In this document: positions 1 through 64,000 of the stretch, piece after piece
Position numbering within the stretch: position 1 is the stretch's first letter
How the letters are laid out: each line of letters opens with the position of its first letter
Assembly (NCBI RefSeq): GCF_019090095.1
Contig: NZ_JAGQFP010000002.1
Coordinates: 1,922,001 to 1,986,000 of the forward strand
Direction of reading: 5' to 3'
Origin: Stutzerimonas stutzeri
Lineage (GTDB): Bacteria; Pseudomonadota; Gammaproteobacteria; Pseudomonadales; Pseudomonadaceae
Length of the DNA stretch: 64,000 bases
The notes under the pieces: generated by a model
Told to the model about the DNA's origin: nothing
Databases searched by the model: none
Seen by the model: the letters and a program-made list of their open reading frames with translations, nothing else
Position numbers and translations under genes: made by a program

Positions 1-1
1 T

Positions 2-655
2 CGCCTGCCGCGGATCAACCAGGTACAGGTCAATGCCAAGATCGAGTTGACCTTCGCCCGGGTGTTGCGCGCCGCGCTGCGTCAGGATCCGGACATCGTG
101 CTGGTTGGCGAGATCCGCGACCAGGAGACCGCCGAGATCGGCCTGCGCGCCGCACTGACTGGCCACCTGGTCCTGTCCACGCTGCACACCAACGACGCCC
201 TGACGTCCGCCATGCGCTTGATCGACATGGGCGTCGAGCCGTTTCTGGTTGCCACCGCGCTCAATGCTGTCCTGGCTCAACGCCTGATCCGCCGCGTTTG
301 CGAAAATTGCCAGGAAGAACATCAGCCCGATCCACGTCAGCTGGCGTGGCTGGAGGCGCTACATGGCAGCGACCTGAGCGGCAAACGCTTCTACCGGGGA
401 AGTGGTTGCCACCAGTGCCACAACAGTGGTTACAGCGGACGGATCGGTGTTTACGAACTGCTCGAACTCGATGAAGCCATGGTCGCCGCGCTGCGTCGTG
501 GCGATCCGCAGGGCTTCGCCGAAGCGGCGCGGCAGCAGCCGCACTATCGGCCGTTGGCCGAATGTGCCATGGACTACGCCATCGCGGGCGTTACCAGCGT
601 GGACGAAGTGCTCAAGGTCTGCGCAACCCTGGCGGACGACGAGGTGACCGCGTGA
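2..655 (+). CDS. mshE: MSHA biogenesis ATPase MshE, C-terminal part (cut by window edge)
   Basis: This is the C-terminal part of a GspE/PilB-type secretion ATPase that powers pilus extension at the inner membrane. The reading frame is open to the window edge, so the gene begins upstream; the first internal start is only a TTG inside the conserved core. Visible signatures are the VGEIRD Walker B-type motif, the STLHTND histidine box, and a paired CENC ... CHQC cysteine motif typical of PilB/MshE zinc-binding C-termini. It is followed by mshG and pilin genes, which points to the MSHA type of type IV pilus rather than general secretion. The name MshE rests on this neighbourhood as well as on the family. 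Confidence 0.9.
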
Positions 656-882
656 ACGTCGGATCGGTGCTGCACCGTACCGCTTCTCAAGGGGCCGGTT
701 TGTTGGCGGACCTCGAGCGCGCTGCGCAAACGAGGTTTGGCGGGCAAGCGCGCGCGTGGCGTCGGCGTGCACTTGATGCCTCGCCCGCCATGTTCGCCCC
801 ATCATTCGTGCTGGGAGCGGGCCGGGTGTCCGTTAGTGCGGATCGCCACAAGGCACCGGCGCCAAGCGGAGCGCTCATCTGA
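652..882 (+). CDS. possible small ORF bridging mshE and mshG (76 aa, unrecognised)
   Basis: A GTG-started frame overlaps the mshE stop as GTGA and ends in a TGATG overlap with the mshG start, so it fills the whole 226-base gap between them. The predicted product is 76 residues, rich in Ala, Arg and Ser, with no clear membrane segment or recognised domain. The exact overlaps at both ends are what translationally coupled genes look like. However, high-GC DNA readily gives chance frames, the composition is not obviously protein-like, and there is no family match I can name. Alternatives are an untranslated spacer or a remnant of a longer gene. Confidence 0.25.
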
Positions 883-2120
883 TGCCTAATTTTCGATACA
901 CCGGCCGTAACGCCCAGGGCGCCAAGATCAGCGGAGAACTTGAGGGCGCCAGCGCTGATTCCGTCGCTGGCGAGCTGCTGGCCCGGCAGATCACACCGCT
1001 GACCATCGACGCCAGCGATGTGGAAGCCGACAGCGGCGACGTGCTGGCACTGTTGCGCGACAAACTGCGACGCAAGCGTGTCGACCTGGACGAGCTGATC
1101 ATCTTCAGCCGGCAGATGTACAGCCTGAGCAAGGCGGGCGTGCCGATCATCCGTGCCATTGGCGGTCTGGCCGAATCCAATCGGAACCTGTTCTTCCGCC
1201 AGGTTCTGCAGGATGTGCGCGCCAGCCTGGAAAGCGGCCAATCCATGGCGGTGGCCCTGAATGCCCACCCCAAGGTCTTCAACAATCTGTTCGTCAGCAT
1301 GGTCAGCGTCGGTGAGAACACCGGCCAGCTCGATCAGGCGTTCAAGCAGCTGGCGGCCTATCTGGAGCTCGAGCGCGAGACCCGCAAGCGCATCAAACAG
1401 GCCACCCGGTATCCGATCTTCGTCATGGTCGCCATGGGCGTCGCCCTGGCGGTGATCAACTTGCTGGTGATTCCTGCGTTTGCCAAGGTGTTCGCGCAGT
1501 TCCACGCCCAGTTGCCCTGGGCCACGCGCGTACTGATCGGGACCTCCAACTTCATGCGCGACTGGTGGTGGCTGCTTCTGCTCGGCATCGTCGGTGGGCT
1601 GTACGGCTTCTTCAAATGGATCGAGACCGATCCGGGCCGATTGCACTGGGACCGCATCAAACTGCGCCTGCCCATTGTCGGCGGCATCTTCGAGCGCATC
1701 GCCCTGGCGCGCTTCACCCGCACCTTCGCGATGATGTACCGCGCCGGTGTGCCGCTGCTACAGACCTTGTCGATCAACAGCGCCAGCGTCGGCAACCGGC
1801 ATATCGGTGACGCCATTCTCGGCATCCGCGAGAGCGTCGAGCGTGGCGAAGCCTTGACGCGTTCGGCCTACAACAGTGGCCTGTTCACCCCCCTTGTGCT
1901 GCAGATGATGGCCGTCGGTGAAGAAACCGGCGCTCTGGACGACCTCTTCATCGAAGTCGCCGATTTCTACGAGCAGGAAGTCGACTACGACCTCAAGCAA
2001 CTGGCCGACGCCATCGAGCCGATTCTCATCGTCTGCATGGGCGTGATGGTGCTGGTGCTGGCGCTGGGTGTGTTCCTGCCGATGTGGGAACTGGGCGCGG
2101 CGGCGCAGGGGCGAGGGTGA
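882..2120 (+). CDS. mshG: type II secretion F-family platform protein MshG
   Basis: This 412-residue protein is the inner-membrane platform of the pilus machine, on which the MshE ATPase acts. It has the duplicated T2SSF domain layout of the GspF/PilC family. One cytoplasmic helical domain at about 60-185 is followed by membrane segments near 172-196 and 227-243. A second domain at about 265-390 is followed by a last membrane segment near 382-404. Residues such as the SKAGVPI and YRAGVPLLQ turns mark the two repeats. The ATG start overlaps the preceding frame as TGATG. Length is normal for the family. Confidence 0.92.
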   Translation: MPNFRYTGRNAQGAKISGELEGASADSVAGELLARQITPLTIDASDVEADSGDVLALLRDKLRRKRVDLDELIIFSRQMYSLSKAGVPIIRAIGGLAESNRNLFFRQVLQDVRASLESGQSMAVALNAHPKVFNNLFVSMVSVGENTGQLDQAFKQLAAYLELERETRKRIKQATRYPIFVMVAMGVALAVINLLVIPAFAKVFAQFHAQLPWATRVLIGTSNFMRDWWWLLLLGIVGGLYGFFKWIETDPGRLHWDRIKLRLPIVGGIFERIALARFTRTFAMMYRAGVPLLQTLSINSASVGNRHIGDAILGIRESVERGEALTRSAYNSGLFTPLVLQMMAVGEETGALDDLFIEVADFYEQEVDYDLKQLADAIEPILIVCMGVMVLVLALGVFLPMWELGAAAQGRG

Positions 2121-2198
2121 TGGCGCATGGGCTGCCGTCGGTCGGCAGGCAACGTAACCAGCACGGCAATTGCTAATGAACGGCTATTGGAAGCACTC

Positions 2199-2747
2199 AT
2201 GACAAAAAAACGGCATCGCATGAACAAACCGCAAACAGGCTTCACGATGATCGAGCTGGTCGTGGTAATCGCGATCCTCGGCATTCTGGCCGCAGTGGCG
2301 CTCCCGCACTTCATCGACTCGGCGAAAGACGCCCACCGCGCCACGGTACGCAGCGCTGGCGGGGCGTTCACCTCGGCGGTATCGCTTATCCGCGGGCAAT
2401 ACGAACTCAACCGTAATGGCGGCACCAACCTCTGCGTCGGCGGCAACTGCCAAATCGACGTGGCGGGTTATGGCAACGGAACGCTCGACGTCAATGCGGC
2501 CGGCTGGCCGGTGGGCACCGAGCGCAGCGGAACGCCAGGAATCAATACGGCCATGACCGCCGACGAGTGCCGCCGCCTCTGGGGCAACCTGCTGCAAGCC
2601 TCGGCGCCCACGGTCACTGGCGACCAGGCGGCCTTCACCGCCACGGCCAACGGTACCCGCTGCCTGTACACCTACACGCTCGATGGGACTGACGATGTCA
2701 TCGAGTACAACGCCAATACCGGCGAAGTTTTCGTCACCTTCAACTGA
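2199..2747 (+). CDS. type IV prepilin, MSHA major-pilin-like (first of two)
   Basis: This 182-residue class IV prepilin has the short basic leader ending in Gly followed by FTMIELVVV, which is the prepilin peptidase cleavage site (G/F, with Glu at mature position 5). The hydrophobic N-terminal helix continues to about residue 40, and the remainder is a globular domain with paired cysteines near the C-terminus. I chose the ATG at 2199 because GGA lies about 8 bases upstream; the ATG at 2220 lacks a good site. The helix resembles the next gene's product, so the two are likely paralogous MshA/MshB-type pilins. Which role each plays cannot be settled from sequence alone. Confidence 0.85.
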   Translation: MTKKRHRMNKPQTGFTMIELVVVIAILGILAAVALPHFIDSAKDAHRATVRSAGGAFTSAVSLIRGQYELNRNGGTNLCVGGNCQIDVAGYGNGTLDVNAAGWPVGTERSGTPGINTAMTADECRRLWGNLLQASAPTVTGDQAAFTATANGTRCLYTYTLDGTDDVIEYNANTGEVFVTFN

Positions 2748-2768
2748 TTACACAACGGGAGCAACACC

Positions 2769-3230
2769 ATGAAGAAGCAACAAAGCGGTTTCACCATGAT
2801 CGAGCTGATTATGGTGATTGTGATTCTGGGGATTTTGGCGGCGTTTGCGATCCCTCAGTTCGTCGATCTAGGAGGCGATGCACGACGCGGCACACTTCAG
2901 GGCGCGTATGGATCGATTAAGTCGGCATCTGCGCTAACACACTCTGCTTGGCTGGCGCAAAATAGTGCGGAAGCAGATTCGGTAAAGGTTGAAGGCGGTA
3001 CGGTCGCGATGGTTAAGAAAAGTGGCTATCCAACAGATTCCGCGATTGCTGGAGCTGCTGGTATTAGCAGTCCGGATTTTGTCATTGATACCGACGCTAC
3101 TGCTGGAACTGTGATCAGCCCTAAGGGAGCGACAGATAAAACAAAGTGCAAAGTGACATATAAGGCACCAAGTGAAACCGCTGGCAGTGTTCCTACTATT
3201 ACTCTGTCATCTGATCTAAGTGGTTGCTAG
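2769..3230 (+). CDS. mshA: MSHA pilin, probable major subunit MshA
   Basis: This 153-residue prepilin has leader MKKQQSG, then FTMIELIMVIVILGIL, the classical MSHA N-terminal helix with the processing site after Gly7. A globular domain follows, ending in a disulphide-type cysteine pair (CKV ... SGC at the end). A GGGAG ribosome site lies 8 bases before the ATG. The globular part is visibly richer in A and T and uses AT-ending codons (for example AAA, ACT, GAT) much more than the flanking msh genes. That suggests recombination or transfer of the surface-exposed region, as is common for pilins. Calling it the major subunit is inference from length and position. Confidence 0.85.
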   Translation: MKKQQSGFTMIELIMVIVILGILAAFAIPQFVDLGGDARRGTLQGAYGSIKSASALTHSAWLAQNSAEADSVKVEGGTVAMVKKSGYPTDSAIAGAAGISSPDFVIDTDATAGTVISPKGATDKTKCKVTYKAPSETAGSVPTITLSSDLSGC

Positions 3231-3235
3231 TTTCT

Positions 3236-3353
3236 AGTTGTCGCTTGCGCTGTTTAGAAAGCTGGGCGTGGACAGATGTTAATTCTTCAAACCTGGCTGT
3301 CTTTGGATTCTGTCGGGCAGTTTTAGTCACCCTCTCTAACGCAAGCGGCAATT
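3236..3353 (+). promoter_or_regulatory. long-range inverted repeat spanning the mshA-mshC gap
   Basis: The segment at 3236-3249 can pair with 3340-3353. The core CGCTTGCG / CGCAAGCG is perfect and extends to about 14 pairs with two G-U wobbles. The stem would close almost the whole intergenic region and would include the bases immediately before the mshC start. It could stabilise the mshA message end or limit mshC translation. There is no U-tract, so it is not a standard terminator. Function is inference. Confidence 0.45.
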
Positions 3354-3354
3354 A

Positions 3355-3816
3355 ATGCGCTCTGAGCACGCCATGGCCAATTCTCACGGCTTCACCCTCG
3401 TCGAACTGGTGATGACGCTGGTCATCATCGGCATCCTCGCCGCTGTGGTGGGGCCGCGATTCTTTGATCGACGGGTGTTCGACGAGCGCCTGTTTTTCGA
3501 AGAGACGGTCTCGGCCGTGCGCTACGCGCAGAAGCTAGCCTTGGCCAGCGGCTGCCTGACCCAGGTCAGCCTGGGCGCGGGTGGCTACCAGCTGCGCCGT
3601 GCCGCGAACTGCACGTCCGGCGCTTATAGCGCCGAGGTGCAGGGGCCGGACGGCCAGATACCCTTTGCCAATACCGACGTGCCCGCGGGCGTATCGGTAT
3701 CGGCTACCCATTTCCCCGTGGTGTTCGACTCGCTGGGGCGTCCCTCCAGCGCGGCGAGTGCCACCATCGGCGCGTTCAGCTTCAGCGTGACCGCCGAAAC
3801 CGGGCTGGTGCGATGA
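3355..3816 (+). CDS. mshC: minor prepilin MshC-like
   Basis: This 153-residue type IV prepilin has a leader ending SHG followed by FTLVELVMTLVIIGILAAVVGPRFF, with the expected Glu5 of the mature protein. The rest is a short globular domain with cysteines. A second in-frame ATG at 3373 would give a six-residue shorter leader; both fit prepilin processing. It lies between the major pilins and mshD and overlaps mshD by four bases, matching the minor-pilin order in MSHA clusters. Minor pilins of this type prime assembly at the inner membrane. Confidence 0.78.
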   Translation: MRSEHAMANSHGFTLVELVMTLVIIGILAAVVGPRFFDRRVFDERLFFEETVSAVRYAQKLALASGCLTQVSLGAGGYQLRRAANCTSGAYSAEVQGPDGQIPFANTDVPAGVSVSATHFPVVFDSLGRPSSAASATIGAFSFSVTAETGLVR

Positions 3817-4310
3817 AGCGCCAGCAGGGCATGACGCTGATCGAGTTGGTGATCAGCATCGTGATCATCGGGATTGCCGCAGCCGCGCTTTATTCGGCGA
3901 TGGCATCCATGGTTGGCCGCTCTGCTGACCCCATGTTGCGTCAACAGAGCCTGACGATTGCCGAAGGCTATCTCGAAGAAATCCTCACGCAGCCTTACCT
4001 CGACCCGAGCAGCTTCAATACCGGAAGCTGTGCGGCGACGGCTGGTCTGCCACGCGCACGGTTTGACGACCTCTGTGATTACGCCGGTCTGGATGACCAG
4101 GGCGCGCGCGATGCGGCGGGCAACGCCATCACTGGCTTGTCGGAGTACCGGGTACGGGTCGCGATTGCCAATCTGGCTGACTGGAATGGTGTACCGGCCC
4201 GTCGCGTCGAGGTCACGGTTACCGATCCGTCCGGCCAGGCCCTGAAACTCGCCGGCATGCGGACCTGCTATGGCGAAATCGACGCCAGCGGCGTGGAGCG
4301 TTGCCCATGA
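3813..4310 (+). CDS. mshD: minor prepilin MshD-like
   Basis: This 165-residue prepilin has leader MKRQQG, then MTLIELVISIVIIGIAAAALYSA, including Glu at mature position 5. The segment after the helix, with QQSLTIAEGYLEEILTQPY, matches the MshD pattern of a conserved helix that precedes a variable domain. The start overlaps the mshC stop (ATGA) and the end overlaps mshO (ATGA), so the minor pilin genes are translationally coupled. It is likely a low-abundance component that helps start or end the filament. Confidence 0.82.
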   Translation: MKRQQGMTLIELVISIVIIGIAAAALYSAMASMVGRSADPMLRQQSLTIAEGYLEEILTQPYLDPSSFNTGSCAATAGLPRARFDDLCDYAGLDDQGARDAAGNAITGLSEYRVRVAIANLADWNGVPARRVEVTVTDPSGQALKLAGMRTCYGEIDASGVERCP

Positions 4311-5185
4311 AGCCAACACGTGGTTTCACGCTCGTCGAGTTGGTCATCGTGATTGCGCTTAGCGCCGTCGTCCTGGTGATGATCACGGTGGTGCTCAAGC
4401 GACCGCTGGATGCGTACATCGACCAGAGCCGGCGCGGCGCGCTGGTGGAACTGGCGTCTCTGGCGCTCAACCGGGCGGCGCGCGATATCCGCCTGGCGGT
4501 GCCCCACTCGGTACGTCAGTCGGCTGACGGCCGCACGCTGGAAATGCTCAATACCCTCAATGCCGGCCGCTATGTCTCCAACCGGGCCGGGAGCGATAGC
4601 CTGCGTTTTTCCGCCGAGTTGAGCGGGTGCGAGACGGCCAATGGCCGTTGTGATGGTTTTCAGGTGCTGGATCCGAACTTCGATGTCAGCGGCGCCCGTT
4701 GGCTGGTGGTGTACAACCTGGGTGCCAGTAGCGGTGGCAACCCTTCGGCCGGGGCCAACGTGTGGGCCTATGCCAACCCGGGGGTGATCACACCCACTGG
4801 CGCTTCCTTCACTGCTGCAGCCAACGCCACCAGTCGCGAAACACAGGTAAGCCTGAATGGCCTCACGGGCGCAGGATTCACCTTTGCGTATCCCTCACCG
4901 CAGCGGCGGTTCTATCTGGCTGACCAGGTCATCGGCTATCGCTGTGAACCGGCTGCCGAGGGTGGACAGCTGGCGCGCTATACCCGCACGACCCTGACGG
5001 CAACCGCGCCGAGTACGTTGCCGGCAGACGCCGCGCGGGTGGCGCCCTACGTGTCCGGTTGCCTGATCAGCTACCAGCCTGGCACGCCGCAGCGCCCCGG
5101 TTTGGTCACACTGAGCCTGACGCTCACGCAAGAGGGCGAATCCATCACCCTTCAACAACAGGTGAAAGTCGACAATGCGCCATGA
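4307..5185 (+). CDS. mshO: minor prepilin MshO-like
   Basis: This 292-residue prepilin has leader MKPTRG, followed by FTLVELVIVIALSAVVLVMI. It is considerably longer than the other pilins, as expected of MshO. The ATG at 4307 is chosen because it overlaps the mshD stop as ATGA; an upstream TTG two codons earlier would be unusual. The globular domain contains several cysteines and a Ser/Gly/Ala-rich stretch near residues 140-170. It overlaps mshP by 11 bases. The family role is in assembly or anchoring of the MSHA filament. Confidence 0.82.
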   Translation: MKPTRGFTLVELVIVIALSAVVLVMITVVLKRPLDAYIDQSRRGALVELASLALNRAARDIRLAVPHSVRQSADGRTLEMLNTLNAGRYVSNRAGSDSLRFSAELSGCETANGRCDGFQVLDPNFDVSGARWLVVYNLGASSGGNPSAGANVWAYANPGVITPTGASFTAAANATSRETQVSLNGLTGAGFTFAYPSPQRRFYLADQVIGYRCEPAAEGGQLARYTRTTLTATAPSTLPADAARVAPYVSGCLISYQPGTPQRPGLVTLSLTLTQEGESITLQQQVKVDNAP

Positions 5186-5591
5186 GCGAGGGTTTTCGTT
5201 GGTGGCGGCCATGTTCGTGATGATCGTCGTTGCGCTGGCTGTAATCGCCATGTCGCGCCTGTCGACCACCACGAGTGGATCGTTGAGCTTGTCACTGCAG
5301 CAGGCACGTGCGTACCAGGCGGCGCGCGCCGGTCTCGAATGGGGCATCCGCCGTGCGGTCAAGGATGGCGCTTGTGCGAGCTCCGCCAGTCTTACATTGG
5401 ACGGCACGTCGGCTGAGTATTCCGGCGTGGCGGTGAGCTGCGTGGCGACTGTCTATCCGGCACGCGAGAACGGCAAGACAATCACGATGTTCAGTGTCGA
5501 CGCCGTCGCGCAAAATGCGCCGACGCCCGCGGCGCGTCCAGATTATGCCTACAGGCGCTTGCATGCGAGGGTCGAAACCAGTGGGAACTAG
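5175..5591 (+). CDS. mshP: MSHA biogenesis protein MshP-like
   Basis: This 138-residue protein has a PilX/MshP-type N-terminus, MRHERG then FSLVAAMFVMIVVALAVIAM. It has a prepilin-like glycine and hydrophobic helix but no glutamate at mature position 5. The conserved block ARAYQAARAGLEWGIRRA follows, characteristic of the MshP/PilX group. It overlaps both mshO and mshQ, indicating coupled expression. It presumably inserts as a minor pilin-like component of the assembly apparatus. Confidence 0.82.
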   Translation: MRHERGFSLVAAMFVMIVVALAVIAMSRLSTTTSGSLSLSLQQARAYQAARAGLEWGIRRAVKDGACASSASLTLDGTSAEYSGVAVSCVATVYPARENGKTITMFSVDAVAQNAPTPAARPDYAYRRLHARVETSGN

Positions 5592-8500
5592 GGCTTCTGC
5601 CGTCGTACGCCGGATGCTGTTGTCGCTGTGCATGCTGCCTGGATTGGCATCCGCGGCGGACTATTCCTTTTATTGGTATTTCGGCTACGGCACCAATGCA
5701 CCCTGTACGGGTACTTGGTACTACGACAGCGGGACTTTCAGCTGTTCAGGGGCCGTGTCGCTGAACAGTGGTGACACGCTTACCGCGGATTGGCCACTGG
5801 GCGATGTAGCGGTGTCCGCGAGCGGCGGATTCACCCTGCGCGGCAATGTGATCGGCACGTCGAACAGATCCGTCTCGCTCAATTCCGGATATAGCCCTCT
5901 GACCGCCACCGGGACCAATACGGTCTACGGGTCGATCGCATCCACCAGCGGGGCGATTTCTCTCACCACGACGACTGTGAACGGGGCGGTCGAGGCCGGC
6001 ACTGGCGGGGTGACCCTGGTTCGAAGCGCCGTTTCCGGCACGCTATTAAGCAGTGGCGCGACGAATATCACGGACACGTCGATCAGCGGAACTGCCCGGA
6101 TCAACAACAACCTCACCGCCAGTGGCACGACTTTCAAAAGCACCCTGACGGTTACTGGAACGAGTCTGCTATCGGCAAGCACGCTGGAAGCCAACCTGGT
6201 CAACGGCGGTGATGTCACGGCCACCAACGGGACGGTGATCGCGGGCAGTGTCAGCAATAGCTACGGCACCATCCTGGTAGAGGGGGGGCGCGTCGGGGGT
6301 AGCGTTACGGGCCAGACGATCGTGGGTAACGCGGCGGTGTTCGGCGGCAGCCTGGCTGCCTCGGCCGGCGCTGTTACCGTCACTGGCGGGTCCGTGGCCG
6401 GTGCGATCAGCAGCAACTGCTGCCAGATCACGCTGACCAATACCACTGTGACGGGTAACGTGACGGCAACGAACAACAATATCGTTCTGAGCCGCACAAC
6501 CCTGACGGGAAACATGAGCACCACCAACGAGGTCCGGCTCGACGACAGCGTTGTAAACGGCAACGTGACGGCGGCGACCTGGGGCAATACGACCATCACG
6601 GGTACTGGCAGTAGTCACGTCTATGGGGTTTGTACCCCCACAGCAACGACCCCGGCCAACCTTTGCGACGGTCCCGTCACGCCGAGCTGTCTGACGACCT
6701 CGGCCGACACCTTCGCTCGTTCACTGCTGGGTAATGACTGGGTCGTCACCTCGCGCAGTGGAACCTTTGGCACGCCAAGGATCGTCAATGGCCGCCTGCG
6801 GATGACGGACGACACCGGCGATGCGTCGACGGCCGCCACGGTGCAACGAACCTTCCCGGCCGCCAACAACCTGATCACTGTGACATTCAAATACTTCGGG
6901 TACTCGAACAAGAGTAACCGTGGCGCGGATGGCATGGCACTGATCCTGTCGGACGCGAGCGTGACGCCACAGCCTGGCGCATTCGGCGGCTCGTTGGGGT
7001 ATGCGCAGAAAGTCGGCATTCCCGGTTTCGCCGGCGGCTGGTTGGGCATCGGCCTCGACGAGTTCGGCAACTATTCCAACCCCACGGAAGGGCGTGTGGG
7101 TGGGGTGGGCTCGCGCAGCGATGCAGTGGCCATTCGAGGTTCCGGTAGCAGCGAGTACGCCTATCTGACCGGGACCGGGAGCCTGGCGACGGGCATCGAC
7201 AACGGCTCGGCCACCAGCACACCGAGCCCCGGACATCTCTATCGTATCACCGTTGACTCACGCACGCCTGGCAAGACGCTGGTCAAGGTTGAGCGTGACA
7301 CAGGCGGCACCGGTAACAACTACACCACCTTGATTGCGCCCTACGACGTGCGCACCAACAGCGGTCAAGGCGCCGTGCCGAAAGACTTCATGCTCAGCTT
7401 TACCGGCTCTACGGGCGGCAACGTCAATATTCACGAGCTGGATGACCTCCAGGTGTGCGCCAACAAGATGAGCGCCGTGGGCGCTCAAATTGACCATTTC
7501 GAGATTTTCGCTCCACAGACGGGACTGACGTGTTCACCGATGCCGATCACGGTCAAGGCGTGCCTGGATGCCGCCTGCTCCTTGTACACCGAGCCTGTGA
7601 CCGCCACGGCCACGTTATCCGCGGCAAACAGGGGCGTCGTCAGCAGCGATACCCAGACCTTCACCGGCGGCACAGGGGCATTTTCGCTGGTGCGTACGAC
7701 CAGCGGCACCGTGACGCTGGGGGTAGGCGCCTCGACGCCAGCCGCCAAGCCGTATACCGAAACCAAATGCAAGATCGGCTCCGGGAGCCTGAGCGCTAAT
7801 TGTGCCGTCGAGTTCGTCGATTCTGGGTTCGTGTTCGATATTCCCACGCAGCTATCCAACAAGCCGTCTGGCGAAGTGATGATCAACGCCGTGCGCAAGG
7901 ACCAGACGACGCAACGCTGTGTGCCGGCATTCCAGAAGGTCGACCGTGATCTGGCGATATGGTCGACCTACATCGAGCCCAATACCGGCGCCGGACGGTC
8001 TCTGGAGGTCAACGGCACCCCCGTGTCCTCGAATGCGAGCGCCCCCACCACGATGCGCCTGAACTTCAACGACAATGCGCAGGCGCCCATCACTGTTCGT
8101 TACAACGACGCCGGGAAGTTAGAGCTTAACGTGCGCTATAGCGGTAGCGCGGCCAACAAGGATGCGGACTTGGTCATGTCCGGCTCGAAGCAGTTCGTGG
8201 TCAAGCCGGTGGGGTTTTGTGTCAAGCCCACGGCCTGGAGCGACGCCACGATGACGACCTGTGCGGCGGGTGATGCAACGTGCCCGGCGTTCATCGCGGC
8301 CGGTGATGGCTTCCCGGTGCGTTTCCGGCCGGTGGGCTGGGAGTCCGATAGTGACGCTGAGCTGTGTACCGGCAACCCGACCACGCCCAATTTTCGGCAC
8401 AGCAATCTCGCGATCAGCTCGGAGTTGGTCCAGCCGATCGGTGGTGCGGCGGGTACGCTTAGCCTGTCATCCAGTAATACCAGCCTTGATGGACGGACAA

Positions 8501-9660
8501 GTTATGACCACTTGCCGAGTGCGTCCGGATACAGCGCTGCCAGCGCCGAGGTGGTGCAGCAGGTGAAGTTTTCCGAGGTTGGGGTGTTCCGCATGAAGGT
8601 GACTCCGCCCGTGGGCGGTTACCTCGATAACGAAACGGTGGCAGGCGGGCTTTCAGCCAATGTCGGGAGGGTGACGCCCGCTTATCTGGCGGCGGCGGGG
8701 AGCGGCAGCCTGGGTAACGCTTGCAGCAACGGCATCACCTATCAGGCCCAGCCGCTGAGTATTACCGGCAGGCCTAGCCTGACGATTAGCGGTATGAGCC
8801 GTGGCGGCACCTTGACCACCAATTACGATCGAGGGCTGTTTTGGCGTTTCGCAAGCAGCTGGGTGCCCACCTACTTCTCCAATACCGGCCGTGCGGCGTT
8901 GGATGCTCGCAGGCCGGCGGCGGGGCAGTCGGCGTCGCTCGATTGCTCACTGGCAGCCAACATCTCCAATTGCGTGGCGGCCAGGTTGGAAGTGGGCGGC
9001 TCGATTGTCGGACGGGTTCCTGACAGTGAGCAACCGGGTAACGGGGCGAAGACCTTTCTGGCCCCTGACGACCTGGCGCTGCGTTATCTACGGGCCGCCA
9101 ACCCGGAGCTCGATGACAGCCCATTCGACGCAACCCTCTCGGTATTCACGCCGCGTGCAAAGCTTGTCGACGCGGATGGCGTCTACGTTGCCAGCGCCGC
9201 GGCAACTTACACACCAATTGACTATGCATTTCCCCTGAGCGGCGCATCGGTGGTGCTGGGGCGTTACCGGCTGACGGGGGCGTCGGGGCCGGAAATCAGC
9301 CCGCTAAGCCTGCCGCTGTACCTGGAATATTGGAGTGGAACGGCTTTCGTCACCGACACCGCGCCGGCCGATATGAACTGCACTGCGGTCAGCGATGCGG
9401 CGCTGGACAATCCAACCGGCAGTCTGACCCCTGCCAAGACCAGCGTCACGGTCGGGGCGGTGTCGCAAGGGGTGCGGTTGCTGACCCTGAGCGCGCCGGG
9501 CACCGGCAACGCAGGAACGCTTCGAGTGACGCCGCAAGTGCCCGGCTGGCTGTACTTCGACTGGCTGGGCAAGGGGGCGACAAACCCCAGCGCGATTGCC
9601 AGTTTTGGTGGCTATGCCGGTGCGCGGCCGTTGATCTTTCGCCGAGAGGTCTATCGCTAA
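5581..9660 (+). CDS. mshQ: giant secreted MSHA protein MshQ (DUF6701 C-terminus)
   Basis: This is a predicted 1359-residue exported protein. I start it at GTG 5581, since GAGGG lies 10 bases upstream. This start gives a clean signal peptide (cleavage near ASA/AD, about residue 25) and an 11-base overlap with mshP. Residues about 60-345 are Ser/Thr/Gly/Asn/Val-rich short repeats that look like a parallel beta-helix. Residues about 370-625 resemble the lectin-like/LamG jelly roll seen in MshQ proteins (GADGMALILSD, GIGLDEFGN). The remainder, to the C-terminal GWLYFDWLGKG and RPLIFRREVY, matches the MshQ/DUF6701 region. It is a likely adhesin or pilus-tip component, but this is inferred. It is the last gene before a strong terminator. 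Confidence 0.85.
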   Translation: MGTRASAVVRRMLLSLCMLPGLASAADYSFYWYFGYGTNAPCTGTWYYDSGTFSCSGAVSLNSGDTLTADWPLGDVAVSASGGFTLRGNVIGTSNRSVSLNSGYSPLTATGTNTVYGSIASTSGAISLTTTTVNGAVEAGTGGVTLVRSAVSGTLLSSGATNITDTSISGTARINNNLTASGTTFKSTLTVTGTSLLSASTLEANLVNGGDVTATNGTVIAGSVSNSYGTILVEGGRVGGSVTGQTIVGNAAVFGGSLAASAGAVTVTGGSVAGAISSNCCQITLTNTTVTGNVTATNNNIVLSRTTLTGNMSTTNEVRLDDSVVNGNVTAATWGNTTITGTGSSHVYGVCTPTATTPANLCDGPVTPSCLTTSADTFARSLLGNDWVVTSRSGTFGTPRIVNGRLRMTDDTGDASTAATVQRTFPAANNLITVTFKYFGYSNKSNRGADGMALILSDASVTPQPGAFGGSLGYAQKVGIPGFAGGWLGIGLDEFGNYSNPTEGRVGGVGSRSDAVAIRGSGSSEYAYLTGTGSLATGIDNGSATSTPSPGHLYRITVDSRTPGKTLVKVERDTGGTGNNYTTLIAPYDVRTNSGQGAVPKDFMLSFTGSTGGNVNIHELDDLQVCANKMSAVGAQIDHFEIFAPQTGLTCSPMPITVKACLDAACSLYTEPVTATATLSAANRGVVSSDTQTFTGGTGAFSLVRTTSGTVTLGVGASTPAAKPYTETKCKIGSGSLSANCAVEFVDSGFVFDIPTQLSNKPSGEVMINAVRKDQTTQRCVPAFQKVDRDLAIWSTYIEPNTGAGRSLEVNGTPVSSNASAPTTMRLNFNDNAQAPITVRYNDAGKLELNVRYSGSAANKDADLVMSGSKQFVVKPVGFCVKPTAWSDATMTTCAAGDATCPAFIAAGDGFPVRFRPVGWESDSDAELCTGNPTTPNFRHSNLAISSELVQPIGGAAGTLSLSSSNTSLDGRTSYDHLPSASGYSAASAEVVQQVKFSEVGVFRMKVTPPVGGYLDNETVAGGLSANVGRVTPAYLAAAGSGSLGNACSNGITYQAQPLSITGRPSLTISGMSRGGTLTTNYDRGLFWRFASSWVPTYFSNTGRAALDARRPAAGQSASLDCSLAANISNCVAARLEVGGSIVGRVPDSEQPGNGAKTFLAPDDLALRYLRAANPELDDSPFDATLSVFTPRAKLVDADGVYVASAAATYTPIDYAFPLSGASVVLGRYRLTGASGPEISPLSLPLYLEYWSGTAFVTDTAPADMNCTAVSDAALDNPTGSLTPAKTSVTVGAVSQGVRLLTLSAPGTGNAGTLRVTPQVPGWLYFDWLGKGATNPSAIASFGGYAGARPLIFRREVYR

Positions 9661-9662
9661 AC

Positions 9663-9692
9663 AAAGGGGCCGCTCACTGAGCGGCCCCTTTG
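9663..9692 (+). terminator. intrinsic terminator of the msh cluster
   Basis: A perfect 13-base-pair stem at 9663-9675 and 9679-9691 has a three-base loop (ACT) and a 3' arm ending in CCCCTTT. It begins three bases after the mshQ stop, so it closes the pilus cluster. Confidence 0.88.
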
Positions 9693-10013
9693 CATGCCGA
9701 TATAAAAGAGGGGATTCCCTGGCCTGCCTGTACCAGGGCCCCCAAAACTGGCTGTGACTGAGCTATTGCATCGGTCGTGCCAGTTTCGGACGTAGCGCGG
9801 ATGGCGCTGCTTCGAACATCGCTAACGCGCCGCTTCGACTGGGCAGGGCGCTGAAGCCCGCGGTTCTAGCGGGGTTCGGCGGCAGGCGTTGCGCTCTGCT
9901 GCCGATAGGGGGATGCGATTTGCAGACTGACCCGGGTGATGCCGGGTCGCAAACAGGTCATGCATGCCTGGCGGCGGTGCTCGATTCGCGCCCTGCGCCC
10001 TGCTTTGGCGCAG
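9693..10013. other. gene-free gap with a spaced inverted repeat
   Basis: I see no convincing gene here; frames through it lack ribosome sites and recognisable products. It contains AAACTGGC at 9745-9752 and its exact complement GCCAGTTT at 9779-9786, separated by 26 bases. That spacing suits two operator half-sites or a loose stem. No gene starts nearby in either direction, so it may be a relict regulatory region. Confidence 0.4.
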
Positions 10014-10415
10014 TCAGTTCTGTTCGGGCCAGACGCGCAGCGGAGCACCCTCGGCAGGCCAGAAGCGCAGTTGGTCGATCTTCGAAACATCCCAGCGTTC
10101 GATTCGCGAGAGCAATTCGAGGAAGTGCTGCTCCTGCTTCATGATGTGTTCGGCGCAGAGCTTGCGGGTGCTGCCGATATCGCTGAAGCGCAGCGTTTGC
10201 CCATCGCGCTGGTAGTTGGCGAACCAGTGGTTACAACCGGCGTTGCCGTAGGCACGGTCTTCGCTGAACGTCAGTGAGACGGGGTTGCGTCCGACCACGG
10301 GCTCGTCACCAATCCATTCGGCGATATAGGTCACGTCGTTCTGCAGGGTCAGCGGTTCGACCGAGCAACCTGTAACGGAGGCCATGGCCAAACCGGCCAT
10401 CATGAGCGCTCTCAT
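10014..10415 (-). CDS. META-domain lipoprotein
   Basis: This 133-residue predicted lipoprotein has a hydrophobic leader, MRALMMAGLAMASVTGC, with a lipobox-like VTGC. A META/HslJ-type domain follows: IGDEPVVGRNPVSLTFSEDRAYGNAGCNHWFANY is split by the signature GxxGCNxxxxxY core. The family includes outer-membrane-associated proteins linked to stress or antibiotic tolerance, but the biochemical role is unknown. I chose the ATG at 10415 because the reading frame upstream is not leader-like and this start overlaps the upstream gene as ATGA. It is expressed with the cysteine-motif protein upstream of it. Confidence 0.75.
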   Translation of the reverse strand: MRALMMAGLAMASVTGCSVEPLTLQNDVTYIAEWIGDEPVVGRNPVSLTFSEDRAYGNAGCNHWFANYQRDGQTLRFSDIGSTRKLCAEHIMKQEQHFLELLSRIERWDVSKIDQLRFWPAEGAPLRVWPEQN

Positions 10416-10849
10416 GCTTGGGCCCTCTGGCAGGCGGGGCACAGGTGCCGACCGGCGTCGTTCTTCCAGCCCAGTTCGGCGATACGCGCTTCGGCGGCCG
10501 GGGCGCGCGCGGCTTCGCCCTTGGCGGCATCCACGGCGAACTCGAAATCCAGCTGCTTGCCGCAGCCGTCACAATCGACCTGCCAGTTGAGTATCGCCAG
10601 TTCGCGGAATACGGGGCCGCTCGCCACAGCCATCCATTGCCCGGGCGGATTGATCAAGTGGCGGACCTTGTCGACGGTCAGGCGCTGGGAGAGTTCGCGA
10701 CTGCCTTTTAGCGTGACGATCAGCACGTCACCTGAGCGAACGTTGCCGCCGTTGCCAGTGACCTGATAACGGCCCGGTGCCAGGGCCCGGCATTCAGTGA
10801 GGGTGTGCCCGGGGTTGAGCAGGGTGTAGCGGAAATCGTGTTCGGCCAT
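10412..10849 (-). CDS. uncharacterised protein with paired CxxC motifs
   Basis: This 145-residue cytoplasmic-looking protein has no signal peptide or membrane segment. It carries CDGC near residue 93 and CPAC near residue 138, spaced like a zinc-ribbon or metal-binding pair. A basic and alanine-rich helix (about 105-125) separates them. The N-terminal half is beta-rich (YRYQVTGNGG-like and VLIVTLKGS). I do not recognise the function. Its stop overlaps the start of the META lipoprotein, so the two form a small operon. Confidence 0.6.
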   Translation of the reverse strand: MAEHDFRYTLLNPGHTLTECRALAPGRYQVTGNGGNVRSGDVLIVTLKGSRELSQRLTVDKVRHLINPPGQWMAVASGPVFRELAILNWQVDCDGCGKQLDFEFAVDAAKGEAARAPAAEARIAELGWKNDAGRHLCPACQRAQA

Positions 10850-11027
10850 GACTCGCGATCGATTGGATTGGAAGGAAGGTGCGCTGGGTGGTCATGCTAG
10901 CACGGCCAGGCGTGGTGGCAGCGCTGGAAGCGCGCTGGGGAGTGAGGCGGGAGGGTAAGCGATGTCGGGGTAGGAGGTGGGGGCTGTAGGGGTTGGCGGG
11001 TTGGTTAACCCTGGCCCTTCACCCCAG

Positions 11028-11050
11028 CCCTCTCCCCAAAGGGGAGAGGG
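11028..11050. repeat. perfect hairpin repeat in the 10.85-11.19 kb gap
   Basis: CCCTCTCCCC and GGGGAGAGGG flank AAA, a perfect 10-base-pair hairpin. Similar GC-rich palindromes are common dispersed intergenic repeats in gamma-proteobacteria. It lies in a roughly 345-base gap where I find no gene. A T-run is absent, so I do not call it a terminator. Confidence 0.6.
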
Positions 11051-11111
11051 GACAGTCCCAGTGAATCGCCGGCGAGAGGTTGATCGAGACTGGGCGGCGA
11101 AGGCAACACCG

Positions 11112-11163
11112 GCCAAAGCGAAGCCAAACCCAAACCCAAACCCAAAGCTAAGCCAAAGCCAAC
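11112..11163. repeat. short tandem CCAAAC-type repeat
   Basis: The stretch reads as repeats of CCAAA with a 6-base AAACCC unit in its middle, repeated about three times and flanked by GCCAAAG variants. It ends just before the stop codon of the dienelactone hydrolase gene on the other strand. It may vary in copy number between strains; no function is evident. Confidence 0.5.
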
Positions 11164-11194
11164 AACCTAGGCAGGGAAGCCGGCAGCGGTTGGG

Positions 11195-11986
11195 TTATCG
11201 ACCCGATTCGAAGGTCTGGTCGAGGAAGCGCTGCATGTCTTGCCAGGAGCGCTCGTCGGCGGCCTGGTTGTAGGCCACGTCGACGCCTTGTTCCTGGAAT
11301 TTGTCCGCACCGGGGTTGGTAAAGCCGTGCTTGGCGCCGGGCAGGGAGACGAGCTGGTAGTCGGCACCGGCCTTGACCATTTCGGCGCTCAGCGCCGCGA
11401 CATCGTCAGCGCTGACCATGCTGTCGGCGGCGCCATGCTCGACCAGTACGCGTACCTTGATAGTGCCAGGCGTGGCGCGGGTCTCGGTCGCCAAAGCGCC
11501 ATGGAAGCTGACGACGCCGTCGAGCGGCACGCCCTGGCGCGCCATGTCCAGGACGACCTTGCCGCCGAAGCAGTAGCCCACCGCGGCAAGCTTGTCGGTG
11601 TCGGTCTGCGCTTGCTGCTTGAGCAGGTCCAGCCCGGCGTTGAAGCGGCCCTTGGCTGCCTCGGCGTCGGACAGCGCGGCCTTCATGAAGCTCATGGCGT
11701 CCTTCGGGTGTTCGGTATGTTTGCCCTGGCCATACATGTCGATGGCCAGAGCGCTATAGCCCAGCTCGGCCAGGTCACGGGCGCGGCGCTTGGCGTAGTC
11801 GTTCAGGCCCCACCATTCATGGACGACCACGACGCCCGGGCGCTTGCCTTCGATGGCGTCGTCGTAGGCGTAGTAGCCGACCATCTTGGTGCCATCGGCG
11901 GCGGTATAGGGCATTTCGCGGGTCTGGACTTCAGCGTGGGCGACGGCGCTGATGGCCATCAAAGTACCGAGCAGGCAATAACGCAT
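11195..11986 (-). CDS. secreted dienelactone hydrolase family protein
   Basis: This 263-residue alpha/beta hydrolase has a signal peptide (MRYCLLGTLMAISAVAHA) and so is probably periplasmic, unlike classical cytoplasmic dienelactone hydrolases. The triad is visible: nucleophilic Cys in GYCFGGK, an Asp in the EHGAADSMV region, and His in GAKHGF. The HEWWGLN strand-turn near residue 50 is typical. The ATG at 11986 is preceded by AAGGAAA at good spacing. No aromatic degradation genes are nearby, so the true substrate is unknown. It appears to be transcribed alone. Confidence 0.88.
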   Translation of the reverse strand: MRYCLLGTLMAISAVAHAEVQTREMPYTAADGTKMVGYYAYDDAIEGKRPGVVVVHEWWGLNDYAKRRARDLAELGYSALAIDMYGQGKHTEHPKDAMSFMKAALSDAEAAKGRFNAGLDLLKQQAQTDTDKLAAVGYCFGGKVVLDMARQGVPLDGVVSFHGALATETRATPGTIKVRVLVEHGAADSMVSADDVAALSAEMVKAGADYQLVSLPGAKHGFTNPGADKFQEQGVDVAYNQAADERSWQDMQRFLDQTFESGR

Positions 11987-12165
11987 GGTGGTTTCCTTAT
12001 CGACCGTATCGAGGTGCTTCGATAAATAGCCGGAGTTCGGCTCGCGCGCAACCGCGCAGCGTCGGCGGGGCAGCGATGAGCTTGTCGAACGGCTTTTTCG
12101 GCAAGCCTGGCGGGGTGGCTCGCAGCAACAGCCCAGGTCACGGTGGGCGTTGATCGTAGTCGCCA

Positions 12166-12186
12166 GCCCGGTCATTGCGACCGGGC
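12166..12186 (-). other. hairpin downstream of napC
   Basis: An 8-base-pair stem GCCCGGTC / GACCGGGC with a 5-base loop lies 14 bases past the napC stop. It could help end or protect the nap transcript, but there is no U-tract after it on the minus strand. Confidence 0.4.
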
Positions 12187-12199
12187 CGGGTTAGGCTCG

Positions 12200-12796
12200 T
12201 TACCAGCCAGGCACACCGTGCATATCCGGCAGCCGGTGAGCGATGCCCTTGTGGCAATCGATGCACGTGGCTTCGCCGTTGGCCAGGGCGGTGGAGTGGA
12301 ATTTCGACGCGCGCTGGGACTGCTTGGTGAAGTCCATGTAGTCGAAGTTGTGGCAGTTGCGGCATTCGAGCGAGTCGTTGGACTTCAAGCGACGCCATTC
12401 ACGCTCGGCCATTTCGCGACGCATGCCGAGAAACTTCTCGCGCGTGTTGATGGTGCCGAAGATCTTGCCCCAGACCTCCTTGGACGCCTGCATCTTGCGC
12501 GCAATCTTGTCGGTCCACTTGTGCGGGACGTGACAGTCAGGGCAGGTCGCGCGTACCCCTGAGCGGTTGCTGTAATGGATGGTGTCCTTGATCTCCATGT
12601 ACACGTTGTCGCGCATTTCATGGCAGGAGATGCAGAAGGTTTCGGTGTTCGTCGCCTCCAGGGCGGTGTTGAAGCCGCCCCAGAAGATGATGCCGGCAAT
12701 GAACCCACCGAGCGCCAAGGCGCCCAGGCTGTAATGCACGCTGGGACGGCGCAGTACCGTCCAGTATCGCTTGAGAAACGACAGTATTGACTTCAT
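12200..12796 (-). CDS. napC: NapC tetrahaem cytochrome c quinol dehydrogenase
   Basis: NapC takes electrons from quinol in the inner membrane and passes them to NapB/NapA in the periplasm. The 198-residue protein has one N-terminal membrane anchor (about 22-45) followed by four CxxCH haem sites: CISCH, CPDCH, CRNCH and CIDCH. The spacing and length match the NapC/NirT family. It lies 10 bases downstream of napB in a single operon and is its last gene. Confidence 0.95.
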
Positions 12797-12806
12797 CCGG
12801 GCGTCC

Positions 12807-13289
12807 TCACTGTTCGTTCTGCTTGTTTTCGTGATAGAGCAGCTTGTCGATATTCTTGAAGTCGTTCTTCACCAGCGGCTTCACATCCTGCTGCACCACA
12901 TGGCACTGCGTGCAGAAATAACGACGAGGAGCCACGGTGCCGAGTGTCTGGCCGTCACGGTCAGCGAAATGCGTGATGCTGATCATCGGCGCCTGAGTAC
13001 GCGCGCTGTTGGCGCGGCTGTGGCAGGACAGGCACTTGTTGCTGTTCGTGTCGATCTGATAACCGCGAATGGTATGCGGGATGGTCGGCGGCTGCTCCGG
13101 GTAGTTGCGCTCGCGTCGCAGGTCCTTGTTTTCTTCGTCCTTCAGCGGCGGTGGGGTGAACTCCTGGGTCAGGGTGCCGCCCGGGCGGCGGCCGTCCGGG
13201 GCAGGGGCATCCAGTGGGTAGTCCGGCCCGGCGGCAACCGCCAGGCCAAACACCGCGAGGAGGGTCAAAGGCAGTAAGCGAAATTTCAT
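12807..13289 (-). CDS. napB: NapB dihaem cytochrome c subunit
   Basis: This is the small subunit of periplasmic nitrate reductase, transferring electrons from NapC to NapA. The 160-residue precursor has a Sec signal peptide ([20 protein letters not shown]) and two c-haem sites, CLSCH and CTQCH, with the conserved PPTIPHTI segment before the first. The ATG at 13289 is selected because GGAGAG lies just upstream and the signal peptide starts there. It follows napA by 11 bases. Confidence 0.95.
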
Positions 13290-13300
13290 GGCGACTCTCC

Positions 13301-15805
13301 TCAGGCGATGCTGACCACTTCGATCTTCACGGCGCATTTCTTGTAGTCCGTTTGCTTGGAGATCGGGTCGGTAGCGTCGAGGGTGACCTTGTTGATCAGT
13401 TTGTTGGCGTCGAAGAAGGGCACGAAGATCAGACCCTTCGGCGGTTTGTTGCGACCGCGGGTTTCGATGCGCGCCTGCATTTCGCCACGGCGGCTGATCA
13501 CCTTCACCACGCTGCCACGGCGTGCCTTGAGATCACGCGCGTCCTCGGGGTGCATGTACACCAACGCATCGGGGACCGCCTGGTACAGCTCGTCGACGCG
13601 CTGCGTCATGCTGCCGGTGTGCCAGTGCTCCAGTACGCGCCCGGTACTCAGCCAGAAGGGGTATTCCTCGTCCGGTACTTCGGCCGGCACTTCGTATGGC
13701 AGCGCGAAGATAATCGCCTTCTTGTCCGGGTAGCCGTAGAACTCCACCCCCGCACCCTTGGCGACATAAGGGTCATAGCCCTCACGGTAGCGCCAGCGGG
13801 TTTCCTTGCCGTCCACCACCGGCCAGCGCAGACCGCGTTCCTGGTGGTAGCGATCGAAATCCGCCAGATCATGGCCATGCCCGCGACCGAACTGGGCGTA
13901 TTCCTCGAACAGGCCCTTCTGCACATAGAAGCCGTAGGCCTCGGACTCCTGGTTGCGGTAGCCCTCGGCGATATCCGATGTGGGGAAACGGTCGACCTGG
14001 CCGTTCTTGAACAGCACCTCGAACAGCGTCTTGCCTTTCAATTCCGGCGCCTTGGCCAGCAGGTCGGCCGGCCAGACCTCGTCGGTGGTGAAACGCTTGG
14101 AGAATTCCATCAGCTGCCACAGGTCCGAGCGTGCCTCGCCTGGCGGGCTGACCAACTGGTGCCAGACATGGGTGCGGCGTTCGGCGTTGCCGTAGGCGCC
14201 TTCCTTTTCCACCCACATGGCGGCCGGCAGAATCAGGTCGGCGGCCTGGGCGGAGACGGTCGGGTAGACGTCCGAGACGATGACGAAGGTCTCGGGGTTG
14301 CGCCAGCCGGGCAGCACTTCCTGCATGATGTTCGGGCCGGCCTGCATGTTGTTGGTCACCTGGGTCCAGTAGACCTTGAGGTTGCCGTCCTTCAGCTCGC
14401 GGCTCTGCTGCACGGCATGGAAGCCGGGTTTTTCCTGGATGGTGCCTTCGGGCAGTTTCCAGATCTTCTCGGCCACGGCGCGATGCTTCGGATTGGTGAC
14501 GACCATGTCCGCAGGCAGGCGGTGGGAGAAGGTTCCGACTTCGCGGGCGGTGCCGCACGCCGACGGCTGTCCGGTCAGCGAGAAGGGGCTGTTGCCGGGT
14601 TCGCTGATCTTTCCGGTGAGCAGGTGAATGTTGTAGATCATGTTGTTCGCCCAGACACCGCGGGTGTGCTGGTTGAAGCCCATGGTCCAGAACGACATGA
14701 CCTTGGTCTTGGGGTCGGCGTAGAGTTCGGCCAGTGCCTTCAGGCGCTCGGCCGGTACGCCCGACTCGTGTGCCGCGTGCTCCAAGGTGTAGGGCTTGAG
14801 GAACTCGGCGTAGTCCTCGAAGCTGATATCGGTCCAGCTGCCGGCAACGGCGGCGTTTTCCGCCTTCAGCTCGCGGGGATCGGTCGGGCGCAGGCCGTAG
14901 CCGATGTTGGTCGCACCCTTGGCGAACTTGGTGTGGTTCTTGATGAAGTCCTGGTTGACCGCACCGCTCTGGATGATGTGGTTGGCGATGTAGTTGAGTA
15001 TCACCAGATCGGTTTGCGGGTTGAACACCATCGGGATGTCGGCCAGGTCGAAGCTGCGATGCTCGAAGGTCGACATGACGGCGACCTTGACGTGCGGTGC
15101 GCTCAGCCGGCGGTCGGTCACCCGGGTCCAGAGAACCGGATGCATCTCGGCCATGTTCGAACCCCAGAGCACGAAGGCATCGGCCGCTTCGATATCGTCG
15201 TAGCAGCCCATGGGTTCGTCCATGCCGAAGGTGCGCATGAAGCCGACGGCGGCCGAAGCCATGCAATGGCGGGCATTCGGGTCGAGGTTGTTGGAGCGAA
15301 AGCCGGCCTTCATCAGCTTGTTGGCGGCGTAGCCTTCCCAGACGGTCCACTGCCCGGAGCCGAACATGCCGACTGCACTCGGGCCGCTTTCCTTGAGCGC
15401 GGCCTTGTACTTCTGCTCCATGATGTCGAAGGCCTGTTCCCAGCTCACTGGCTGGAACTCACCCTGCTTGTCGTACTGCCCGTCCTTCATGCGCAGCAGC
15501 GGCTGCGTCAGGCGATCGGTGCCGTACATGATCTTCGACAGGAAGTAGCCCTTGACGCAGTTGATGCCGCGATTGACCTCAGCCTTGATGTCGCCATGGG
15601 TAGCCACGACGCGGTCGCCGGCAGTCGCGACCATGACGCCACAGCCGGTTCCGCAGAACCGGCACGGTGCCTTGTTCCACTTGAGGGAAGTCGCCTCCGG
15701 ATCGGTGATCAGATTACTGGCACTGGTGGCGATCGGCAGACCCGCCACGCTGGCTGCGATGGCCGCGGCGTTGGCCTTGGCGAATTGACGTCGTGTGAGG
15801 CTCAT
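13301..15805 (-). CDS. napA: periplasmic nitrate reductase catalytic subunit NapA
   Basis: NapA reduces nitrate to nitrite at a bis-molybdopterin guanine dinucleotide centre. The 834-residue precursor starts with a Tat leader containing TRRQFAK. The [4Fe-4S] site is formed by Cys48, Cys51, Cys55 and Cys83 (CRFCGTGC ... NCVKG). The likely Mo-ligand cysteine lies in the [12 protein letters not shown] segment. The length and motif order are normal for the family. The start overlaps the napD stop by four bases, so the two are coupled. The operon has no napF, napG or napH, so electrons enter through NapC. Confidence 0.97.
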
Positions 15806-16065
15806 TCAGGCTCTCCTTCGGGTGAGAGGAGTTCGTGGTAAATCAGGGCAGCGTTGAGGACGCCGGGCACTTGTTGGATATCGCGGATGGTGTCGAGGAT
15901 GACGCTCTCGTGTTCGGCCTCCAGCACGACCACCAGCTTGCCCGCAGGGCTTTCCTGGTGCAGTTCGGTACCGGGGAGCAGCGTCAGGTTGCGTTTTACC
16001 GCATCCAGCAGTTCGGGGCGGCAATGCACAAGCAGGCTGGCGATATGCAGGGCGTTGTGAGTCAT
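15802..16065 (-). CDS. napD: NapD Tat-signal-binding chaperone
   Basis: NapD binds the NapA twin-arginine leader in the cytoplasm and delays export until the cofactors are inserted. The 87-residue protein has the NapD alpha/beta pattern with [12 protein letters not shown] and the [10 protein letters not shown] strand. It overlaps napA by four bases, which suits stoichiometric synthesis with its client. The 77 bases before it, after napE, contain no additional gene. Confidence 0.93.
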
Positions 16066-16142
16066 TTTTTTGATAAGGCTCCGCCTGCATTGAAGTCAGG
16101 CAAGCTAAGGGACGATCGGGTCGTGGCGTTAAGAGCTGGGTG

Positions 16143-16325
16143 TCAACTCGGTGGGCCTGGCGGACCGAAGAACAACAGCTGGCTGAACCACACGATGAAG
16201 CCATAGCCGGCCACGATCGCGACGCTCAGGATGGGGAACAGAAAGACCAGCAAGAAAACGAACAGCCTCGTTTCTTCCGGCTTGCCTATGGGTTTCTGGT
16301 CGGTGTCATGGGGCACTGCGTTCAC
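16143..16325 (-). CDS. napE: NapE small membrane protein
   Basis: This 60-residue protein has one hydrophobic segment (about 20-48, ETRLFVFLLVFLFPILSVA) and matches the NapE family by its PEETRLF entry and length. Its role in nitrate reduction is not well defined. It is the first gene of the operon, 77 bases ahead of napD. Confidence 0.88.
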   Translation of the reverse strand: MNAVPHDTDQKPIGKPEETRLFVFLLVFLFPILSVAIVAGYGFIVWFSQLLFFGPPGPPS

Positions 16326-16427
16326 CTTGTCTCTCCGACTGTTGCCGGAAGTCTAGGAAGCACAAACGGCTTAATCAAAGTCATTCGTCTACTAAACTTA
16401 AGGTTATAAGCAAATCGTGCAGTTCCA

Positions 16428-16441
16428 TTGATTTGGCTCAA
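16428..16441. promoter_or_regulatory. FNR/ANR/DNR-like binding site upstream of nap
   Basis: TTGAT-TTGG-CTCAA matches nine of the ten conserved positions of the TTGAT-N4-ATCAA consensus. It sits about 105 bases upstream of the napE start. A TATAAC hexamer on the minus strand at 16403-16408 would place the site near -39, roughly where class II FNR activators bind. It could link nap to oxygen limitation. The divergent MFS gene starts about 180 bases away on the other side. Confidence 0.55.
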
Positions 16442-16622
16442 GCAATGTGGCGGAACTTATGATCAATCCGCCGGGTGGTCGTCGCTCGACCCCAAACGAC
16501 GCGCCGGGCGGCGGTCGGCACAGGCCATTGGTTATCGACGGCTGCGGCGCGCGGTGGCTGTGCTAACCTGCGCCGCTTTTTTTTCGGGCCTCATACACCG
16601 GTAGGGGCATCGGAGTAACCGT

Positions 16623-17810
16623 ATGTCGACTGATTCGCTCGATGGCGCCCACCTCAAGCGCGGAACGCCCGCCTATCGCCGGGCAACGCTGGCGTTGTTC
16701 TGTGCCGGTTTCGCTACCTTCGCCATCCTTTATTGTGTGCAGCCGCTGCTGCCCTTGCTGGCCTCGCATTTCTCGGTTTCGGCGGCCAGCAGCAGCCTGG
16801 CGTTGTCATTGACCACCTTGTCCCTCGCCGTGTGCCTGCTGGTCTCCGGTGGTCTGGCGGAGAGCTGGGGGCGCAAACGGGTCATGGGGCTTGCGTTGGG
16901 GTTGGCCTGCCTGCTTGGAGTGGCCTGCGCCGCGGTGGAATCCTGGACGCTGCTGCTGGTGCTGAGGGCGCTGCTGGGGCTCGCGCTCAGCGGATTGCCT
17001 GCCCTGGCGATGGCTTATGTCGGCGAGGAATTCGATCCCGAATCGCTTCCTGCCGCGATGGGCTTGTACATCGGCGGGACGGCGCTCGGCGGGCTGTTGG
17101 GGCGGTTGTTGTCCGGGCTGCTGAGCGATATCGGCGGCTGGCAACTCGCCCTGGGCGGGATTGCCGGCCTCGGGATGGTGGCACTTGGTTCGTTCGTCTG
17201 GTTGCTGCCGCCCTCGCGGCATTTCAAGGCGCAACCCTTATCGCTGCAAGGGCTGCTCGCCAACTTCGCTCGACATCTGAGCAATCCCGTTCTGCGCGCA
17301 CTGTTCCTGCAGGCGTTTCTGCTGATGGGTGGCTTCGTTGCCCTGTTCAATTACATCGGCTTCCGCCTGGCGGCGGCGCCGTTCAGCCTGTCATCGACGG
17401 TGATCGGCTTGCTGTTCGTCGTCTATCTGGCCGGCATCTTCAGTGCCGGTTGGGCAGGGCGTCTGGTACCGCGATTCGGGGCCAGGACCGTACTCCAGGC
17501 GGGTGTCGGTCTGATGCTGCTAGGAGTTGGGTTGTGCGCCACCCCGTGGTTGGTGGCTATCGTCATCGGTCTGGGGTTGTTCACGCTGGGTTTCTTCGCC
17601 GCGCACGCGGTAGCCAGCGGGCAGGTCGGCATTCATGCCAAGGGGGCCAAGGCGCAGGCTTCGGCGCTGTATCTGTGTGCCTACTACCTGGGGTCCAGCG
17701 TGGTGGGCTATGCCGCGGGCTATGTCTGGGAACAGGCCGGCTGGCTGCCGCTGATGGCGGTGCTCGCAGCGTTGTTCGTAGTTGCCGCCTGGCGGGCCCG
17801 ATCCCTGTGA
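16623..17810 (+). CDS. MFS transporter of the YnfM/arabinose-efflux-like type
   Basis: This 395-residue inner-membrane transporter has twelve predicted hydrophobic segments and the loop 2-3 motif GGLAESWGRKRVM of drug/sugar exporters. The N-terminal RATLALFCAGFATFAILYCVQPLLP is characteristic of YnfM-like proteins. The substrate is unknown. It is transcribed away from napE and ends 12 bases before the sprT gene, which converges on it. Confidence 0.85.
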   Translation: MSTDSLDGAHLKRGTPAYRRATLALFCAGFATFAILYCVQPLLPLLASHFSVSAASSSLALSLTTLSLAVCLLVSGGLAESWGRKRVMGLALGLACLLGVACAAVESWTLLLVLRALLGLALSGLPALAMAYVGEEFDPESLPAAMGLYIGGTALGGLLGRLLSGLLSDIGGWQLALGGIAGLGMVALGSFVWLLPPSRHFKAQPLSLQGLLANFARHLSNPVLRALFLQAFLLMGGFVALFNYIGFRLAAAPFSLSSTVIGLLFVVYLAGIFSAGWAGRLVPRFGARTVLQAGVGLMLLGVGLCATPWLVAIVIGLGLFTLGFFAAHAVASGQVGIHAKGAKAQASALYLCAYYLGSSVVGYAAGYVWEQAGWLPLMAVLAALFVVAAWRARSL

Positions 17811-17822
17811 GCGGCGACTGAG

Positions 17823-18317
17823 CTATTCGAGCCGATGCTCGCCGCTGAACACCAGCGTCGTACGGCAGCTACGACAGAAATAACGCCGTCCTTTACGCAC
17901 CAGTGCATGCCGCTGCGCGGTGAAGGGAAAATCCTGACCGCTGCAGGCACAGCGGTAGATATAGCGACTGACCGGGCGACGGCTGACTTCATAGGTATGG
18001 CAGCGATCAGGCACCAGCTCGTAGACGCCGCGCATTATCAGTTGCCACTCCTCGCCATGCGGCCGAATCCCGCCACCGAACATCTGATGCGCGACCAGGT
18101 GGGCCACTTCGTGAGCGACGGTCTGCTTGAGGAAGTGCTCGCGATTTTCTCGGTACAGCTGGGCGTTGAACCGCAACAGGTTGGAATGGAGGTGCGCGAC
18201 GCCGGCTTTCTGCCCGCGTAGCTTGAAGCTGATTTGCGGGCGTTCGAAGCGTCGATTGAAAAAGGTTTCAGCCAGTTGGTAGCAGGCCTCAACACGGGCG
18301 TGAAGCTGTTCGGGCAT
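17823..18317 (-). CDS. sprT: SprT-like zinc metalloprotease-fold protein
   Basis: This 164-residue SprT-domain protein contains the zinc signature HEVAH (QTVAHEVAHLVAHQMFGG) and a C-terminal paired-cysteine zinc ribbon (CACSGQ and CRSC). The bacterial role is poorly known; eukaryotic Spartan relatives degrade DNA-protein crosslinks, which cannot be assumed here. The ATG at 18317 is chosen because GGAGG is just upstream and SprT proteins begin with MPEQL. It reads towards the MFS gene. Confidence 0.88.
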   Translation of the reverse strand: MPEQLHARVEACYQLAETFFNRRFERPQISFKLRGQKAGVAHLHSNLLRFNAQLYRENREHFLKQTVAHEVAHLVAHQMFGGGIRPHGEEWQLIMRGVYELVPDRCHTYEVSRRPVSRYIYRCACSGQDFPFTAQRHALVRKGRRYFCRSCRTTLVFSGEHRLE

Positions 18318-18371
18318 AGGGCCTCCGAAGAAGCCCGGAATTATGCCCCAACGCGCCAGCCTGACAACCAT

Positions 18372-19037
18372 TCAGCGACTGCCGGGTTCCTCCTGCGGAC
18401 GCTCCTCCTGGATACCGTAGCTCTGGTTCTGCTGCACGGTCCGCTCGTAGTTCGGTTCGAGCGAAAACGTCCAAAACGAGATCATGCTGACCAGCACGGA
18501 CACCAGCACGAGCAACGCGACGCCCCAGATCGAGCTGGCGTACAGAAAACTCTGCGAGTGCCGCTGGCGCATGAAGGCGGGCAGGCCAGTGAACAGGAGG
18601 TAGGTGGAGTAGATGCCGGCGATCAGCAGGACGATGGCAGCAAACCAGCGATTCGGGTACAGGCCGGTTACACCGGCGACGAGAAATGGCGTGATCACGT
18701 ACGCGACGAAGCCGATGCACTGGTTCAGGTTCGGACGCACATCGAAGGCGCGCGCCATCCAGTGTACGAAGACGCCCATGATGGCCGTGCCGATGACGAT
18801 GGTGACGTACAACAGCAGGCACAGTTGAAAGGCACTGGCGAAATCGAGTCTGACCCGCTCCGCATCCACCAGGCTCCAGCCCACCAACGTAACCCCGATG
18901 AACAGGCAGACGCTGGGAATCAAGGCCAGCGACAGCAGGTGCATCAGGTAGTGCAGGCTATGGGCGTCCTCTTTCTGGCGAATGGTTTCCCAGGCGCGAT
19001 CCGGCCGGGTGAACAAGCTGATGAATTCTGGGGTCAT
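18372..19037 (-). CDS. Yip1-family (DUF1282) membrane protein, first copy
   Basis: This 221-residue inner-membrane protein has about five hydrophobic segments. It shares a layout with the next gene: a cytoplasmic N-terminus ending in RPDRAWETI, then MARAFDVRPNLNQC and a terminal hydrophobic pair. The Asp/Pro-rich kink before the Cys (NQCIGFVAYVITPFLVAG) is conserved in the family. The C-terminal tail is charged and probably cytoplasmic. Function is unknown. Confidence 0.7.
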   Translation of the reverse strand: MTPEFISLFTRPDRAWETIRQKEDAHSLHYLMHLLSLALIPSVCLFIGVTLVGWSLVDAERVRLDFASAFQLCLLLYVTIVIGTAIMGVFVHWMARAFDVRPNLNQCIGFVAYVITPFLVAGVTGLYPNRWFAAIVLLIAGIYSTYLLFTGLPAFMRQRHSQSFLYASSIWGVALLVLVSVLVSMISFWTFSLEPNYERTVQQNQSYGIQEERPQEEPGSR

Positions 19038-19205
19038 GGGAGCCTCCTGAGGCCGATGCTTGAGCGCTGTTATTGCTGATATAGACGCTCACGCTCGATA
19101 GGGATTCAAAACCATGACCGTTGGCTGGCTGCTGGGCGCAACGCGACGCCCATCTCTGTCGTGGCCGGGAGAGGTGAACCACCGTATGAATTGCCCGCGC
19201 GCAAA

Positions 19206-19236
19206 GAAAAGCCGGCGTGAGCGATCACGCCGGCGG
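19206..19236 (-). terminator. intrinsic terminator after the Yip1-family gene at 19255-19854
   Basis: GCCGGCGTGA and TCACGCCGGC form a perfect 10-base-pair stem around a GCGA loop. On the minus strand it is followed by TTTTCTTT. It lies 19 bases past the stop of the 19255-19854 gene. Confidence 0.82.
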
Positions 19237-19254
19237 CAAAGAGAGACGGCTAGG

Positions 19255-19854
19255 TTAGCGGACGTACATCGGGCCGACGCCCATCCCCCACATGATCACC
19301 GACAGCGCAATGATGGCGACCAGGACGACCAGGCCGACCGCCAGAATCGAGCTTGAGAACAGAAAGCCCTCATCCGATGGGATGTTCATGAACGTCGGTA
19401 AGCCGACATAGAGCAGATAAGCGGTATAGCAGATGGCCGCCGTACCGACGATCATCCCCAGCCAGATGTGCGGATAGAGCGCCGCCAGCCCGCCGACGAA
19501 CAGCGGCGTAGCCGTGTAGGCCGCGAACACGATGCACTGCACCAGGGTCGGGCTGGCATCGTAGGTGCGTGACATCCAGTGAATGAAAGCACCCATGACC
19601 GCGACGCCCGCGAGCATCGCGAGGTAGGAGAGCAGGGTGAGTTGCATTGCGCTGCCTTCGGTAAGCTTCACCGCTTCGCCGCCGCCGATGCTCCAACCGA
19701 CCTGGGTAGTGCCAATGAATGCCGATATGGCGGGTATTGCTGCCAGCACCATGACCTCTCCGAGGTGCAGGTGGCCAACCTTGCGTTCTTCTCCAGTGAT
19801 TTCCTGCCATTCCTGGCCAGGGTGAGCAAAGAGTCCCCAAACGTGATTGATCAT
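19255..19854 (-). CDS. Yip1-family (DUF1282) membrane protein, second copy
   Basis: This 199-residue paralogue of the neighbouring Yip1-family protein shares GQEWQEI (aligned to AWETI), the IHWMSRTYDASPTLVQC block and the GLPTFM segment. About five membrane segments are predicted. The pair probably arose by tandem duplication. Separate terminators and a 217-base gap suggest independent transcription. Function is unknown. Confidence 0.72.
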   Translation of the reverse strand: MINHVWGLFAHPGQEWQEITGEERKVGHLHLGEVMVLAAIPAISAFIGTTQVGWSIGGGEAVKLTEGSAMQLTLLSYLAMLAGVAVMGAFIHWMSRTYDASPTLVQCIVFAAYTATPLFVGGLAALYPHIWLGMIVGTAAICYTAYLLYVGLPTFMNIPSDEGFLFSSSILAVGLVVLVAIIALSVIMWGMGVGPMYVR

Positions 19855-19992
19855 GCCAGCGTCTCCTCAGTCTTGGAGGGTCGCTTCGCCTGGCGTGCCG
19901 TCAGTTGGACGGGCGTGCGACCTTAAGTCGCAGTATAGGAACTCGGCGATACAGCGCACCGGGGTCGGTTAGAGCAATTGGAAGCTATCGGG

Positions 19993-20619
19993 TCAGCGGT
20001 AATAGCGTTCCAATATTTCCATTGCCAGATTGATCGATTGCAGCCGCGCCGTACTGCCGCCCCGATCCGGATGATGAATGCTGACCAACTGGCGATAGCG
20101 GCGTTTGATGACGTGCAGCGTCAACGACGCGGCGTCGCGATCCAGCTCGAACAGTTCCAGGGCTGCGCGTTTCTGTTCCGGGTCCCAGCCGCCACTCGTC
20201 TCGACCTGATCGCCGCGCATCCTCGACCAGAAGCTGGCCAGCAGGCGTTCCACTTCCGCCTCGTCGGTATCGCGCAGGTTGCTCATGTCCAGGTAGTACT
20301 CGCGCAGCGGATCGTTTTCGACGATGCCACTGGCGCCGGCTACGTAGGGCTGCAGGCTTATGCTCAGCGGAGAGATCTGCAGGCTGTGGCTGGCTTCGCC
20401 CCACAACTGATCGCGAAGCCGGTATAGCGCGTTGAAGACCAGAAAATGCGTGCGATACAGCACCAGCTTGTCGAGTAACGGCAGGTTGGGGATGTGCGTG
20501 CTGTGGCGGGCCTTGAGCTGCTGAATCAGCTGGTATTCGCTGCAGCCCTCCGGCTGTTCTCGCAGCAATACGAATATCTGCTCGGCCAGATCCATCTGTG
20601 GTTCGAGGTCTTCGTTCAT
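19993..20619 (-). CDS. DnaJ-related protein with a C-terminal J-domain
   Basis: This 208-residue protein has an N-terminal DnaJ-related region (PLLDKLVLYRTHFLVFNALYRLRDQL) and a C-terminal J-domain from about 160. The J-domain carries the catalytic HPD (IHHPDRGG) that stimulates DnaK ATPase. It is a likely specialised DnaK co-chaperone; clients are unknown. The ATG at 20619 is used because the upstream extension is not typical. It starts divergently from ttcA. Confidence 0.82.
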   Translation of the reverse strand: MNEDLEPQMDLAEQIFVLLREQPEGCSEYQLIQQLKARHSTHIPNLPLLDKLVLYRTHFLVFNALYRLRDQLWGEASHSLQISPLSISLQPYVAGASGIVENDPLREYYLDMSNLRDTDEAEVERLLASFWSRMRGDQVETSGGWDPEQKRAALELFELDRDAASLTLHVIKRRYRQLVSIHHPDRGGSTARLQSINLAMEILERYYR

Positions 20620-20732
20620 GTGCGCTAGCCTAGCACAGGGCCAGCAGTGCAAAGAGCCGGATCGATGGGGTGGGGCGCGCCGTGCTTTGCGCGTAAAATG
20701 CCCGCCTTTCGCATCTCACCCGGACACCAGAC

Positions 20733-21557
20733 ATGGGCAACCTTTCGGTCAACCAGAACAAACTGCAGAAGCGCCTGCGCCGCCTTGCCGGCGAGGCGGT
20801 CACCGATTTCAACATGATCGAAGAGGGCGACAAGGTCATGGTTTGCCTGTCCGGCGGCAAGGACAGCTACACCATGCTCGACGTCCTGCTGTACCTGCAG
20901 AAGGTCGCGCCCATCAAGTTCGAAATCGTCGCGGTCAACATGGACCAGAAGCAGCCGGGCTTCCCCGAGCACGTGCTGCCGGCCTACCTCGAATCGATCG
21001 GCGTCGAGTATCACATCGTCGAGAAGGACACCTACTCGGTGGTCAAGGAGAAGATCCCGGAAGGCAAGACCACCTGTTCGCTGTGCTCGCGCCTGCGTCG
21101 CGGCACGCTCTATACCTTTGCTGACGAAATCGGCGCGACCAAGATGGCCCTAGGGCACCATCGCGACGATATCCTCGAAACCTTCTTCCTCAACATGTTC
21201 TACGGCGGCACGCTCAAGGCCATGCCGCCCAAGCTGCTCTCCGATGATGGCCGTAACGTGGTGATTCGCCCGCTGGCCTATTGCAGCGAAGCCGACATCG
21301 AAGCCTATTCGCAGATGAAGGCATTCCCGATCATCCCCTGCAACCTCTGTGGCTCGCAGGAGAACCTGCAGCGCCAGGTAGTCAAGGAGATGCTGCAGGA
21401 GTGGGAGCGCAAGTCGCCGGGTCGCGTCGAGATCATGTTCCGCGCGCTGCAGAATGTGGTGCCCTCGCAATTGGCTGACCGCAACCTCTTCGACTTCGCC
21501 AGCCTGCGCATCGACAACGATGCCACGCCGCGTTTTGTCGACGTGATGAGCCTGTAA
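20733..21557 (+). CDS. ttcA: tRNA 2-thiocytidine(32) synthetase TtcA
   Basis: TtcA thiolates cytidine 32 of certain tRNAs using ATP and an iron-sulphur cluster. The 274-residue protein has the PP-loop SGGKDS at 40-45, the first pair C115/C118 in CSLC and a second CNLC at 203-206, as in the family. GHHRDD near 141 is conserved. A TAAAAT -10-like hexamer lies about 35 bases before the ATG. The leader of the DAHP synthase begins about 70 bases after its stop. Confidence 0.96.
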
Positions 21558-21576
21558 GGGCAGTGGCAAGCCGAGC

Positions 21577-21605
21577 TTGCGGCTTGCCGCTCGCCACAGT
21601 ATGGT
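21577..21605 (+). promoter_or_regulatory. candidate promoter for the aromatic leader transcript
   Basis: TTGCGG at 21577-21582 is followed 17 bases later by TATGGT at 21600-21605. Transcription would start near 21612, just before the Shine-Dalgarno of the leader ORF. The -35 lies inside a 9-base-pair hairpin (21565-21588) behind ttcA that could also end ttcA transcription. The match is only moderate. Confidence 0.35.
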
Positions 21606-21627
21606 GAATGCCATTCAGGAGTTCGCT

Positions 21628-21756
21628 ATGACCCTCAGCCTCGCTTCCCTTTCTCATGTAAACGCCGGTGCCGTGCGCGCCGCGTCGTTGCGTGGGCAGG
21701 TGATCGCCGCTGACGGTTATTACTTTGGGTATTGGTTTAGCCACAGGCGCGCCTGA
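21628..21756 (+). CDS. aromatic leader peptide (42 aa) of the DAHP synthase attenuator
   Basis: A 42-codon ORF has AGGAG six bases before its ATG. Its codons 31-37 read YYFGYWF (TAT TAC TTT GGG TAT TGG TTT), a dense run of Tyr, Phe and Trp codons near its end. That is the hallmark of leader peptides for aromatic biosynthesis genes. Stalling at these codons when aromatic charged tRNAs are scarce would change the fold of the following RNA. The stop at 21754-21756 lies inside a hairpin (21749-21755 with 21763-21769). That hairpin is mutually exclusive with another (21765-21772 with 21780-21788). A terminator follows 49 bases later. It is too short for ordinary gene finders, and I believe it is real. 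Confidence 0.82.
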   Translation: MTLSLASLSHVNAGAVRAASLRGQVIAADGYYFGYWFSHRRA

Positions 21757-21804
21757 TACCCACAGGCGCCCTAGCAAGCAGGGTCGCCACCAGAGCAGTT
21801 TTCG

Positions 21805-21846
21805 AACCCCCGGTCGGCCACCCGACCGGGGGTTTTGTTTTTTTTG
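21805..21846 (+). terminator. intrinsic terminator/attenuator before the DAHP synthase
   Basis: AACCCCCGGTCGG (21805-21817) pairs perfectly with CCGACCGGGGGTT (21822-21834) around a 4-base loop, then TTTTGTTTTTTTT follows. Its position between the leader peptide and the structural gene makes it the likely attenuator. Confidence 0.9.
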
Positions 21847-21880
21847 GCCTTAACAGGCCACTCGCACCGAGGACAACAGC

Positions 21881-21982
21881 ATGTACCGCTACCGCAACGA
21901 TGACCGCACCTACCACTATGACTGGCGATTTAGCCGCTTCTGTGCCGCCGCACCGACACCCATAGACCGAACACTTCGCTAG
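21881..21982 (+). CDS. second aromatic-rich leader peptide (33 aa), downstream of the terminator
   Basis: A 33-codon ORF starts at ATG 21881 with a strong GAGGA seven bases upstream and stops 45 bases before the DAHP synthase start. Its first 20 codons include four Tyr, one Trp and two Phe (MYRYRN ... YHYDWRFSRF), far above the frequency expected by chance. A hairpin (21989-21994 with 22000-22005) lies between its stop and the synthase Shine-Dalgarno. It may add a second, translational, layer of control. I do not know of a described equivalent; function is inference. Confidence 0.65.
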   Translation: MYRYRNDDRTYHYDWRFSRFCAAAPTPIDRTLR

Positions 21983-22027
21983 CGCCGACGCGGCAGACCG
22001 CCGCGCCGGCCACAGGACCGCCAGATC

Positions 22028-23098
22028 ATGAACGCATCCACTTCCGCTTCCCGTGCCATCGATACCCCCGTTGCCAGCCCTGCCCGACGCAGCGCTCAAC
22101 CCCTGCCCAGCCCCGCCGTCTTGCGCCAGCGCCTGCCTCTTGACGCCATTCTTGCTGACCGCATCCAGACCGATCGCGACGCTATTCGCGCCATCCTCGA
22201 CGGCCGCGACCCGCGCCTGCTGGTCGTGGTCGGACCCTGTTCGCTGCACGATCCGGCCGCTGCGCTTGAATACGCCGAGCGCCTTGCCGAGCTGGCGCCT
22301 CAGGTCGACGATCAATTACTGCTGGTCATGCGCGCTTATGTCGAAAAACCACGCACGACCATCGGCTGGAAAGGGCTGGTCTACGACCCTCATCTCGACG
22401 GTAGCGGCGACATGGCCGAGGGGCTGCACCTGTCGCGGCGGTTGATGCTGGATATTCTCGAGCGTGGCCTGCCGATCGCGACCGAACTGCTCCAGCCGCT
22501 GGCAGCGGGCTATTTCGATGATCTGTTGGGCTGGGCGGCGATCGGCGCACGAACCAGTGAATCGCAGATCCATCGCGAGCTGGTCAGTGGCTTGGATCTG
22601 CCGGTAGGCTTCAAGAACGGCACCGACGGCAGCCTGGGGGTCGCTTGCGATGCCATGCGGTCGGCCGAGCACGCGCATCGTCACTTTGGCATCGATGATC
22701 TCGGCCACCCGGCCCTGTTGCAGACCCGTGGCAACCCGGACGTTCACCTGGTGCTGCGTGGCGGGCACGCCGGCCCGAATCACGATCCGCAAAGCGTTGC
22801 GATCGCGCGGGCCGCATTGCAACGCCAGGGTATCGCGCCGCGGATCATGGTCGATTGCAGTCATGCCAACAGCGGCAAGGACCCGCGCCGCCAGCCGGAC
22901 GTGCTCGACTCGGTGATCGATCAGCGCCTGGCGGGCGAGTCCAGCCTGCGCGGGGTCATGCTCGAAAGCCATCTGTTCGACGGGTGTCAGCCACTGTCCG
23001 GTGAGTTGCGCTATGGCGTATCGGTGACCGATGGCTGCCTGGGCTGGAAGGCTACCGCGCAGGCGCTGCGTCAGGCCGCAGACCGGCTGCGCCGCTAA
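22028..23098 (+). CDS. 3-deoxy-7-phosphoheptulonate (DAHP) synthase, class I
   Basis: This enzyme condenses phosphoenolpyruvate with erythrose 4-phosphate, the first step of the shikimate pathway to Phe, Tyr and Trp. The 356-residue protein carries the class I motifs GPCSLHD, AYVEKPRTTIGWKG, the GFKNGTDG lysine loop, and the metal-binding DCSHANSGK. Length and motif order are those of the aroF/aroG family; which feedback type it is cannot be judged here. The start ATG has AGGA 10 bases ahead. Transcription is probably governed by the aromatic attenuator upstream, so transcript level should respond to aromatic amino-acid supply. Confidence 0.95.
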   Translation: MNASTSASRAIDTPVASPARRSAQPLPSPAVLRQRLPLDAILADRIQTDRDAIRAILDGRDPRLLVVVGPCSLHDPAAALEYAERLAELAPQVDDQLLLVMRAYVEKPRTTIGWKGLVYDPHLDGSGDMAEGLHLSRRLMLDILERGLPIATELLQPLAAGYFDDLLGWAAIGARTSESQIHRELVSGLDLPVGFKNGTDGSLGVACDAMRSAEHAHRHFGIDDLGHPALLQTRGNPDVHLVLRGGHAGPNHDPQSVAIARAALQRQGIAPRIMVDCSHANSGKDPRRQPDVLDSVIDQRLAGESSLRGVMLESHLFDGCQPLSGELRYGVSVTDGCLGWKATAQALRQAADRLRR

Positions 23099-23193
23099 CT
23101 TGACCGAGCCCGACAGTGACGGTCGGGCTTGCCGTCCCGGGGCCGTGGCGGGCACCCTATGGGGTTCGTTTCGATCGAGGTTTGAGCGCCCAC

Positions 23194-23865
23194 ATGCGTG
23201 ACTACAAATGGCTGCACGAATACTGCCTCAACCGTTTTGGTTCGGCGTCGGCCCTGGAAAACCGGCTGCCCAGGCCGAACACCGCCGACGAACTGCGGGC
23301 CATTCCCGACGATCGCTATCTCTCGTTGATCAGTCTTCGAATCTTCCGGGCGGGGCTCAAGCACAGCCTGGTGGATGCCAAATGGCCGGCCTTCGAGGAG
23401 GTGTTCTTCCGCTTCGACCCGGAGAAGCTGGTGCTCATGGGCGGTGAGCATATCGAGCGGCTGATGCAGGACCCGCGCATCATTCGCCACCTGGGCAAGC
23501 TCAAGAGCGTGCCGCGCAACGCGCAGTTCGTCCTCGACGTGGCGAAGGAGCACGGCAGTTTCGGCAACTTGATCGCTGACTGGCCGGTGACCGATATCGT
23601 TGGGCTATGGCGCTATCTCGCCAAGAAGGGCAGCCAGCTCGGCGGCCTCTCGGCGCCACGCCTGCTGCGGATGGCCGGCAAGGACACCTTCATTCCCAGC
23701 AACGATGTCGTCGCCGCGCTCAAGGCGCAAGAAATCGTCGACAAGGTTCCCAGCAGTCAGCGTGACCAAGCGGCGGTGCAGGCTGCATTCAACCAGTGGC
23801 ATCACGAGAGTGGCCGGCCGATGTGCCAGCTGTCGGCCATGCTGGCGTTCACCGTCAATCACTGA
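23194..23865 (+). CDS. DNA-3-methyladenine glycosylase I family protein
   Basis: This 223-residue helix-hairpin-helix glycosylase of the Tag family would remove alkylated adenine from DNA. It shows GLKHSLVDAKWPAFEEVFFRFD, typical of Tag-like proteins (substrate-pocket region), and IRHLGKLKSVPRNAQFVLD. The N-terminus MRDYKWLHEYCLNRFG differs from the classical MQRCxW form, so it belongs to a divergent subgroup. The ATG at 23194 is preferred over longer starts. It precedes the sirtuin gene by 90 bases. Confidence 0.8.
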   Translation: MRDYKWLHEYCLNRFGSASALENRLPRPNTADELRAIPDDRYLSLISLRIFRAGLKHSLVDAKWPAFEEVFFRFDPEKLVLMGGEHIERLMQDPRIIRHLGKLKSVPRNAQFVLDVAKEHGSFGNLIADWPVTDIVGLWRYLAKKGSQLGGLSAPRLLRMAGKDTFIPSNDVVAALKAQEIVDKVPSSQRDQAAVQAAFNQWHHESGRPMCQLSAMLAFTVNH

Positions 23866-23955
23866 GGCGCAGCGTATGCATCGAAGTGTTCGTCGCTTGG
23901 CTCCCTCAAGGGGGCTTGTGCTTCGAGACCGCCACGCGAAAGAGGAGGCGTAACG

Positions 23956-24723
23956 ATGAGCAGCGCGGTGCAACGGGCGGCCGAAGCGCTACGGCAAGCC
24001 GAACGCATTCTCTTTATCACCGGCGCCGGGCTTTCCGCCGATTCCGGCCTGCCGACCTATCGGGGCGTTGGCGGGCTTTACAACGGGCGCACCGAAGAGG
24101 GTCTGCCGATCGAGATGGCGCTGTCCGGGCCCATGCTTGAGCGCGATCCAGGGTTGTGCTGGAAATACCTCGCCGAGATCGGGCGCGCCTGCCTGGCCGG
24201 ACAACCCAACGCCGGACACGTGGCGATCGCCGAACTGCAGAACCGGAAGCCAGGTTGCTGGGTCCTGACCCAAAATGTGGACGGCTATCACCGCGCGGCC
24301 GGAAGCCCCGCGCAGCGCCTGATCGAGATTCACGGCACGCTTGCACCCTTGTTCTGCATGAGCTGCGGCCGGGAAAGCGCCGAATTGGCAGAGCATCTGT
24401 CGACGTCGCTGCCGCCACGTTGCGCCCACTGTCGCGGCGTGCTTCGACCGCCCGTGGTGTTGTTCGAGGAGATGTTGCCGCAGCAAGCGCTGGCTCGTTT
24501 GCAGAGCGAGCTGCAGACAGGCTTCGATGCGGCGGTCGCGATCGGCACCTCTGCCAGTTTCGCCTATATCGTCGAGCCCCTGTTGCAGGTGCGAAACAGC
24601 GGCGGATTTACGGCTCAGATCGACCCCAGTGCCAGCGAATTGTCGCTTTTGGTCGATCTACATATCGCCGGGGCCGCCGCTGACGTTTTGCCGCACCTCA
24701 TTCGTCACATTTTGGGCAATTGA
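23956..24723 (+). CDS. NAD-dependent protein deacylase (sirtuin)
   Basis: This 255-residue SIR2-family enzyme removes acyl groups from lysines using NAD. It shows the NAD pocket GAGLSADSGLPTYR (23-36), the TQNVDGYH motif, the catalytic His in EIHGTL and a four-cysteine zinc module (CMSC ... CAHC). The fold is complete. It cannot be typed as cobB with certainty, and that name is avoided because the cobalamin gene cobB is also in the window. Confidence 0.9.
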   Translation: MSSAVQRAAEALRQAERILFITGAGLSADSGLPTYRGVGGLYNGRTEEGLPIEMALSGPMLERDPGLCWKYLAEIGRACLAGQPNAGHVAIAELQNRKPGCWVLTQNVDGYHRAAGSPAQRLIEIHGTLAPLFCMSCGRESAELAEHLSTSLPPRCAHCRGVLRPPVVLFEEMLPQQALARLQSELQTGFDAAVAIGTSASFAYIVEPLLQVRNSGGFTAQIDPSASELSLLVDLHIAGAAADVLPHLIRHILGN

Positions 24724-24786
24724 ATTTGCTCATCGATACGACAGCAGGCATAGTTCCGCCACTTCGACTTCCCGACGTCCCGTGTT

Positions 24787-25434
24787 ATGCGACGAAGCCT
24801 TACATCACTGCTGCCCGTATCGCTCGTTCTGTTGTTGACCGCCTGCGTCAGTCAGCCCGAGCAGACCGAAGCCCCAATCGTCCCGAAGGGTTTCGCCTTC
24901 AGTTTCCCTGCCGAGCTGCCGGACGCGGAGACCGATGCCCAAGCCGATTCCAGCGAGCCTACCGAACAACAGCTGCGAGAGCTCGCTGACGAACAAAGCT
25001 ACGAACTCCCCGCGCTGGCCGACAGCGTGCTGGAGCTCGGCTTCAAGCTGGTTGGCACCCCATATCGCTACGGTGGCAGTTCGACCAAGACAGGCTTTGA
25101 CTGTAGCGGCTTCGTGGGCTTCCTGTTCCGCAAGGAAGCTGGCATCGACCTGCCGCGCTCGACCCGCGAGATGATCAATCTGGACGCACCCAAGGTCGCG
25201 CGCAGGGATCTCGAGCCAGGCGACGTGGTGTTCTTCAACAATCGTGGCCGCGGGCGGGTCACTCACGCCGGCATCTACATCGGCAATGACCAGTTCATCC
25301 ACTCGGCCAGCCGCCGCAGTGGCGGCGTGCGTGTCGATAGCCTGGACGAGGCCTACTGGCGTTCCAGCTTCATACAGGCCAAGCGGATTCTGGCGCTTGC
25401 CCACGATTCCAGTGCCGTGCCCACTCATCACTGA
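24787..25434 (+). CDS. NlpC/P60 peptidoglycan endopeptidase lipoprotein, first of two
   Basis: This 215-residue C40-family hydrolase has a lipobox leader (MRRSLTSLLPVSLVLLLTAC). The catalytic Cys lies in FDCSGFVGF, the His in VTHAGIYIG, and a third polar residue in FIHSAS. It likely cuts peptidoglycan cross-links or peptides at the outer membrane. An acidic, Gln-rich linker (about 30-75) separates the anchor from the domain. A close paralogue follows 83 bases later. Confidence 0.9.
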   Translation: MRRSLTSLLPVSLVLLLTACVSQPEQTEAPIVPKGFAFSFPAELPDAETDAQADSSEPTEQQLRELADEQSYELPALADSVLELGFKLVGTPYRYGGSSTKTGFDCSGFVGFLFRKEAGIDLPRSTREMINLDAPKVARRDLEPGDVVFFNNRGRGRVTHAGIYIGNDQFIHSASRRSGGVRVDSLDEAYWRSSFIQAKRILALAHDSSAVPTHH

Positions 25435-25517
25435 CCGCTGAAACAACGCTGCGCCGGGCTTGCATCCGCAAACGCATGCCGGCAGAGTGATGGCTCATTT
25501 GCCTGGACCGCTCTGTC

Positions 25518-26045
25518 ATGCTTCTTCTGGCCCGATTCCTGACCGTCTTGGTGACCGCCGTTCTGGTAACCGCTTGTTCCAGCAGGGCGCCGGTCGAGCC
25601 GACGGTCGTCGCGCCCCGGCCGGTGCAGCAGTATTCCGGAACCGCCGAAGATGTGCTGTTCACCGCCTTGGGGCTGGTCGGCACCCCTTATCGCTACGGC
25701 GGCAATACACCCGACGGTGGCTTCGATTGCAGCGGGTTGATCGGCTATGTCTACCGCGGTGCGGCAGGCGTCGCGCTACCGCGAACCACTCGTGAAATGA
25801 ATGCGATGCACGGTCTGACGGTAAAGCGCGACGCGTTGAAATCCGGCGACTTGCTGTTCTTCGCCACCAGTGGCGGACGCCAGGTCAGCCATGCCGGCAT
25901 CTATGTGGGCGAAGGGCGTTTCGTCCATGCGCCATCGACTGGCGGAACCGTACGCCTGGATAGTCTTTCCAACCGTTATTGGCAAAAAAGCTATCTCAGC
26001 GCCAAGCGCGTTCTCGATAGCGAGCGCCTCGCGCGCAATCCGTAG
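25518..26045 (+). CDS. NlpC/P60 peptidoglycan endopeptidase lipoprotein, second copy
   Basis: This 175-residue paralogue of the preceding gene has the same lipobox design (VLVTAC) and domain with FDCSGLIGY, VSHAGIYVG and FVHAPS, but a shorter linker. The two are probably transcribed together. Having adjacent copies suggests differing substrates or expression, which the sequence does not settle. Confidence 0.9.
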   Translation: MLLLARFLTVLVTAVLVTACSSRAPVEPTVVAPRPVQQYSGTAEDVLFTALGLVGTPYRYGGNTPDGGFDCSGLIGYVYRGAAGVALPRTTREMNAMHGLTVKRDALKSGDLLFFATSGGRQVSHAGIYVGEGRFVHAPSTGGTVRLDSLSNRYWQKSYLSAKRVLDSERLARNP

Positions 26046-26154
26046 CGGTTGCGCCTGGTCGGATGCCGGACCGCTGCGCTCTTGCTTCTTCCAGGCCAGA
26101 GGGGTGGCACGCCTCGCTGGCGGTTGCGTTCTGCTGGCGATTCGAGGCTCTCCC

Positions 26155-26475
26155 ATGGCGCCGATTCTGCGACTTCCGGACCAGCCTGACGCCTGCGAGC
26201 TCTGCCTGCGCCAGGCGCCGCTGACTCGCCATCATCTGATCCCCAAAGCTCTGCATGGCAAGACCTACGTGCGCAAGCGCTTCGGCAGGGAGGCGCGGAT
26301 CACCGCCACCTTGTGGGTTTGCCGGCCCTGTCATAACCAGATCCATCGCCTGTTCAGCGAGAAGGAATTGGCGCTCACCTTCAACAGTCGCGACGCCTTG
26401 TTGAGTGATCCGCGCTTGCGCACCTTCGTCGACTGGCTGTCCACCAAGCCTGCCGGATTCGTGCCGCGCCACTGA
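26155..26475 (+). CDS. HNH endonuclease-fold protein
   Basis: This 106-residue protein carries a CELC ... RHHLIPKAL His-rich region and a CRPCHNQIH segment, the metal-binding pairs of an HNH fold. Length and motifs resemble small standalone HNH proteins conserved in pseudomonads. The ATG at 26155 has GAGG seven bases ahead. No mobile element is nearby, so a role in homing is unlikely; function is unknown. Confidence 0.75.
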   Translation: MAPILRLPDQPDACELCLRQAPLTRHHLIPKALHGKTYVRKRFGREARITATLWVCRPCHNQIHRLFSEKELALTFNSRDALLSDPRLRTFVDWLSTKPAGFVPRH

Positions 26476-26619
26476 TCGGCGAGCCGGAATATCTGGAAAT
26501 ACAACGAGTTTGACATTGGTCAGGTGTCGAATTGTCGCACTTTGGCTATGATCGCCGCCCCAACTTCTCGGGTGCGCTAACCGCGCACGAACCGTTCCCT
26601 CTTAAGCATCTGGTGTCCC

Positions 26620-27885
26620 ATGCCTGAAATACTTCAGTACGTGCTGATCGGCCTTGCCGTGGCCGCTCTGCTCGGTGTCGTCCTCGAAGAAATAACCCAT
26701 GTGAACAAAGCCAAGGTCACGCTGTTTTTTGGCACCCTGGCGTGGATCTTGTTGTTCGTCTTCTCGCCTGTCGGCGCCGAGCGTGAGCGGGTGCTGACGA
26801 GTCTCAACGAGAACATTGCGGAAATCGCCGGCCTCTGGATCTTCCTGGTCGCGGCCATGACTTTCGTGGCGTACCTGAACAAGAAAGGGATGATCGAAAA
26901 CCTGATCTACCTTTTGCTGCCCAAGCAGATCAGTGAGCGGGCGTTGATGTTCCTGACCGCGGCGTTCTGCTTCGTGTTCTCCTCGCTGGCGGACAACATC
27001 ACCGCGACCCTGGTCTCGATCACCCTGATCCTGTCGCTCCGGCTCAGTGCCGAGAAGACCATCAAGTACGCCGCCCTGGTGGTCTTCGCGGTGAACTCGG
27101 GCGGGGTGGCGCTGATCACTGGCGACGTCACTACGCTGATGATCTTTCTGGCTGGCAAGGTCAAGATCCTGCAGTTGCTGCTGCTGGCATTGCCGGCATT
27201 TCTGGCCGTCATGCTGCTGGCGGCCATGCTGTCCCTTGGCATGAGCGGGCAGGTGCTGGTGAAAAATCATCGCACCGATGTGCGTCGGGTCGATGTCGCC
27301 ATCGCGCTGATCTTTTTGTGCACCATCCTGTGCACCATCGCCGGCAACTTCTTCTTCCAGATCCCACCCGTGCTGACCTTCCTCACCGGACTGTCGGTGA
27401 TGTTCCTGGTGGCGCGCTTTTTCAGTGACGACATCGAGACCGATCCGATCCTGGAATACGTGCGTCAGGTCGAGTTCGAGACACTGCTGTTCTTCCTGGG
27501 CATTCTCCTGCTGGTCGGCATGCTCAAGGAAATTCACGTGCTCGACGGGCTGGTGCGCATCTACGACCAGGTGCCGGCCGTCCTGGCCAACTACCTGATG
27601 GGCGTGCTGTCCGCCATGATCGACAACGTGCCGCTGACGGCTGCATTGCTCAAGTCGGGACTGGAAATGGGAATCGCCGAGTGGATGGTCCTGACGTATT
27701 CGGTCGGGGTCGGCGGCTCGTTGCTGGTGATCGGTTCCGCCGCAGGTATCGTCGCCATGAGCAAGGTGTCGGGGCTGACCTTCGGTAGCTACCTGAAGTA
27801 CAGCCTGTACCTGTTCATCGCGTTCAATCTCGGCTTCGCCGGGGTCTACCTGACAGGTCTGGCGGTTGCCGGCACGCTCGGCTAA
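26620..27885 (+). CDS. nhaD: sodium:proton antiporter NhaD
   Basis: This 421-residue inner-membrane antiporter exchanges cytoplasmic Na+ for external H+. It belongs to the NhaD/ion-transporter (IT) superfamily. Eleven or so membrane segments are visible, with the FSSLADNITATLVS and SAMIDNVPLTAALLK charged motifs placed symmetrically in the two halves. Its presence together with the sodium pump oadGAB downstream suggests sodium cycling. Confidence 0.92.
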   Translation: MPEILQYVLIGLAVAALLGVVLEEITHVNKAKVTLFFGTLAWILLFVFSPVGAERERVLTSLNENIAEIAGLWIFLVAAMTFVAYLNKKGMIENLIYLLLPKQISERALMFLTAAFCFVFSSLADNITATLVSITLILSLRLSAEKTIKYAALVVFAVNSGGVALITGDVTTLMIFLAGKVKILQLLLLALPAFLAVMLLAAMLSLGMSGQVLVKNHRTDVRRVDVAIALIFLCTILCTIAGNFFFQIPPVLTFLTGLSVMFLVARFFSDDIETDPILEYVRQVEFETLLFFLGILLLVGMLKEIHVLDGLVRIYDQVPAVLANYLMGVLSAMIDNVPLTAALLKSGLEMGIAEWMVLTYSVGVGGSLLVIGSAAGIVAMSKVSGLTFGSYLKYSLYLFIAFNLGFAGVYLTGLAVAGTLG

Positions 27886-27937
27886 ATACTGTCTGGCGGC
27901 GCCGCAGCCCACTAACCGTTGGGGTGGGCTGTGGCGT

Positions 27938-28741
27938 TCACCAGTGCAGATTGAAGTGCGAGCCGAGAACGAACTCGCCGTCCAACAGGTCCCAGCGCTC
28001 GACGCAGGCTGTCTTGCCGTTGCCCGCGTGCAACTTCAAGCGGTTGAAAGAGTTGGGCGAGGTCCCGCGAACCCTCGACGACAGCGTGGTGCCGGCCTGC
28101 ACCATCCAGATTTCGCGCGACAGGCCAGGATACTGCCTGGATAGCGGCAGCACATAGGGCAGATGAATATGCCCGCCCATCACCAGATCCAGCCCCTCGT
28201 CAGCCCAGCGATGCAGCGCGTCGTCGGCGTTGTGCTGCAGGTTGCTCAGGTCGCTCAGCACCATCGCGCCAAACGGCTGATGCGCCACGACAATGCGCAG
28301 CTTGTGCGGATCGGTTCGCCTGAGTCGTTGCGTCACCGCCACGACCTGTTCCTCGCTGACCCGGCCATCCTTGTGGCGACGCGGGTGCGTGGTATTGAGC
28401 CCGATGACCAGGGCGTCATCGTTCTCGTAGGTGGGTTCGAGGTCGTCTCCGAAGTGCCGGCGGTAGTTTCGGTAGGGCATCAGGAAACGGGCAAAAACGT
28501 TGTACAGCGGAATGTCGTGGTTACCCGGGATCACCAGGGTCTCGCCGATCCCGTGGCCGCGCAGCCGCTGGACGAACGCTTGCGCAGCGGCGAACTGCTT
28601 GGCTCTGGCCCGCTGGGTGATGTCGCCGGAAAAGATCAGCAGATCGGCACTGTGTTCCCGCACATGGTCTTCCATGGCTTGCACGACGGCGGATTGCTCG
28701 GTACCGAAGTGAGTGTCGGATATCTGCACGATGGTCGTCAT
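27938..28741 (-). CDS. calcineurin-like metallophosphoesterase
   Basis: This 267-residue phosphoesterase has the metal-binding series SDTHFG, SGDITQ, GNHDIP, AHQPFG and GGHIHLP. It may act on cyclic nucleotides (CpdA-like) or other phosphodiesters; the sequence does not decide. The ATG at 28741 fits the typical start MTTIVQISDTHFG. It is convergent with nhaD and divergent from the cobalamin riboswitch. Confidence 0.85.
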   Translation of the reverse strand: MTTIVQISDTHFGTEQSAVVQAMEDHVREHSADLLIFSGDITQRARAKQFAAAQAFVQRLRGHGIGETLVIPGNHDIPLYNVFARFLMPYRNYRRHFGDDLEPTYENDDALVIGLNTTHPRRHKDGRVSEEQVVAVTQRLRRTDPHKLRIVVAHQPFGAMVLSDLSNLQHNADDALHRWADEGLDLVMGGHIHLPYVLPLSRQYPGLSREIWMVQAGTTLSSRVRGTSPNSFNRLKLHAGNGKTACVERWDLLDGEFVLGSHFNLHW

Positions 28742-28913
28742 GGGCGGGCGTCTTCTCGTCGAGGCTGAACGGGATGGGGCATTGTTGCATTCGAAGGCCA
28801 GAAACGCCTGACGGTTCCGGCAAAATGCCAGTGGTGGTGCTCGCACCCTGCTGTCGGGGCGTTGCGAATGCTCAAGGTTGCGCTGCGCAGAGCCTTCGAC
28901 TACCCTCCGCGCT

Positions 28914-29110
28914 GCTTCAGGTACCGCTGGCTAAACGCCAGGGGTGAAACAGGGAAGCCGGTCCATTCTTTCGAAGACTCCGGCGCTGCCCCCGCAACGG
29001 TAGGCGAGACAGGAACCGCACACAGCCACTGTGCTTCAGGCATGGGAAGGCGCGGTTTCGGGATGCTGCAACGCGTCCGCTCGCAAGCCCGGAGACCGGC
29101 CTGTCGCTTC
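28914..29110 (+). promoter_or_regulatory. cobalamin (B12) riboswitch
   Basis: Conserved core motifs are GGGAAGCCGGT (28952-28962), CTGCCCCCGCAACGGTA near 28986-29002, AGCCACTG (29024-29031) and AAGCCCGGAGACCGGCCT (29085-29102). It precedes btuB. Downstream, TCTCCGTC at 29172-29179 is perfectly complementary to GACGGAGA at 29213-29220, which contains the btuB Shine-Dalgarno. A stable hairpin (29197-29203 with 29209-29215) could compete with that pairing. This points to translational control. The exact boundaries are approximate. Confidence 0.9.
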
Positions 29111-29228
29111 CACGGCAGTGCGGCGGGCGCTGATCGGGGTGCGGCTGCCTGTACCTGCACTCCCTTCGCTTTCTCCGTCTGCCCTTATCGACTGTTGTCG
29201 TGCGGCGGGCACGACGGAGACCTGAACC

Positions 29229-31082
29229 TTGATTGGCAAGCCTCGTTTCAAGCCAGCGACCTGTGTGTTGCTCGGCAGTTTTCCCCTGTTCGGCGGCCCG
29301 TTGGCTGCCGCTCCGCTGGCCCTGCAGCAGGAGGTTGTCACCGCGACGCGTACTGCGCAGACGGTTGAACAAAGCCTTGCGGCCGTAACTGTCCTCGACC
29401 GTGAGCGGATCGAACGGAGCCAGGCCGCCTCCGTGCCCGAACTCCTCAAGCAGGTGCCGGGCGTCTCGTTGACCAACTCCGGTGGGCCCGGCAAGAACAC
29501 CTCGCTGTTCATGCGCGGTAGCGAGTCCGACCATGTGTTGGTGCTCGTCGATGGCGTCAAGATCGGCTCGGTCACCGGCGGTGGCGCCGCGCTGCAGGAC
29601 TTTCCGCTGGAGCTGATCGAGCGCATCGAAGTGGTTCGCGGCCCGCGGTCCAGCCTGTACGGCTCGGAGGCCATCGGTGGCGTGATCCAGATTTTTACGC
29701 GCAAGGGGCAAGGGGAGGGCGCCAAGCCTTTCTTCTCGGCGGGCTATGGTACTCACGACAGCTACAGCGGCAGCGTCGGCGTGACCGGGGGTGATGGTCG
29801 CGGCTGGTACAGTCTGGCCGCCAGCGGTTCCGATACCGACGGCATCAATGCCAAGTCGGTGCAGACCAGTGGCTACGAGAACGACGCGGACGGCTATCGC
29901 AACCTGTCCGCTACCCTGAGCGCAGGTTATCGCTTCGACAACGGCCTGGAGCTGGACGCCAACGTCCTGCGTGCCAAATCCCATAACGACTACGACAGCG
30001 TCAACAGCAAGCGCACGGCGGGCTTCGGCGCCAATGCCGATGGCGAATCCCTGGTGTACGGTACCCGGGCGCGCTTCAATCCGGTCGATCATTGGGGCGT
30101 CACGTTGCAGGCCGGGCGCAGCGAGGACAATTCCGATGCGTATCAGGACGGGCGCTTCTACTCACGCTTCGACAGCCGACGCGACAGCCTGAGCTGGCAG
30201 AACGATATAGAGCTGGCGGCCGGCCACACCCTGACGCTGGGCGTCGATCACCAGCACGACGAAGTCGACAGCACCGCGGTGTACGCCGAGGACTCACGTG
30301 ATAACGATGGCTACTTCGCCCAGTACTTGGGCCAGGCCGGACGTCATGACTGGCAGGTTTCGCTGCGCCACGACGACAACGAGCAATTCGGCCAGCACGA
30401 CACCGGCAATATCGGCTACGGCTACGGCTTCACTGACTGGCTGCGCGGCACCATCAGCTACGGCAGCGCCTTCAAGGCGCCGACGTTCAACGAGCTGTAT
30501 TACCCCGATTACGGCAACCCGAACCTGGAAGCGGAGACGTCTCGCAGCCTCGAGATCGGGCTTGGTGGACAGCACGGCTGGGGACACTGGGCCGTTAACG
30601 CCTATCGCACGGTGATCGATGACCTGATCGCCTACGACGCCAGCAGTTTCGGACCGGCGAACGTGCAGGAGGCGCGCATTCGTGGCGTCGAGCTGGTCGT
30701 TGGAAGCCAGTTGATGGGCTGGGACTGGAACGCCAATTACAGCCTGCTGGAGCCGGAAAATCGCTCCGCTGGCGCCAACCGTGGCAATGAGCTGACGCGC
30801 CGCGCCAAGCAATTGTTCAACCTCGATGTCGATCGCCGCCTCGGTGCCTTCAGCGTCGGTGCCAGCCTGCATGCGGAGGGGCAGCGCTACGACGATCTGG
30901 CCAACCAGAACGAGCTGGCCGGCTACGCCACGCTGGATCTGCGCGGCGAATACCGCGTGAGCCCCGAGTGGCGAGTGCAGGCACGTGTCGCCAACCTGCT
31001 GGATGCCGATTACGAGACCGCGCGTGGCTACAACCAACCGGGCCAGGCGGCCTACCTCACCGTGCGCTACCAGGCGCTTTGA
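29229..31082 (+). CDS. btuB: TonB-dependent vitamin B12 receptor BtuB
   Basis: This outer-membrane transporter imports cobalamin using TonB energy. The 617-residue protein has a leader followed by QEVVTATR, a TonB-box/plug region. The plug domain carries VPELLKQVPGVSLT and RGPRSSLYGSEAIGG, and a 22-strand barrel ends in LTVRYQAL. The TTG start is chosen because it sits 8 bases after GGAGA and no in-frame ATG gives a signal peptide; the non-ATG start suits repressed expression. It is preceded by the cobalamin riboswitch. Confidence 0.92.
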   Translation: MIGKPRFKPATCVLLGSFPLFGGPLAAAPLALQQEVVTATRTAQTVEQSLAAVTVLDRERIERSQAASVPELLKQVPGVSLTNSGGPGKNTSLFMRGSESDHVLVLVDGVKIGSVTGGGAALQDFPLELIERIEVVRGPRSSLYGSEAIGGVIQIFTRKGQGEGAKPFFSAGYGTHDSYSGSVGVTGGDGRGWYSLAASGSDTDGINAKSVQTSGYENDADGYRNLSATLSAGYRFDNGLELDANVLRAKSHNDYDSVNSKRTAGFGANADGESLVYGTRARFNPVDHWGVTLQAGRSEDNSDAYQDGRFYSRFDSRRDSLSWQNDIELAAGHTLTLGVDHQHDEVDSTAVYAEDSRDNDGYFAQYLGQAGRHDWQVSLRHDDNEQFGQHDTGNIGYGYGFTDWLRGTISYGSAFKAPTFNELYYPDYGNPNLEAETSRSLEIGLGGQHGWGHWAVNAYRTVIDDLIAYDASSFGPANVQEARIRGVELVVGSQLMGWDWNANYSLLEPENRSAGANRGNELTRRAKQLFNLDVDRRLGAFSVGASLHAEGQRYDDLANQNELAGYATLDLRGEYRVSPEWRVQARVANLLDADYETARGYNQPGQAAYLTVRYQAL

Positions 31083-31128
31083 GCCGAGGCGCGGGTATCT
31101 CGCCCGCGCCTACCGAAGGAGACATGCA

Positions 31129-31701
31129 ATGATCAAGCTTGCCCCGCGGCACCAACTGCTGGTCGGAGTAGCCCTAATGGCATTGATGGCGATGACCCGC
31201 GGTCAGCACTTCGCCAGCGTCAATCTGCCCAGCGCATCCTGGGCGGTGTTTTTTCTCGCGGGCGTGCTGCTGCAGCCGAAGTGGAGCTTTCCGGCGCTGT
31301 TTCTCGAGGCATCGCTGCTGGATTTCGCCGCCATCCAGTGGACGGGCATAAGCGACTGGTGCATGTCGCCGGCCTACTGGATGCTCGCCCCGGCCTACGG
31401 TTCGTTGTGGCTGGGCGGTCGGCTCTACGCCCGTTGGCACCGCGACCAGCCGAGCAGCCTGGCCCGGCTGGCGTTGTGCGTGATGGCGAGCGCCTTGGTG
31501 TGCTACCTGTTCTCCGGCGGTGGCTTCCTCTATTTCTCCGGTCGCTATCCGGAACCGAGCCTGACGCTACTGGCCGAGCGGATCGGTCACTATTACCCGC
31601 ATTACCTGGCGACCCTGGCGTTGTATGTCGGTACGGCTGCAGTGCTGTTCGTCGGCCTGCGTGGCTGGAAGGCCAAGCGTGAAGGGGAGGCTCAGGCATG
31701 A
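31129..31701 (+). CDS. uncharacterised membrane protein in the cobalamin operon
   Basis: This 190-residue protein has about five hydrophobic segments (for example LLVGVALMALMAM, WAVFFLAGVLLQP, LARLALCVMASALVCYLF, YLATLALYVGTAAVLFVGL). It has an AAGGAGA ribosome site and ends with a four-base overlap on cobO. It lies between btuB and cobO, so a role in corrinoid or cobalt uptake is plausible. Its topology is reminiscent of small substrate-binding membrane proteins, but I recognise no family motif. Confidence 0.75.
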   Translation: MIKLAPRHQLLVGVALMALMAMTRGQHFASVNLPSASWAVFFLAGVLLQPKWSFPALFLEASLLDFAAIQWTGISDWCMSPAYWMLAPAYGSLWLGGRLYARWHRDQPSSLARLALCVMASALVCYLFSGGGFLYFSGRYPEPSLTLLAERIGHYYPHYLATLALYVGTAAVLFVGLRGWKAKREGEAQA

Positions 31702-32309
31702 ACGAGTCCCCCGACCGCGACGCGCGCCACAAGGCGCGAATGCAGCGCAAAAAGGCGGTCGTCGACCAGAAGATCGCCGAGGCGCAGGACGAATACGGCC
31801 TGTTGCTGGTGCACACGGGTAACGGCAAGGGCAAGAGCAGCTCGGCGTTCGGCATGGTCGCGCGGGCGCTCGGCCATGGCATCAAGGTCGGGGTGGTGCA
31901 GTTCATCAAGGGCGCGGCGAGTACGGGTGAAGAGACCTTCTTCCGCCGCTTCCCCGACGAGGTGCGCTATCACGTGATGGGCGAGGGTTTCACCTGGGAG
32001 ACCCAGGATCGCCAGCGCGACATCGCCAAGGCGCGCGAAGCCTGGGCCGTGGCAGCCGAGTTGCTCGCCGATCCGCAGATCGGTCTGGTGATACTGGATG
32101 AGCTGAACATCGCCCTGAAGTATGGCTACCTGGAGCTCGAGCCGGTGCTCGCCGATATCGAGTCGCGGCCGCTGCTGCAGCATGTGGTGGTCACCGGTCG
32201 CGGCGCACCGGCGGGTCTGGTCGAGGCGGCGGATACCGTCACCGAGATGAGCCTGGTCAAGCACGCCTTCAAGGCGGGCGTGAAGGCGCAGAAGGGCGTC
32301 GAATTCTGA
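31698..32309 (+). CDS. cobO: cob(I)yrinic acid a,c-diamide adenosyltransferase
   Basis: CobO attaches the 5'-deoxyadenosyl group to reduced corrinoid, using ATP. The 203-residue protein has the P-loop TGNGKGKSSSAFG near 37-49, VVQFIKGAASTGE and LDELNIALKYGYL, typical of the BtuR/CobO family. It overlaps the preceding membrane protein gene by four bases. Confidence 0.95.
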   Translation: MNESPDRDARHKARMQRKKAVVDQKIAEAQDEYGLLLVHTGNGKGKSSSAFGMVARALGHGIKVGVVQFIKGAASTGEETFFRRFPDEVRYHVMGEGFTWETQDRQRDIAKAREAWAVAAELLADPQIGLVILDELNIALKYGYLELEPVLADIESRPLLQHVVVTGRGAPAGLVEAADTVTEMSLVKHAFKAGVKAQKGVEF

Positions 32310-32336
32310 TGTCGGCGATCAAGCCATTGGCGGTCC

Positions 32337-32410
32337 CTTACATAGGGTGGATGACGCTTTTTTCATCCACCATCGGCGCAATCGGTGGATGGGGGAAGCG
32401 TCTCCACCCA
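32337..32410. repeat. hairpin repeat inserted between cobO and cobB
   Basis: GGTGGATGA and TCATCCACC flank a short T-rich loop at about 32346-32371. A further GGTGGATG ... CTCCACC arrangement follows to about 32410. This resembles dispersed intergenic repeats of pseudomonads. It lies in a 170-base gap, the only sizeable one inside the otherwise tightly packed cob block. Confidence 0.6.
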
Positions 32411-32479
32411 ACGATGCTGCGCGGCGCTGCGGCGCGTGGGCGAAACGAGAGGTCGCGATGACCGGCTGGAAAGACCGCG

Positions 32480-33772
32480 ATGGCCACTAGAACCTGCCCG
32501 GCGCTACTGATCGCCGCGCCCGCGTCCGGCCAGGGCAAGACCACCGTGACGGCTGGCCTGGCACGCTTGCACAGGCGTCAGGGCAAGCGGGTACGGGTGT
32601 TCAAATGCGGACCTGATTTTCTCGACCCGATGGTGCTGGCGCGGGCCAGCGGTCACCCGGTCTACCAGCTCGATCTGTGGATGGTCGGCGAGGCGCAGAG
32701 CCGGCGGTTGTTGTGGGAGGCGGCCGGCGAGGCCGACCTGATCCTGATCGAGGGCGTGATGGGGCTGTTCGATGGGACGCCGTCGGCTGCCGATCTGGCC
32801 CGGCACTTCGGTATCCCGATTCTTTCGGTGGTGGACGGGTCGGCCATGGCCCAGACGTTCGGCGCCTTGGCCCACGGCCTGGCGAGCTATCAAGCGGATC
32901 TGCCATTCGCCGGCGTGCTCGCCAACCGCGTCGGCAGCAGCCGCCACGGGGAGATCCTGCGCGATTGCCTGCCGCCGCACATCGGCTGGTTCGGTGCGCT
33001 GCCGCGCAGTGAGACGGGCCATCTGCCGAGTCGCCATCTGGGATTGGTGCAGGCGCAGGAACTGGCTGATCTGGATGCCCGTCTCGATGCGGTGGCCGAT
33101 GCGCTGCAGGCCAGTGCCGACAGCGAACTGCCGGCCCCGGTGTGCTTCAAGCCAGCCGACCCCATCGAGCTGCCGCCTCTGCTGCAAGGGGTGCGAATCG
33201 GGGTGGCGCGCGATTCGGCATTCGCCTTCATCTACCAGGCCAACCTCGATATCCTGCGCGCGCTTGGCGCCGAGTTGCTGTTCTTTTCGCCGCTGCGTTA
33301 TGCGCGGCTGCCGGCGGTGGACAGCCTGTATCTGCCTGGCGGTTACCCGGAGCTGCACATGCAGGCGCTTACCCGCAATCTGCCGATCGGCAATGCCATC
33401 CGCGCGCATCATGCGGCCGGCAAGCCGATCCTCGCTGAGTGTGGCGGCATGCTCTATTTGCTCGACGGCCTCACCGATCAGGACGGCGTCCGCGAAGCGA
33501 TGCTTGGATTGTTGCCAGGTGAGGCCCGGTTGCAGTCACGACTCACGGCGCTGGCGTTGCAGGAAGTGGAGCTGCCGGAGGGCCGTCTGCGCGGGCACAC
33601 CTATCATCACTCGTCGCTTGAGACAGCGCTGCAGCCGGTGGCGTATGGGCAGTGCCCGAACTACAAGCGCACCGCCGAAGCGGTGTATCGGCAGGGCCGG
33701 TTGACCGCCAGCTATATCCACCTGTATCTGCCCTCGGCACCGGAGGCAGCCGCCGCGCTGTTTCGCCCATGA
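32480..33772 (+). CDS. cobB: cobyrinic acid a,c-diamide synthase
   Basis: CobB amidates the a and c side chains of (hydrogeno)byrinic/cobyrinic acid using glutamine. The 430-residue protein has an N-terminal ATP-binding domain (ASGQGKTTVTAG near 14-24, KCGPDFLDP). The C-terminal glutamine amidotransferase domain contains LPGGYPELH, AECGGMLYLL (nucleophilic Cys) and the C-terminal His in SYIHLYL. It overlaps bluB by four bases. Confidence 0.95.
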   Translation: MATRTCPALLIAAPASGQGKTTVTAGLARLHRRQGKRVRVFKCGPDFLDPMVLARASGHPVYQLDLWMVGEAQSRRLLWEAAGEADLILIEGVMGLFDGTPSAADLARHFGIPILSVVDGSAMAQTFGALAHGLASYQADLPFAGVLANRVGSSRHGEILRDCLPPHIGWFGALPRSETGHLPSRHLGLVQAQELADLDARLDAVADALQASADSELPAPVCFKPADPIELPPLLQGVRIGVARDSAFAFIYQANLDILRALGAELLFFSPLRYARLPAVDSLYLPGGYPELHMQALTRNLPIGNAIRAHHAAGKPILAECGGMLYLLDGLTDQDGVREAMLGLLPGEARLQSRLTALALQEVELPEGRLRGHTYHHSSLETALQPVAYGQCPNYKRTAEAVYRQGRLTASYIHLYLPSAPEAAAALFRP

Positions 33773-34419
33773 GCTGGCATGCCTTTTCTGAGGCCGAGCG
33801 CGCCGGCGTGTACCGCGCCATCGCCGAACGGCGCGACATGCGTCACTTCGTGGCCGGTAAGGTCGAGCCCGAGCTGCTCGGGCGGTTGCTGGAAGCCGCG
33901 CACAGGGCGCCCAGCGTCGGGCTGATGCAGCCTTGGCGGTTCATCCGCATCACTCGGATTGAGTTGCGCGAGGCGATAGCCGGGCTGGTAGACGAGGAAC
34001 GTCAGCGGACCGCAGAGGCCTTGGGCGAGCGAGGCAGCAGCTTCATGCAGTTGAAGGTCGAGGGAGTTCGCGAGTGCGCTGAATTGCTCGTGGTGGCCTT
34101 GATGGACGGGCGCGACGCGCATGTCTTCGGTCGCCGCACCATGCCCGAGATGGACCTGGCTTCGGTCGCCTGCGCCATTCAAAACCTGTGGCTCGCCGCC
34201 CGCGCGGAAGGGTTGGGGATGGGCTGGGTATCGCTGTTCGATCCGCAGGCACTGGCTGCGCTGATGGAAATGCCCGAGGGCGCCCAACCGGTGGCGGTGA
34301 TCTGTCTGGGCCCGGTCGCCGAATTCTACCCGGCGCCGATGCTGGCGTTGACCGACTGGACCCAGCCCCGGCCGCTGGACGAGCTGTTGTTTCATAACGG
34401 TTGGGGGACGGGCGAGTGA
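33769..34419 (+). CDS. bluB: 5,6-dimethylbenzimidazole synthase BluB
   Basis: BluB cleaves FMN with oxygen to make the lower ligand dimethylbenzimidazole. This 216-residue nitroreductase-fold protein shows [13 protein letters not shown] near the N-terminus, [15 protein letters not shown] and [15 protein letters not shown], as in the family. The ATG overlaps the cobB stop (ATGA) and its end overlaps cobD (GTGA). Its presence indicates that authentic cobalamin is made aerobically. Confidence 0.94.
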
Positions 34420-35327
34420 GCGTGGCGCTGAGCTGCGTGGCTGGCATCGGCCTGGACATCGTGCTCGGCGAGCCGCGTCGCTGCCATCCCTTGGTGCTGT
34501 TCGGTCGCTTGGCGGATCGTTTGGAAGCGCAGTTCAATGGGCCCGATGGCCGCGGCTGGCGCAGTCATGGTGTCACGGCCTGGTGCCTGGCCGTGCTGCC
34601 GTTGACGGCCCTTGCCTGGCTGCTAAGCCTGTTACCCGGCGTGGGCTGGCTCGTCGAGATCGTGCTGCTATACATGGCCTTGGGGCTGCGCAGCCTGGGT
34701 GAGCATCTGGTCCCGGTGGCGCTCGCCCTGCGCCAGGGTGATCTGGCCGAGGCACGTCGGCGGGTCGGCTTCATCGTCAGCCGGGACACCAGCGCGCTCG
34801 ATGAACAGGCGGTGGCACGCGCGGCGACCGAGTCGGCCCTGGAGAATGGCAGCGATGCGGTATTCGCGGCGCTGTTCTGGTTCGCCATCGCCGGCGGACC
34901 TGGCGTGGTGCTGTACCGTCTGAGCAATACCCTGGATGCCATGTGGGGCTATCGCAGTTCACGCTTCGAGCGCTTCGGTTGGGCGGCGGCGCGAATCGAC
35001 GACGCACTCAATTTCGTGCCGGCCCGGCTCGTCGCCTTGACCTATGCGTTGCTGGGTCAGACACGCCGAGCCTGGCGCTGTTGGCGTCGGCAAGCGCCGC
35101 TGTGGGACAGCCCCAACGCCGGGCCGGTGATGGCGGCCGGGGCGGGCGCGCTGGGCCTGTCGCTGGGCGGTCCGGCCATCTATCACGGTGAACTGCACCA
35201 AAGGCCGACATTGGGGGAGGGGCAGGCCCCGACGGCGCGTGATATCGAACGCGCGCTGGATATGGTCTGGGCGGGCGTCGGGCTCTGGCTGCTGGCGTTG
35301 CTGCTGGGGGGCTGGCTGGATGCTTGA
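34416..35327 (+). CDS. cobD: adenosylcobinamide-phosphate synthase CobD
   Basis: CobD (CbiB-type) attaches the aminopropanol linker to adenosylcobyric acid at the membrane. The 303-residue integral membrane protein shows [19 protein letters not shown] near the start, [19 protein letters not shown], and NTLDAMWGY. The GTG start overlaps bluB by four bases, making it translationally coupled. Confidence 0.93.
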
Positions 35328-36312
35328 GCACGGCGGACGGTTGCGCGCGGCCGCGCGGACTTTCGAGATTCCCTTGCCACAGTGGCTCGACCTGTCCACC
35401 GGTATTGCGCCATATGGGTTCGACGTGCCGGCGATCCCCTGCGAGGTGTGGAATCGCCTGCCGGAAGCCGACGACGAACTCGAAGCCGTCGCCCGTGATT
35501 ACTATGGTGTCGCCTCGCTGCTGCCCGTGGCCGGCTCGCAGGCGGCTATCCAGATGCTTCCCAGGCTCAGACGTGGGCTGCAGGTCGGCATCGTTTCGCC
35601 TTGCTATGCCGAGCATGCCGAGGCCTGGCGTCGCGAAGGGCATCGGCTCAGCGAGTTCAGCGAAGGCAGCGTACCGCGCGCGCTCGATGGCCTCGATGTC
35701 CTGGTTGTGGTGAATCCGAACAATCCCACCGGGCGGTTGGTGCCTGTCGAGCAGCTGTTGGCCTGGCATGCCCAGTTGGCGGCGCGTGGCGGCTGGCTGG
35801 TGGTCGACGAAGCCTTCATGGACCTCTCGCCCGACAGCAGCCTGGCAGCGTACGCGCACCTGCCAGGGCTGATCGTGTTGCGCTCGTTCGGCAAGTTCTT
35901 CGCCATGGCCGGCGCGCGGCTCGGCTTTGTACTCGCCGAGGCCGAGCTCTTGACTGCGTTGGGAACGCAGCTCGGGCCCTGGCCGGTCGCTGGGCCGACT
36001 CGGTTCATTGCGGCGTCATTGCTGGCCGATCGCGAGGGGCAGCAGCGCCAGCGTGAGCGGCTTCTGGCCGATGCCCAGCGCCTGGTGCAGCTGTTGACCG
36101 CGAGCGAACTGGCGCCTGTCGGGGGCTGCGGTCTGTTTCAGTGGGTTGTCACCGAGGAAACCGATCGGCTCTACGAGGCGTTCGCCCGCCGAGGCATTCT
36201 GGTGCGACGCTTTCACTATCCCCCCAGCCTGCGTTTCGGCCTTCCGCCCGATGAGGCGGGTTGGTCTCGCCTGACGGACGCGCTGGCACAGTATCGAGAG
36301 GCCGAACAATGA
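35320..36312 (+). CDS. cobC: threonine-phosphate decarboxylase CobC
   Basis: This 330-residue PLP enzyme of the aminotransferase I/II fold makes the (R)-1-aminopropan-2-ol phosphate arm. It shows [22 protein letters not shown] and the PLP lysine in [15 protein letters not shown]. It starts 8 bases inside cobD and ends overlapping cobQ. In Salmonella nomenclature this activity is CobD; the Pseudomonas name is used here. It is unrelated to the phosphatase below that is also called CobC. Confidence 0.92.
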
Positions 36313-37769
36313 GCACGCTGATGGTGCAAGGCACGACGTCGGATGCCGGCAAGAGCACGCTGGTCACGGCGCTGTGCCGCTGGCTGCGTCGCCAGCGGGT
36401 GGCGGTGGCACCGTTCAAGCCGCAGAACATGGCGCTCAACAGCGCGGTGACGGCGGACGGCGGCGAGATCGGCCGCGCCCAGGCGGTGCAGGCCCAGGCG
36501 GCTGGGCTCGCACCGCATACCGACATGAATCCGATCCTGCTCAAACCCAACAGCGACGTCGGCGCCCAGGTGATCATCCAGGGGCGCGCGGTCAGCAACA
36601 TGGATGCGGTGGCCTACCACGACTACAAGCGCGTAGCGATGGAGGCGGTGCTGACCTCTCATCGCCGGCTGAGCGAGGCGTATCAGGTGGTAATGGTCGA
36701 GGGCGCCGGTTCACCCGCCGAGATCAACCTGCGCGCCAACGACATCGCCAATATGGGCTTTGCCGAAGCGGTCGATTGCCCGGTAATCCTGATTGCCGAT
36801 ATCGACAAGGGCGGCGTCTTCGCCCATCTGGTCGGCACGCTGGAGCTACTCAGCCCAAGCGAGCAAGCACGGATTCAGGGCTTCGTGATCAACCGATTTC
36901 GCGGCGATATCGCGCTACTGCAGCCGGGCTTGGACTGGCTCGAACGACGCACCGGCAAGCCGGTGCTCGGCGTGCTGCCCTATCTGATGGATTTCCATCT
37001 GGAAGCCGAAGACGCGATCGACCTGCGTCAATCGGCCAAGACCGAACACACACTCAAGGTTGTGGTGCCGGCCCTGCCACGCATCAGCAACCACACCGAC
37101 TTCGATCCGCTGCGCTTGCATCCGCAGGTGGATCTGCAATTCGTCGGCCCCGGGCAGGCGATCCCGGGTGCCGATCTGATCATTCTGCCCGGCTCGAAAA
37201 GCGTTCGCGCCGACCTCGCCTGGTTGCGCGCCAACGGCTGGGACTCGGCGATCCACCGTCACCTGCGCTACGGCGGAAAGGTGCTCGGCATCTGCGGCGG
37301 GCTGCAGATGCTCGGCGAGCGGATTGCCGACCCGCTGGGAATCGAGGGTGAGGCCGGACACAGCGAAGGCCTGGGCCTGCTGGCACTGACCACCGAGCTG
37401 GCGGCGCACAAGCAACTGCGCAACGTGCGCGGGCGCCTGCGATTCGGCAACGCCGCGATCAGTGGCTATGAAATCCACGCCGGTGTCAGCCAGGGCCCGG
37501 CGCTGGAATGCGCGGCCGTTCAGCTTGAGGACGGGCGGATGGAAGGGGCCGTCAGTCCCGATGGGCAGGTACTGGGCACCTATCTTCATGGTCTTTTCGA
37601 AAGCCCCGAGGCCTGCCAGGCGCTGCTGGGCTGGGCCGGGCTGAATCAGGCAGAGCGAGTCGACTACCACGCCCTGCGCGAACGTGACATCGAGCGCCTG
37701 GCCGACCTGGTCGAGGCGCACCTGGATACCGCGCGGTTGAAAAGCCTGTGCGGCCTTGCCCCGGAGTGA
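36309..37769 (+). CDS. cobQ: cobyric acid synthase CobQ
   Basis: CobQ amidates the b, d, e and g side chains of adenosylcobyrinic diamide. The 486-residue protein has the P-loop [11 protein letters not shown] near 8-18, KPQNMALNS and the amidotransferase block [11 protein letters not shown] with the Cys nucleophile, then TYLHGLFE at the C-terminus. Its start overlaps the previous stop (ATGA). Confidence 0.96.
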
Positions 37770-37776
37770 CCACAGC

Positions 37777-38298
37777 ATGATCGAACTGATTCTCGGCGGT
37801 GCCCGTTCCGGTAAAAGTCGGCTGGCCGAGCGGCTGGCAGGCGAGAGCGGCCTGACGGTCACCTACATCGCCACCAGCCAGCCGCTGGACGGTGAGATGA
37901 GCGCACGTGTCGCGCAGCACCAAGCGCGCCGGCCTTCTGACTGGGGGCTGATCGAAGAGCCGCTGGCTCTGGCCGCGGCGTTGCGAGCGCAGGCGGCACC
38001 TGATCGCTGCCTGCTGGTGGATTGCCTGACGCTGTGGTTGACCAACCTGTTGATGCTGGACGATACGGCGCGCCTGGTAGCCGAGCGGGATGCGCTGCTC
38101 GACTGCCTGCTGGCGTTGCCGGGCAGGGTGCTGCTGGTGAGCAACGAAACTGGCCTCGGCGTGGTGCCACTGGGCGAGCTGAGCCGGCGTTATGTCGACG
38201 AGGCGGGCTGGCTGCATCAGGCGCTGGCCGAGCGTAGCGAACGTGTGGTCTTCACCGTGGCGGGTTTGCCGATGACGCTTAAAGGAGAACCGCTTTGA
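37777..38298 (+). CDS. cobU: bifunctional adenosylcobinamide kinase / cobinamide-phosphate guanylyltransferase
   Basis: This enzyme phosphorylates adenosylcobinamide and transfers GMP to it, preparing for nucleotide loop assembly. The 173-residue protein shows [12 protein letters not shown] (P-loop), HQARRPSDW near the active His, and [12 protein letters not shown]. In Pseudomonas it is also named CobP. The ATG has GGAG 12 bases upstream. It overlaps cobT through TTGA. Confidence 0.94.
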
Positions 38299-39359
38299 CC
38301 GAACACTGGTGGCTGGCACCGTGCCGCCCTCTGGACGAAGAGGCACGCCTGGCAGCCGTCGAGCGCGACGCGCAACTGACCAAGCCGGGCGGTGCATTGG
38401 GACGCCTCGATGCGTTGGTCCCGCAATTAGCGGCCCTGCGTGGCCAGGCCCGGCCGAGCGTGGACCCGATCTGGATCACCGTCTTTGCTGGCGATCACGG
38501 CGTCGTCGCCGAGGGTGTCTCGGCGTTTCCGCAGTCGGTGACTGGGCAAATGCTCGGCAATTTCGTCAACGGCGGCGCGGCGATCAGCGTACTGGCCCGT
38601 CAGTTAGGCGCGCAGCTCGAGGTGGTCGACCTGGGCACGGCGACGCCGAGCGGGCCCTTGCCTGGCGTGCGGCATCTGGCGTTAGGCCCGGGTACGGCGA
38701 ATTTCGCCGAAGGCCCGGCGATGAGCGCTGATGCCTGCCTGCAGGCCATGCGGGCCGGGCGTGACGCGGTACTGCGTGCGCACGAGCAACAGTGCGCCTT
38801 GTTCATCGGTGGCGAGATGGGCATCGGCAACACGACGACGGCCGCGGCGCTGGCCTGTGCGCTGCTGGCGCGCGAACCTCATGATCTCGCTGGCCCTGGG
38901 ACGGGGTTGGGCGAAGCCGGTGTGGCGCGCAAGCGCGAGGTGATCGAGCGCGCCCTGGCGCTGCATGCCGGCGACCATGACACGCTGGCTTGGATGCGGC
39001 GCGTGGGTGGTTTCGAGTTGACGGCGCTTACCGGCGCCTTCTTGGCCTGCGCGCAGCAGGGCATCGTGGCGTTGGTGGATGGCTTCATCTGCACGGTTGC
39101 GGCGCTGTGCGCGGTACGGCTGAACCCGGCCTGTCGCGACTGGCTGCTGTTTGCCCATCGCTCCGCCGAGCCGGGACACCGGGCGGTGCTCGACGCGCTC
39201 GAGGCGCAGCCCTTGCTCGATCTCGGTCTGCGGCTGGGCGAGGGCAGCGGTGCGGCGCTCGCTGTGCCGCTGCTGCGGCTGGCCTGCGAGCTGCACCACG
39301 GCATGGCAACCTTTGCCGAGGCGGCAGTTTGCGGACGTGACCATGACCCTTCGGCTTGA
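38295..39359 (+). CDS. cobT: nicotinate-nucleotide:dimethylbenzimidazole phosphoribosyltransferase CobT
   Basis: CobT makes alpha-ribazole phosphate, the activated lower ligand. The 354-residue protein has [10 protein letters not shown] near 31-39, [30 protein letters not shown] and the catalytic Glu in the final [16 protein letters not shown] start overlaps the cobU stop by four bases with AAGGAG 7 bases ahead. It also overlaps the following phosphatase gene by 17 bases. Confidence 0.94.
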
Positions 39360-39936
39360 CCTGTTGCGTCACGGCGAGACCGTCGCCGGTGGCGGGTTTC
39401 GCGGCCGCCTCGATGACGCGTTGACCGCCACGGGTTGGCAGCAGCTACGCCAGGCTGTGCAGGACGCTGGGCCGTGGCAACGAATCGTCAGCTCGCCACT
39501 CTTGCGCTGTGCTCAGTTCGCGCAGGAACTGGCCGAGCGCCAGCAGCTTGAACTGGAAATAGAGCCCGCCTTTCGCGAACTGGACTTCGGCGACTGGGAA
39601 GGGCGTACGGCAGCGGAGCTGATGGTCGATCACAGCGTCGAGCTCGGCCGGTTATGGAACGATCCTTACGGTTTCACTCCGCCGGGAGGCGAGCCGTTGG
39701 TGGCGTTCGAAGCGCGCATTCTCACCGCCCTTGAGCGGCTCACCGACCGTTGTGCTGGCGAGCGGGTATTGCTGGTGACGCACGGCGGGGTGATGCGGCT
39801 GCTATTGGCCGAGGCGCGGGGATTGCCTCGCCAGCAACTGCTGCAGGTCGAGGTGCGGCACGCTGACCTGTTCGGACTGAAAATCGGCTTTCGCGATGCC
39901 ACGCTCTGGATGGAGGAAGCGTGCAGCCGTTCCTGA
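39343..39936 (+). CDS. cobC: alpha-ribazole phosphatase (histidine phosphatase family)
   Basis: This phosphatase removes the phosphate from alpha-ribazole 5'-phosphate. The 197-residue protein has the RHGET histidine motif ([18 protein letters not shown]), [10 protein letters not shown] and [10 protein letters not shown], all of the phosphoglycerate-mutase superfamily. In Salmonella nomenclature it is CobC; a different gene in this operon carries that name in Pseudomonas usage. Its start lies within cobT. Confidence 0.9.
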
Positions 39937-40652
39937 TTGCGCTGCAGTTTCTGACCAGCCTGCCCGTGCGCCTCGACGGCATGCCCGAGCCGCAGGCGGT
40001 AGGCCGATCACTGCTGCATTACCCCGGTGTGGGTGTGCTGCTGGGGGCGATGCTATGGCTCGCTGGCGCAGCCCTCGATGTCACCGCGGCACCGTTGCTG
40101 GCGGCACTGCTGCTGACGGGCTGGGTCGCGCTGACCGGCGGATTGCATCTGGACGGCCTGGCCGACAGTGCCGATGCCTGGCTCGGCGGCTTCGGCGATC
40201 GGGAACGTACCCTGGCGATCATGAAGGACCCGCGCAGCGGTCCGATAGCGGTGGTGGTGCTGGTATTGCTGCTGTTGCTCAAGTTCGCCGCCCTCTGGAC
40301 GTTGCTGGTCGCCGAGCAGCATCTGGCGCTGCTGCTGGCCCCACTGCTTGGGCGCAGTGCCTTGCTGGGCTTGTTTCTGACGACGCCCTACGTGCGACCG
40401 GGCGGGCTCGGTCAGGTCCTGGTTGAGCAGATGCCGCGTAATGCCGTTCATATCGTGCTCGGGGCGATCGTGCTGGTTTGCCTGGCACTGGGTTCGAGCG
40501 GCTGGCTGGCACTGGCGGCCGCCGCCGGCGTCGGCTGGCTAGCGCGTCGGGCGATGTGTCGACGCATCGGTGGTACCACGGGCGATACCGCGGGCGCGTT
40601 GGTGGAATTGGTAGAGTGCGCCGTGCTGGTTGCCTTGGCCCTTGGGCTTTGA
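39921..40652 (+). CDS. cobS: adenosylcobinamide-GDP ribazoletransferase (cobalamin synthase)
   Basis: CobS joins adenosylcobinamide-GDP to alpha-ribazole to form cobalamin in the inner membrane. The 243-residue protein starts at GTG 39921, five bases after GGAGG. It shows LQFLTSLPVR, GGLHLDGLADSADAWLGG (metal-binding acidic cluster) and GGTTGDTAGA near the C-terminus. It ends six bases before modC converges on it. Confidence 0.93.
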   Translation: MQPFLIALQFLTSLPVRLDGMPEPQAVGRSLLHYPGVGVLLGAMLWLAGAALDVTAAPLLAALLLTGWVALTGGLHLDGLADSADAWLGGFGDRERTLAIMKDPRSGPIAVVVLVLLLLLKFAALWTLLVAEQHLALLLAPLLGRSALLGLFLTTPYVRPGGLGQVLVEQMPRNAVHIVLGAIVLVCLALGSSGWLALAAAAGVGWLARRAMCRRIGGTTGDTAGALVELVECAVLVALALGL

Positions 40653-40658
40653 ATGGGC

Positions 40659-41750
40659 CTAGCCGAGCAGGGCAACGGCCTTGATCTGCGCCCAGAGGGT
40701 TTTGCCCGGCTGCACGGCCAACTGATCGGCCGAACGGCGCGTGATACGGGCCAGCAAAGGCGTGCCCTGGGCATTCAATCGCACCAGTACATGGGCCGGG
40801 GTGTCCGCCGCCACGACTTGCTCCACGCGCGCCGGCAGCAGGTTGCTGATGCTGGTGCCCTCGGCTTTTTCCAGCGCCAGGCTGACGTCGCGCGCATGTA
40901 CCCGAAAGCGCAGCGGGCGACCGACGGCTTCGTCGCGCCTGGCCACCAACACCTCGCCGCCGGGGAACGCCAGGCGCGTCAGGTGGTAGTCCGGATCGTG
41001 TTCGGCAATCACCGAGTCGATCACCACACCGGCGTCGTCGCCAAATGCCGTTGGCAGGTCGAGGCGGGCCAGGGTTTCCTGTAGCCCTCCTTGAGCGACG
41101 ACCCGCCCTTCATCGAGCAGCACCAGGTAGTCCGCCAGCCGCGCCACCTCGTCGGGCGCATGGCTGACATAAATCACCGGGATGTCCAGTTCGTCATGCA
41201 GGCGCTCCAGGTAGGGCAGGATCTCTTGCTTGCGCTTGAGGTCCAGGGCCGCCAGCGGCTCATCCAGCAGTAACAGTTCCGGGCTGGTCAGCAAGGCGCG
41301 GGCGATGGCCGTCCGTTGCCGTTCACCGCCGGAGAGCCGGTCGGGGCGACGATCGAGCAGATGACCAATGCCGAGCAGCTCGACGGCCTGGTCCCAGACC
41401 ACGCGGCGTTGGCCATGCTCGACGCGCTTCATGCCGTACTCCAGGTTGCCCCGCACTGATAGGTGGGCGAACAGATTGGCGTCCTGAAAGACGTAGCCGA
41501 TCGGACGCTGATGTGGCGGGATGAAGTGGCTGCTGGTCGAGTCCTGCCAGCATTCGCCGTTGACGTCGACGCGCCCCACCGCGCGGTTCTCCAAGCCTGC
41601 CAGGCTGCGTAGGCAGCTGGTCTTGCCGGAACCGGAGGGACCGAACAATGCGGAAATGCCGCGGCCGGGCAGCGTCAGTTCAACGTCCAACCGAAAACCG
41701 GGATGGGTCATGCGAAGCTGCGCGTGGATGCCGCCTGACCTGTCGCTCAT
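40659..41750 (-). CDS. modC: molybdate ABC transporter ATPase ModC
   Basis: ModC provides ATP hydrolysis for molybdate import. The 363-residue protein has Walker [10 protein letters not shown], the LSGGERQR signature, Walker [13 protein letters not shown] and the C-terminal molybdate-binding MOP region ([17 protein letters not shown]). It is the last gene of the modEABC operon and overlaps modB by four bases. Confidence 0.95.
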
Positions 41751-42430
41751 CTGCGTAAACCCTGCCGAGACCGGCTGCCGTACAACGCCAGCAGCACCAC
41801 GAAGGAGAACACCAGCATGCCGCCGGCCAGCCAGTGCGCCTGTGCGTACTCCATGGCCTCAACGTGATCGTAGATCTGCACCGACAGCACGCGCGTCTTC
41901 TCCGGAATGTTGCCGCCAATCATCAGGACGACGCCGAACTCCCCGACGGTATGGGCAAAGCCCAGGACGCTGGCCGTGACGAAACCTGGCCGGGCAAGCG
42001 GCAACACGACCGTGAAGAAGGTATCCAGCGGACCGGCGCGCAAGGTGGCGGCAGCCTCCAGCGGCGCTTCGCCGATGGCTTCGAAGGCATTGTGCAGGGG
42101 CTGCACCACGAACGGCATGGAATAGAACACCGAGGCCACGACCAGTCCGGCGAAAGTGAACGGTAGCGTGCCCATCCCGAGGCTCTGGGTGAGCTGGCCG
42201 ATCGGGCCGTTGGGCCCCAGTGCAACCAGCAGGTAAAAGCCCAATACGGTTGGCGGCAGCACCAGCGGTAGCGCCACCACTGCGCTGATCGGGCCCTTGA
42301 GCCGAGAGCGGGTTCGCGCCAGCCACCAGGCGATAGGGGTGCCAATCAGCAGCAACAGCAGCGTCGTGACGCTGGCGAGCTTGAGCGTCAGCACAACCGC
42401 GGCCAAGCCGACGTCGTCCAACGGCATCAT
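41747..42430 (-). CDS. modB: molybdate ABC transporter permease ModB
   Basis: ModB forms the inner-membrane channel for molybdate. The 227-residue protein has five to six membrane segments and the coupling-loop [25 protein letters not shown], the EAA motif of ABC permeases. ATG is doubled here, so the first or second may be used. It overlaps both neighbours by about four bases. Confidence 0.95.
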
Positions 42431-43179
42431 TGCAGGCTGTAGCCGTACGCTTTGATCACGTTGGCTGCTTGCTCGCTCCTGAGATATTCGAGCAGCGCGA
42501 GCGCCGCCGGGTTGTCGCGCCCCTTGAGCAGCAGGAGGGCATCCTGGCGGATAGGCGGATGGTAGGTGGATGGGACGACCCAGCCCGAGCCTTCACCAAT
42601 CGCGCCGTCCTTCACCACCTGGGACAGCGCGACGAAGCCCAGCTCCGCGTTGCCACTGGCGACGAACTGATGCGCCTGGGCGATGTTTTCACCCTGCACC
42701 AGCCGGCCACGGACTGACTCGGTCAGGCCGAGTTTTTCCAGTGTCGCCATGGCCGCCGCGCCATAGGGCGCCGTCTTCGGGTTGGCGACCGCCAGGTGTC
42801 GATACGGCTGGTCGGCAAGTGCATTCTGGCCCTCGATATAGTCTTGGCGAGCCGACCACAGTACCAGCGTGCCGATGGCGTACGGAAAGCGGCTTTCGGC
42901 CACACCCAGGCCTTCGCGCTCCAGTTTCGCCGGCACCGCTTCGTCCGCCGCCAGCAGCACATCGAACGGGGCGCCGTTACTGATCTGCGCGTACAGCTTG
43001 CCCGTCGAGCCGAACGCGAGCGCCGCCTTGTGCCCGGTGTCCTGCTCGAAGCGTTCGGCGATGACCTGCATGGGTTGGGTGAAGTTTGACGCGACGGCAA
43101 CCTGTACCTCGGCGGCTTGGCCGGTAAGTGGGATCAGTGCGGCGGTCAGCAAGGCGGCAAGCGAGCGAATGGGGTTCAT
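42427..43179 (-). CDS. modA: periplasmic molybdate-binding protein ModA
   Basis: ModA captures molybdate or tungstate in the periplasm. The 250-residue precursor has a signal peptide ([22 protein letters not shown]), [40 protein letters not shown] and [12 protein letters not shown], which are the ligand loops of the family. The start at 43179 is chosen because the upstream extension is not leader-like. Confidence 0.95.
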
Positions 43180-43187
43180 GATAGTCC

Positions 43188-44000
43188 TCAGTCCACGGCG
43201 ATGATGACGTGCGACGCTTTGATCAGCGCCGTGCAAGGCATTCCAAGCGCCAGTCCCAGCTCTTCGGCGCTCTCGTTGGTGATGATCGCGCCCAGCGTGC
43301 GGTTTCCCGGTAGCAGTAACTTGACCTCGCAGTTCACTGCGCCGGGTGTCAGGCTGCTCACGGTGCCGCTCAGCCGATTACGCGCACTGATCTTTACCGT
43401 CGGATCGGGCGACAGCAGCACGAAACTGGCCTTGATCAGCGCCATGGCGGTCTTGCCCGGCGCCAGCTGGAGCTCGTCGATGCTGTCGTTGGTCAGGGTG
43501 GCGGTAATCATCACGCCTTCGCCGATATCGAGGCTGACGCTGGCATTGACTGCGCCTTTGGTAACCTGAACGACCTGGCCGCGGAATTGGTTGCGTGCGC
43601 TGGTTTTCATGGCAATGGCCCGCAGTAGTTTGTCGAAGTCGTCGAACCCGTCGATGCCTTGCGCCACCTGGGCGAGAAAGCGTTCGTATTCATGTTGCAT
43701 GCGCCGCCAGACGTTGAGCATCTCGCGGCCAAATTCGGTCAGCTGTGTGCCGCCGCCCTTGGCGCCGCCTGCGGCGCGCACCACGAGCGGACGTTCGGAC
43801 AGGTTGTTCATCGCGTCCAACGCATCCCAGGCGGCCTTGTAGCTCAAACCGATAGCCTTGGCCGCACGGCTGATGGACCCGCTCGCCTCGATCTGCTCCA
43901 GCAGTTCGATGCGCTTGCCACCGAGATAGCCCTTCTCGCCACGGTTGAACCAGAGTTGTCCGTCGATGCGCAGCGGGCCGAGGGGATGTGGGTCAGTCAT
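43188..44000 (-). CDS. modE: molybdate-responsive regulator ModE
   Basis: ModE binds DNA when loaded with molybdate and represses the transporter. The 270-residue protein has a winged helix at about 30-100 (ASGSISRAAKAIGLSYKAAWDALD) and two C-terminal MOP molybdate-binding domains (SARNQFRGQVVQVTKGAVN and SARNRLSGTVSSLTPGAVN). The tandem MOP layout is the full-length type. It lies first in the operon with a ModE-type box ahead of it. Confidence 0.94.
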   Translation of the reverse strand: MTDPHPLGPLRIDGQLWFNRGEKGYLGGKRIELLEQIEASGSISRAAKAIGLSYKAAWDALDAMNNLSERPLVVRAAGGAKGGGTQLTEFGREMLNVWRRMQHEYERFLAQVAQGIDGFDDFDKLLRAIAMKTSARNQFRGQVVQVTKGAVNASVSLDIGEGVMITATLTNDSIDELQLAPGKTAMALIKASFVLLSPDPTVKISARNRLSGTVSSLTPGAVNCEVKLLLPGNRTLGAIITNESAEELGLALGMPCTALIKASHVIIAVD

Positions 44001-44035
44001 GGTCTGGCTCCGGGTTGGGCGGCCATTCTGACAAG

Positions 44036-44059
44036 CGCTGTATAGTTTTGTATATAGCG
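44036..44059. promoter_or_regulatory. ModE-type operator
   Basis: CGCTGTAT-N8-ATATAGCG (44036-44043 and 44052-44059) is a near-perfect palindrome matching the ModE box (CGYTATAT-type half sites). It lies 35 bases upstream of the modE start, suiting molybdate-dependent autorepression of the operon. Confidence 0.7.
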
Positions 44060-44227
44060 AAAGTTTCCGTGCTCACCAGTGGAGCGGTCTTGACCGCGAA
44101 GGACACCGTTTGGTCGGCGAGCCGGCAGCTATCCCAGGCTCGGCCAAAGCAGCGCTCTACTTCATCCGACGTTGCCGGTTTGCCAGCTCGGGGGTAGCGT
44201 GGTGCTCATCTCACTCGGAGCGTTCTT

Positions 44228-44776
44228 ATGAAGCGTTATCTGCTTGCCGCCTCGCTGGTGTTCGCCACCCTGGCCGGTCCCGTTCATGCGCAAGAGTGTC
44301 CGGCGCTCTTGCAGCACGAGCTACCAAAGCTGCGCTCGAAAGACACCATTGATCTGTGCGAAGCCTTCCAGGGCAAGGCGCTGGTGGTGGTCAACACGGC
44401 GAGCTTTTGCGGCTTCGCACCGCAATTCAAGGGGCTGGAGGCGCTCTATCAGCGCTACAAGGACGAGGGCCTGGTCGTGCTTGGCGTACCCTCGGATGAT
44501 TTCTTTCAGGAGTCGGATGATGAAGCGGAAACGGCGAAGGTCTGCTACGTGGACTACGGCGTCACCTTTCCCATGACGCAGACGCAAGCCGTGCGCGGTA
44601 GCGATGCGACGCCGTTGTTCAGGGAGTTGGCCGAGCAGGCCGGCGGGGCGCCGCGCTGGAACTTCTACAAGTATGTGGTCGGTCGCGACGGCCGGGTGAT
44701 CGACTATTTTTCCAGCAAGGTCAAGCCGGACGATCCCGAGCTGATCGGAGCAATAGAGAAAGCGCTGGGCAAATAG
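44228..44776 (+). CDS. periplasmic glutathione peroxidase-like protein
   Basis: This 182-residue GSH-peroxidase/thioredoxin-fold protein carries an N-terminal signal peptide ([21 protein letters not shown]), so it probably acts in the periplasm. [22 protein letters not shown] carries the peroxidatic Cys, and [12 protein letters not shown] carries the Trp of the active site. The family normally has Gln and Trp partners; the Gln is visible in APQF. It faces away from the mod operon. Confidence 0.88.
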
Positions 44777-44786
44777 CGGTAGGGTG

Positions 44787-44806
44787 CCCCGACCGGACGG
44801 TCGGGG
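44787..44806. other. hairpin between converging gpx-like and fadL-like genes
   Basis: CCCCGACC and GGTCGGGG form an 8-base-pair stem with loop GGAC. It lies in the 39-base gap between two convergent genes and could act from either side, but no U-tract is present. Confidence 0.45.
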
Positions 44807-44815
44807 CGGGGTGCA

Positions 44816-46138
44816 TCAGAAGCGATAGGTCAAACCAGCGCCGAAGCCGTGCGCTCTATTCTTGTACGTAGCGTCGTAGTTGGCTTCGAGCAGACCGCCT
44901 TGATAAGAACGGCTGCGGCTAATGTCGACTTCTTCTTCGCGAAGGTACGAGTAAGCAAGGTCGACAGTAACGTCTTCGGTCGGATTCCACGCCAACCCCA
45001 AGCTGATCGCAGTGCGATCACCCGTTGGGATACGCGGCGAACGGTGAGTATTGTTGGTCGGGCTCTGGTCGAACGCCAAGCCTGTCCGGAGCGTCCATTC
45101 ACGGTTCAACTTGTACGCTGCGCCAATCGCATAGGACCAAGTGTCATGCCAATCTTGCTCTTCCACGATCGGAGCGAGATTGCCCTGCAGCGAGGTCGGA
45201 ATGCCGTCGTTTTCAATGACAATCGCTTCGAAGCGGCTCCAGCGCGTCCACACGGCACCGCCGTACAGCGTCCATTGATCGTTGAGCTCATGAGTAAGCG
45301 ATACGTCAACCGACTCAGGTGTGTCGAGCTCAAGCGAGGCGTCGTAGTCGCCCGCAGCGCCGGTTAGCGCGAAGCTGCCACCGGATAGTTCGGTGTCGCC
45401 CTTGAGCTTGTAAGCAACCTTCGAGTGATAGGTGACGCCCGCTCGTGTTTGTGGAGAAAATTCGTAAAGCAGACCGGCATTGAAGCCGAGCGCAGTGTCG
45501 TCGCCAGTGACCTTCACGCGACCGTCATTAGAGCCCAGCGGGCCGGCGGCGTTGGGAGACTTGCTTTGAAGCTCACCGTCGATACGGTTGATGGTTGGGC
45601 CGAAGCCTACCGACAGCTTTTCATTGAAGCGGTAGCTAACGGTGGGCTGCACGGTAATCACGCGCACTTCGCTGTAATCACCGAAGTAGCGGCCCTGAAA
45701 ACCGTTTTCGTAATCGGTCACCAGCCCGAACGGTACATAGACGCCAACCCCTACGGCCCACTTTTCATCGATCGGATTAACGTAGTAACCCATCGGGACG
45801 GCGGTAACTGGGACCATATCCCCATCGTTGCTTCCGCCATACGGCAGGCTTGCCCCCCCCAACGCTGGTCCAGAAAACGACCCGGAGCTGTCGCTTATGT
45901 CTGTGTTGGCACTGATCGCCGCCATGCCGAAACTCACCTGCTCGCGCTTCAGCATCGCCATTCCAGCAGGGTTTCCAAAAACTGTACTGGCATCATCGGC
46001 AGAAGAGGAGCGGCCTGCGAAGGAGGTGCCCATGCCGCTGATGCTCTGTTCGTTCAGTGCGAAGCCAGCAGCCATGGCCTGAGTGGAAAGCGCACCTACG
46101 GCTACCGCGATCGCGGTCTTCAACCAAGTTGTTTTCAT
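44816..46138 (-). CDS. FadL-family outer-membrane transport protein
   Basis: This 440-residue outer-membrane beta-barrel has a signal peptide (MKTTWLKTAIAVAVGALSTQAMA) and the FadL hatch region AGFALNEQSISGMGTSFAGRSSSADDASTVFGNPAG. It imports hydrophobic compounds such as long-chain fatty acids. The barrel ends in GAGLTYRF, the aromatic C-terminus used for outer-membrane insertion. Length is normal for the family. The exact substrate is unknown. Confidence 0.9.
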   Translation of the reverse strand: MKTTWLKTAIAVAVGALSTQAMAAGFALNEQSISGMGTSFAGRSSSADDASTVFGNPAGMAMLKREQVSFGMAAISANTDISDSSGSFSGPALGGASLPYGGSNDGDMVPVTAVPMGYYVNPIDEKWAVGVGVYVPFGLVTDYENGFQGRYFGDYSEVRVITVQPTVSYRFNEKLSVGFGPTINRIDGELQSKSPNAAGPLGSNDGRVKVTGDDTALGFNAGLLYEFSPQTRAGVTYHSKVAYKLKGDTELSGGSFALTGAAGDYDASLELDTPESVDVSLTHELNDQWTLYGGAVWTRWSRFEAIVIENDGIPTSLQGNLAPIVEEQDWHDTWSYAIGAAYKLNREWTLRTGLAFDQSPTNNTHRSPRIPTGDRTAISLGLAWNPTEDVTVDLAYSYLREEEVDISRSRSYQGGLLEANYDATYKNRAHGFGAGLTYRF

Positions 46139-46314
46139 TGTTGTACTCCAGGGGAAAAAGCGGCTCGGACCCTATCAACAATGTTTGATTCGCTGCAACG
46201 AGAAGAGTGCAGTTTTTCGTAAAAGGGTGACGATCGGCAGCGAAAGACGGCGGAATATCCGGGAAAAACCGATTAACCATTTCGTGACCGATCGGACAGA
46301 TTCGTACTGTCCCG

Positions 46315-47163
46315 TCATCGCGCCACGGGTCGCTGGGAATCGGTGATCCATTCGCTCCACGAACCGGCGTACAGCTTCGCCAGTGGATAGCCGGCCAGGC
46401 AGAGCGCGAACAGGTTGTGGCAGGCGGTCACACCGGACCCGCAATAGGCCACCAGTCCGTCAGCCGACGCCGTCGCGACCAGCGGGCTGAAACGTGCTTG
46501 AAGGGCTTGCGGCGAAAGGAAGCGGTCGTCTTCGTCGAGGTTGCCATTGAAGGGGACGCACTGGGCGCCCGGTATGTGTCCGGCAACCGGATCGATGGGC
46601 TCCTGTTCGCCTTTGAAGCGGGGCAGGGCGCGGGCGTCGAGCAGCGTCAGGCCGGGCTGCTGCAGGTTGGCCAGGAGGTGTGCGGCGTCGATCAGCATGG
46701 CGCTGTCCGGAGTGCCTTCGAAGTTGCCGGGCTCGACGCGAGTCGGTTCGCTGGTCACGGCGCCCCCGGCGGCACGCCAGGCCTTGAGGCCTCCGTCCAG
46801 CAGGTATACTCCGCTGCGCTTGCCGAGCCAGGCCAGCAACCACCAGACTCTGGCCGCGAAGGCGCCGGGGCCATCGTCGTAGAGCACCACCTCGCTGTCG
46901 TCGTGCAGTCCTGCTTCGCGCAATCGCTCGACCAGTTGTTCTGGCGACGGCAGCGGATGCCGACCGGTCTGGCCGGGCACAACCGGGCCGGACAGGTCCT
47001 TCTCCAGATCCAGGTAGACCGCACCGGGGATGTGCCCCTGGTCATAGCTACGCTTTCCATACTGCGGATCGTCGAGGGCGAATCGGCAATCGAGAATGCG
47101 CAGGTTCGGCTGGGCAAGCTGTGCCGTCAGGCGGGTGGTGTCGATCAGTTGAGCAAGCGCCAT
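46315..47163 (-). CDS. sseA: 3-mercaptopyruvate/thiosulfate sulfurtransferase (rhodanese)
   Basis: This 282-residue double rhodanese has an inactive N-terminal domain with HIPGAVYLDL and YDDGPGAFAARVWW. The active C-terminal domain has a catalytic loop that starts at Cys241 (CGSGVTA). That loop resembles the SseA (mercaptopyruvate) type more than the thiosulfate type. The ATG at 47163 is picked since its upstream extension is not conserved in form. It transfers sulphur to acceptors in the cytoplasm. Confidence 0.88.
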   Translation of the reverse strand: MALAQLIDTTRLTAQLAQPNLRILDCRFALDDPQYGKRSYDQGHIPGAVYLDLEKDLSGPVVPGQTGRHPLPSPEQLVERLREAGLHDDSEVVLYDDGPGAFAARVWWLLAWLGKRSGVYLLDGGLKAWRAAGGAVTSEPTRVEPGNFEGTPDSAMLIDAAHLLANLQQPGLTLLDARALPRFKGEQEPIDPVAGHIPGAQCVPFNGNLDEDDRFLSPQALQARFSPLVATASADGLVAYCGSGVTACHNLFALCLAGYPLAKLYAGSWSEWITDSQRPVAR

Positions 47164-47311
47164 GGCAAGGCTCCGTTCGGGTTGTGTTGGGCAACGGTAG
47201 CACGCGTCTTTGACAGTGCCGATGATGCGCTGCGAATGGCGGGGCGCGATATATACTGCGCGCCTATTCGCCCGCACGCCGGTCGTTACAGCAAACAACA
47301 AGGAGGGCCTA

Positions 47312-48433
47312 GTGGCCATCGAAACTCAATGGGTGCGGGATGATGCGCAGCTGGCCCGCCTGTGTGCCGAGTGGCGTCAGTTGCCATACGTGGCGGTGGA
47401 CACGGAATTCATGCGGGTCGACACCTTTTACCCGATCGCCGCCCTGTTGCAGGTCGGTGACGGCCGTTGCGCCTATCTGATCGACCCATTGCTGATCACC
47501 GACTGGCGTGCGTTCGCCGGCCTGTTGGAAGACCAGCAGGTGGTGAAGGTCCTGCATGCCTGTAGCGAAGACCTGGAGGTGCTTTGGCGCCTGACCGGCA
47601 GCCTTCCGGTGCCGTTGTTCGATACCCAGCTCGCCGCCGGGTACCTGAATATCGGTTTTTCGATGGGTTACTCGCGTCTGGTACAAGCCGTCCTGAATAT
47701 CGAGCTACCCAAGGGCGAGACGCGTTCGGACTGGCTTCAGCGCCCGCTGAGCGAGATGCAGGAACGCTATGCGGCCGAGGATGCTCAACATCTGGCCGAA
47801 CTCTACGCGGCGCTGCTGCCCAAGCTGTGCGCCGACAAGCGCGCCTGGGTACTGGAAGACGGCGCCGAGCTGGTCGCGAACCTGCAGCGCGAAACCGATC
47901 CCGACGAAGCCTATCGGGAGGTCAAGCAGGCCTGGCGCTTGAAACCGCGCCAGCTGGCCGTGCTGCGGGCGTTGACGGCTTGGCGCGAGCGTCAGGCGAG
48001 AGCGCGCAATCAGCCGCGCAATCGGGTGCTGCGCGAACACAGTCTATGGCCTCTGGCACGTACCCAGCCGACCGATCTGGTCGGTTTGGCGCGCATCGAC
48101 GACATGCATCCTCGTACCGTCCGGCAGGACGGCGAAGCCTTGCTGGAGCTGATTCGCAGCGCCGCCTCCACGCCGGAGCAGGACTGGCCCGAACCGCTGC
48201 CGGAGCCCTTGCCGCTCGAAGCGTCGGGGCTGTTGAAAAAGCTGCGCGCGGTAGGTCAGCGCGAGGCTCAGGTGCTCGATATTGCACCGGAGCTGGCATT
48301 GCGCAAAAAGGTCCTGGAGGCCTTGCTTAAAAGCGGATACCCGGATGGCCCCTATACGCTGCCCGAGTCGCTACGTGGTTGGCGCCGTGAACGGATGGGG
48401 CAAGCCCTGCTACAGGTTCTGGAAGAGAAATGA
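47312..48433 (+). CDS. rnd: ribonuclease D
   Basis: RNase D trims tRNA 3' ends. The 373-residue protein has the DEDD catalytic residues: VDTEF near 25-29, DTQLAAGYL and the Tyr-containing [17 protein letters not shown]-terminal HRDC domain follows (about 205-290, [16 protein letters not shown]). The GTG start has AGGAGG six bases ahead. It is coupled to ycgL by an ATGA overlap. Confidence 0.93.
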
Positions 48434-48726
48434 TGAAACGCATCTGCTCCATTTATAGAAGCCCACGCAAGAACGAGATGTACCTGTACGTCGAGCGAAG
48501 CGAGGCATTGGCACGCGTACCCGAAGCGCTACTCGCCGCCTTCGGCCCACCACAGCACGCCTTCGATATGGTCCTGACACCAGAGCGCAAACTGGCACGA
48601 GAGGACATCGCGGTGGTGCTCGACAATCTGGAAAAGCAGGGCTATCACCTGCAGATGCCGCCGCCCGAAGACGACTATATCGAGCACCTGCCCGACGAGT
48701 TACTGCGGCGCAACGACCCGGTCTGA
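48430..48726 (+). CDS. ycgL: YcgL-domain protein
   Basis: This 98-residue protein of the YcgL family begins with [20 protein letters not shown], the conserved N-terminal strand-turn. Its role is not known; in many gamma-proteobacteria it accompanies rnd, as here. The start overlaps the rnd stop; a second ATG follows immediately. Confidence 0.9.
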
Positions 48727-48839
48727 GCTGGAACACCGTCGGTCGCCTGACGGCTCGCCGCGCCATGCTGCGGGCCGCCGTGCTTGGCCGGTTGCACGGC
48801 AATGGCTAGACTCGCCATTTTCTCGAGATGACCCTTTTC

Positions 48840-49289
48840 ATGGCGGCAAAAGTCGAACCCTTCTGGAAACGCAAGTCCCTCGCCGAGCTGGACACCGACG
48901 AGTGGGAGTCGCTCTGCGATGGCTGCGGGTTGTGCTGCCTGCAAAAGCTCGAGGACGAGGAAGACGGCAGCGTCTACTACACCCGCATCGCCTGCAAACT
49001 GCTCGATTTGAACAGTTGCCGTTGCAGCGATTACCCGAACCGCAGGGCGAGCGTGCCCGATTGCGTTCAGCTGACCCCGGCGGACGCTGCGCAGTTCAAA
49101 TGGCTGCCCAGCACCTGTGCCTATCGGCTCGTGGCCGAAGGCCGGGACCTGCCGCTCTGGCACCACCTGGTCTGTGGTGATCCGGATGCCGTGCACGCTG
49201 AACGCATTTCGCAGTCCGGCCGAATGATCGCCGAAGGAGCTGTCGCCGACGAGGACTGGGAAGACCATCTGATTTTCCGGGCCGGTTGA
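48840..49289 (+). CDS. ycgN: YcgN/UPF0260 cysteine-cluster protein
   Basis: This 149-residue protein has the CDGCGLCCL motif near 29-37 and further cysteines in [14 protein letters not shown] and CVQL. It fits the YkgJ-type cysteine-cluster family, probably binding a metal or iron-sulphur centre. Function is unknown. Two ATGs (48828 and 48840) are possible; the second gives the usual start with EPFWKRKSL near the N-terminus. It lies after rnd-ycgL, as in other pseudomonads. Confidence 0.88.
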
Positions 49290-49341
49290 ATCTACCCACG
49301 GCCGCGTCGTCTTAGCTCTGAACCCCATCTGGAGTCGCTCG

Positions 49342-50568
49342 ATGTCCCTCCGTCAGTTGCCGCTGCTTGCCGCCTTGTTGCTGTTATTCGTTGCGCCCGC
49401 CCAGGCTGCCAAGCGAGTCGATCTGGATTTCGTCGTCAAATTCGTCCCTGAACGGGATGTTGCCGAAGTCGAATTGTTGCTGGAGGACGGCAGCGCAATT
49501 CGCTATCTGAACTTCAACCTGGGCGATGAGGGCCTTTACAGCGATTTCGAAACGGACGCCGAGGGCGTATGGCAGGAGCAGGGCGGGCGCGGCATCTGGC
49601 GGCCGGCGGCCGGTAAGGCCCGGTTGAGCTATCGGGTGAAAGTCAGTCATCAACGCAAGAGCGGCCGTTTCGATGCGCGCATGACGGACCAGTGGGCGTT
49701 GCTGCGCGGCGACGACCTGGTGCCCAGCGGTCGCCTGGACCAGCTCGATGGCGTCAAGCTCGTTTCGCGGCTGAAGGTCGAGTTGCCGGCGGGCTGGAAA
49801 GGGGTCGAGACAGGCTGGCCGCGTATCGGCAAGAATCGCTTCCGCATCGATAACCCTGAGCGCCTGTTCGATCGTCCGACCGGTTGGATTCTGGCCGGCA
49901 ATCTGGGCAGCCGCCGGGCCAAGCTGGGCGAGACGGATGTCACCGTCGCCGGGCCGGTCGGCGAGGGGCTGCGGCGGATGGATATCCTCACGATGCTGAC
50001 CTTCGTCTGGCCTGAAATGCAGAACGTCTTTCCGCGCGACCCCAAGAAGCTGCTGGTCGTCGGGGCTGGCGATCCGATGTGGCGAGGTGGCCTGTCCGGG
50101 CCGAATTCCTTCTTCATGCATGCTGACCGCCCTTTGGTCAGTGAAAATGGCACCAGCTCGCTGGTCCACGAACTGGTGCACGTGTTCAGCCGAATCAGCG
50201 ACGCCGACCGCAGCGATTGGATCAGCGAAGGCCTGGCCGAGTACTACGCGATCGAACTCGTGCGCCGCGCCGGCGGCATGAGCGAGGATCGCTATCAGCG
50301 GGTTCGCGAACACCTGACCAAATGGAGCCGCAAGGTCGACAGCCTGCGTACCGAGCACTCCACCGGTCCCGTCACGGCCAGGGCTGTGCTGATGCTGCAA
50401 GACCTCGACCGTGAGATCCGCCAGCGCAGCAAGAGCCGTCATTCACTCGATGACGTGGCGCGCGGCCTGATGCGTCTCGACAGGGTGACAACCAGCGACT
50501 TCATCAACATCAGCGAGACCTTGATGGGCGGCGGGTCGAAAGTGCTGGAAACTCGCCTGCTGCGCTAG
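49342..50568 (+). CDS. secreted putative zinc metallopeptidase (HExxH), uncharacterised
   Basis: This 408-residue exported protein has a signal peptide ([22 protein letters not shown]). About 150 residues of beta-rich sequence follow, then a probable zinc site HELVHVF and a downstream Glu in [12 protein letters not shown]. That is a gluzincin-like arrangement (HExxH plus E about 20-25 residues on). No family I can name fits the N-terminal half. It lies between ycgN and threonine aldolase, with a long gap-free layout. A role in cell-envelope protein processing is possible but speculative. Confidence 0.7.
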
Positions 50569-50627
50569 TGGCGCGCATCGCCATCGATGCACGTGCCTCA
50601 GGCAGCCCCAAGCAAGGAACCTTCGAG

Positions 50628-51629
50628 ATGCTCATCGATCTTCGTAGCGATACAGTCACCCAGCCTACGCCCGGCATGCGTGACGCCATGCTGAGTGCGC
50701 CAACCGGTGACGATGTCTATGGCGAAGACCCGACGGTCTGCCAGTTGGAGCAGACCGTCGCTGCACGACTGGGGCTGCAGGCGGGGCTGTTCGTGCCCAG
50801 CGGCACCATGAGCAATCTGCTCGCGCTCATGGCGCATTGCGCGCGTGGGGACGAATACATCGCCGGCCAGCTGGCGCACATCTACAAGTACGAGGGTGGC
50901 GGAGGTGCCGTGCTGGGCTCGATCCAGCCGCAGCCGATTGAAATGGAGGCGGACGGCTCGCTCGATTTGGCGCGGGTGGCCGCGGCGATCAAACCGGACG
51001 ACTTCCACTTCGCGCGCACCCGCTTGCTGGCCCTGGAAAACACCATGCAGGGCAAGGTGTTGCCGCTCGACTACCTGGCCCAGGCCCGGTCGTTCACCCG
51101 TGAACGTGACCTGGCGCTGCACCTCGACGGCGCGCGCCTGTTCAACGCCGTCGTGAAGTTGGGTTGTACGGCCGAGACCATTACGCGTCACTTCGATTCG
51201 GTGTCGGTATGCCTGTCGAAAGGATTGGGTGCGCCCGTCGGCTCGGTGCTGTGCGGCGACTCGTCATTCATCGCCCGAGCGCGGCGCCTGCGCAAGATGG
51301 TCGGTGGCGGGATGCGTCAGGCCGGCATGGTGGCAGCGGCCGGCTTGTACGCGCTGGAACACCATGTGGCGCGGCTGGCTGAAGATCACCAGCGTGCCCA
51401 GGTGCTCGCTGAAGGGTTGGAAGCGCTGGGCTATGTGGTCGAGCCGGTGCAAACCAATATGGTCTACCTGCAGATCGGTGACCGTGCGGCAGCGCTGAAG
51501 GCGTTCTGTGCCGAACGCGGTATCCGGCTGACCGCCGCGCCACGGTTGCGAATGGTGACCCACCTGGACGTGCTGCCCGAGCATGTCGATCCGATCCTGG
51601 AATGCTTTGCGGCTTTTGCCAGGGCATAG
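50628..51629 (+). CDS. ltaE: low-specificity L-threonine aldolase
   Basis: This PLP enzyme cleaves threonine or allo-threonine to glycine and acetaldehyde. The 333-residue protein starts [17 protein letters not shown] and has the PLP lysine in [14 protein letters not shown], plus [10 protein letters not shown]. The ATG at 50628 is chosen over an upstream extension because AAGGA lies about 10 bases before it and matches the family start. It ends about 180 bases before alaS. Confidence 0.93.
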
Positions 51630-51808
51630 GTTCGAATCGCTGTCGAATAGCTTGATTCAATCTTATTTATCCACTATGCGCGCGGCGCAGGGCCGATATA
51701 ATGCGGCCCTTTGCCGGCTATTCGTTTGGATAGTTGCGAACCGACGCCCGGTGCGTCCTGCCGTGCCGCTTTACAGCCGCTCGGCCGCTGTCTTCTGGAA
51801 GAAAATCT

Positions 51809-54433
51809 ATGAAAAGCGCAGAAATCCGTGAAGCCTTCCTCCGCTTCTTCGAAGAGAAGGGGCACACGCGTGTGGCCTCCAGTTCGCTGATTCCGGCGAA
51901 CGACCCGACGTTGTTGTTCACCAATGCCGGTATGAACCAGTTCAAGGACTGTTTCCTCGGGCTGGAAAAGCGCGCCTACACCCGTGCGGCCACGAGCCAG
52001 AAGTGTGTGCGTGCCGGCGGCAAGCACAACGACCTGGAGAACGTCGGCTACACGGCGCGGCACCATACGTTCTTCGAGATGCTCGGCAATTTCAGTTTCG
52101 GCGATTATTTCAAGCGCGACGCGATCAGCTACGCCTGGGAGTTCCTGACATCCGAGAAGTGGCTGAACCTGCCCAAGGAGAAACTTTGGGTCACCGTTTA
52201 TGCCAGCGATGACGAGGCCTATGACATCTGGACGCAGGAAGTCGGTGTGCCGGCCGAGCGCATGGTGCGCATTGGAGACAACAAGGGGGCACCCTATGCC
52301 TCGGATAACTTCTGGGCGATGGGCGATACCGGTCCCTGCGGGCCTTGCACCGAGATCTTCTTCGACCATGGCGAGCACATCTGGGGTGGCCCACCGGGTT
52401 CGCCAGAGGAAGATGGTGACCGCTATATCGAGATCTGGAACAACGTTTTCATGCAGTTCAACCGCACCGCCGATGGCGTGATGCATCCGCTGCCGGCGCC
52501 CAGCGTGGATACCGGCATGGGGCTGGAGCGCATCAGTGCGGTACTGCAGCACGTGAATTCGAACTACGAGATCGACCTGTTCCAGAGCCTGCTCAATGCT
52601 TCGGCCCAGGCCATCGGTTGTCACAACGAGGGGCAAGCTTCGCTCAAGGTCGTGGCCGACCATATTCGCTCCTGCGGTTTCCTCATCGCCGACGGTGTGA
52701 CGCCTTCGAACGAAGGGCGCGGCTACGTGCTGCGCAGGATCATCCGCCGCGCTTGCCGGCACGGTAACAAGCTGGGCGCGAAGGGGAGTTTCTTCCATCG
52801 GATCGTTGCCGCTCTGGTGGCTGAGATGGGTGATGCCTTCCCCGAACTGCGTACGCAGCAGGCGCATATCGAGCGTGTGCTGAAGACCGAGGAAGAGCAG
52901 TTCGCCAAGACCCTCGAGCAGGGGCTGAAAATCCTCGAGCAGGATCTGGCCGAGTTGAGCGGCAGCGTCATCCCCGGCGAGGTGATCTTCAAGCTCTATG
53001 ACACCTACGGGTTTCCCGTCGACCTCACGGGCGACATCGCGCGCGAGCGCGAGCTGACCCTCGATGAAGCGGGATTCGAGCGCGAAATGGAGGCTCAGCG
53101 CGAGCGGGCTCGCTCGGCCAGTGCCTTTGGCATGGATTACAACAATCTCGTCAAGGTCGAGGGTGACACGCGCTTTACCGGCTATCTGGGCACCTCCGGG
53201 CGCGGCAAGGTGCTGGCGCTGTTCAAGGAAGGCATGGCCGTGCAGACCTTGTCAGCCGGAGAGGAAGGCGTGGTGGTGTTGGACGAGACGCCGTTCTATG
53301 CCGAATCCGGCGGTCAGATCGGCGATTGCGGTTACCTGTCCGCCGAAGGCCTGCGCTTCGACGTTCGTGACACCAGCAAGGCCGGTGGCGCGTTCCTGCA
53401 TCACGGCATTCTCGATAGCGGCAGCCTGCAAGTCGGTATGGCCGTCGAGGCCGTCGTCGATGCTTCGGTTCGCCAGGCAACGGCTCTGAACCATTCCGCC
53501 ACCCACCTGCTGCATGCCGCTCTGCGGCAGATCGTTGGCGATCATGTCGCGCAGAAAGGCTCGCTGGTCGACAGTCAGCGACTGCGCTTCGATTTCAGTC
53601 ATTTCGAGGCGATCAAGCCCGAGCAGCTGAAAGCGCTGGAAGATATTGTTAATGCCGAGATACGCCGTAACACGGCAGTCGATATCGAAGAGACCGACAT
53701 CGAGACAGCGAAGCGCAAGGGTGCGATGGCCCTGTTCGGCGAAAAATACGGCGAGCGGGTGCGCGTCCTGACCATGGGCGGTGGCTTTTCTGTCGAGCTC
53801 TGCGGCGGGACCCACGTCAGTCGGACCGGCGATATCGGTCTGTTCAAGATTGTCAGCGAAGGTGGCGTAGCCGCGGGCGTACGGCGGATCGAGGCGGTTA
53901 CCGGTGAACAGGCGCTGGCGTATCTGAACAATGCCGAGCAGCAGTTGAAGGAAGCGGCTGCCCTGGTCAAGGGCAGCCGTGACAACCTGCTGGACAAGCT
54001 GGGAGCGGTGTTGGAGCGCAATCGCCAGCTGGAGAAAGAGCTCGAGCAACTCAAGGCCAAGGCGGCCAGCGCGGCCGGTAATGATCTGGCCAGCTCCGTT
54101 GTCGATGTGAAGGGCGTGCAGACCCTCGCGGCTCGCGTGGATGGGCTCGATGGCAAGGCGTTGCTTGCGCTGGTCGATCAGCTGAAGAACAAGCTCGGCA
54201 GCGGCGTTATCCTGCTTGGCGGCGTGCTGGACGAAAAAGTGGTGCTGGTCGCCGGTGTGACGCAGGATCTGACGGCACGTTTCAAGGCGGGTGATCTGAT
54301 GAAGCAGGCTGCCGCGGTGGTAGGTGGCAAGGGCGGCGGTCGTCCGGACATGGCCCAGGGCGGCGGCAGTGACATCGGGCGGCTCGACGAGGCGCTGGCC
54401 CTTGTCGCCGCGTTTGTCGAGCAGCGCTTGTAA
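51809..54433 (+). CDS. alaS: alanyl-tRNA synthetase
   Basis: AlaRS charges tRNA-Ala. The 874-residue protein has the class II catalytic core starting [47 protein letters not shown], the editing domain [12 protein letters not shown] and [11 protein letters not shown], and a C-terminal coiled/oligomer region ending with the [15 protein letters not shown] strand. A TATAAT hexamer lies about 107 bases before the ATG at 51809. The length is standard. Confidence 0.97.
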
Positions 54434-54489
54434 CGACGCGGCGACAGGCCGCTCAGTCTTCGGCCCGGGGTCGCAGGCGTATCGATGAG

Positions 54490-54549
54490 GCACCACGGAT
54501 CGGGCAGTTCGATCTGCCCGGTTCAGGTGTGGTGCTTGGGTTGTTTGTT
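54490..54549 (+). terminator. two-tier hairpin between alaS and lysC
   Basis: GCACCAC (54490-54496) pairs with GTGGTGC (54529-54535), and inside it CGGGCAG pairs with CTGCCCG around a TTCGAT loop. A T-rich tract (TTGGGTTGTTTGTTT) follows. It may end alaS transcription or act as a leader structure of lysC. Confidence 0.5.
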
Positions 54550-54585
54550 TAATGAGCGCCCGTGACGGGCTTAGGCGGCTATGAG

Positions 54586-55821
54586 ATGGCTTTGATCGTA
54601 CAGAAGTTTGGTGGTACCTCGGTGGGCTCCGTCGAGCGCATCGAGCAGGTGGCGGCGAAGGTCAAGAAGTTCCGGGACAAGGGCGACGACATTGTCGTCG
54701 TGGTTTCCGCCATGAGCGGTGAAACCAATCGGCTCATCGATCTGGCCAAGCAGATCAGCGAGCAGCCCGTGGCACGTGAACTGGATGTGATGGTTTCGAC
54801 CGGCGAACAGGTCACCATCGCGCTGCTGGCCATGGCGCTTATCAAGATTGGCGTGCCGGCCGTTTCCTATACCGGCAGCCAGGTTCGCATTCTCACCGAC
54901 AGTGCTCATACCAAGGCGCGCATCCTCGAGATCGATTCGCAGCAGATCCACAAGGAACTCAAGGCTGGTCGCGTCGTCGTGGTTGCTGGTTTCCAGGGCG
55001 TTGACGCGGCCGGCAACATCACCACCCTCGGACGCGGTGGCTCGGACACCACGGGCGTGGCGCTGGCTGCGGCGTTGAAAGCCGATGAGTGCCAGATCTA
55101 CACCGACGTCGACGGCGTCTATACGACCGACCCACGTGTGGTGGCCAAGGCCCAGCGGCTAGACAAGATCACCTTCGAGGAAATGCTGGAAATGGCGAGC
55201 CTCGGCTCCAAGGTGCTGCAGATTCGCGCCGTGGAATTTGCCGGCAAATACAGCGTGCCGTTGCGCGTGCTGCACAGTTTTCAAGAGGGTCCAGGAACCC
55301 TCATTACCCTTGATGAAGAGGAATCCATGGAACAGCCCATCATTTCCGGCATCGCTTTCAATCGTGACGAAGCCAAGCTGACCATTCGTGGCGTGCCGGA
55401 TACGCCCGGGGTGGCTTTCAAGATCCTCGGGCCGATCAGTGCGGCTAACGTCGAGGTCGACATGATCGTGCAGAACGTTGCGCACGATAACACCACGGAT
55501 TTCACCTTCACCGTTCACCGGAACGACTACCATAACGCGTTGCAAGTCCTGGAGGGCATTGCTCGCGACATGGGGGCCAGGGAAGTCATTGGTGATGTGG
55601 ATATCGCCAAGGTGTCTATAGTTGGCGTTGGCATGCGTTCGCACGCCGGCGTTGCCAGCCGGATGTTCGAGGCGTTGGCGAAGGAAAACATCAACATCCA
55701 GATGATCTCCACGTCCGAAATCAAGGTTTCGGTGGTGATCGAGGAGAAGTACCTGGAGCTGGCGGTAAGGGCCCTGCACACGGCTTTCGAGCTGGATGCT
55801 CCTGCCGGCAAGGGTGAGTGA
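54586..55821 (+). CDS. lysC: aspartate kinase LysC
   Basis: Aspartate kinase makes beta-aspartyl phosphate for Lys, Thr and Met synthesis. The 411-residue protein starts MALIVQKFGGTSVGS, has YTDVDGVYTTDPR, and two C-terminal ACT domains for feedback regulation. The ATG at 54586 is preferred because KFGGTSV is normally within the first ten residues; the frame extends upstream without a Shine-Dalgarno. It precedes csrA. Confidence 0.95.
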   Translation: MALIVQKFGGTSVGSVERIEQVAAKVKKFRDKGDDIVVVVSAMSGETNRLIDLAKQISEQPVARELDVMVSTGEQVTIALLAMALIKIGVPAVSYTGSQVRILTDSAHTKARILEIDSQQIHKELKAGRVVVVAGFQGVDAAGNITTLGRGGSDTTGVALAAALKADECQIYTDVDGVYTTDPRVVAKAQRLDKITFEEMLEMASLGSKVLQIRAVEFAGKYSVPLRVLHSFQEGPGTLITLDEEESMEQPIISGIAFNRDEAKLTIRGVPDTPGVAFKILGPISAANVEVDMIVQNVAHDNTTDFTFTVHRNDYHNALQVLEGIARDMGAREVIGDVDIAKVSIVGVGMRSHAGVASRMFEALAKENINIQMISTSEIKVSVVIEEKYLELAVRALHTAFELDAPAGKGE

Positions 55822-56005
55822 TTCACGGATTTGCGAGCAATTCGCACCTTCCGTCGTTTTAGATGTAAGAAAAAGGAACTTTAGAGTCGTTCTTACTGGT
55901 CAATAGCTGGTGCGAAGGCTCTAGGGCCGATGTTTCACGGAGCATTATCCGTTTTTTACTTTGCAGACTGTTTACTGAATTGAATCCGTTTTTAAGGAGA
56001 AAGGA

Positions 56006-56191
56006 ATGCTGATTCTGACTCGCCGGGTCGGAGAGACCCTGATGGTGGGTGACGATGTGACTGTCACCGTGCTGGGTGTCAAAGGAAATCAAGTGCGCAT
56101 TGGGGTGAATGCTCCTAAAGAGGTAGCTGTGCACCGTGAGGAGATCTATCAACGGATCCAGAAAGAAAAAGATCAAGAACCAAGCCATTAA
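56006..56191 (+). CDS. csrA: carbon storage regulator CsrA/RsmA
   Basis: This 61-residue RNA-binding regulator is full length. It starts [27 protein letters not shown] and ends with the [17 protein letters not shown] helix. It binds GGA motifs in target mRNAs and controls secondary metabolism, motility and biofilm. AAGGAGAAAGGA precedes the ATG. A tRNA block follows directly. Confidence 0.97.
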
Positions 56192-56253
56192 TATTTATGT
56201 GATTTTTGGCTTTGCAAGCGGGGCGAAGATGGGTATCATGCGCCCCGTGTTGC

Positions 56254-56347
<94 letters not shown>

Positions 56348-56452
56348 TGCATCGTTAAGGTTGTGGTTGGTTCCGGCACTTTGGTTTGTGGAAATCACTG
56401 AATTAAAGAGCTTGACCGGCAAATTCACAAACTTATAATGCGCACCCTCAGT

Positions 56453-56529
56453 GCACTCATAGCTCAGCTGGATAGAGTACTCGGCTACGAACCGAGCGGT
56501 CGGAGGTTCGAATCCTCCTGAGTGCGCCA
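56453..56529 (+). tRNA. tRNA-Arg (ACG), first copy
   Basis: The 77-base gene has GCACTCA/TGAGTGC acceptor arms, the anticodon loop CTACGAA (ACG) and encoded CCA. It is identical to the next tRNA. Confidence 0.97.
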
Positions 56530-56599
56530 CTTTAAGCGAGTCACCGAAAGGTAGCTCGTGGCTGTAACCAGCGGTGATCTGGTTTATCAAGCGCCACAT

Positions 56600-56676
56600 G
56601 CACTCATAGCTCAGCTGGATAGAGTACTCGGCTACGAACCGAGCGGTCGGAGGTTCGAATCCTCCTGAGTGCGCCA
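56600..56676 (+). tRNA. tRNA-Arg (ACG), second copy
   Basis: This gene is identical over its 77 bases to the tRNA at 56453-56529, including the anticodon loop CTACGAA. The two are separated by a 70-base spacer and probably lie in one precursor. Confidence 0.97.
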
Positions 56677-56682
56677 AACCTG

Positions 56683-56714
56683 AAAGGGCCTGCAGCGATG
56701 CAGGCCCTTTTTTC
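56683..56714 (+). terminator. intrinsic terminator of the csrA-tRNA block
   Basis: AAAGGGCCTGCA (56683-56694) pairs with TGCAGGCCCTTT (56699-56710) around a GCGA loop, then further T bases follow. It starts seven bases after the second tRNA-Arg. Confidence 0.92.
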
Positions 56715-56723
56715 GTTACTGGC

Positions 56724-57212
56724 TCAGCGTTTCCCGCGTACGCAGCCGTGCTCATCGAAACTGATGGTTCGTGTCCGGCCCTTGTCGGTGCTGTAGCGAT
56801 ATTGCACCTGTCCATTGCGGCTGGTGATGGAGTCGGGTGTCCCGAAGGTGCTTTCGATATCTGCGCGGGTCATCCCGGGGCGAATCTGCTGCCGCACCTT
56901 GGCGTTGCGTTTGGCACTTCCGGTGATGCGATTGCCGCAACCGTCTTCCGGCACGCCTACAACGGTGAGCTGATCTGCGGCCGTATGCTTTCGTGCATTT
57001 CGTGGCCTTGGTTTGGCCAGAGGAATCAAGCGGTCGGAGCTTGGCGTCGGATTCGTCACGTCCTGGCTAAGGGCTGCGTGATCGGGCGGGCAGCCCTGTC
57101 GAGTGAACGTGACATTGCCGGCCCCGTCCGTGCAGCGGTAAACATTCGCGGCGAGCGTCGGGGTGATGTTGAGCAGCAAGGCGCAGCTGCTCGCAATGAG
57201 TAGCTTGTGCAT
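56724..57212 (-). CDS. DUF4124-type secreted protein
   Basis: This 162-residue exported protein has signal peptide MHKLLIASSCALLLNITPTLA, then a DUF4124-like segment (ANVYRCTDGAGNVTFTRQGC). The C-terminal SmpA/BamE-like repeat RPGMTRADIESTFGTPDSI ... YRYSTDK follows. Such proteins are envelope-associated in pseudomonads, but no function is established. The ATG at 57212 has AAGGAGG upstream. It faces mgtE on the other strand. Confidence 0.8.
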   Translation of the reverse strand: MHKLLIASSCALLLNITPTLAANVYRCTDGAGNVTFTRQGCPPDHAALSQDVTNPTPSSDRLIPLAKPRPRNARKHTAADQLTVVGVPEDGCGNRITGSAKRNAKVRQQIRPGMTRADIESTFGTPDSITSRNGQVQYRYSTDKGRTRTISFDEHGCVRGKR

Positions 57213-57526
57213 GGTCGTCCTCCTTGACGAATGAGCGACGAAGCCTAGCCAACATTTTCTTCGTACGCAGTCGTGTCTTCTCGTAACGTGAATGCGTCGA
57301 CAATGAGAGCCCGCATGTTCGCGGCGACAGTGATGCAAGCAGTTGTATTAGCTGCATTTCATGGGTCGGCTCAGCGGCTGCAGTGGTATTATCGCGTGAT
57401 CCGCCCTCAGGGCTTGTGGATCCCATTCATGGATTTGCCCAGTAGTCGAACAACGCTTTCGTTTGCCAATCACGTATCGAATGATTGATCCCCTGGCGCG
57501 CTCCGACCGCTGGGGTGGAGTGCGCC
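57213..57526. other. gap between divergent genes, no gene seen
   Basis: This 314-base stretch lies between the divergent DUF4124 and mgtE genes, so it must hold both promoters. I find no convincing ORF, strong inverted repeat or riboswitch in it. In particular, no recognisable Mg2+-sensing RNA motif is evident by eye. Confidence 0.5.
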
Positions 57527-58975
57527 ATGACTGAAGTAGAAGCAAAGAAGCCGCAGGAAAGTCTCCAGGAGCGCCTGGCGCAAGTCGTTGACTTACTTCA
57601 GCGCCACAGGCTCGTGGAGGACCTGGCGCATAGGCAAACGCAGGAAGGCCAGCAGCAGGAAATAATCGACAACCTGGTGCATCGCCAGAATCTTGTCGAG
57701 CTGCAACGCAAGCTTGAAGCGCTTCACCCTGCCGACATCGCGCATATCCTCGAAGCCTTGCCACTCGACGATCGCCTGACGGTATGGCAGTTGGTCAAGT
57801 CAGACCGTGATGGCGATATTCTGCTTGAGGTGTCTGACGCCGTTCGCGAGACACTGATCGCCGATATGGACGATCACGAGTTGCTTGCGGCAGCCAAGGA
57901 AATGGACGCCGACGAGCTGGCTGACCTTGCCGCCGAGCTTCCCCGCGACGTCGTACACGAACTCATGGAAACCCTCGATGCGCAGCAGCGCGAGCGTGTT
58001 CGCTCGGCGCTGTCGTACGAGGAGGACCAGGTCGGGGCGCTGATGGATTTCGAGATGGTCACCATCCGCGAGGATGTGAGCCTCGAAGTCGTGTTGCGCT
58101 ACCTGCGGCGCTTGAAGGAGCTGCCGGGGCATACCGACAAGCTGTTTGTGGTCGATTATGACGGCGTGCTGAAAGGCGTGCTGCCGATCAAGCGCTTGCT
58201 GGTCAACGACCCGGAACGGCACGTCTCCGAAGTGATGGCCAGCGATCCGGTGACCTTCCATCCGGATGAAGATGCCTACGAGGCGGCTCAAGCCTTCGAA
58301 CGCTATGACCTGGTTTCGACCCCGGTTGTGGATAAAGGCGGCAAGCTCATTGGGCGTCTGACCATCGACGAGATGGTCGACCTCATTCGAGAGGAAAGCG
58401 AAAGCGAAGTGCTCAACATGGCTGGTTTGCGCGAGGAGGAAGATATCTTCGCGTCGGTCTGGAAGTCACTGCGCAACCGCTGGGCCTGGCTGGCGGTCAA
58501 TCTCGTCACCGCCTTTATCGCCTCCAGGGTGATCGGTCTGTTCGACGGCTCGATCGAGAAGCTGGTGGCACTGGCCGCATTGATGCCCATCGTTGCGGGT
58601 ATCGGCGGTAATTCGGGTAATCAGACCATTACCATGATCGTCCGGGCAATGGCGCTGGACCAGCTGGGCACCGGCAACAGTTCACGTCTGCTACGCAAGG
58701 AGGCGGGTGTCGGCATGCTCAATGGCCTGATCTGGGGTGGCGTGATCGGCATTGTCGTGTACTGGTTGTATGGCAGTTGGTCGTTGGGCATCGTAATGAC
58801 CGCCGCGATGACCCTTAATCTGCTTCTGGCAGCCTTGATGGGCGTGCTGATCCCGGTGACGCTTGCGCGAATGGGGCGCGACCCGGCGCTCGGTTCCAGT
58901 GTCATGATCACGGCTGTAACCGATAGCGGGGGGTTCTTCATTTTCCTGGGACTGGCGACACTTTTCCTGCTCTGA
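57527..58975 (+). CDS. mgtE: magnesium transporter MgtE
   Basis: MgtE is a Mg2+ channel in the inner membrane. The 482-residue protein has an N-terminal superhelical domain (LHPADIAHILEALPLDDRLTVWQL). A CBS pair follows at about 175-310 (VMASDPVTFHPDEDAYEA). The C-terminal membrane domain has five segments and the pore motif PIVAGIGGNSGNQT. The ATG at 57527 is the likely start, though a Shine-Dalgarno is weak. Length and layout are complete. Confidence 0.93.
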   Translation: MTEVEAKKPQESLQERLAQVVDLLQRHRLVEDLAHRQTQEGQQQEIIDNLVHRQNLVELQRKLEALHPADIAHILEALPLDDRLTVWQLVKSDRDGDILLEVSDAVRETLIADMDDHELLAAAKEMDADELADLAAELPRDVVHELMETLDAQQRERVRSALSYEEDQVGALMDFEMVTIREDVSLEVVLRYLRRLKELPGHTDKLFVVDYDGVLKGVLPIKRLLVNDPERHVSEVMASDPVTFHPDEDAYEAAQAFERYDLVSTPVVDKGGKLIGRLTIDEMVDLIREESESEVLNMAGLREEEDIFASVWKSLRNRWAWLAVNLVTAFIASRVIGLFDGSIEKLVALAALMPIVAGIGGNSGNQTITMIVRAMALDQLGTGNSSRLLRKEAGVGMLNGLIWGGVIGIVVYWLYGSWSLGIVMTAAMTLNLLLAALMGVLIPVTLARMGRDPALGSSVMITAVTDSGGFFIFLGLATLFLL

Positions 58976-59113
58976 TTCCCTGCCGGCTGCGGCTGTATGG
59001 CGTTTGCCTTGCGTCGCGCATTCGGGCTACTGTTCGCGGGTTTCGCTCTGGCGAAGCCCTGAACCGTGCACATAACAGGCGGCCCGAGCTGCTGATTTGA
59101 TAGGGAATCCCTG

Positions 59114-59362
59114 ATGACCCCCAGCGAACTCCTACTCGAAGGCGTCGAACTTATGCTGTTCGGCCTAGGTTCTGTCTTCGTCTTCCTCGTGTTGTTGATT
59201 GTCTGCATCCGCCTGATGTCGTTCTTGATCGGTCACCTCGACGGCGGACCGACCCTGCCTGCCCCCGCTAAGCCGGCCGCCGCCACAGCGGACATGGATG
59301 CCGACCTTTTCGCAGCCATCCAGGCTGCCATTCATCAGCACCGCGCTCGTCGCGGTCGATAA
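59114..59362 (+). CDS. oadG: oxaloacetate decarboxylase gamma subunit
   Basis: OadG is a small membrane subunit that supports assembly of the sodium-pumping decarboxylase. The 82-residue protein has one hydrophobic segment ([21 protein letters not shown]), then an Ala/Pro-rich linker ([11 protein letters not shown]) and a C-terminal cytoplasmic helix. It lies 19 bases ahead of oadA. Confidence 0.9.
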
Positions 59363-59381
59363 GAACAGGGAGTTCCTCCAC

Positions 59382-61160
59382 ATGACTTCAGCCAAACAGC
59401 CACTCGGCATCACCGATGTGGTGCTTCGTGATGCGCATCAATCCATTCTTGCCACCCGGGTTCGCCTCGAAGACATGCTGCCGATCGCTGGCAAGCTCGA
59501 CCGGGTGGGCTTCTGGTCGGTCGAATCCTGGGGTGGCGCCACCTTCGATGCGTGCATTCGCTACCTCGGCGAAGACCCTTGGGAGCGCATTCGCGAGCTG
59601 AAGAAAGCGATGCCCAATACCCGCCAGCAGATGTTGCTGCGCGGCCAGAACCTGTTGGGCTACCGGCATTATGCGGACGACGTGGTAGAGAAGTTCGTCG
59701 AGCGTGCCGCCATCAACGGCGTAGATGTATTCCGGGTGTTCGATGCGATGAACGATCCGCGCAACCTGGAGACTGCACTGCGTGCCGTCAAGCTTCAGGG
59801 TAAGCATGCGCAGGGCACCATCTCCTATACGACAAGCCCCGTGCATAGCCTGGACATGTGGGTCGACCTGGCCAAGCAGATCGAGGACATGGGTGCCGAC
59901 TCGGTGGCAATCAAGGACATGGCCGGCATCCTGACGCCTTACCGGGCATACGAGCTTGTCTCACGCCTGAAAGCGAGCCTGTCGATTCCGATCCATATGC
60001 AGTGTCATGCCACGGCGGGCCTGTCCACCGCCGCCATTCTCAAGGCGGTCGAGGCGGGCATCGATAACGTCGACACCGCCATTTCGTCGCTCTCGATGAC
60101 CTATGGCCATTCGCCGACTGAGTCGGTGGTGGCGATTTTCCAGGGTACCGAGCGTGACACCGGGCTCGATCTGGAGCTTCTGGAAGAGGTAGCGGCGTAT
60201 TTCCGCGAGGTGCGCAAGAAATACGCGAAGTTCGAAGGCACGCTCAAGGGCGTCGATTCGCGCATTCTCGTGGCGCAGGTGCCTGGAGGCATGCTGACCA
60301 ATATGGAAGGCCAGCTCAAGGAGCAGGGCGCACTCGACAAGTTCGATCAGGTGCTGGCTGAGATCCCTCGTGTCCGAGAAGACCTCGGCTTCATTCCGCT
60401 GGTAACGCCAACTTCGCAAATCGTCGGTACACAAGCGGTGATCAACGTCCTTACCGGCGAGCGCTACAAGTCCATCACCAAGGAAACGGCCGGCATCCTG
60501 AAGGGCGAATACGGCAGCGCGCCGGCGCCGTTCAACGCTGAACTCCAGCAGCGCGTGCTTGATGGCGCCGAGGTCATTACCTGTCGTCCCGCCGATCTGC
60601 TGCAGCCAGAGATGGACAAGCTGACAGCCGAGCTGAAGGGACTGGCGCAGAGCAAGAACATCAAGCTGGCCCAGGACGAGATCGATGATGTCCTGACGTA
60701 CGCCCTTTTTCCCCAGATCGGCCTTAAGTTCCTCGAGAACCGCGGCAATCCCGCGGCCTTCGAGCCGGTACCGAGCGGTGACGTACCGGCGCCACGCGAG
60801 CCGGGTGTCGCCGAGGTCTACACCGTCGAGGTCAACGGCAAGTCATTTGTCGTACAGGTCAACGAGGGGGGAGACATCGAAGGGCTCAAGCCGATCGGTG
60901 CAGCTTCAGGAGCGGGCGCTACGATGCCTGCACCGGCCGCCGGCACGGGTGAGTCTCAGCCGGCGCCTCTGGCCGGCAACATCTTCAAGGTGCTCGTGCA
61001 GCCCGGTCAGCTGGTGCAGGAAGGTGATCTGGTCATCATCCTGGAAGCGATGAAGATGGAAACCGAAATTCGTGCGTTCAAGGCCGGCACCGTATCGGCT
61101 GTAGGTGTCAAGGTCGGCGATGCGGTGGCCGTAGGCGACAGCCTGCTGACCATCGCCTAA
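59382..61160 (+). CDS. oadA: oxaloacetate decarboxylase alpha subunit
   Basis: OadA carries the carboxyltransferase and the biotin carrier. The 592-residue protein has the TIM-barrel metal site [25 protein letters not shown], and a C-terminal biotinyl domain with the lysine in EAMKMETE. An Ala/Pro-rich linker (about 490-525) joins the two. The flanking oadG and oadB make a Na+ pump more likely than a cytosolic pyruvate carboxylase subunit. The ATG has AGGGAG about 10 bases ahead. Confidence 0.95.
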
Positions 61161-61170
61161 GGAGAGCTGC

Positions 61171-62307
61171 ATGGATAAGTTGCTCAAGCTCTGGCAGAGC
61201 ACAGGCCTGTATCACCTGGAGCTCGGTCAGTTGTTCATGATCGTGGTATGTCTGGCGTTGATCTTCCTGGCCATACGCAAGGGATTCGAACCCTTGCTGC
61301 TGATCCCGATCGGATTCGGCGGTCTGCTTGCCAATATTCCCGTAGCCAACATGGCCGAGGGCGCTGGCATCCTGCACCTGTTCTATGAGGTCGGGCTGCC
61401 GACCAGTGTGTTCCCGTTGTTGATCTTCATGGGTGTGGGTGCCATGACGGACTTCGGGCCGATGCTGGCCAACCCCAAGACGCTGTTGCTTGGCGCTGCG
61501 GCGCAGTTCGGTATTTTTGCTACCTTGCTTGGCGCCTTGGGGTTGGCCGCGATGGGCGTTCCCGGTATGGCGTTCACGCTGCGTGAGGCGGCTTCGATCG
61601 CGATCATCGGCGGAGCTGACGGCCCGACATCCATCTTCGTGACCGCGAAACTGGCGCCGCATCTGCTTGGCCCCATTGCCGTGGCCGCCTATTCGTACAT
61701 GGCGCTGGTGCCGTTGATTCAGCCGCCGATCATGCGTGCGCTGACGACCAAGGAAGAGCGCGCCATCGTCATGACGCAGTTACGCCATGTGAGCCAGGCG
61801 GAAAAGATCGTTTTCCCGCTCATGCTCGCGCTGTTGATCGGCATGCTGTTGCCTGACGCTGCGCCCCTGGTCGGCATGTTTGCCTTCGGCAACCTGCTGC
61901 GCGAGTGTGGCGTGGTCGATCGCCTGGCCGATACCTCGCGCAACGCGCTGATCAACATCGTCACGATTGCGCTGGGTCTCACGGTCGGCTCGAAGCTGTC
62001 TGCCGAAGCGTTTCTGCAGTTGAAGACGCTGGGTATTCTTCTGCTGGGCATGGTTGCCTTCTGCTGCGGTACCGCCGCTGGCGTGCTCATGGCCAAGGTA
62101 ATGAACGTGTTCAGTTCGAACAAGATCAACCCCTTGATCGGATCGGCAGGTGTATCGGCCGTGCCCATGGCAGCGCGTGTTTCGAACAAGGTCGGGCTGG
62201 AGGCGAATCCGCATAACTTCCTGCTCATGCACGCCATGGGGCCGAACGTGGCCGGGGTGATCGGCTCGGCGGTCGCTGCAGGTATCTTGCTGAGCTTCGT
62301 CGGTTAG
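61171..62307 (+). CDS. oadB: oxaloacetate decarboxylase beta subunit
   Basis: OadB decarboxylates carboxybiotin and moves Na+ across the inner membrane. The 378-residue protein has many hydrophobic segments, the [13 protein letters not shown] catalytic Asp motif and the C-terminal [23 protein letters not shown]. The length is the shorter type of the family. It is followed closely by a terminator. Confidence 0.93.
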
Positions 62308-62327
62308 AGCGCTGGTCGGCGGTAAGG

Positions 62328-62357
62328 ACGCCCGCATCGATGAGATGCGGGCGTTTC
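62328..62357 (+). terminator. terminator of oadGAB
   Basis: CGCCCGCATC (62329-62338) and GATGCGGGCG (62344-62353) form a perfect 10-base-pair stem around a 5-base loop, followed by TTT. It starts 20 bases past the oadB stop. Confidence 0.75.
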
Positions 62358-62432
62358 AAGATAGCCAGCTCGGGGCTAGTGACTTCGCGGGGCCGTAGCG
62401 GGGTAGATGGCTGCGTCTAGGGGTGGCTGAAC

Positions 62433-62465
62433 GACCAACGCCCCGACTGTGTCGAGGCGTTGGTC
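62433..62465 (-). terminator. probable terminator of amrZ
   Basis: ACCAACGCC and GGCGTTGGT pair around an inner CGAC/GTCG stem, making a hairpin 24 bases past the amrZ stop. The U-tract on the minus strand is poor. Confidence 0.45.
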
Positions 62466-62489
62466 CTATTCTGCAAGCGTCTAGAAGCG

Positions 62490-62816
62490 TCAGTCTTCTT
62501 CTTTTGCCGCTTCCGTATCCTGTGCGATCAACGCTATCAGAGCATTCTGCTGGCGATGGGCGAGCTGGCGGAAGCGCTGCAGCAATTCACGTTCGTGAAG
62601 GGTCAGTTCCGGGCTGTCCAGGCGCATGGTCGAGTCGTCATCGAGTGCGCCCTCTTGAAGCAGGCTCTGCTCCAGGCGAGCAATGATTTCAGAGTTCATG
62701 CTGCGATGATGATTGCGTGCAACTTCAGCGATACGCTCACGCATTCCGTCTGGTAGCCGAACCACGAATTTGTCAGCCGTGCGGCTGGAGTAAACTGCCT
62801 GCTTCATAGGGCGCAT
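62490..62816 (-). CDS. amrZ: ribbon-helix-helix regulator AmrZ (AlgZ)
   Basis: This 108-residue Arc-family DNA-binding protein closely matches AmrZ of pseudomonads: MRPMKQ ... [49 protein letters not shown]. AmrZ controls alginate, motility, c-di-GMP and biofilm in Pseudomonas. The basic N-terminal arm and the RHH core are complete. It reads towards oadB and is the only clear global regulator at this end of the window besides csrA. Confidence 0.92.
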
Positions 62817-63032
62817 ATTAAACCGGTTAGTCAGGTGGGCGATGGTGGCTTATTGCCGTTCTAGTCACCGGTCAGACACCAAACAGCACTAGCTGTTCCA
62901 CGACCCGTGAAAAAGATGCAAGACGGCTTAATGACGCCAATTATACGACGATTAAAGGCCGCGTAAAGCGCTGCGTGGTGGCATTTAGCCTTTACTGTGA
63001 CCTGCCGCCGATCTACACCAGAAAAAGCGCGC

Positions 63033-63215
63033 TCATCGCAGGATCGGGTCGAATTTGATGCGCCGCCCCATCACCAGCGAGACGAGGAAAAGCGTGCTGA
63101 ACAGCGCCGTGCCGCATTCGGCGACGGCTTCCCATGTCTCTGTCAGCTCTGCACCAAAACTCAACGTGCCACAGGCGACACTGAGCATCACGAACAGGTA
63201 ACCATAGATAGACAT
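63033..63215 (-). CDS. small membrane protein (60 aa), unrecognised
   Basis: A predicted 60-residue protein starts with a hydrophobic segment (MSIYGYLFVMLSVACGTLSFG), has a short acidic link, and then a second hydrophobic segment (ALFSTLFLVSLVMG) and a basic tail (RRIKFDPILR). GGAG lies about 8 bases before the ATG. It looks like a two-helix inner-membrane hairpin. I recognise no family. Confidence 0.55.
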   Translation of the reverse strand: MSIYGYLFVMLSVACGTLSFGAELTETWEAVAECGTALFSTLFLVSLVMGRRIKFDPILR

Positions 63216-63254
63216 TTGGTTTCTCCGCTGAAGTTATGGTTACAACGCTGGGCG

Positions 63255-63455
63255 TCAGAATACCCAGCGCTTGGCTTGTGCTGGTCGGGTTATTTCACTA
63301 CTGATGGTCTGTGCCTGTACCGCAAGCGGTTGGGCAGCGACCTGATGGGCGCTCGCAGGCGGAGTAGGGGAGATTGTTGTGTTCATGTTGTCCGGCAGCT
63401 GTGAGGCAATCGCTGCCAGAACCGCAGTACTGAATAGGTAGGCCGGGCGTAACAT
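63255..63455 (-). CDS. small secreted protein (66 aa), unrecognised
   Basis: A 66-residue product starts at ATG 63455 with AAGGAGA upstream. Its N-terminus (MLRPAYLFSTAVLAAIASQ) resembles a signal peptide, and the rest is Pro/Ala/Thr/Gln-rich with no domain. The low complexity makes it uncertain, but the ribosome site is strong. It may be an exported peptide or a spurious frame. Confidence 0.4.
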   Translation of the reverse strand: MLRPAYLFSTAVLAAIASQLPDNMNTTISPTPPASAHQVAAQPLAVQAQTISSEITRPAQAKRWVF

Positions 63456-63707
63456 GAGCGTCTCCTTCGCATGATTTGTCAGAAGACTTAAGCATTCCGC
63501 ATGCCAATTTTTTGAAAACAAAAATGCTTTATAATCAATGACTTACGCTTTTGTCGAATACTCCGTTCGTGCGCAATGCCTGATTGTATATTTTAGATTC
63601 GTGCAAAATGCATTGCTTGCGCGAGCGTTCAAGCCGATGGGCGGAGGCCCAGGTCGAAGCGGCATGACAAATAGGCCAAGGCTCGCTAACATGCTGCCGC
63701 CTCATGC

Positions 63708-63784
63708 GTCCCAGTAGCTCAATTGGATAGAGCATCCCCCTCCTAAGGGGAAGGTTGTGAGTTCGAACCTCGCCTGGGACGCCA
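63708..63784 (+). tRNA. tRNA-Arg (CCT)
   Basis: The acceptor pair GTCCCAG/CTGGGAC, anticodon loop CTCCTAA (CCT) and encoded CCA identify the tRNA that reads AGG. Such tRNA genes are frequent integration targets for genomic islands. No integrase is visible in the 216 bases that remain to the edge. Confidence 0.95.
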
Positions 63785-64000
63785 TCTATTCGCTGTCGCA
63801 GAGTGGCTGCCATTGGCACGCGGCCAGTCTCCGGCCGTTTCGCGTGCTAGCGAAAGCCGTTCACGTTGGTCAGACAGTGATGGGCGAAGCGCAATGGCTT
63901 CGCGAGACTCTTGCGGGGCGTATCAGCTAAAACGATCGCCTGCCTGATCGCGTCGTGCTTCCCGCTGCAGCTGATAAACGAATCGCTCGATCTGTCGTTG

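Follow-up and report, generated by a model that had tools for sequence, protein, structure and literature searches.

Two short open reading frames (ORFs) rich in aromatic codons lie in tandem ahead of a DAHP synthase gene in Stutzerimonas stutzeri, within a stretch of 64,000 nucleotides (the window). The first (leader 1) carries a run of Tyr, Phe and Trp codons and is followed by an intrinsic terminator, and the case for reading it as a transcription attenuator is strong. The second (uORF2) occupies the interval between the terminator and the gene and likely provides a second aromatic check; with moderate confidence, this check follows attenuation and is probably translational. The combination of attenuation at the first step with uORF2 as a second regulatory leader, by whatever mechanism, is considered highly probable. 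Sequence comparison further indicates that the RNA terminated at the leader 1 terminator is what was recorded as the small RNA (sRNA) P15. A preliminary description of the region had put forward a leader peptide with attenuation. This part of the account held; the account was incomplete in that the second aromatic ORF and the identity with P15 had been missed. The features are listed in Table 1.

Table 1. Features of the DAHP synthase locus (window coordinates; + denotes the forward strand)
Feature	Position	Strand	Remarks
ttcA	20733-21557		Followed by 470 bases before the DAHP synthase gene
Candidate promoter	TTGCGG 21577-21582; TATGGT 21600-21605	+	Spacing 17 bases; putative, read from the sequence
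Shine-Dalgarno sequence of leader 1	21617-21621	+	AGGAG
Leader peptide 1	21628-21756	+	42 aa (...ADGYYFGYWFSHRRA); ATG start, TGA stop
P15 (Rfam RF00627)	21714-21832	+	Model 1-119 of 119; 109.7 bits, gathering cut-off 70
Control codons	21718-21738	+	TAT TAC TTT GGG TAT TGG TTT (Tyr Tyr Phe Gly Tyr Trp Phe)
A:B hairpin	21727-21761	+	Core 21727-21732 with 21756-21761; predicted to form without a ribosome
B:C hairpin	21749-21769	+	21749-21755 with 21763-21769; model, ribosome waiting on the run
C:D hairpin (anti-antiterminator)	21765-21788	+	21765-21772 with 21780-21788
D:E antiterminator	21781-21784 with 21806-21809; 21782-21788 with 21812-21819	+	Two registers; model
E:F intrinsic terminator and T tract	21804-21845	+	Stem 21804-21835, 14 pairs
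Shine-Dalgarno sequence of uORF2	21869-21873	+	GAGGA
uORF2	21881-21982	+	33 aa, MYRYRNDDRTYHYDWRFSRFCAAAPTPIDRTLR; between terminator and DAHP synthase
uORF2 Tyr-Asp-Trp-Arg codons paired with DAHP synthase start region	21917-21927 with 22019-22030	+	Model
uORF2 core	21923-21931	+	TGG CGA TTT
Intercistronic hairpin	21984-22010	+	Between uORF2 stop and DAHP synthase Shine-Dalgarno sequence; window's group
Shine-Dalgarno sequence of DAHP synthase	22014-22017		AGGA
DAHP synthase	22028-23098	+	356 aa; aroFGH type (NCBIfam PRK12755 505 bits; aroFGH 434 bits)

The preliminary description had reported a 42-codon ORF with AGGAG ahead of it, the run YYFGYWF and a terminator before the gene, and all of these were found in place. 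Residues 1-30 of the window's leader contained no F, Y or W, and across the distinct leaders aromatic residues made up 83 of the 5350 residues before the run. The codon preceding Trp was TAT in 178 and the codon following it TTT in 180 of 183 distinct leaders; the Trp codon (TGG) itself was required by the search expression for leaders. Both TTT and TAT are scarce in the DAHP synthase genes of the Pseudomonas group (4% of Phe codons and 7% of Tyr codons, respectively), and the run is therefore built from rare codons. A:B pairing is a further constraint on the Tyr codon of the run; the A:B core does not extend to the Phe codon that follows Trp. The aromatic run recurred at the C-terminus of leader 1 across loci, partly by construction of the search: selection of loci L061-L179 relied on the FGYWFS codon pattern, and the search expression included a Trp codon, so part of the residue invariance is built in.

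The strongest test of the role of the codons, as far as sequence can provide one, came from a Halomonas-like family, in which the run turned over with F, Y and W retained. All three residues were kept in 14 of 14 distinct loci (best 9-residue stretch of each), and the orders included FFGFSYWYWF, GYWFGYWF, FWYGYF, SFWYWGYWF, GYGYWGYWF, RFWSYWF, YYAAYWF and FGYGYWF. This set had 15 rows, corresponding to the 14 distinct loci (L186 and L233 are the same place); 13 loci were reached via uORF2 (13 of 17 sampled genomes of family f36), with L089 in addition, and 12 were chosen independently of leader 1. Conservation of the leader codons in relatives, which the preliminary description had named as a check, was borne out by the comparison across loci: the aromatic runs were kept, though their order turned over. 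The features of a leader-peptide attenuator were present, namely a short ORF, a Shine-Dalgarno sequence and a codon run matching the amino acids that the pathway makes.

A stricter consensus promoter scan of the leader region found no promoter and missed the TTGCGG/TATGGT pair. TATGGT was the top −10-like hexamer in 28 of 202 upstream regions, and the best promoter score had a mean of 7.4 versus 6.9 in shuffles, a slight excess only. Elsewhere in the window, a cobalamin riboswitch aptamer was located at 28902-29118 (+, 105.3 bits), and four tRNA genes (+) were located at 56254-56673 (a cluster of three) and 63708-63781.

A DAHP synthase gene lay downstream in 232 of the 240 fetched loci. The motif was within about 560 bases of the locus end in the other eight, and the gene was present in 232/232 loci with enough flank. 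Loci L001-L060 and L203-L231 were obtained with the P15 model, L061-L179 with the codon pattern [FY]FGYWFS (one genome per species, at least 119 stretches), L180-L202 with a looser codon pattern and L232-L249 with a uORF2 pattern. Chance matches recognised by reading (L072, L115, L146 and L187-L191) were removed before counting, as was L231, a weak minus-strand second match in genome G084. Some of the 240 loci are duplicates, the same genome being present in two collections, and distinct counts are given where needed; the alignments contained 49, 40 and 34 chosen loci.

Nearly all of the [FY]FGYWFS matches listed belonged to Pseudomonas or Stutzerimonas. The others among those listed were from Halopseudomonas (L101), Alcanivorax sp. 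DP30 (L099) and Halomonas colorata (L089), together with a Paucimonas metagenome-assembled genome (L097) and Pantoea sp. Ap-967 (L147), both with Pseudomonas-like leaders. Three Bacteroidota matches (L072, L115 and L146) were rejected as leaders and attributed to chance on the basis of their reading frames. The looser leader pattern matched 23 of 390 genomes of the order. Seven of these matches were judged real outside the window's family (L180-L185 in family f43, 6 of 17 sampled genomes, and L186 in f36), and L187-L191 were judged chance. From L099 and L089 we infer that f43 is Alcanivorax-like and f36 Halomonas-like.

A crude detector of an aromatic uORF with a Shine-Dalgarno sequence was positive in 206 of 230 loci of this set versus 1 of 31 control DAHP synthase loci (30 taken from the class, plus the second DAHP synthase gene in the genome of the window; 47-52% identical), and it saw two aromatic ORFs in 87 of the 230. 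The sole control match (L254, MGRWSWRRWWGWPTV..., 211 bases ahead of DAHP synthase) was taken as chance. The second DAHP synthase of the window's genome (L280), encoded on another contig, was 50% identical to the window's copy, and the crude detector found no aromatic uORF ahead of it. Four of the f43 loci (L182-L185) kept leader 1 and the terminator, lacked uORF2 and had DAHP synthase close behind the terminator, an arrangement indicating that the two leader modules are separable.

The RNA between the control codons and the gene was divided into segments A (21727-21732, the Gly-Tyr codons), B (21749-21761), C (21763-21772) and D (21780-21788), with E and F as the arms of the terminator. Two exclusive sets of helices can be drawn from these segments, one comprising A:B, C:D and E:F and the other B:C and D:E. 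The two mutually exclusive hairpins with 21765-21769 in common that had been described previously were both present and correspond to B:C and C:D. In the model, the terminator would be blocked by D (21781-21788) pairing with arm E after B captures C.

The predicted fold of 21714-21846 had a free energy of −61.5 kcal/mol (z −5.3), and 0 of 200 shuffles were as good. Set one was paired in 94.7% of cells over 49 chosen sequences versus 36.5-59.6% with slid partners. It contained 13 double-change cells versus 2.1 in shuffles, of which 12 were in the terminator, one in A:B and none in C:D. The terminator helix was paired in 97.4% of cells (49 sequences); its conservation in relatives had also been named as a check in the preliminary description. 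Set two was paired in 87.0% of cells versus 25-67% with slid partners, a slide of +1 or +2 still giving 62-67%; its eight double-change cells (2.3 in shuffles) were all within a single B:C pair. No double changes were found in C:D or D:E in the covariation analysis of the chosen alignments.

The effect of a ribosome on the switch was modelled by folding the ribosome-free RNA ending before F for 190 distinct sequences (three sequences were dropped because the terminator arm was unmatched by the expression, and the wrong segment was taken as C in short-stop leaders such as L070). With the Trp codon in the A site, B:C exceeded 0.5 in 87% of the sequences and D:E in 69%, and with the following Phe codon in the A site these values were 53% and 29%, respectively. 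With the ribosome at the stop codon, C:D exceeded 0.5 in 91% and D:E in 3% of the sequences, and the naked RNA gave 84% and 1%, respectively.

Ribosome positions were then scanned over 61 sequences (the window and 60 random ones) with the stop seven codons after Trp and the ribosome edge at +15 from the first P-site base. Mean D:E was 0.38-0.65 from codon −5 to codon +1 (Trp taken as 0), a span identical with the aromatic run, and at most 0.06 at codons −14 to −6 and +2 to +7. A majority of sequences exceeded 0.5 only at the Tyr before Trp (70%) and at Trp (67%); the Phe after Trp was weak (31%), and register-1 D:E in the window was also weak (0.19-0.49). An edge at +12 moved the permissive codons by one, with Ser included. 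A second scan was done with E three bases longer and with all 168 sequences of this stop distance out of 188 usable ones (five dropped). Here, mean D:E was 0.51-0.81 on the run (55-94% of sequences above 0.5) and 0.06-0.34 on the other sense codons. For the window it was 0.66-0.93 on the run and at most 0.08 from Ser to Ala, with the Gly codon before the run also reaching 0.51. At the stop codon, mean D:E was 0.05 if E ended at GG, but the three-base extension raised it to 0.59 (0.98 in the window) because the ribosome edge touches C; termination may thus require ribosome release.

In the folding model, and in the model only, a ribosome on the control codons freed an antiterminator exclusive with the terminator. 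The predicted switch looks like a six-segment attenuator of the his operon type. Joint sensing of Phe, Tyr and Trp by attenuation, as proposed in the preliminary description, was supported by the comparison and the modelling. Pairing of D with F was rejected as the antiterminator after inspection by eye, being lost where the terminator sequence changes.

P15 has been filed as an sRNA gene since 2006, and its Rfam entry is of the type Gene, as a Pseudomonas sRNA. The model starts four bases 5' of the run and ends within the terminator stem, so that the control codons lie inside it and the start codon and Shine-Dalgarno sequence of the leader outside. Among 58 relatives, P15 was detected in 36, all of them from the genus (37 genomes searched, versus 21 from other genera, none of which matched). 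It was also detected in 244 of 298 genomes of the family (239 above the cut-off) and in 28 of 34 genomes picked for generic diversity (26 above the cut-off). Two loci of genus g28 (L229 and L230) had a diverged P15 under the Rfam cut-off (53.8 and 49.7 bits) and retained the aromatic run YFYAYWFS and, in uORF2, TGGCGATTT. No report linking P15 to attenuation, and none of leader 1 attenuation or of a uORF2 check, was found in searches of open-access papers.

Apart from attenuation, P15 could be a free-standing gene for a trans-acting sRNA, its place ahead of DAHP synthase being incidental. Excerpts of two papers name it as a P. aeruginosa sRNA detected by Livny et al. (PMC2375449, PMC2527527), in keeping with the Rfam type, and an excerpt of PMC7298713 describes trans activity for the leader peptide of an attenuator in Sinorhizobium. 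Against this stand the DAHP synthase gene downstream in every locus with enough flank (232/232), as for a cis element, and a frame with a Shine-Dalgarno sequence that enters the 5' end of the model and whose runs reorder yet stay aromatic; we consider the free-standing gene very unlikely, although P15 may have some function in trans in addition to that in cis. A part of the 2008 article suggests that P15 may be a riboswitch, with reference to its synteny with a TPP riboswitch in Listeria (PMC2527527). However, none of the seven Rfam matches up to an E value of 1 in 21560-22100 was to a riboswitch family, what is conserved is an ORF made of aromatic codons, and the ribosome positions that permit read-through in the model fall on these codons, so that a metabolite riboswitch appears extremely improbable. 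Leader 1 as an attenuator, with P15 as its terminated product, is the reading that we retain.

The core of uORF2 was present in 226 of 232 loci, being missing from L099 and L181-L185; the search expression for it had several variants and was written after reading loci. CGA and TTT were each found in 165 of 166 distinct contexts, both codons being favoured by the expression, and in the Pseudomonas group each was present in 112/112 distinct uORF2 sequences. In the DAHP synthase genes of this group CGA accounts for 4.2% of Arg codons. The mean share of the major codon was 0.92 in uORF2 (13 conserved codons) versus 0.73 in DAHP synthase (169 conserved codons), and this higher fixation indicates selection on the RNA as well. 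Aromatic residues made up 1147 of 3101 residues up to WRF (681 Tyr, 284 Phe and 182 Trp) and 54 of 4927 residues after it (184 distinct peptides). The existence of both ORFs, the conservation of their codons, the gene order and the terminator can be read directly from the compared genomes.

An in-frame CGA was present within the last 15 codons of uORF2 in 226/226 loci and was part of CGA-ACA in 198. CGA-TTT (21926-21931) and the near-stop CGA-ACA (21968-21973) were nearly fixed across loci, and no pairing or motif that explains either was found. A programmed frameshift at the TTT was rejected after inspection by eye: no slippery heptamer was seen, and the −1 frame stop present with AGC was lost where the codon was ACC. 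A local hairpin at TGGCGATTTAGCC as the cause of its conservation was also rejected by eye, being absent in many loci. A search with the uORF2 pattern (Pseudomonas and Halomonas-like form) matched 18 of 390 genomes of the order (13 of f36 and five of the window's family), and the reversed control pattern gave no match in the same 390 genomes. The readable names of 86 uORF2-type database proteins were all hypothetical or uncharacterised, and no Pfam domain was found in these proteins.

The Tyr-Asp-Trp-Arg codons of uORF2 are predicted to pair with a region that includes the DAHP synthase start codon (Table 1). The fold of 21881-22045 was no better than shuffles (z −0.9). In the window's group, true partners paired at −14.2 kcal/mol versus −12.6 kcal/mol for swapped ones (permutation p 0.0005, kinship left in), and the same test was not significant in the Pseudomonas and Halomonas-like groups. 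A ribosome scan of the cost of opening the start covered 24 sequences from the window's group (37 usable), 23 from the Pseudomonas group (27 usable) and all 14 from the Halomonas-like group; the automatic sorting also placed two Pseudomonas-type members (L167 and L179) in the window's group. In the window's group, a ribosome at codons −5 to +6 from Trp lowered the mean cost by 1.3-2.2 kcal/mol, and beyond +6 the mean change was −0.6 to +0.8. In the window itself, the cost fell by 3.4 kcal/mol with the ribosome at Asp and Trp and was raised by up to 4.5 with the ribosome near the end of uORF2. For the Pseudomonas group the effect was weak, about −1 with the ribosome from Trp to Phe, and for the Halomonas-like group it was near zero around Trp. 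On these models, the mechanism appears best supported in the window's group.

Other structures were present between uORF2 and the gene. The intercistronic hairpin of the window's group had eight double-change cells versus 1.8 in shuffles, and the slid control (+2) had 11. In the Pseudomonas and Halomonas-like groups, a stem lies nine bases after TTT, and its loop can pair downstream in the manner of an H-type pseudoknot. This pairing was kept in 94% of cells, with four double-change cells, a number reached by 36 of 500 shuffles; the slid control (+3) outscored it (covariation 0.135 vs 0.081, 13 double-change cells). A GGAG:CTCC pairing was seen by eye in Halomonas-like loci, in several of which the uORF2 stop is a few bases from the DAHP synthase start.

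Opening of the DAHP synthase start by uORF2 is about evenly poised as an explanation. It is quite possible that uORF2 instead acts through translational coupling, protection from Rho or mRNA stability, as would fit the intercistronic hairpin, the pseudoknot-like pairing kept in two groups and the closeness of uORF2 stop and DAHP synthase start in the Halomonas-like loci. Simple coupling, however, would be expected to cut synthesis on starvation, opposite to what a biosynthetic gene needs, and these alternatives leave the start-opening effect in the window's group unexplained. uORF2 is unlikely to code for a functional small protein instead of a leader. The peptide RSGQPAASDRS is conserved in the Pseudomonas group and databases, where they name uORF2, call it a hypothetical protein, but the conserved codons of uORF2 vary less than those of DAHP synthase do, its aromatics end at WRF, most members of the window's group lack the RSGQ part and the core is missing from the six loci given above.

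In the mechanism that we favour, attenuation followed by a check at uORF2, a ribosome on leader 1 would encounter six aromatic codons. A shortage of Phe, Tyr or Trp tRNA would make it wait on the run and mask A, so that B would pair with C. D would then pair with E, the 5' arm of the terminator, and allow RNA polymerase to continue into the gene. When charged tRNA is ample or the leader goes untranslated, A:B and C:D would form, followed by the terminator E:F, and the RNA ending there would be P15. The read-through RNA would bear uORF2, the second aromatic-rich leader, and in the window a ribosome slowed at its Tyr-Asp-Trp-Arg codons would open the DAHP synthase start for translation. The segment switch and the opening of the start are predictions of the folding models, and we infer how the element responds to charged tRNA, and in which direction and how strongly the second step acts.

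Tentatively, and with slightly less than even confidence, we propose that uORF2 represents a new kind of amino-acid-sensing leader. It would be characterised by an aromatic run ending in TGG-CGA-TTT, placed after a terminator and before the gene, with a possible H-type pseudoknot nine bases on in two groups. The same aromatic tRNAs would be read twice, for the fate of RNA polymerase and then for the translation of DAHP synthase, in two Pseudomonadales families and one genome of a third.

The his operon attenuator of enterobacteria switches between A:B, C:D and E:F on the one hand and B:C and D:E on the other. Leader 1 resembles it in having six segments, two exclusive sets of hairpins and a run across segment A. 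In contrast to the single amino acid of the his operon, leader 1 has codons for three, and its gene makes their common precursor. The Rfam His_leader model (RF00514) scored 19.6 bits on 21560-22100, under its cut-off of 49 (E 0.78), and the unrelated rnk_pseudo leader scored higher (27 bits, cut-off 55). In erm-type translation attenuators, which are triggered by antibiotics, a waiting ribosome on the leader frees the start of the next gene. Unlike these, uORF2 would sense charged aromatic tRNA and is located downstream of a transcription attenuator.

Related arrangements have been described ahead of DAHP synthase genes elsewhere, including in Acholeplasma, a member of a different phylum. The excerpt of PMC8632094 describes the uORFC-13-1 motif ahead of aroF in Acholeplasma, where, as here, a predicted uORF and a terminator precede DAHP synthase; it names at least one Phe codon and, in that part, does not describe a tandem leader. 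The aroR-aroF system of Corynebacterium glutamicum is likewise a leader peptide attenuator before DAHP synthase with Phe and Tyr codons, and is reported to respond to limitation of Phe and not of Tyr (Neshat et al. 2014, via an excerpt of PMC11802643). Its run is FYF, and neither Trp nor a second leader is mentioned in that excerpt. For E. coli, the same excerpt describes control by the repressors TyrR and TrpR instead (PMC11802643).

Leader-peptide attenuation itself is known; what is new here is that two leaders occur in tandem and that P15 appears to be the product of an attenuator. Leader 1 and the Rfam family P15 are the same RNA, but the latter is filed as an sRNA gene, and the present analysis gives a likely function to this conserved RNA of Pseudomonas. 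The fixation of uORF2 codons at the RNA level raises the question of successive leaders on a single transcript, and strain engineering might use the element as a pan-aromatic sensor. The findings suggest that, in pseudomonads, the charging of the tRNAs of all three aromatic products together sets the expression of an enzyme at the entry to the shikimate pathway.
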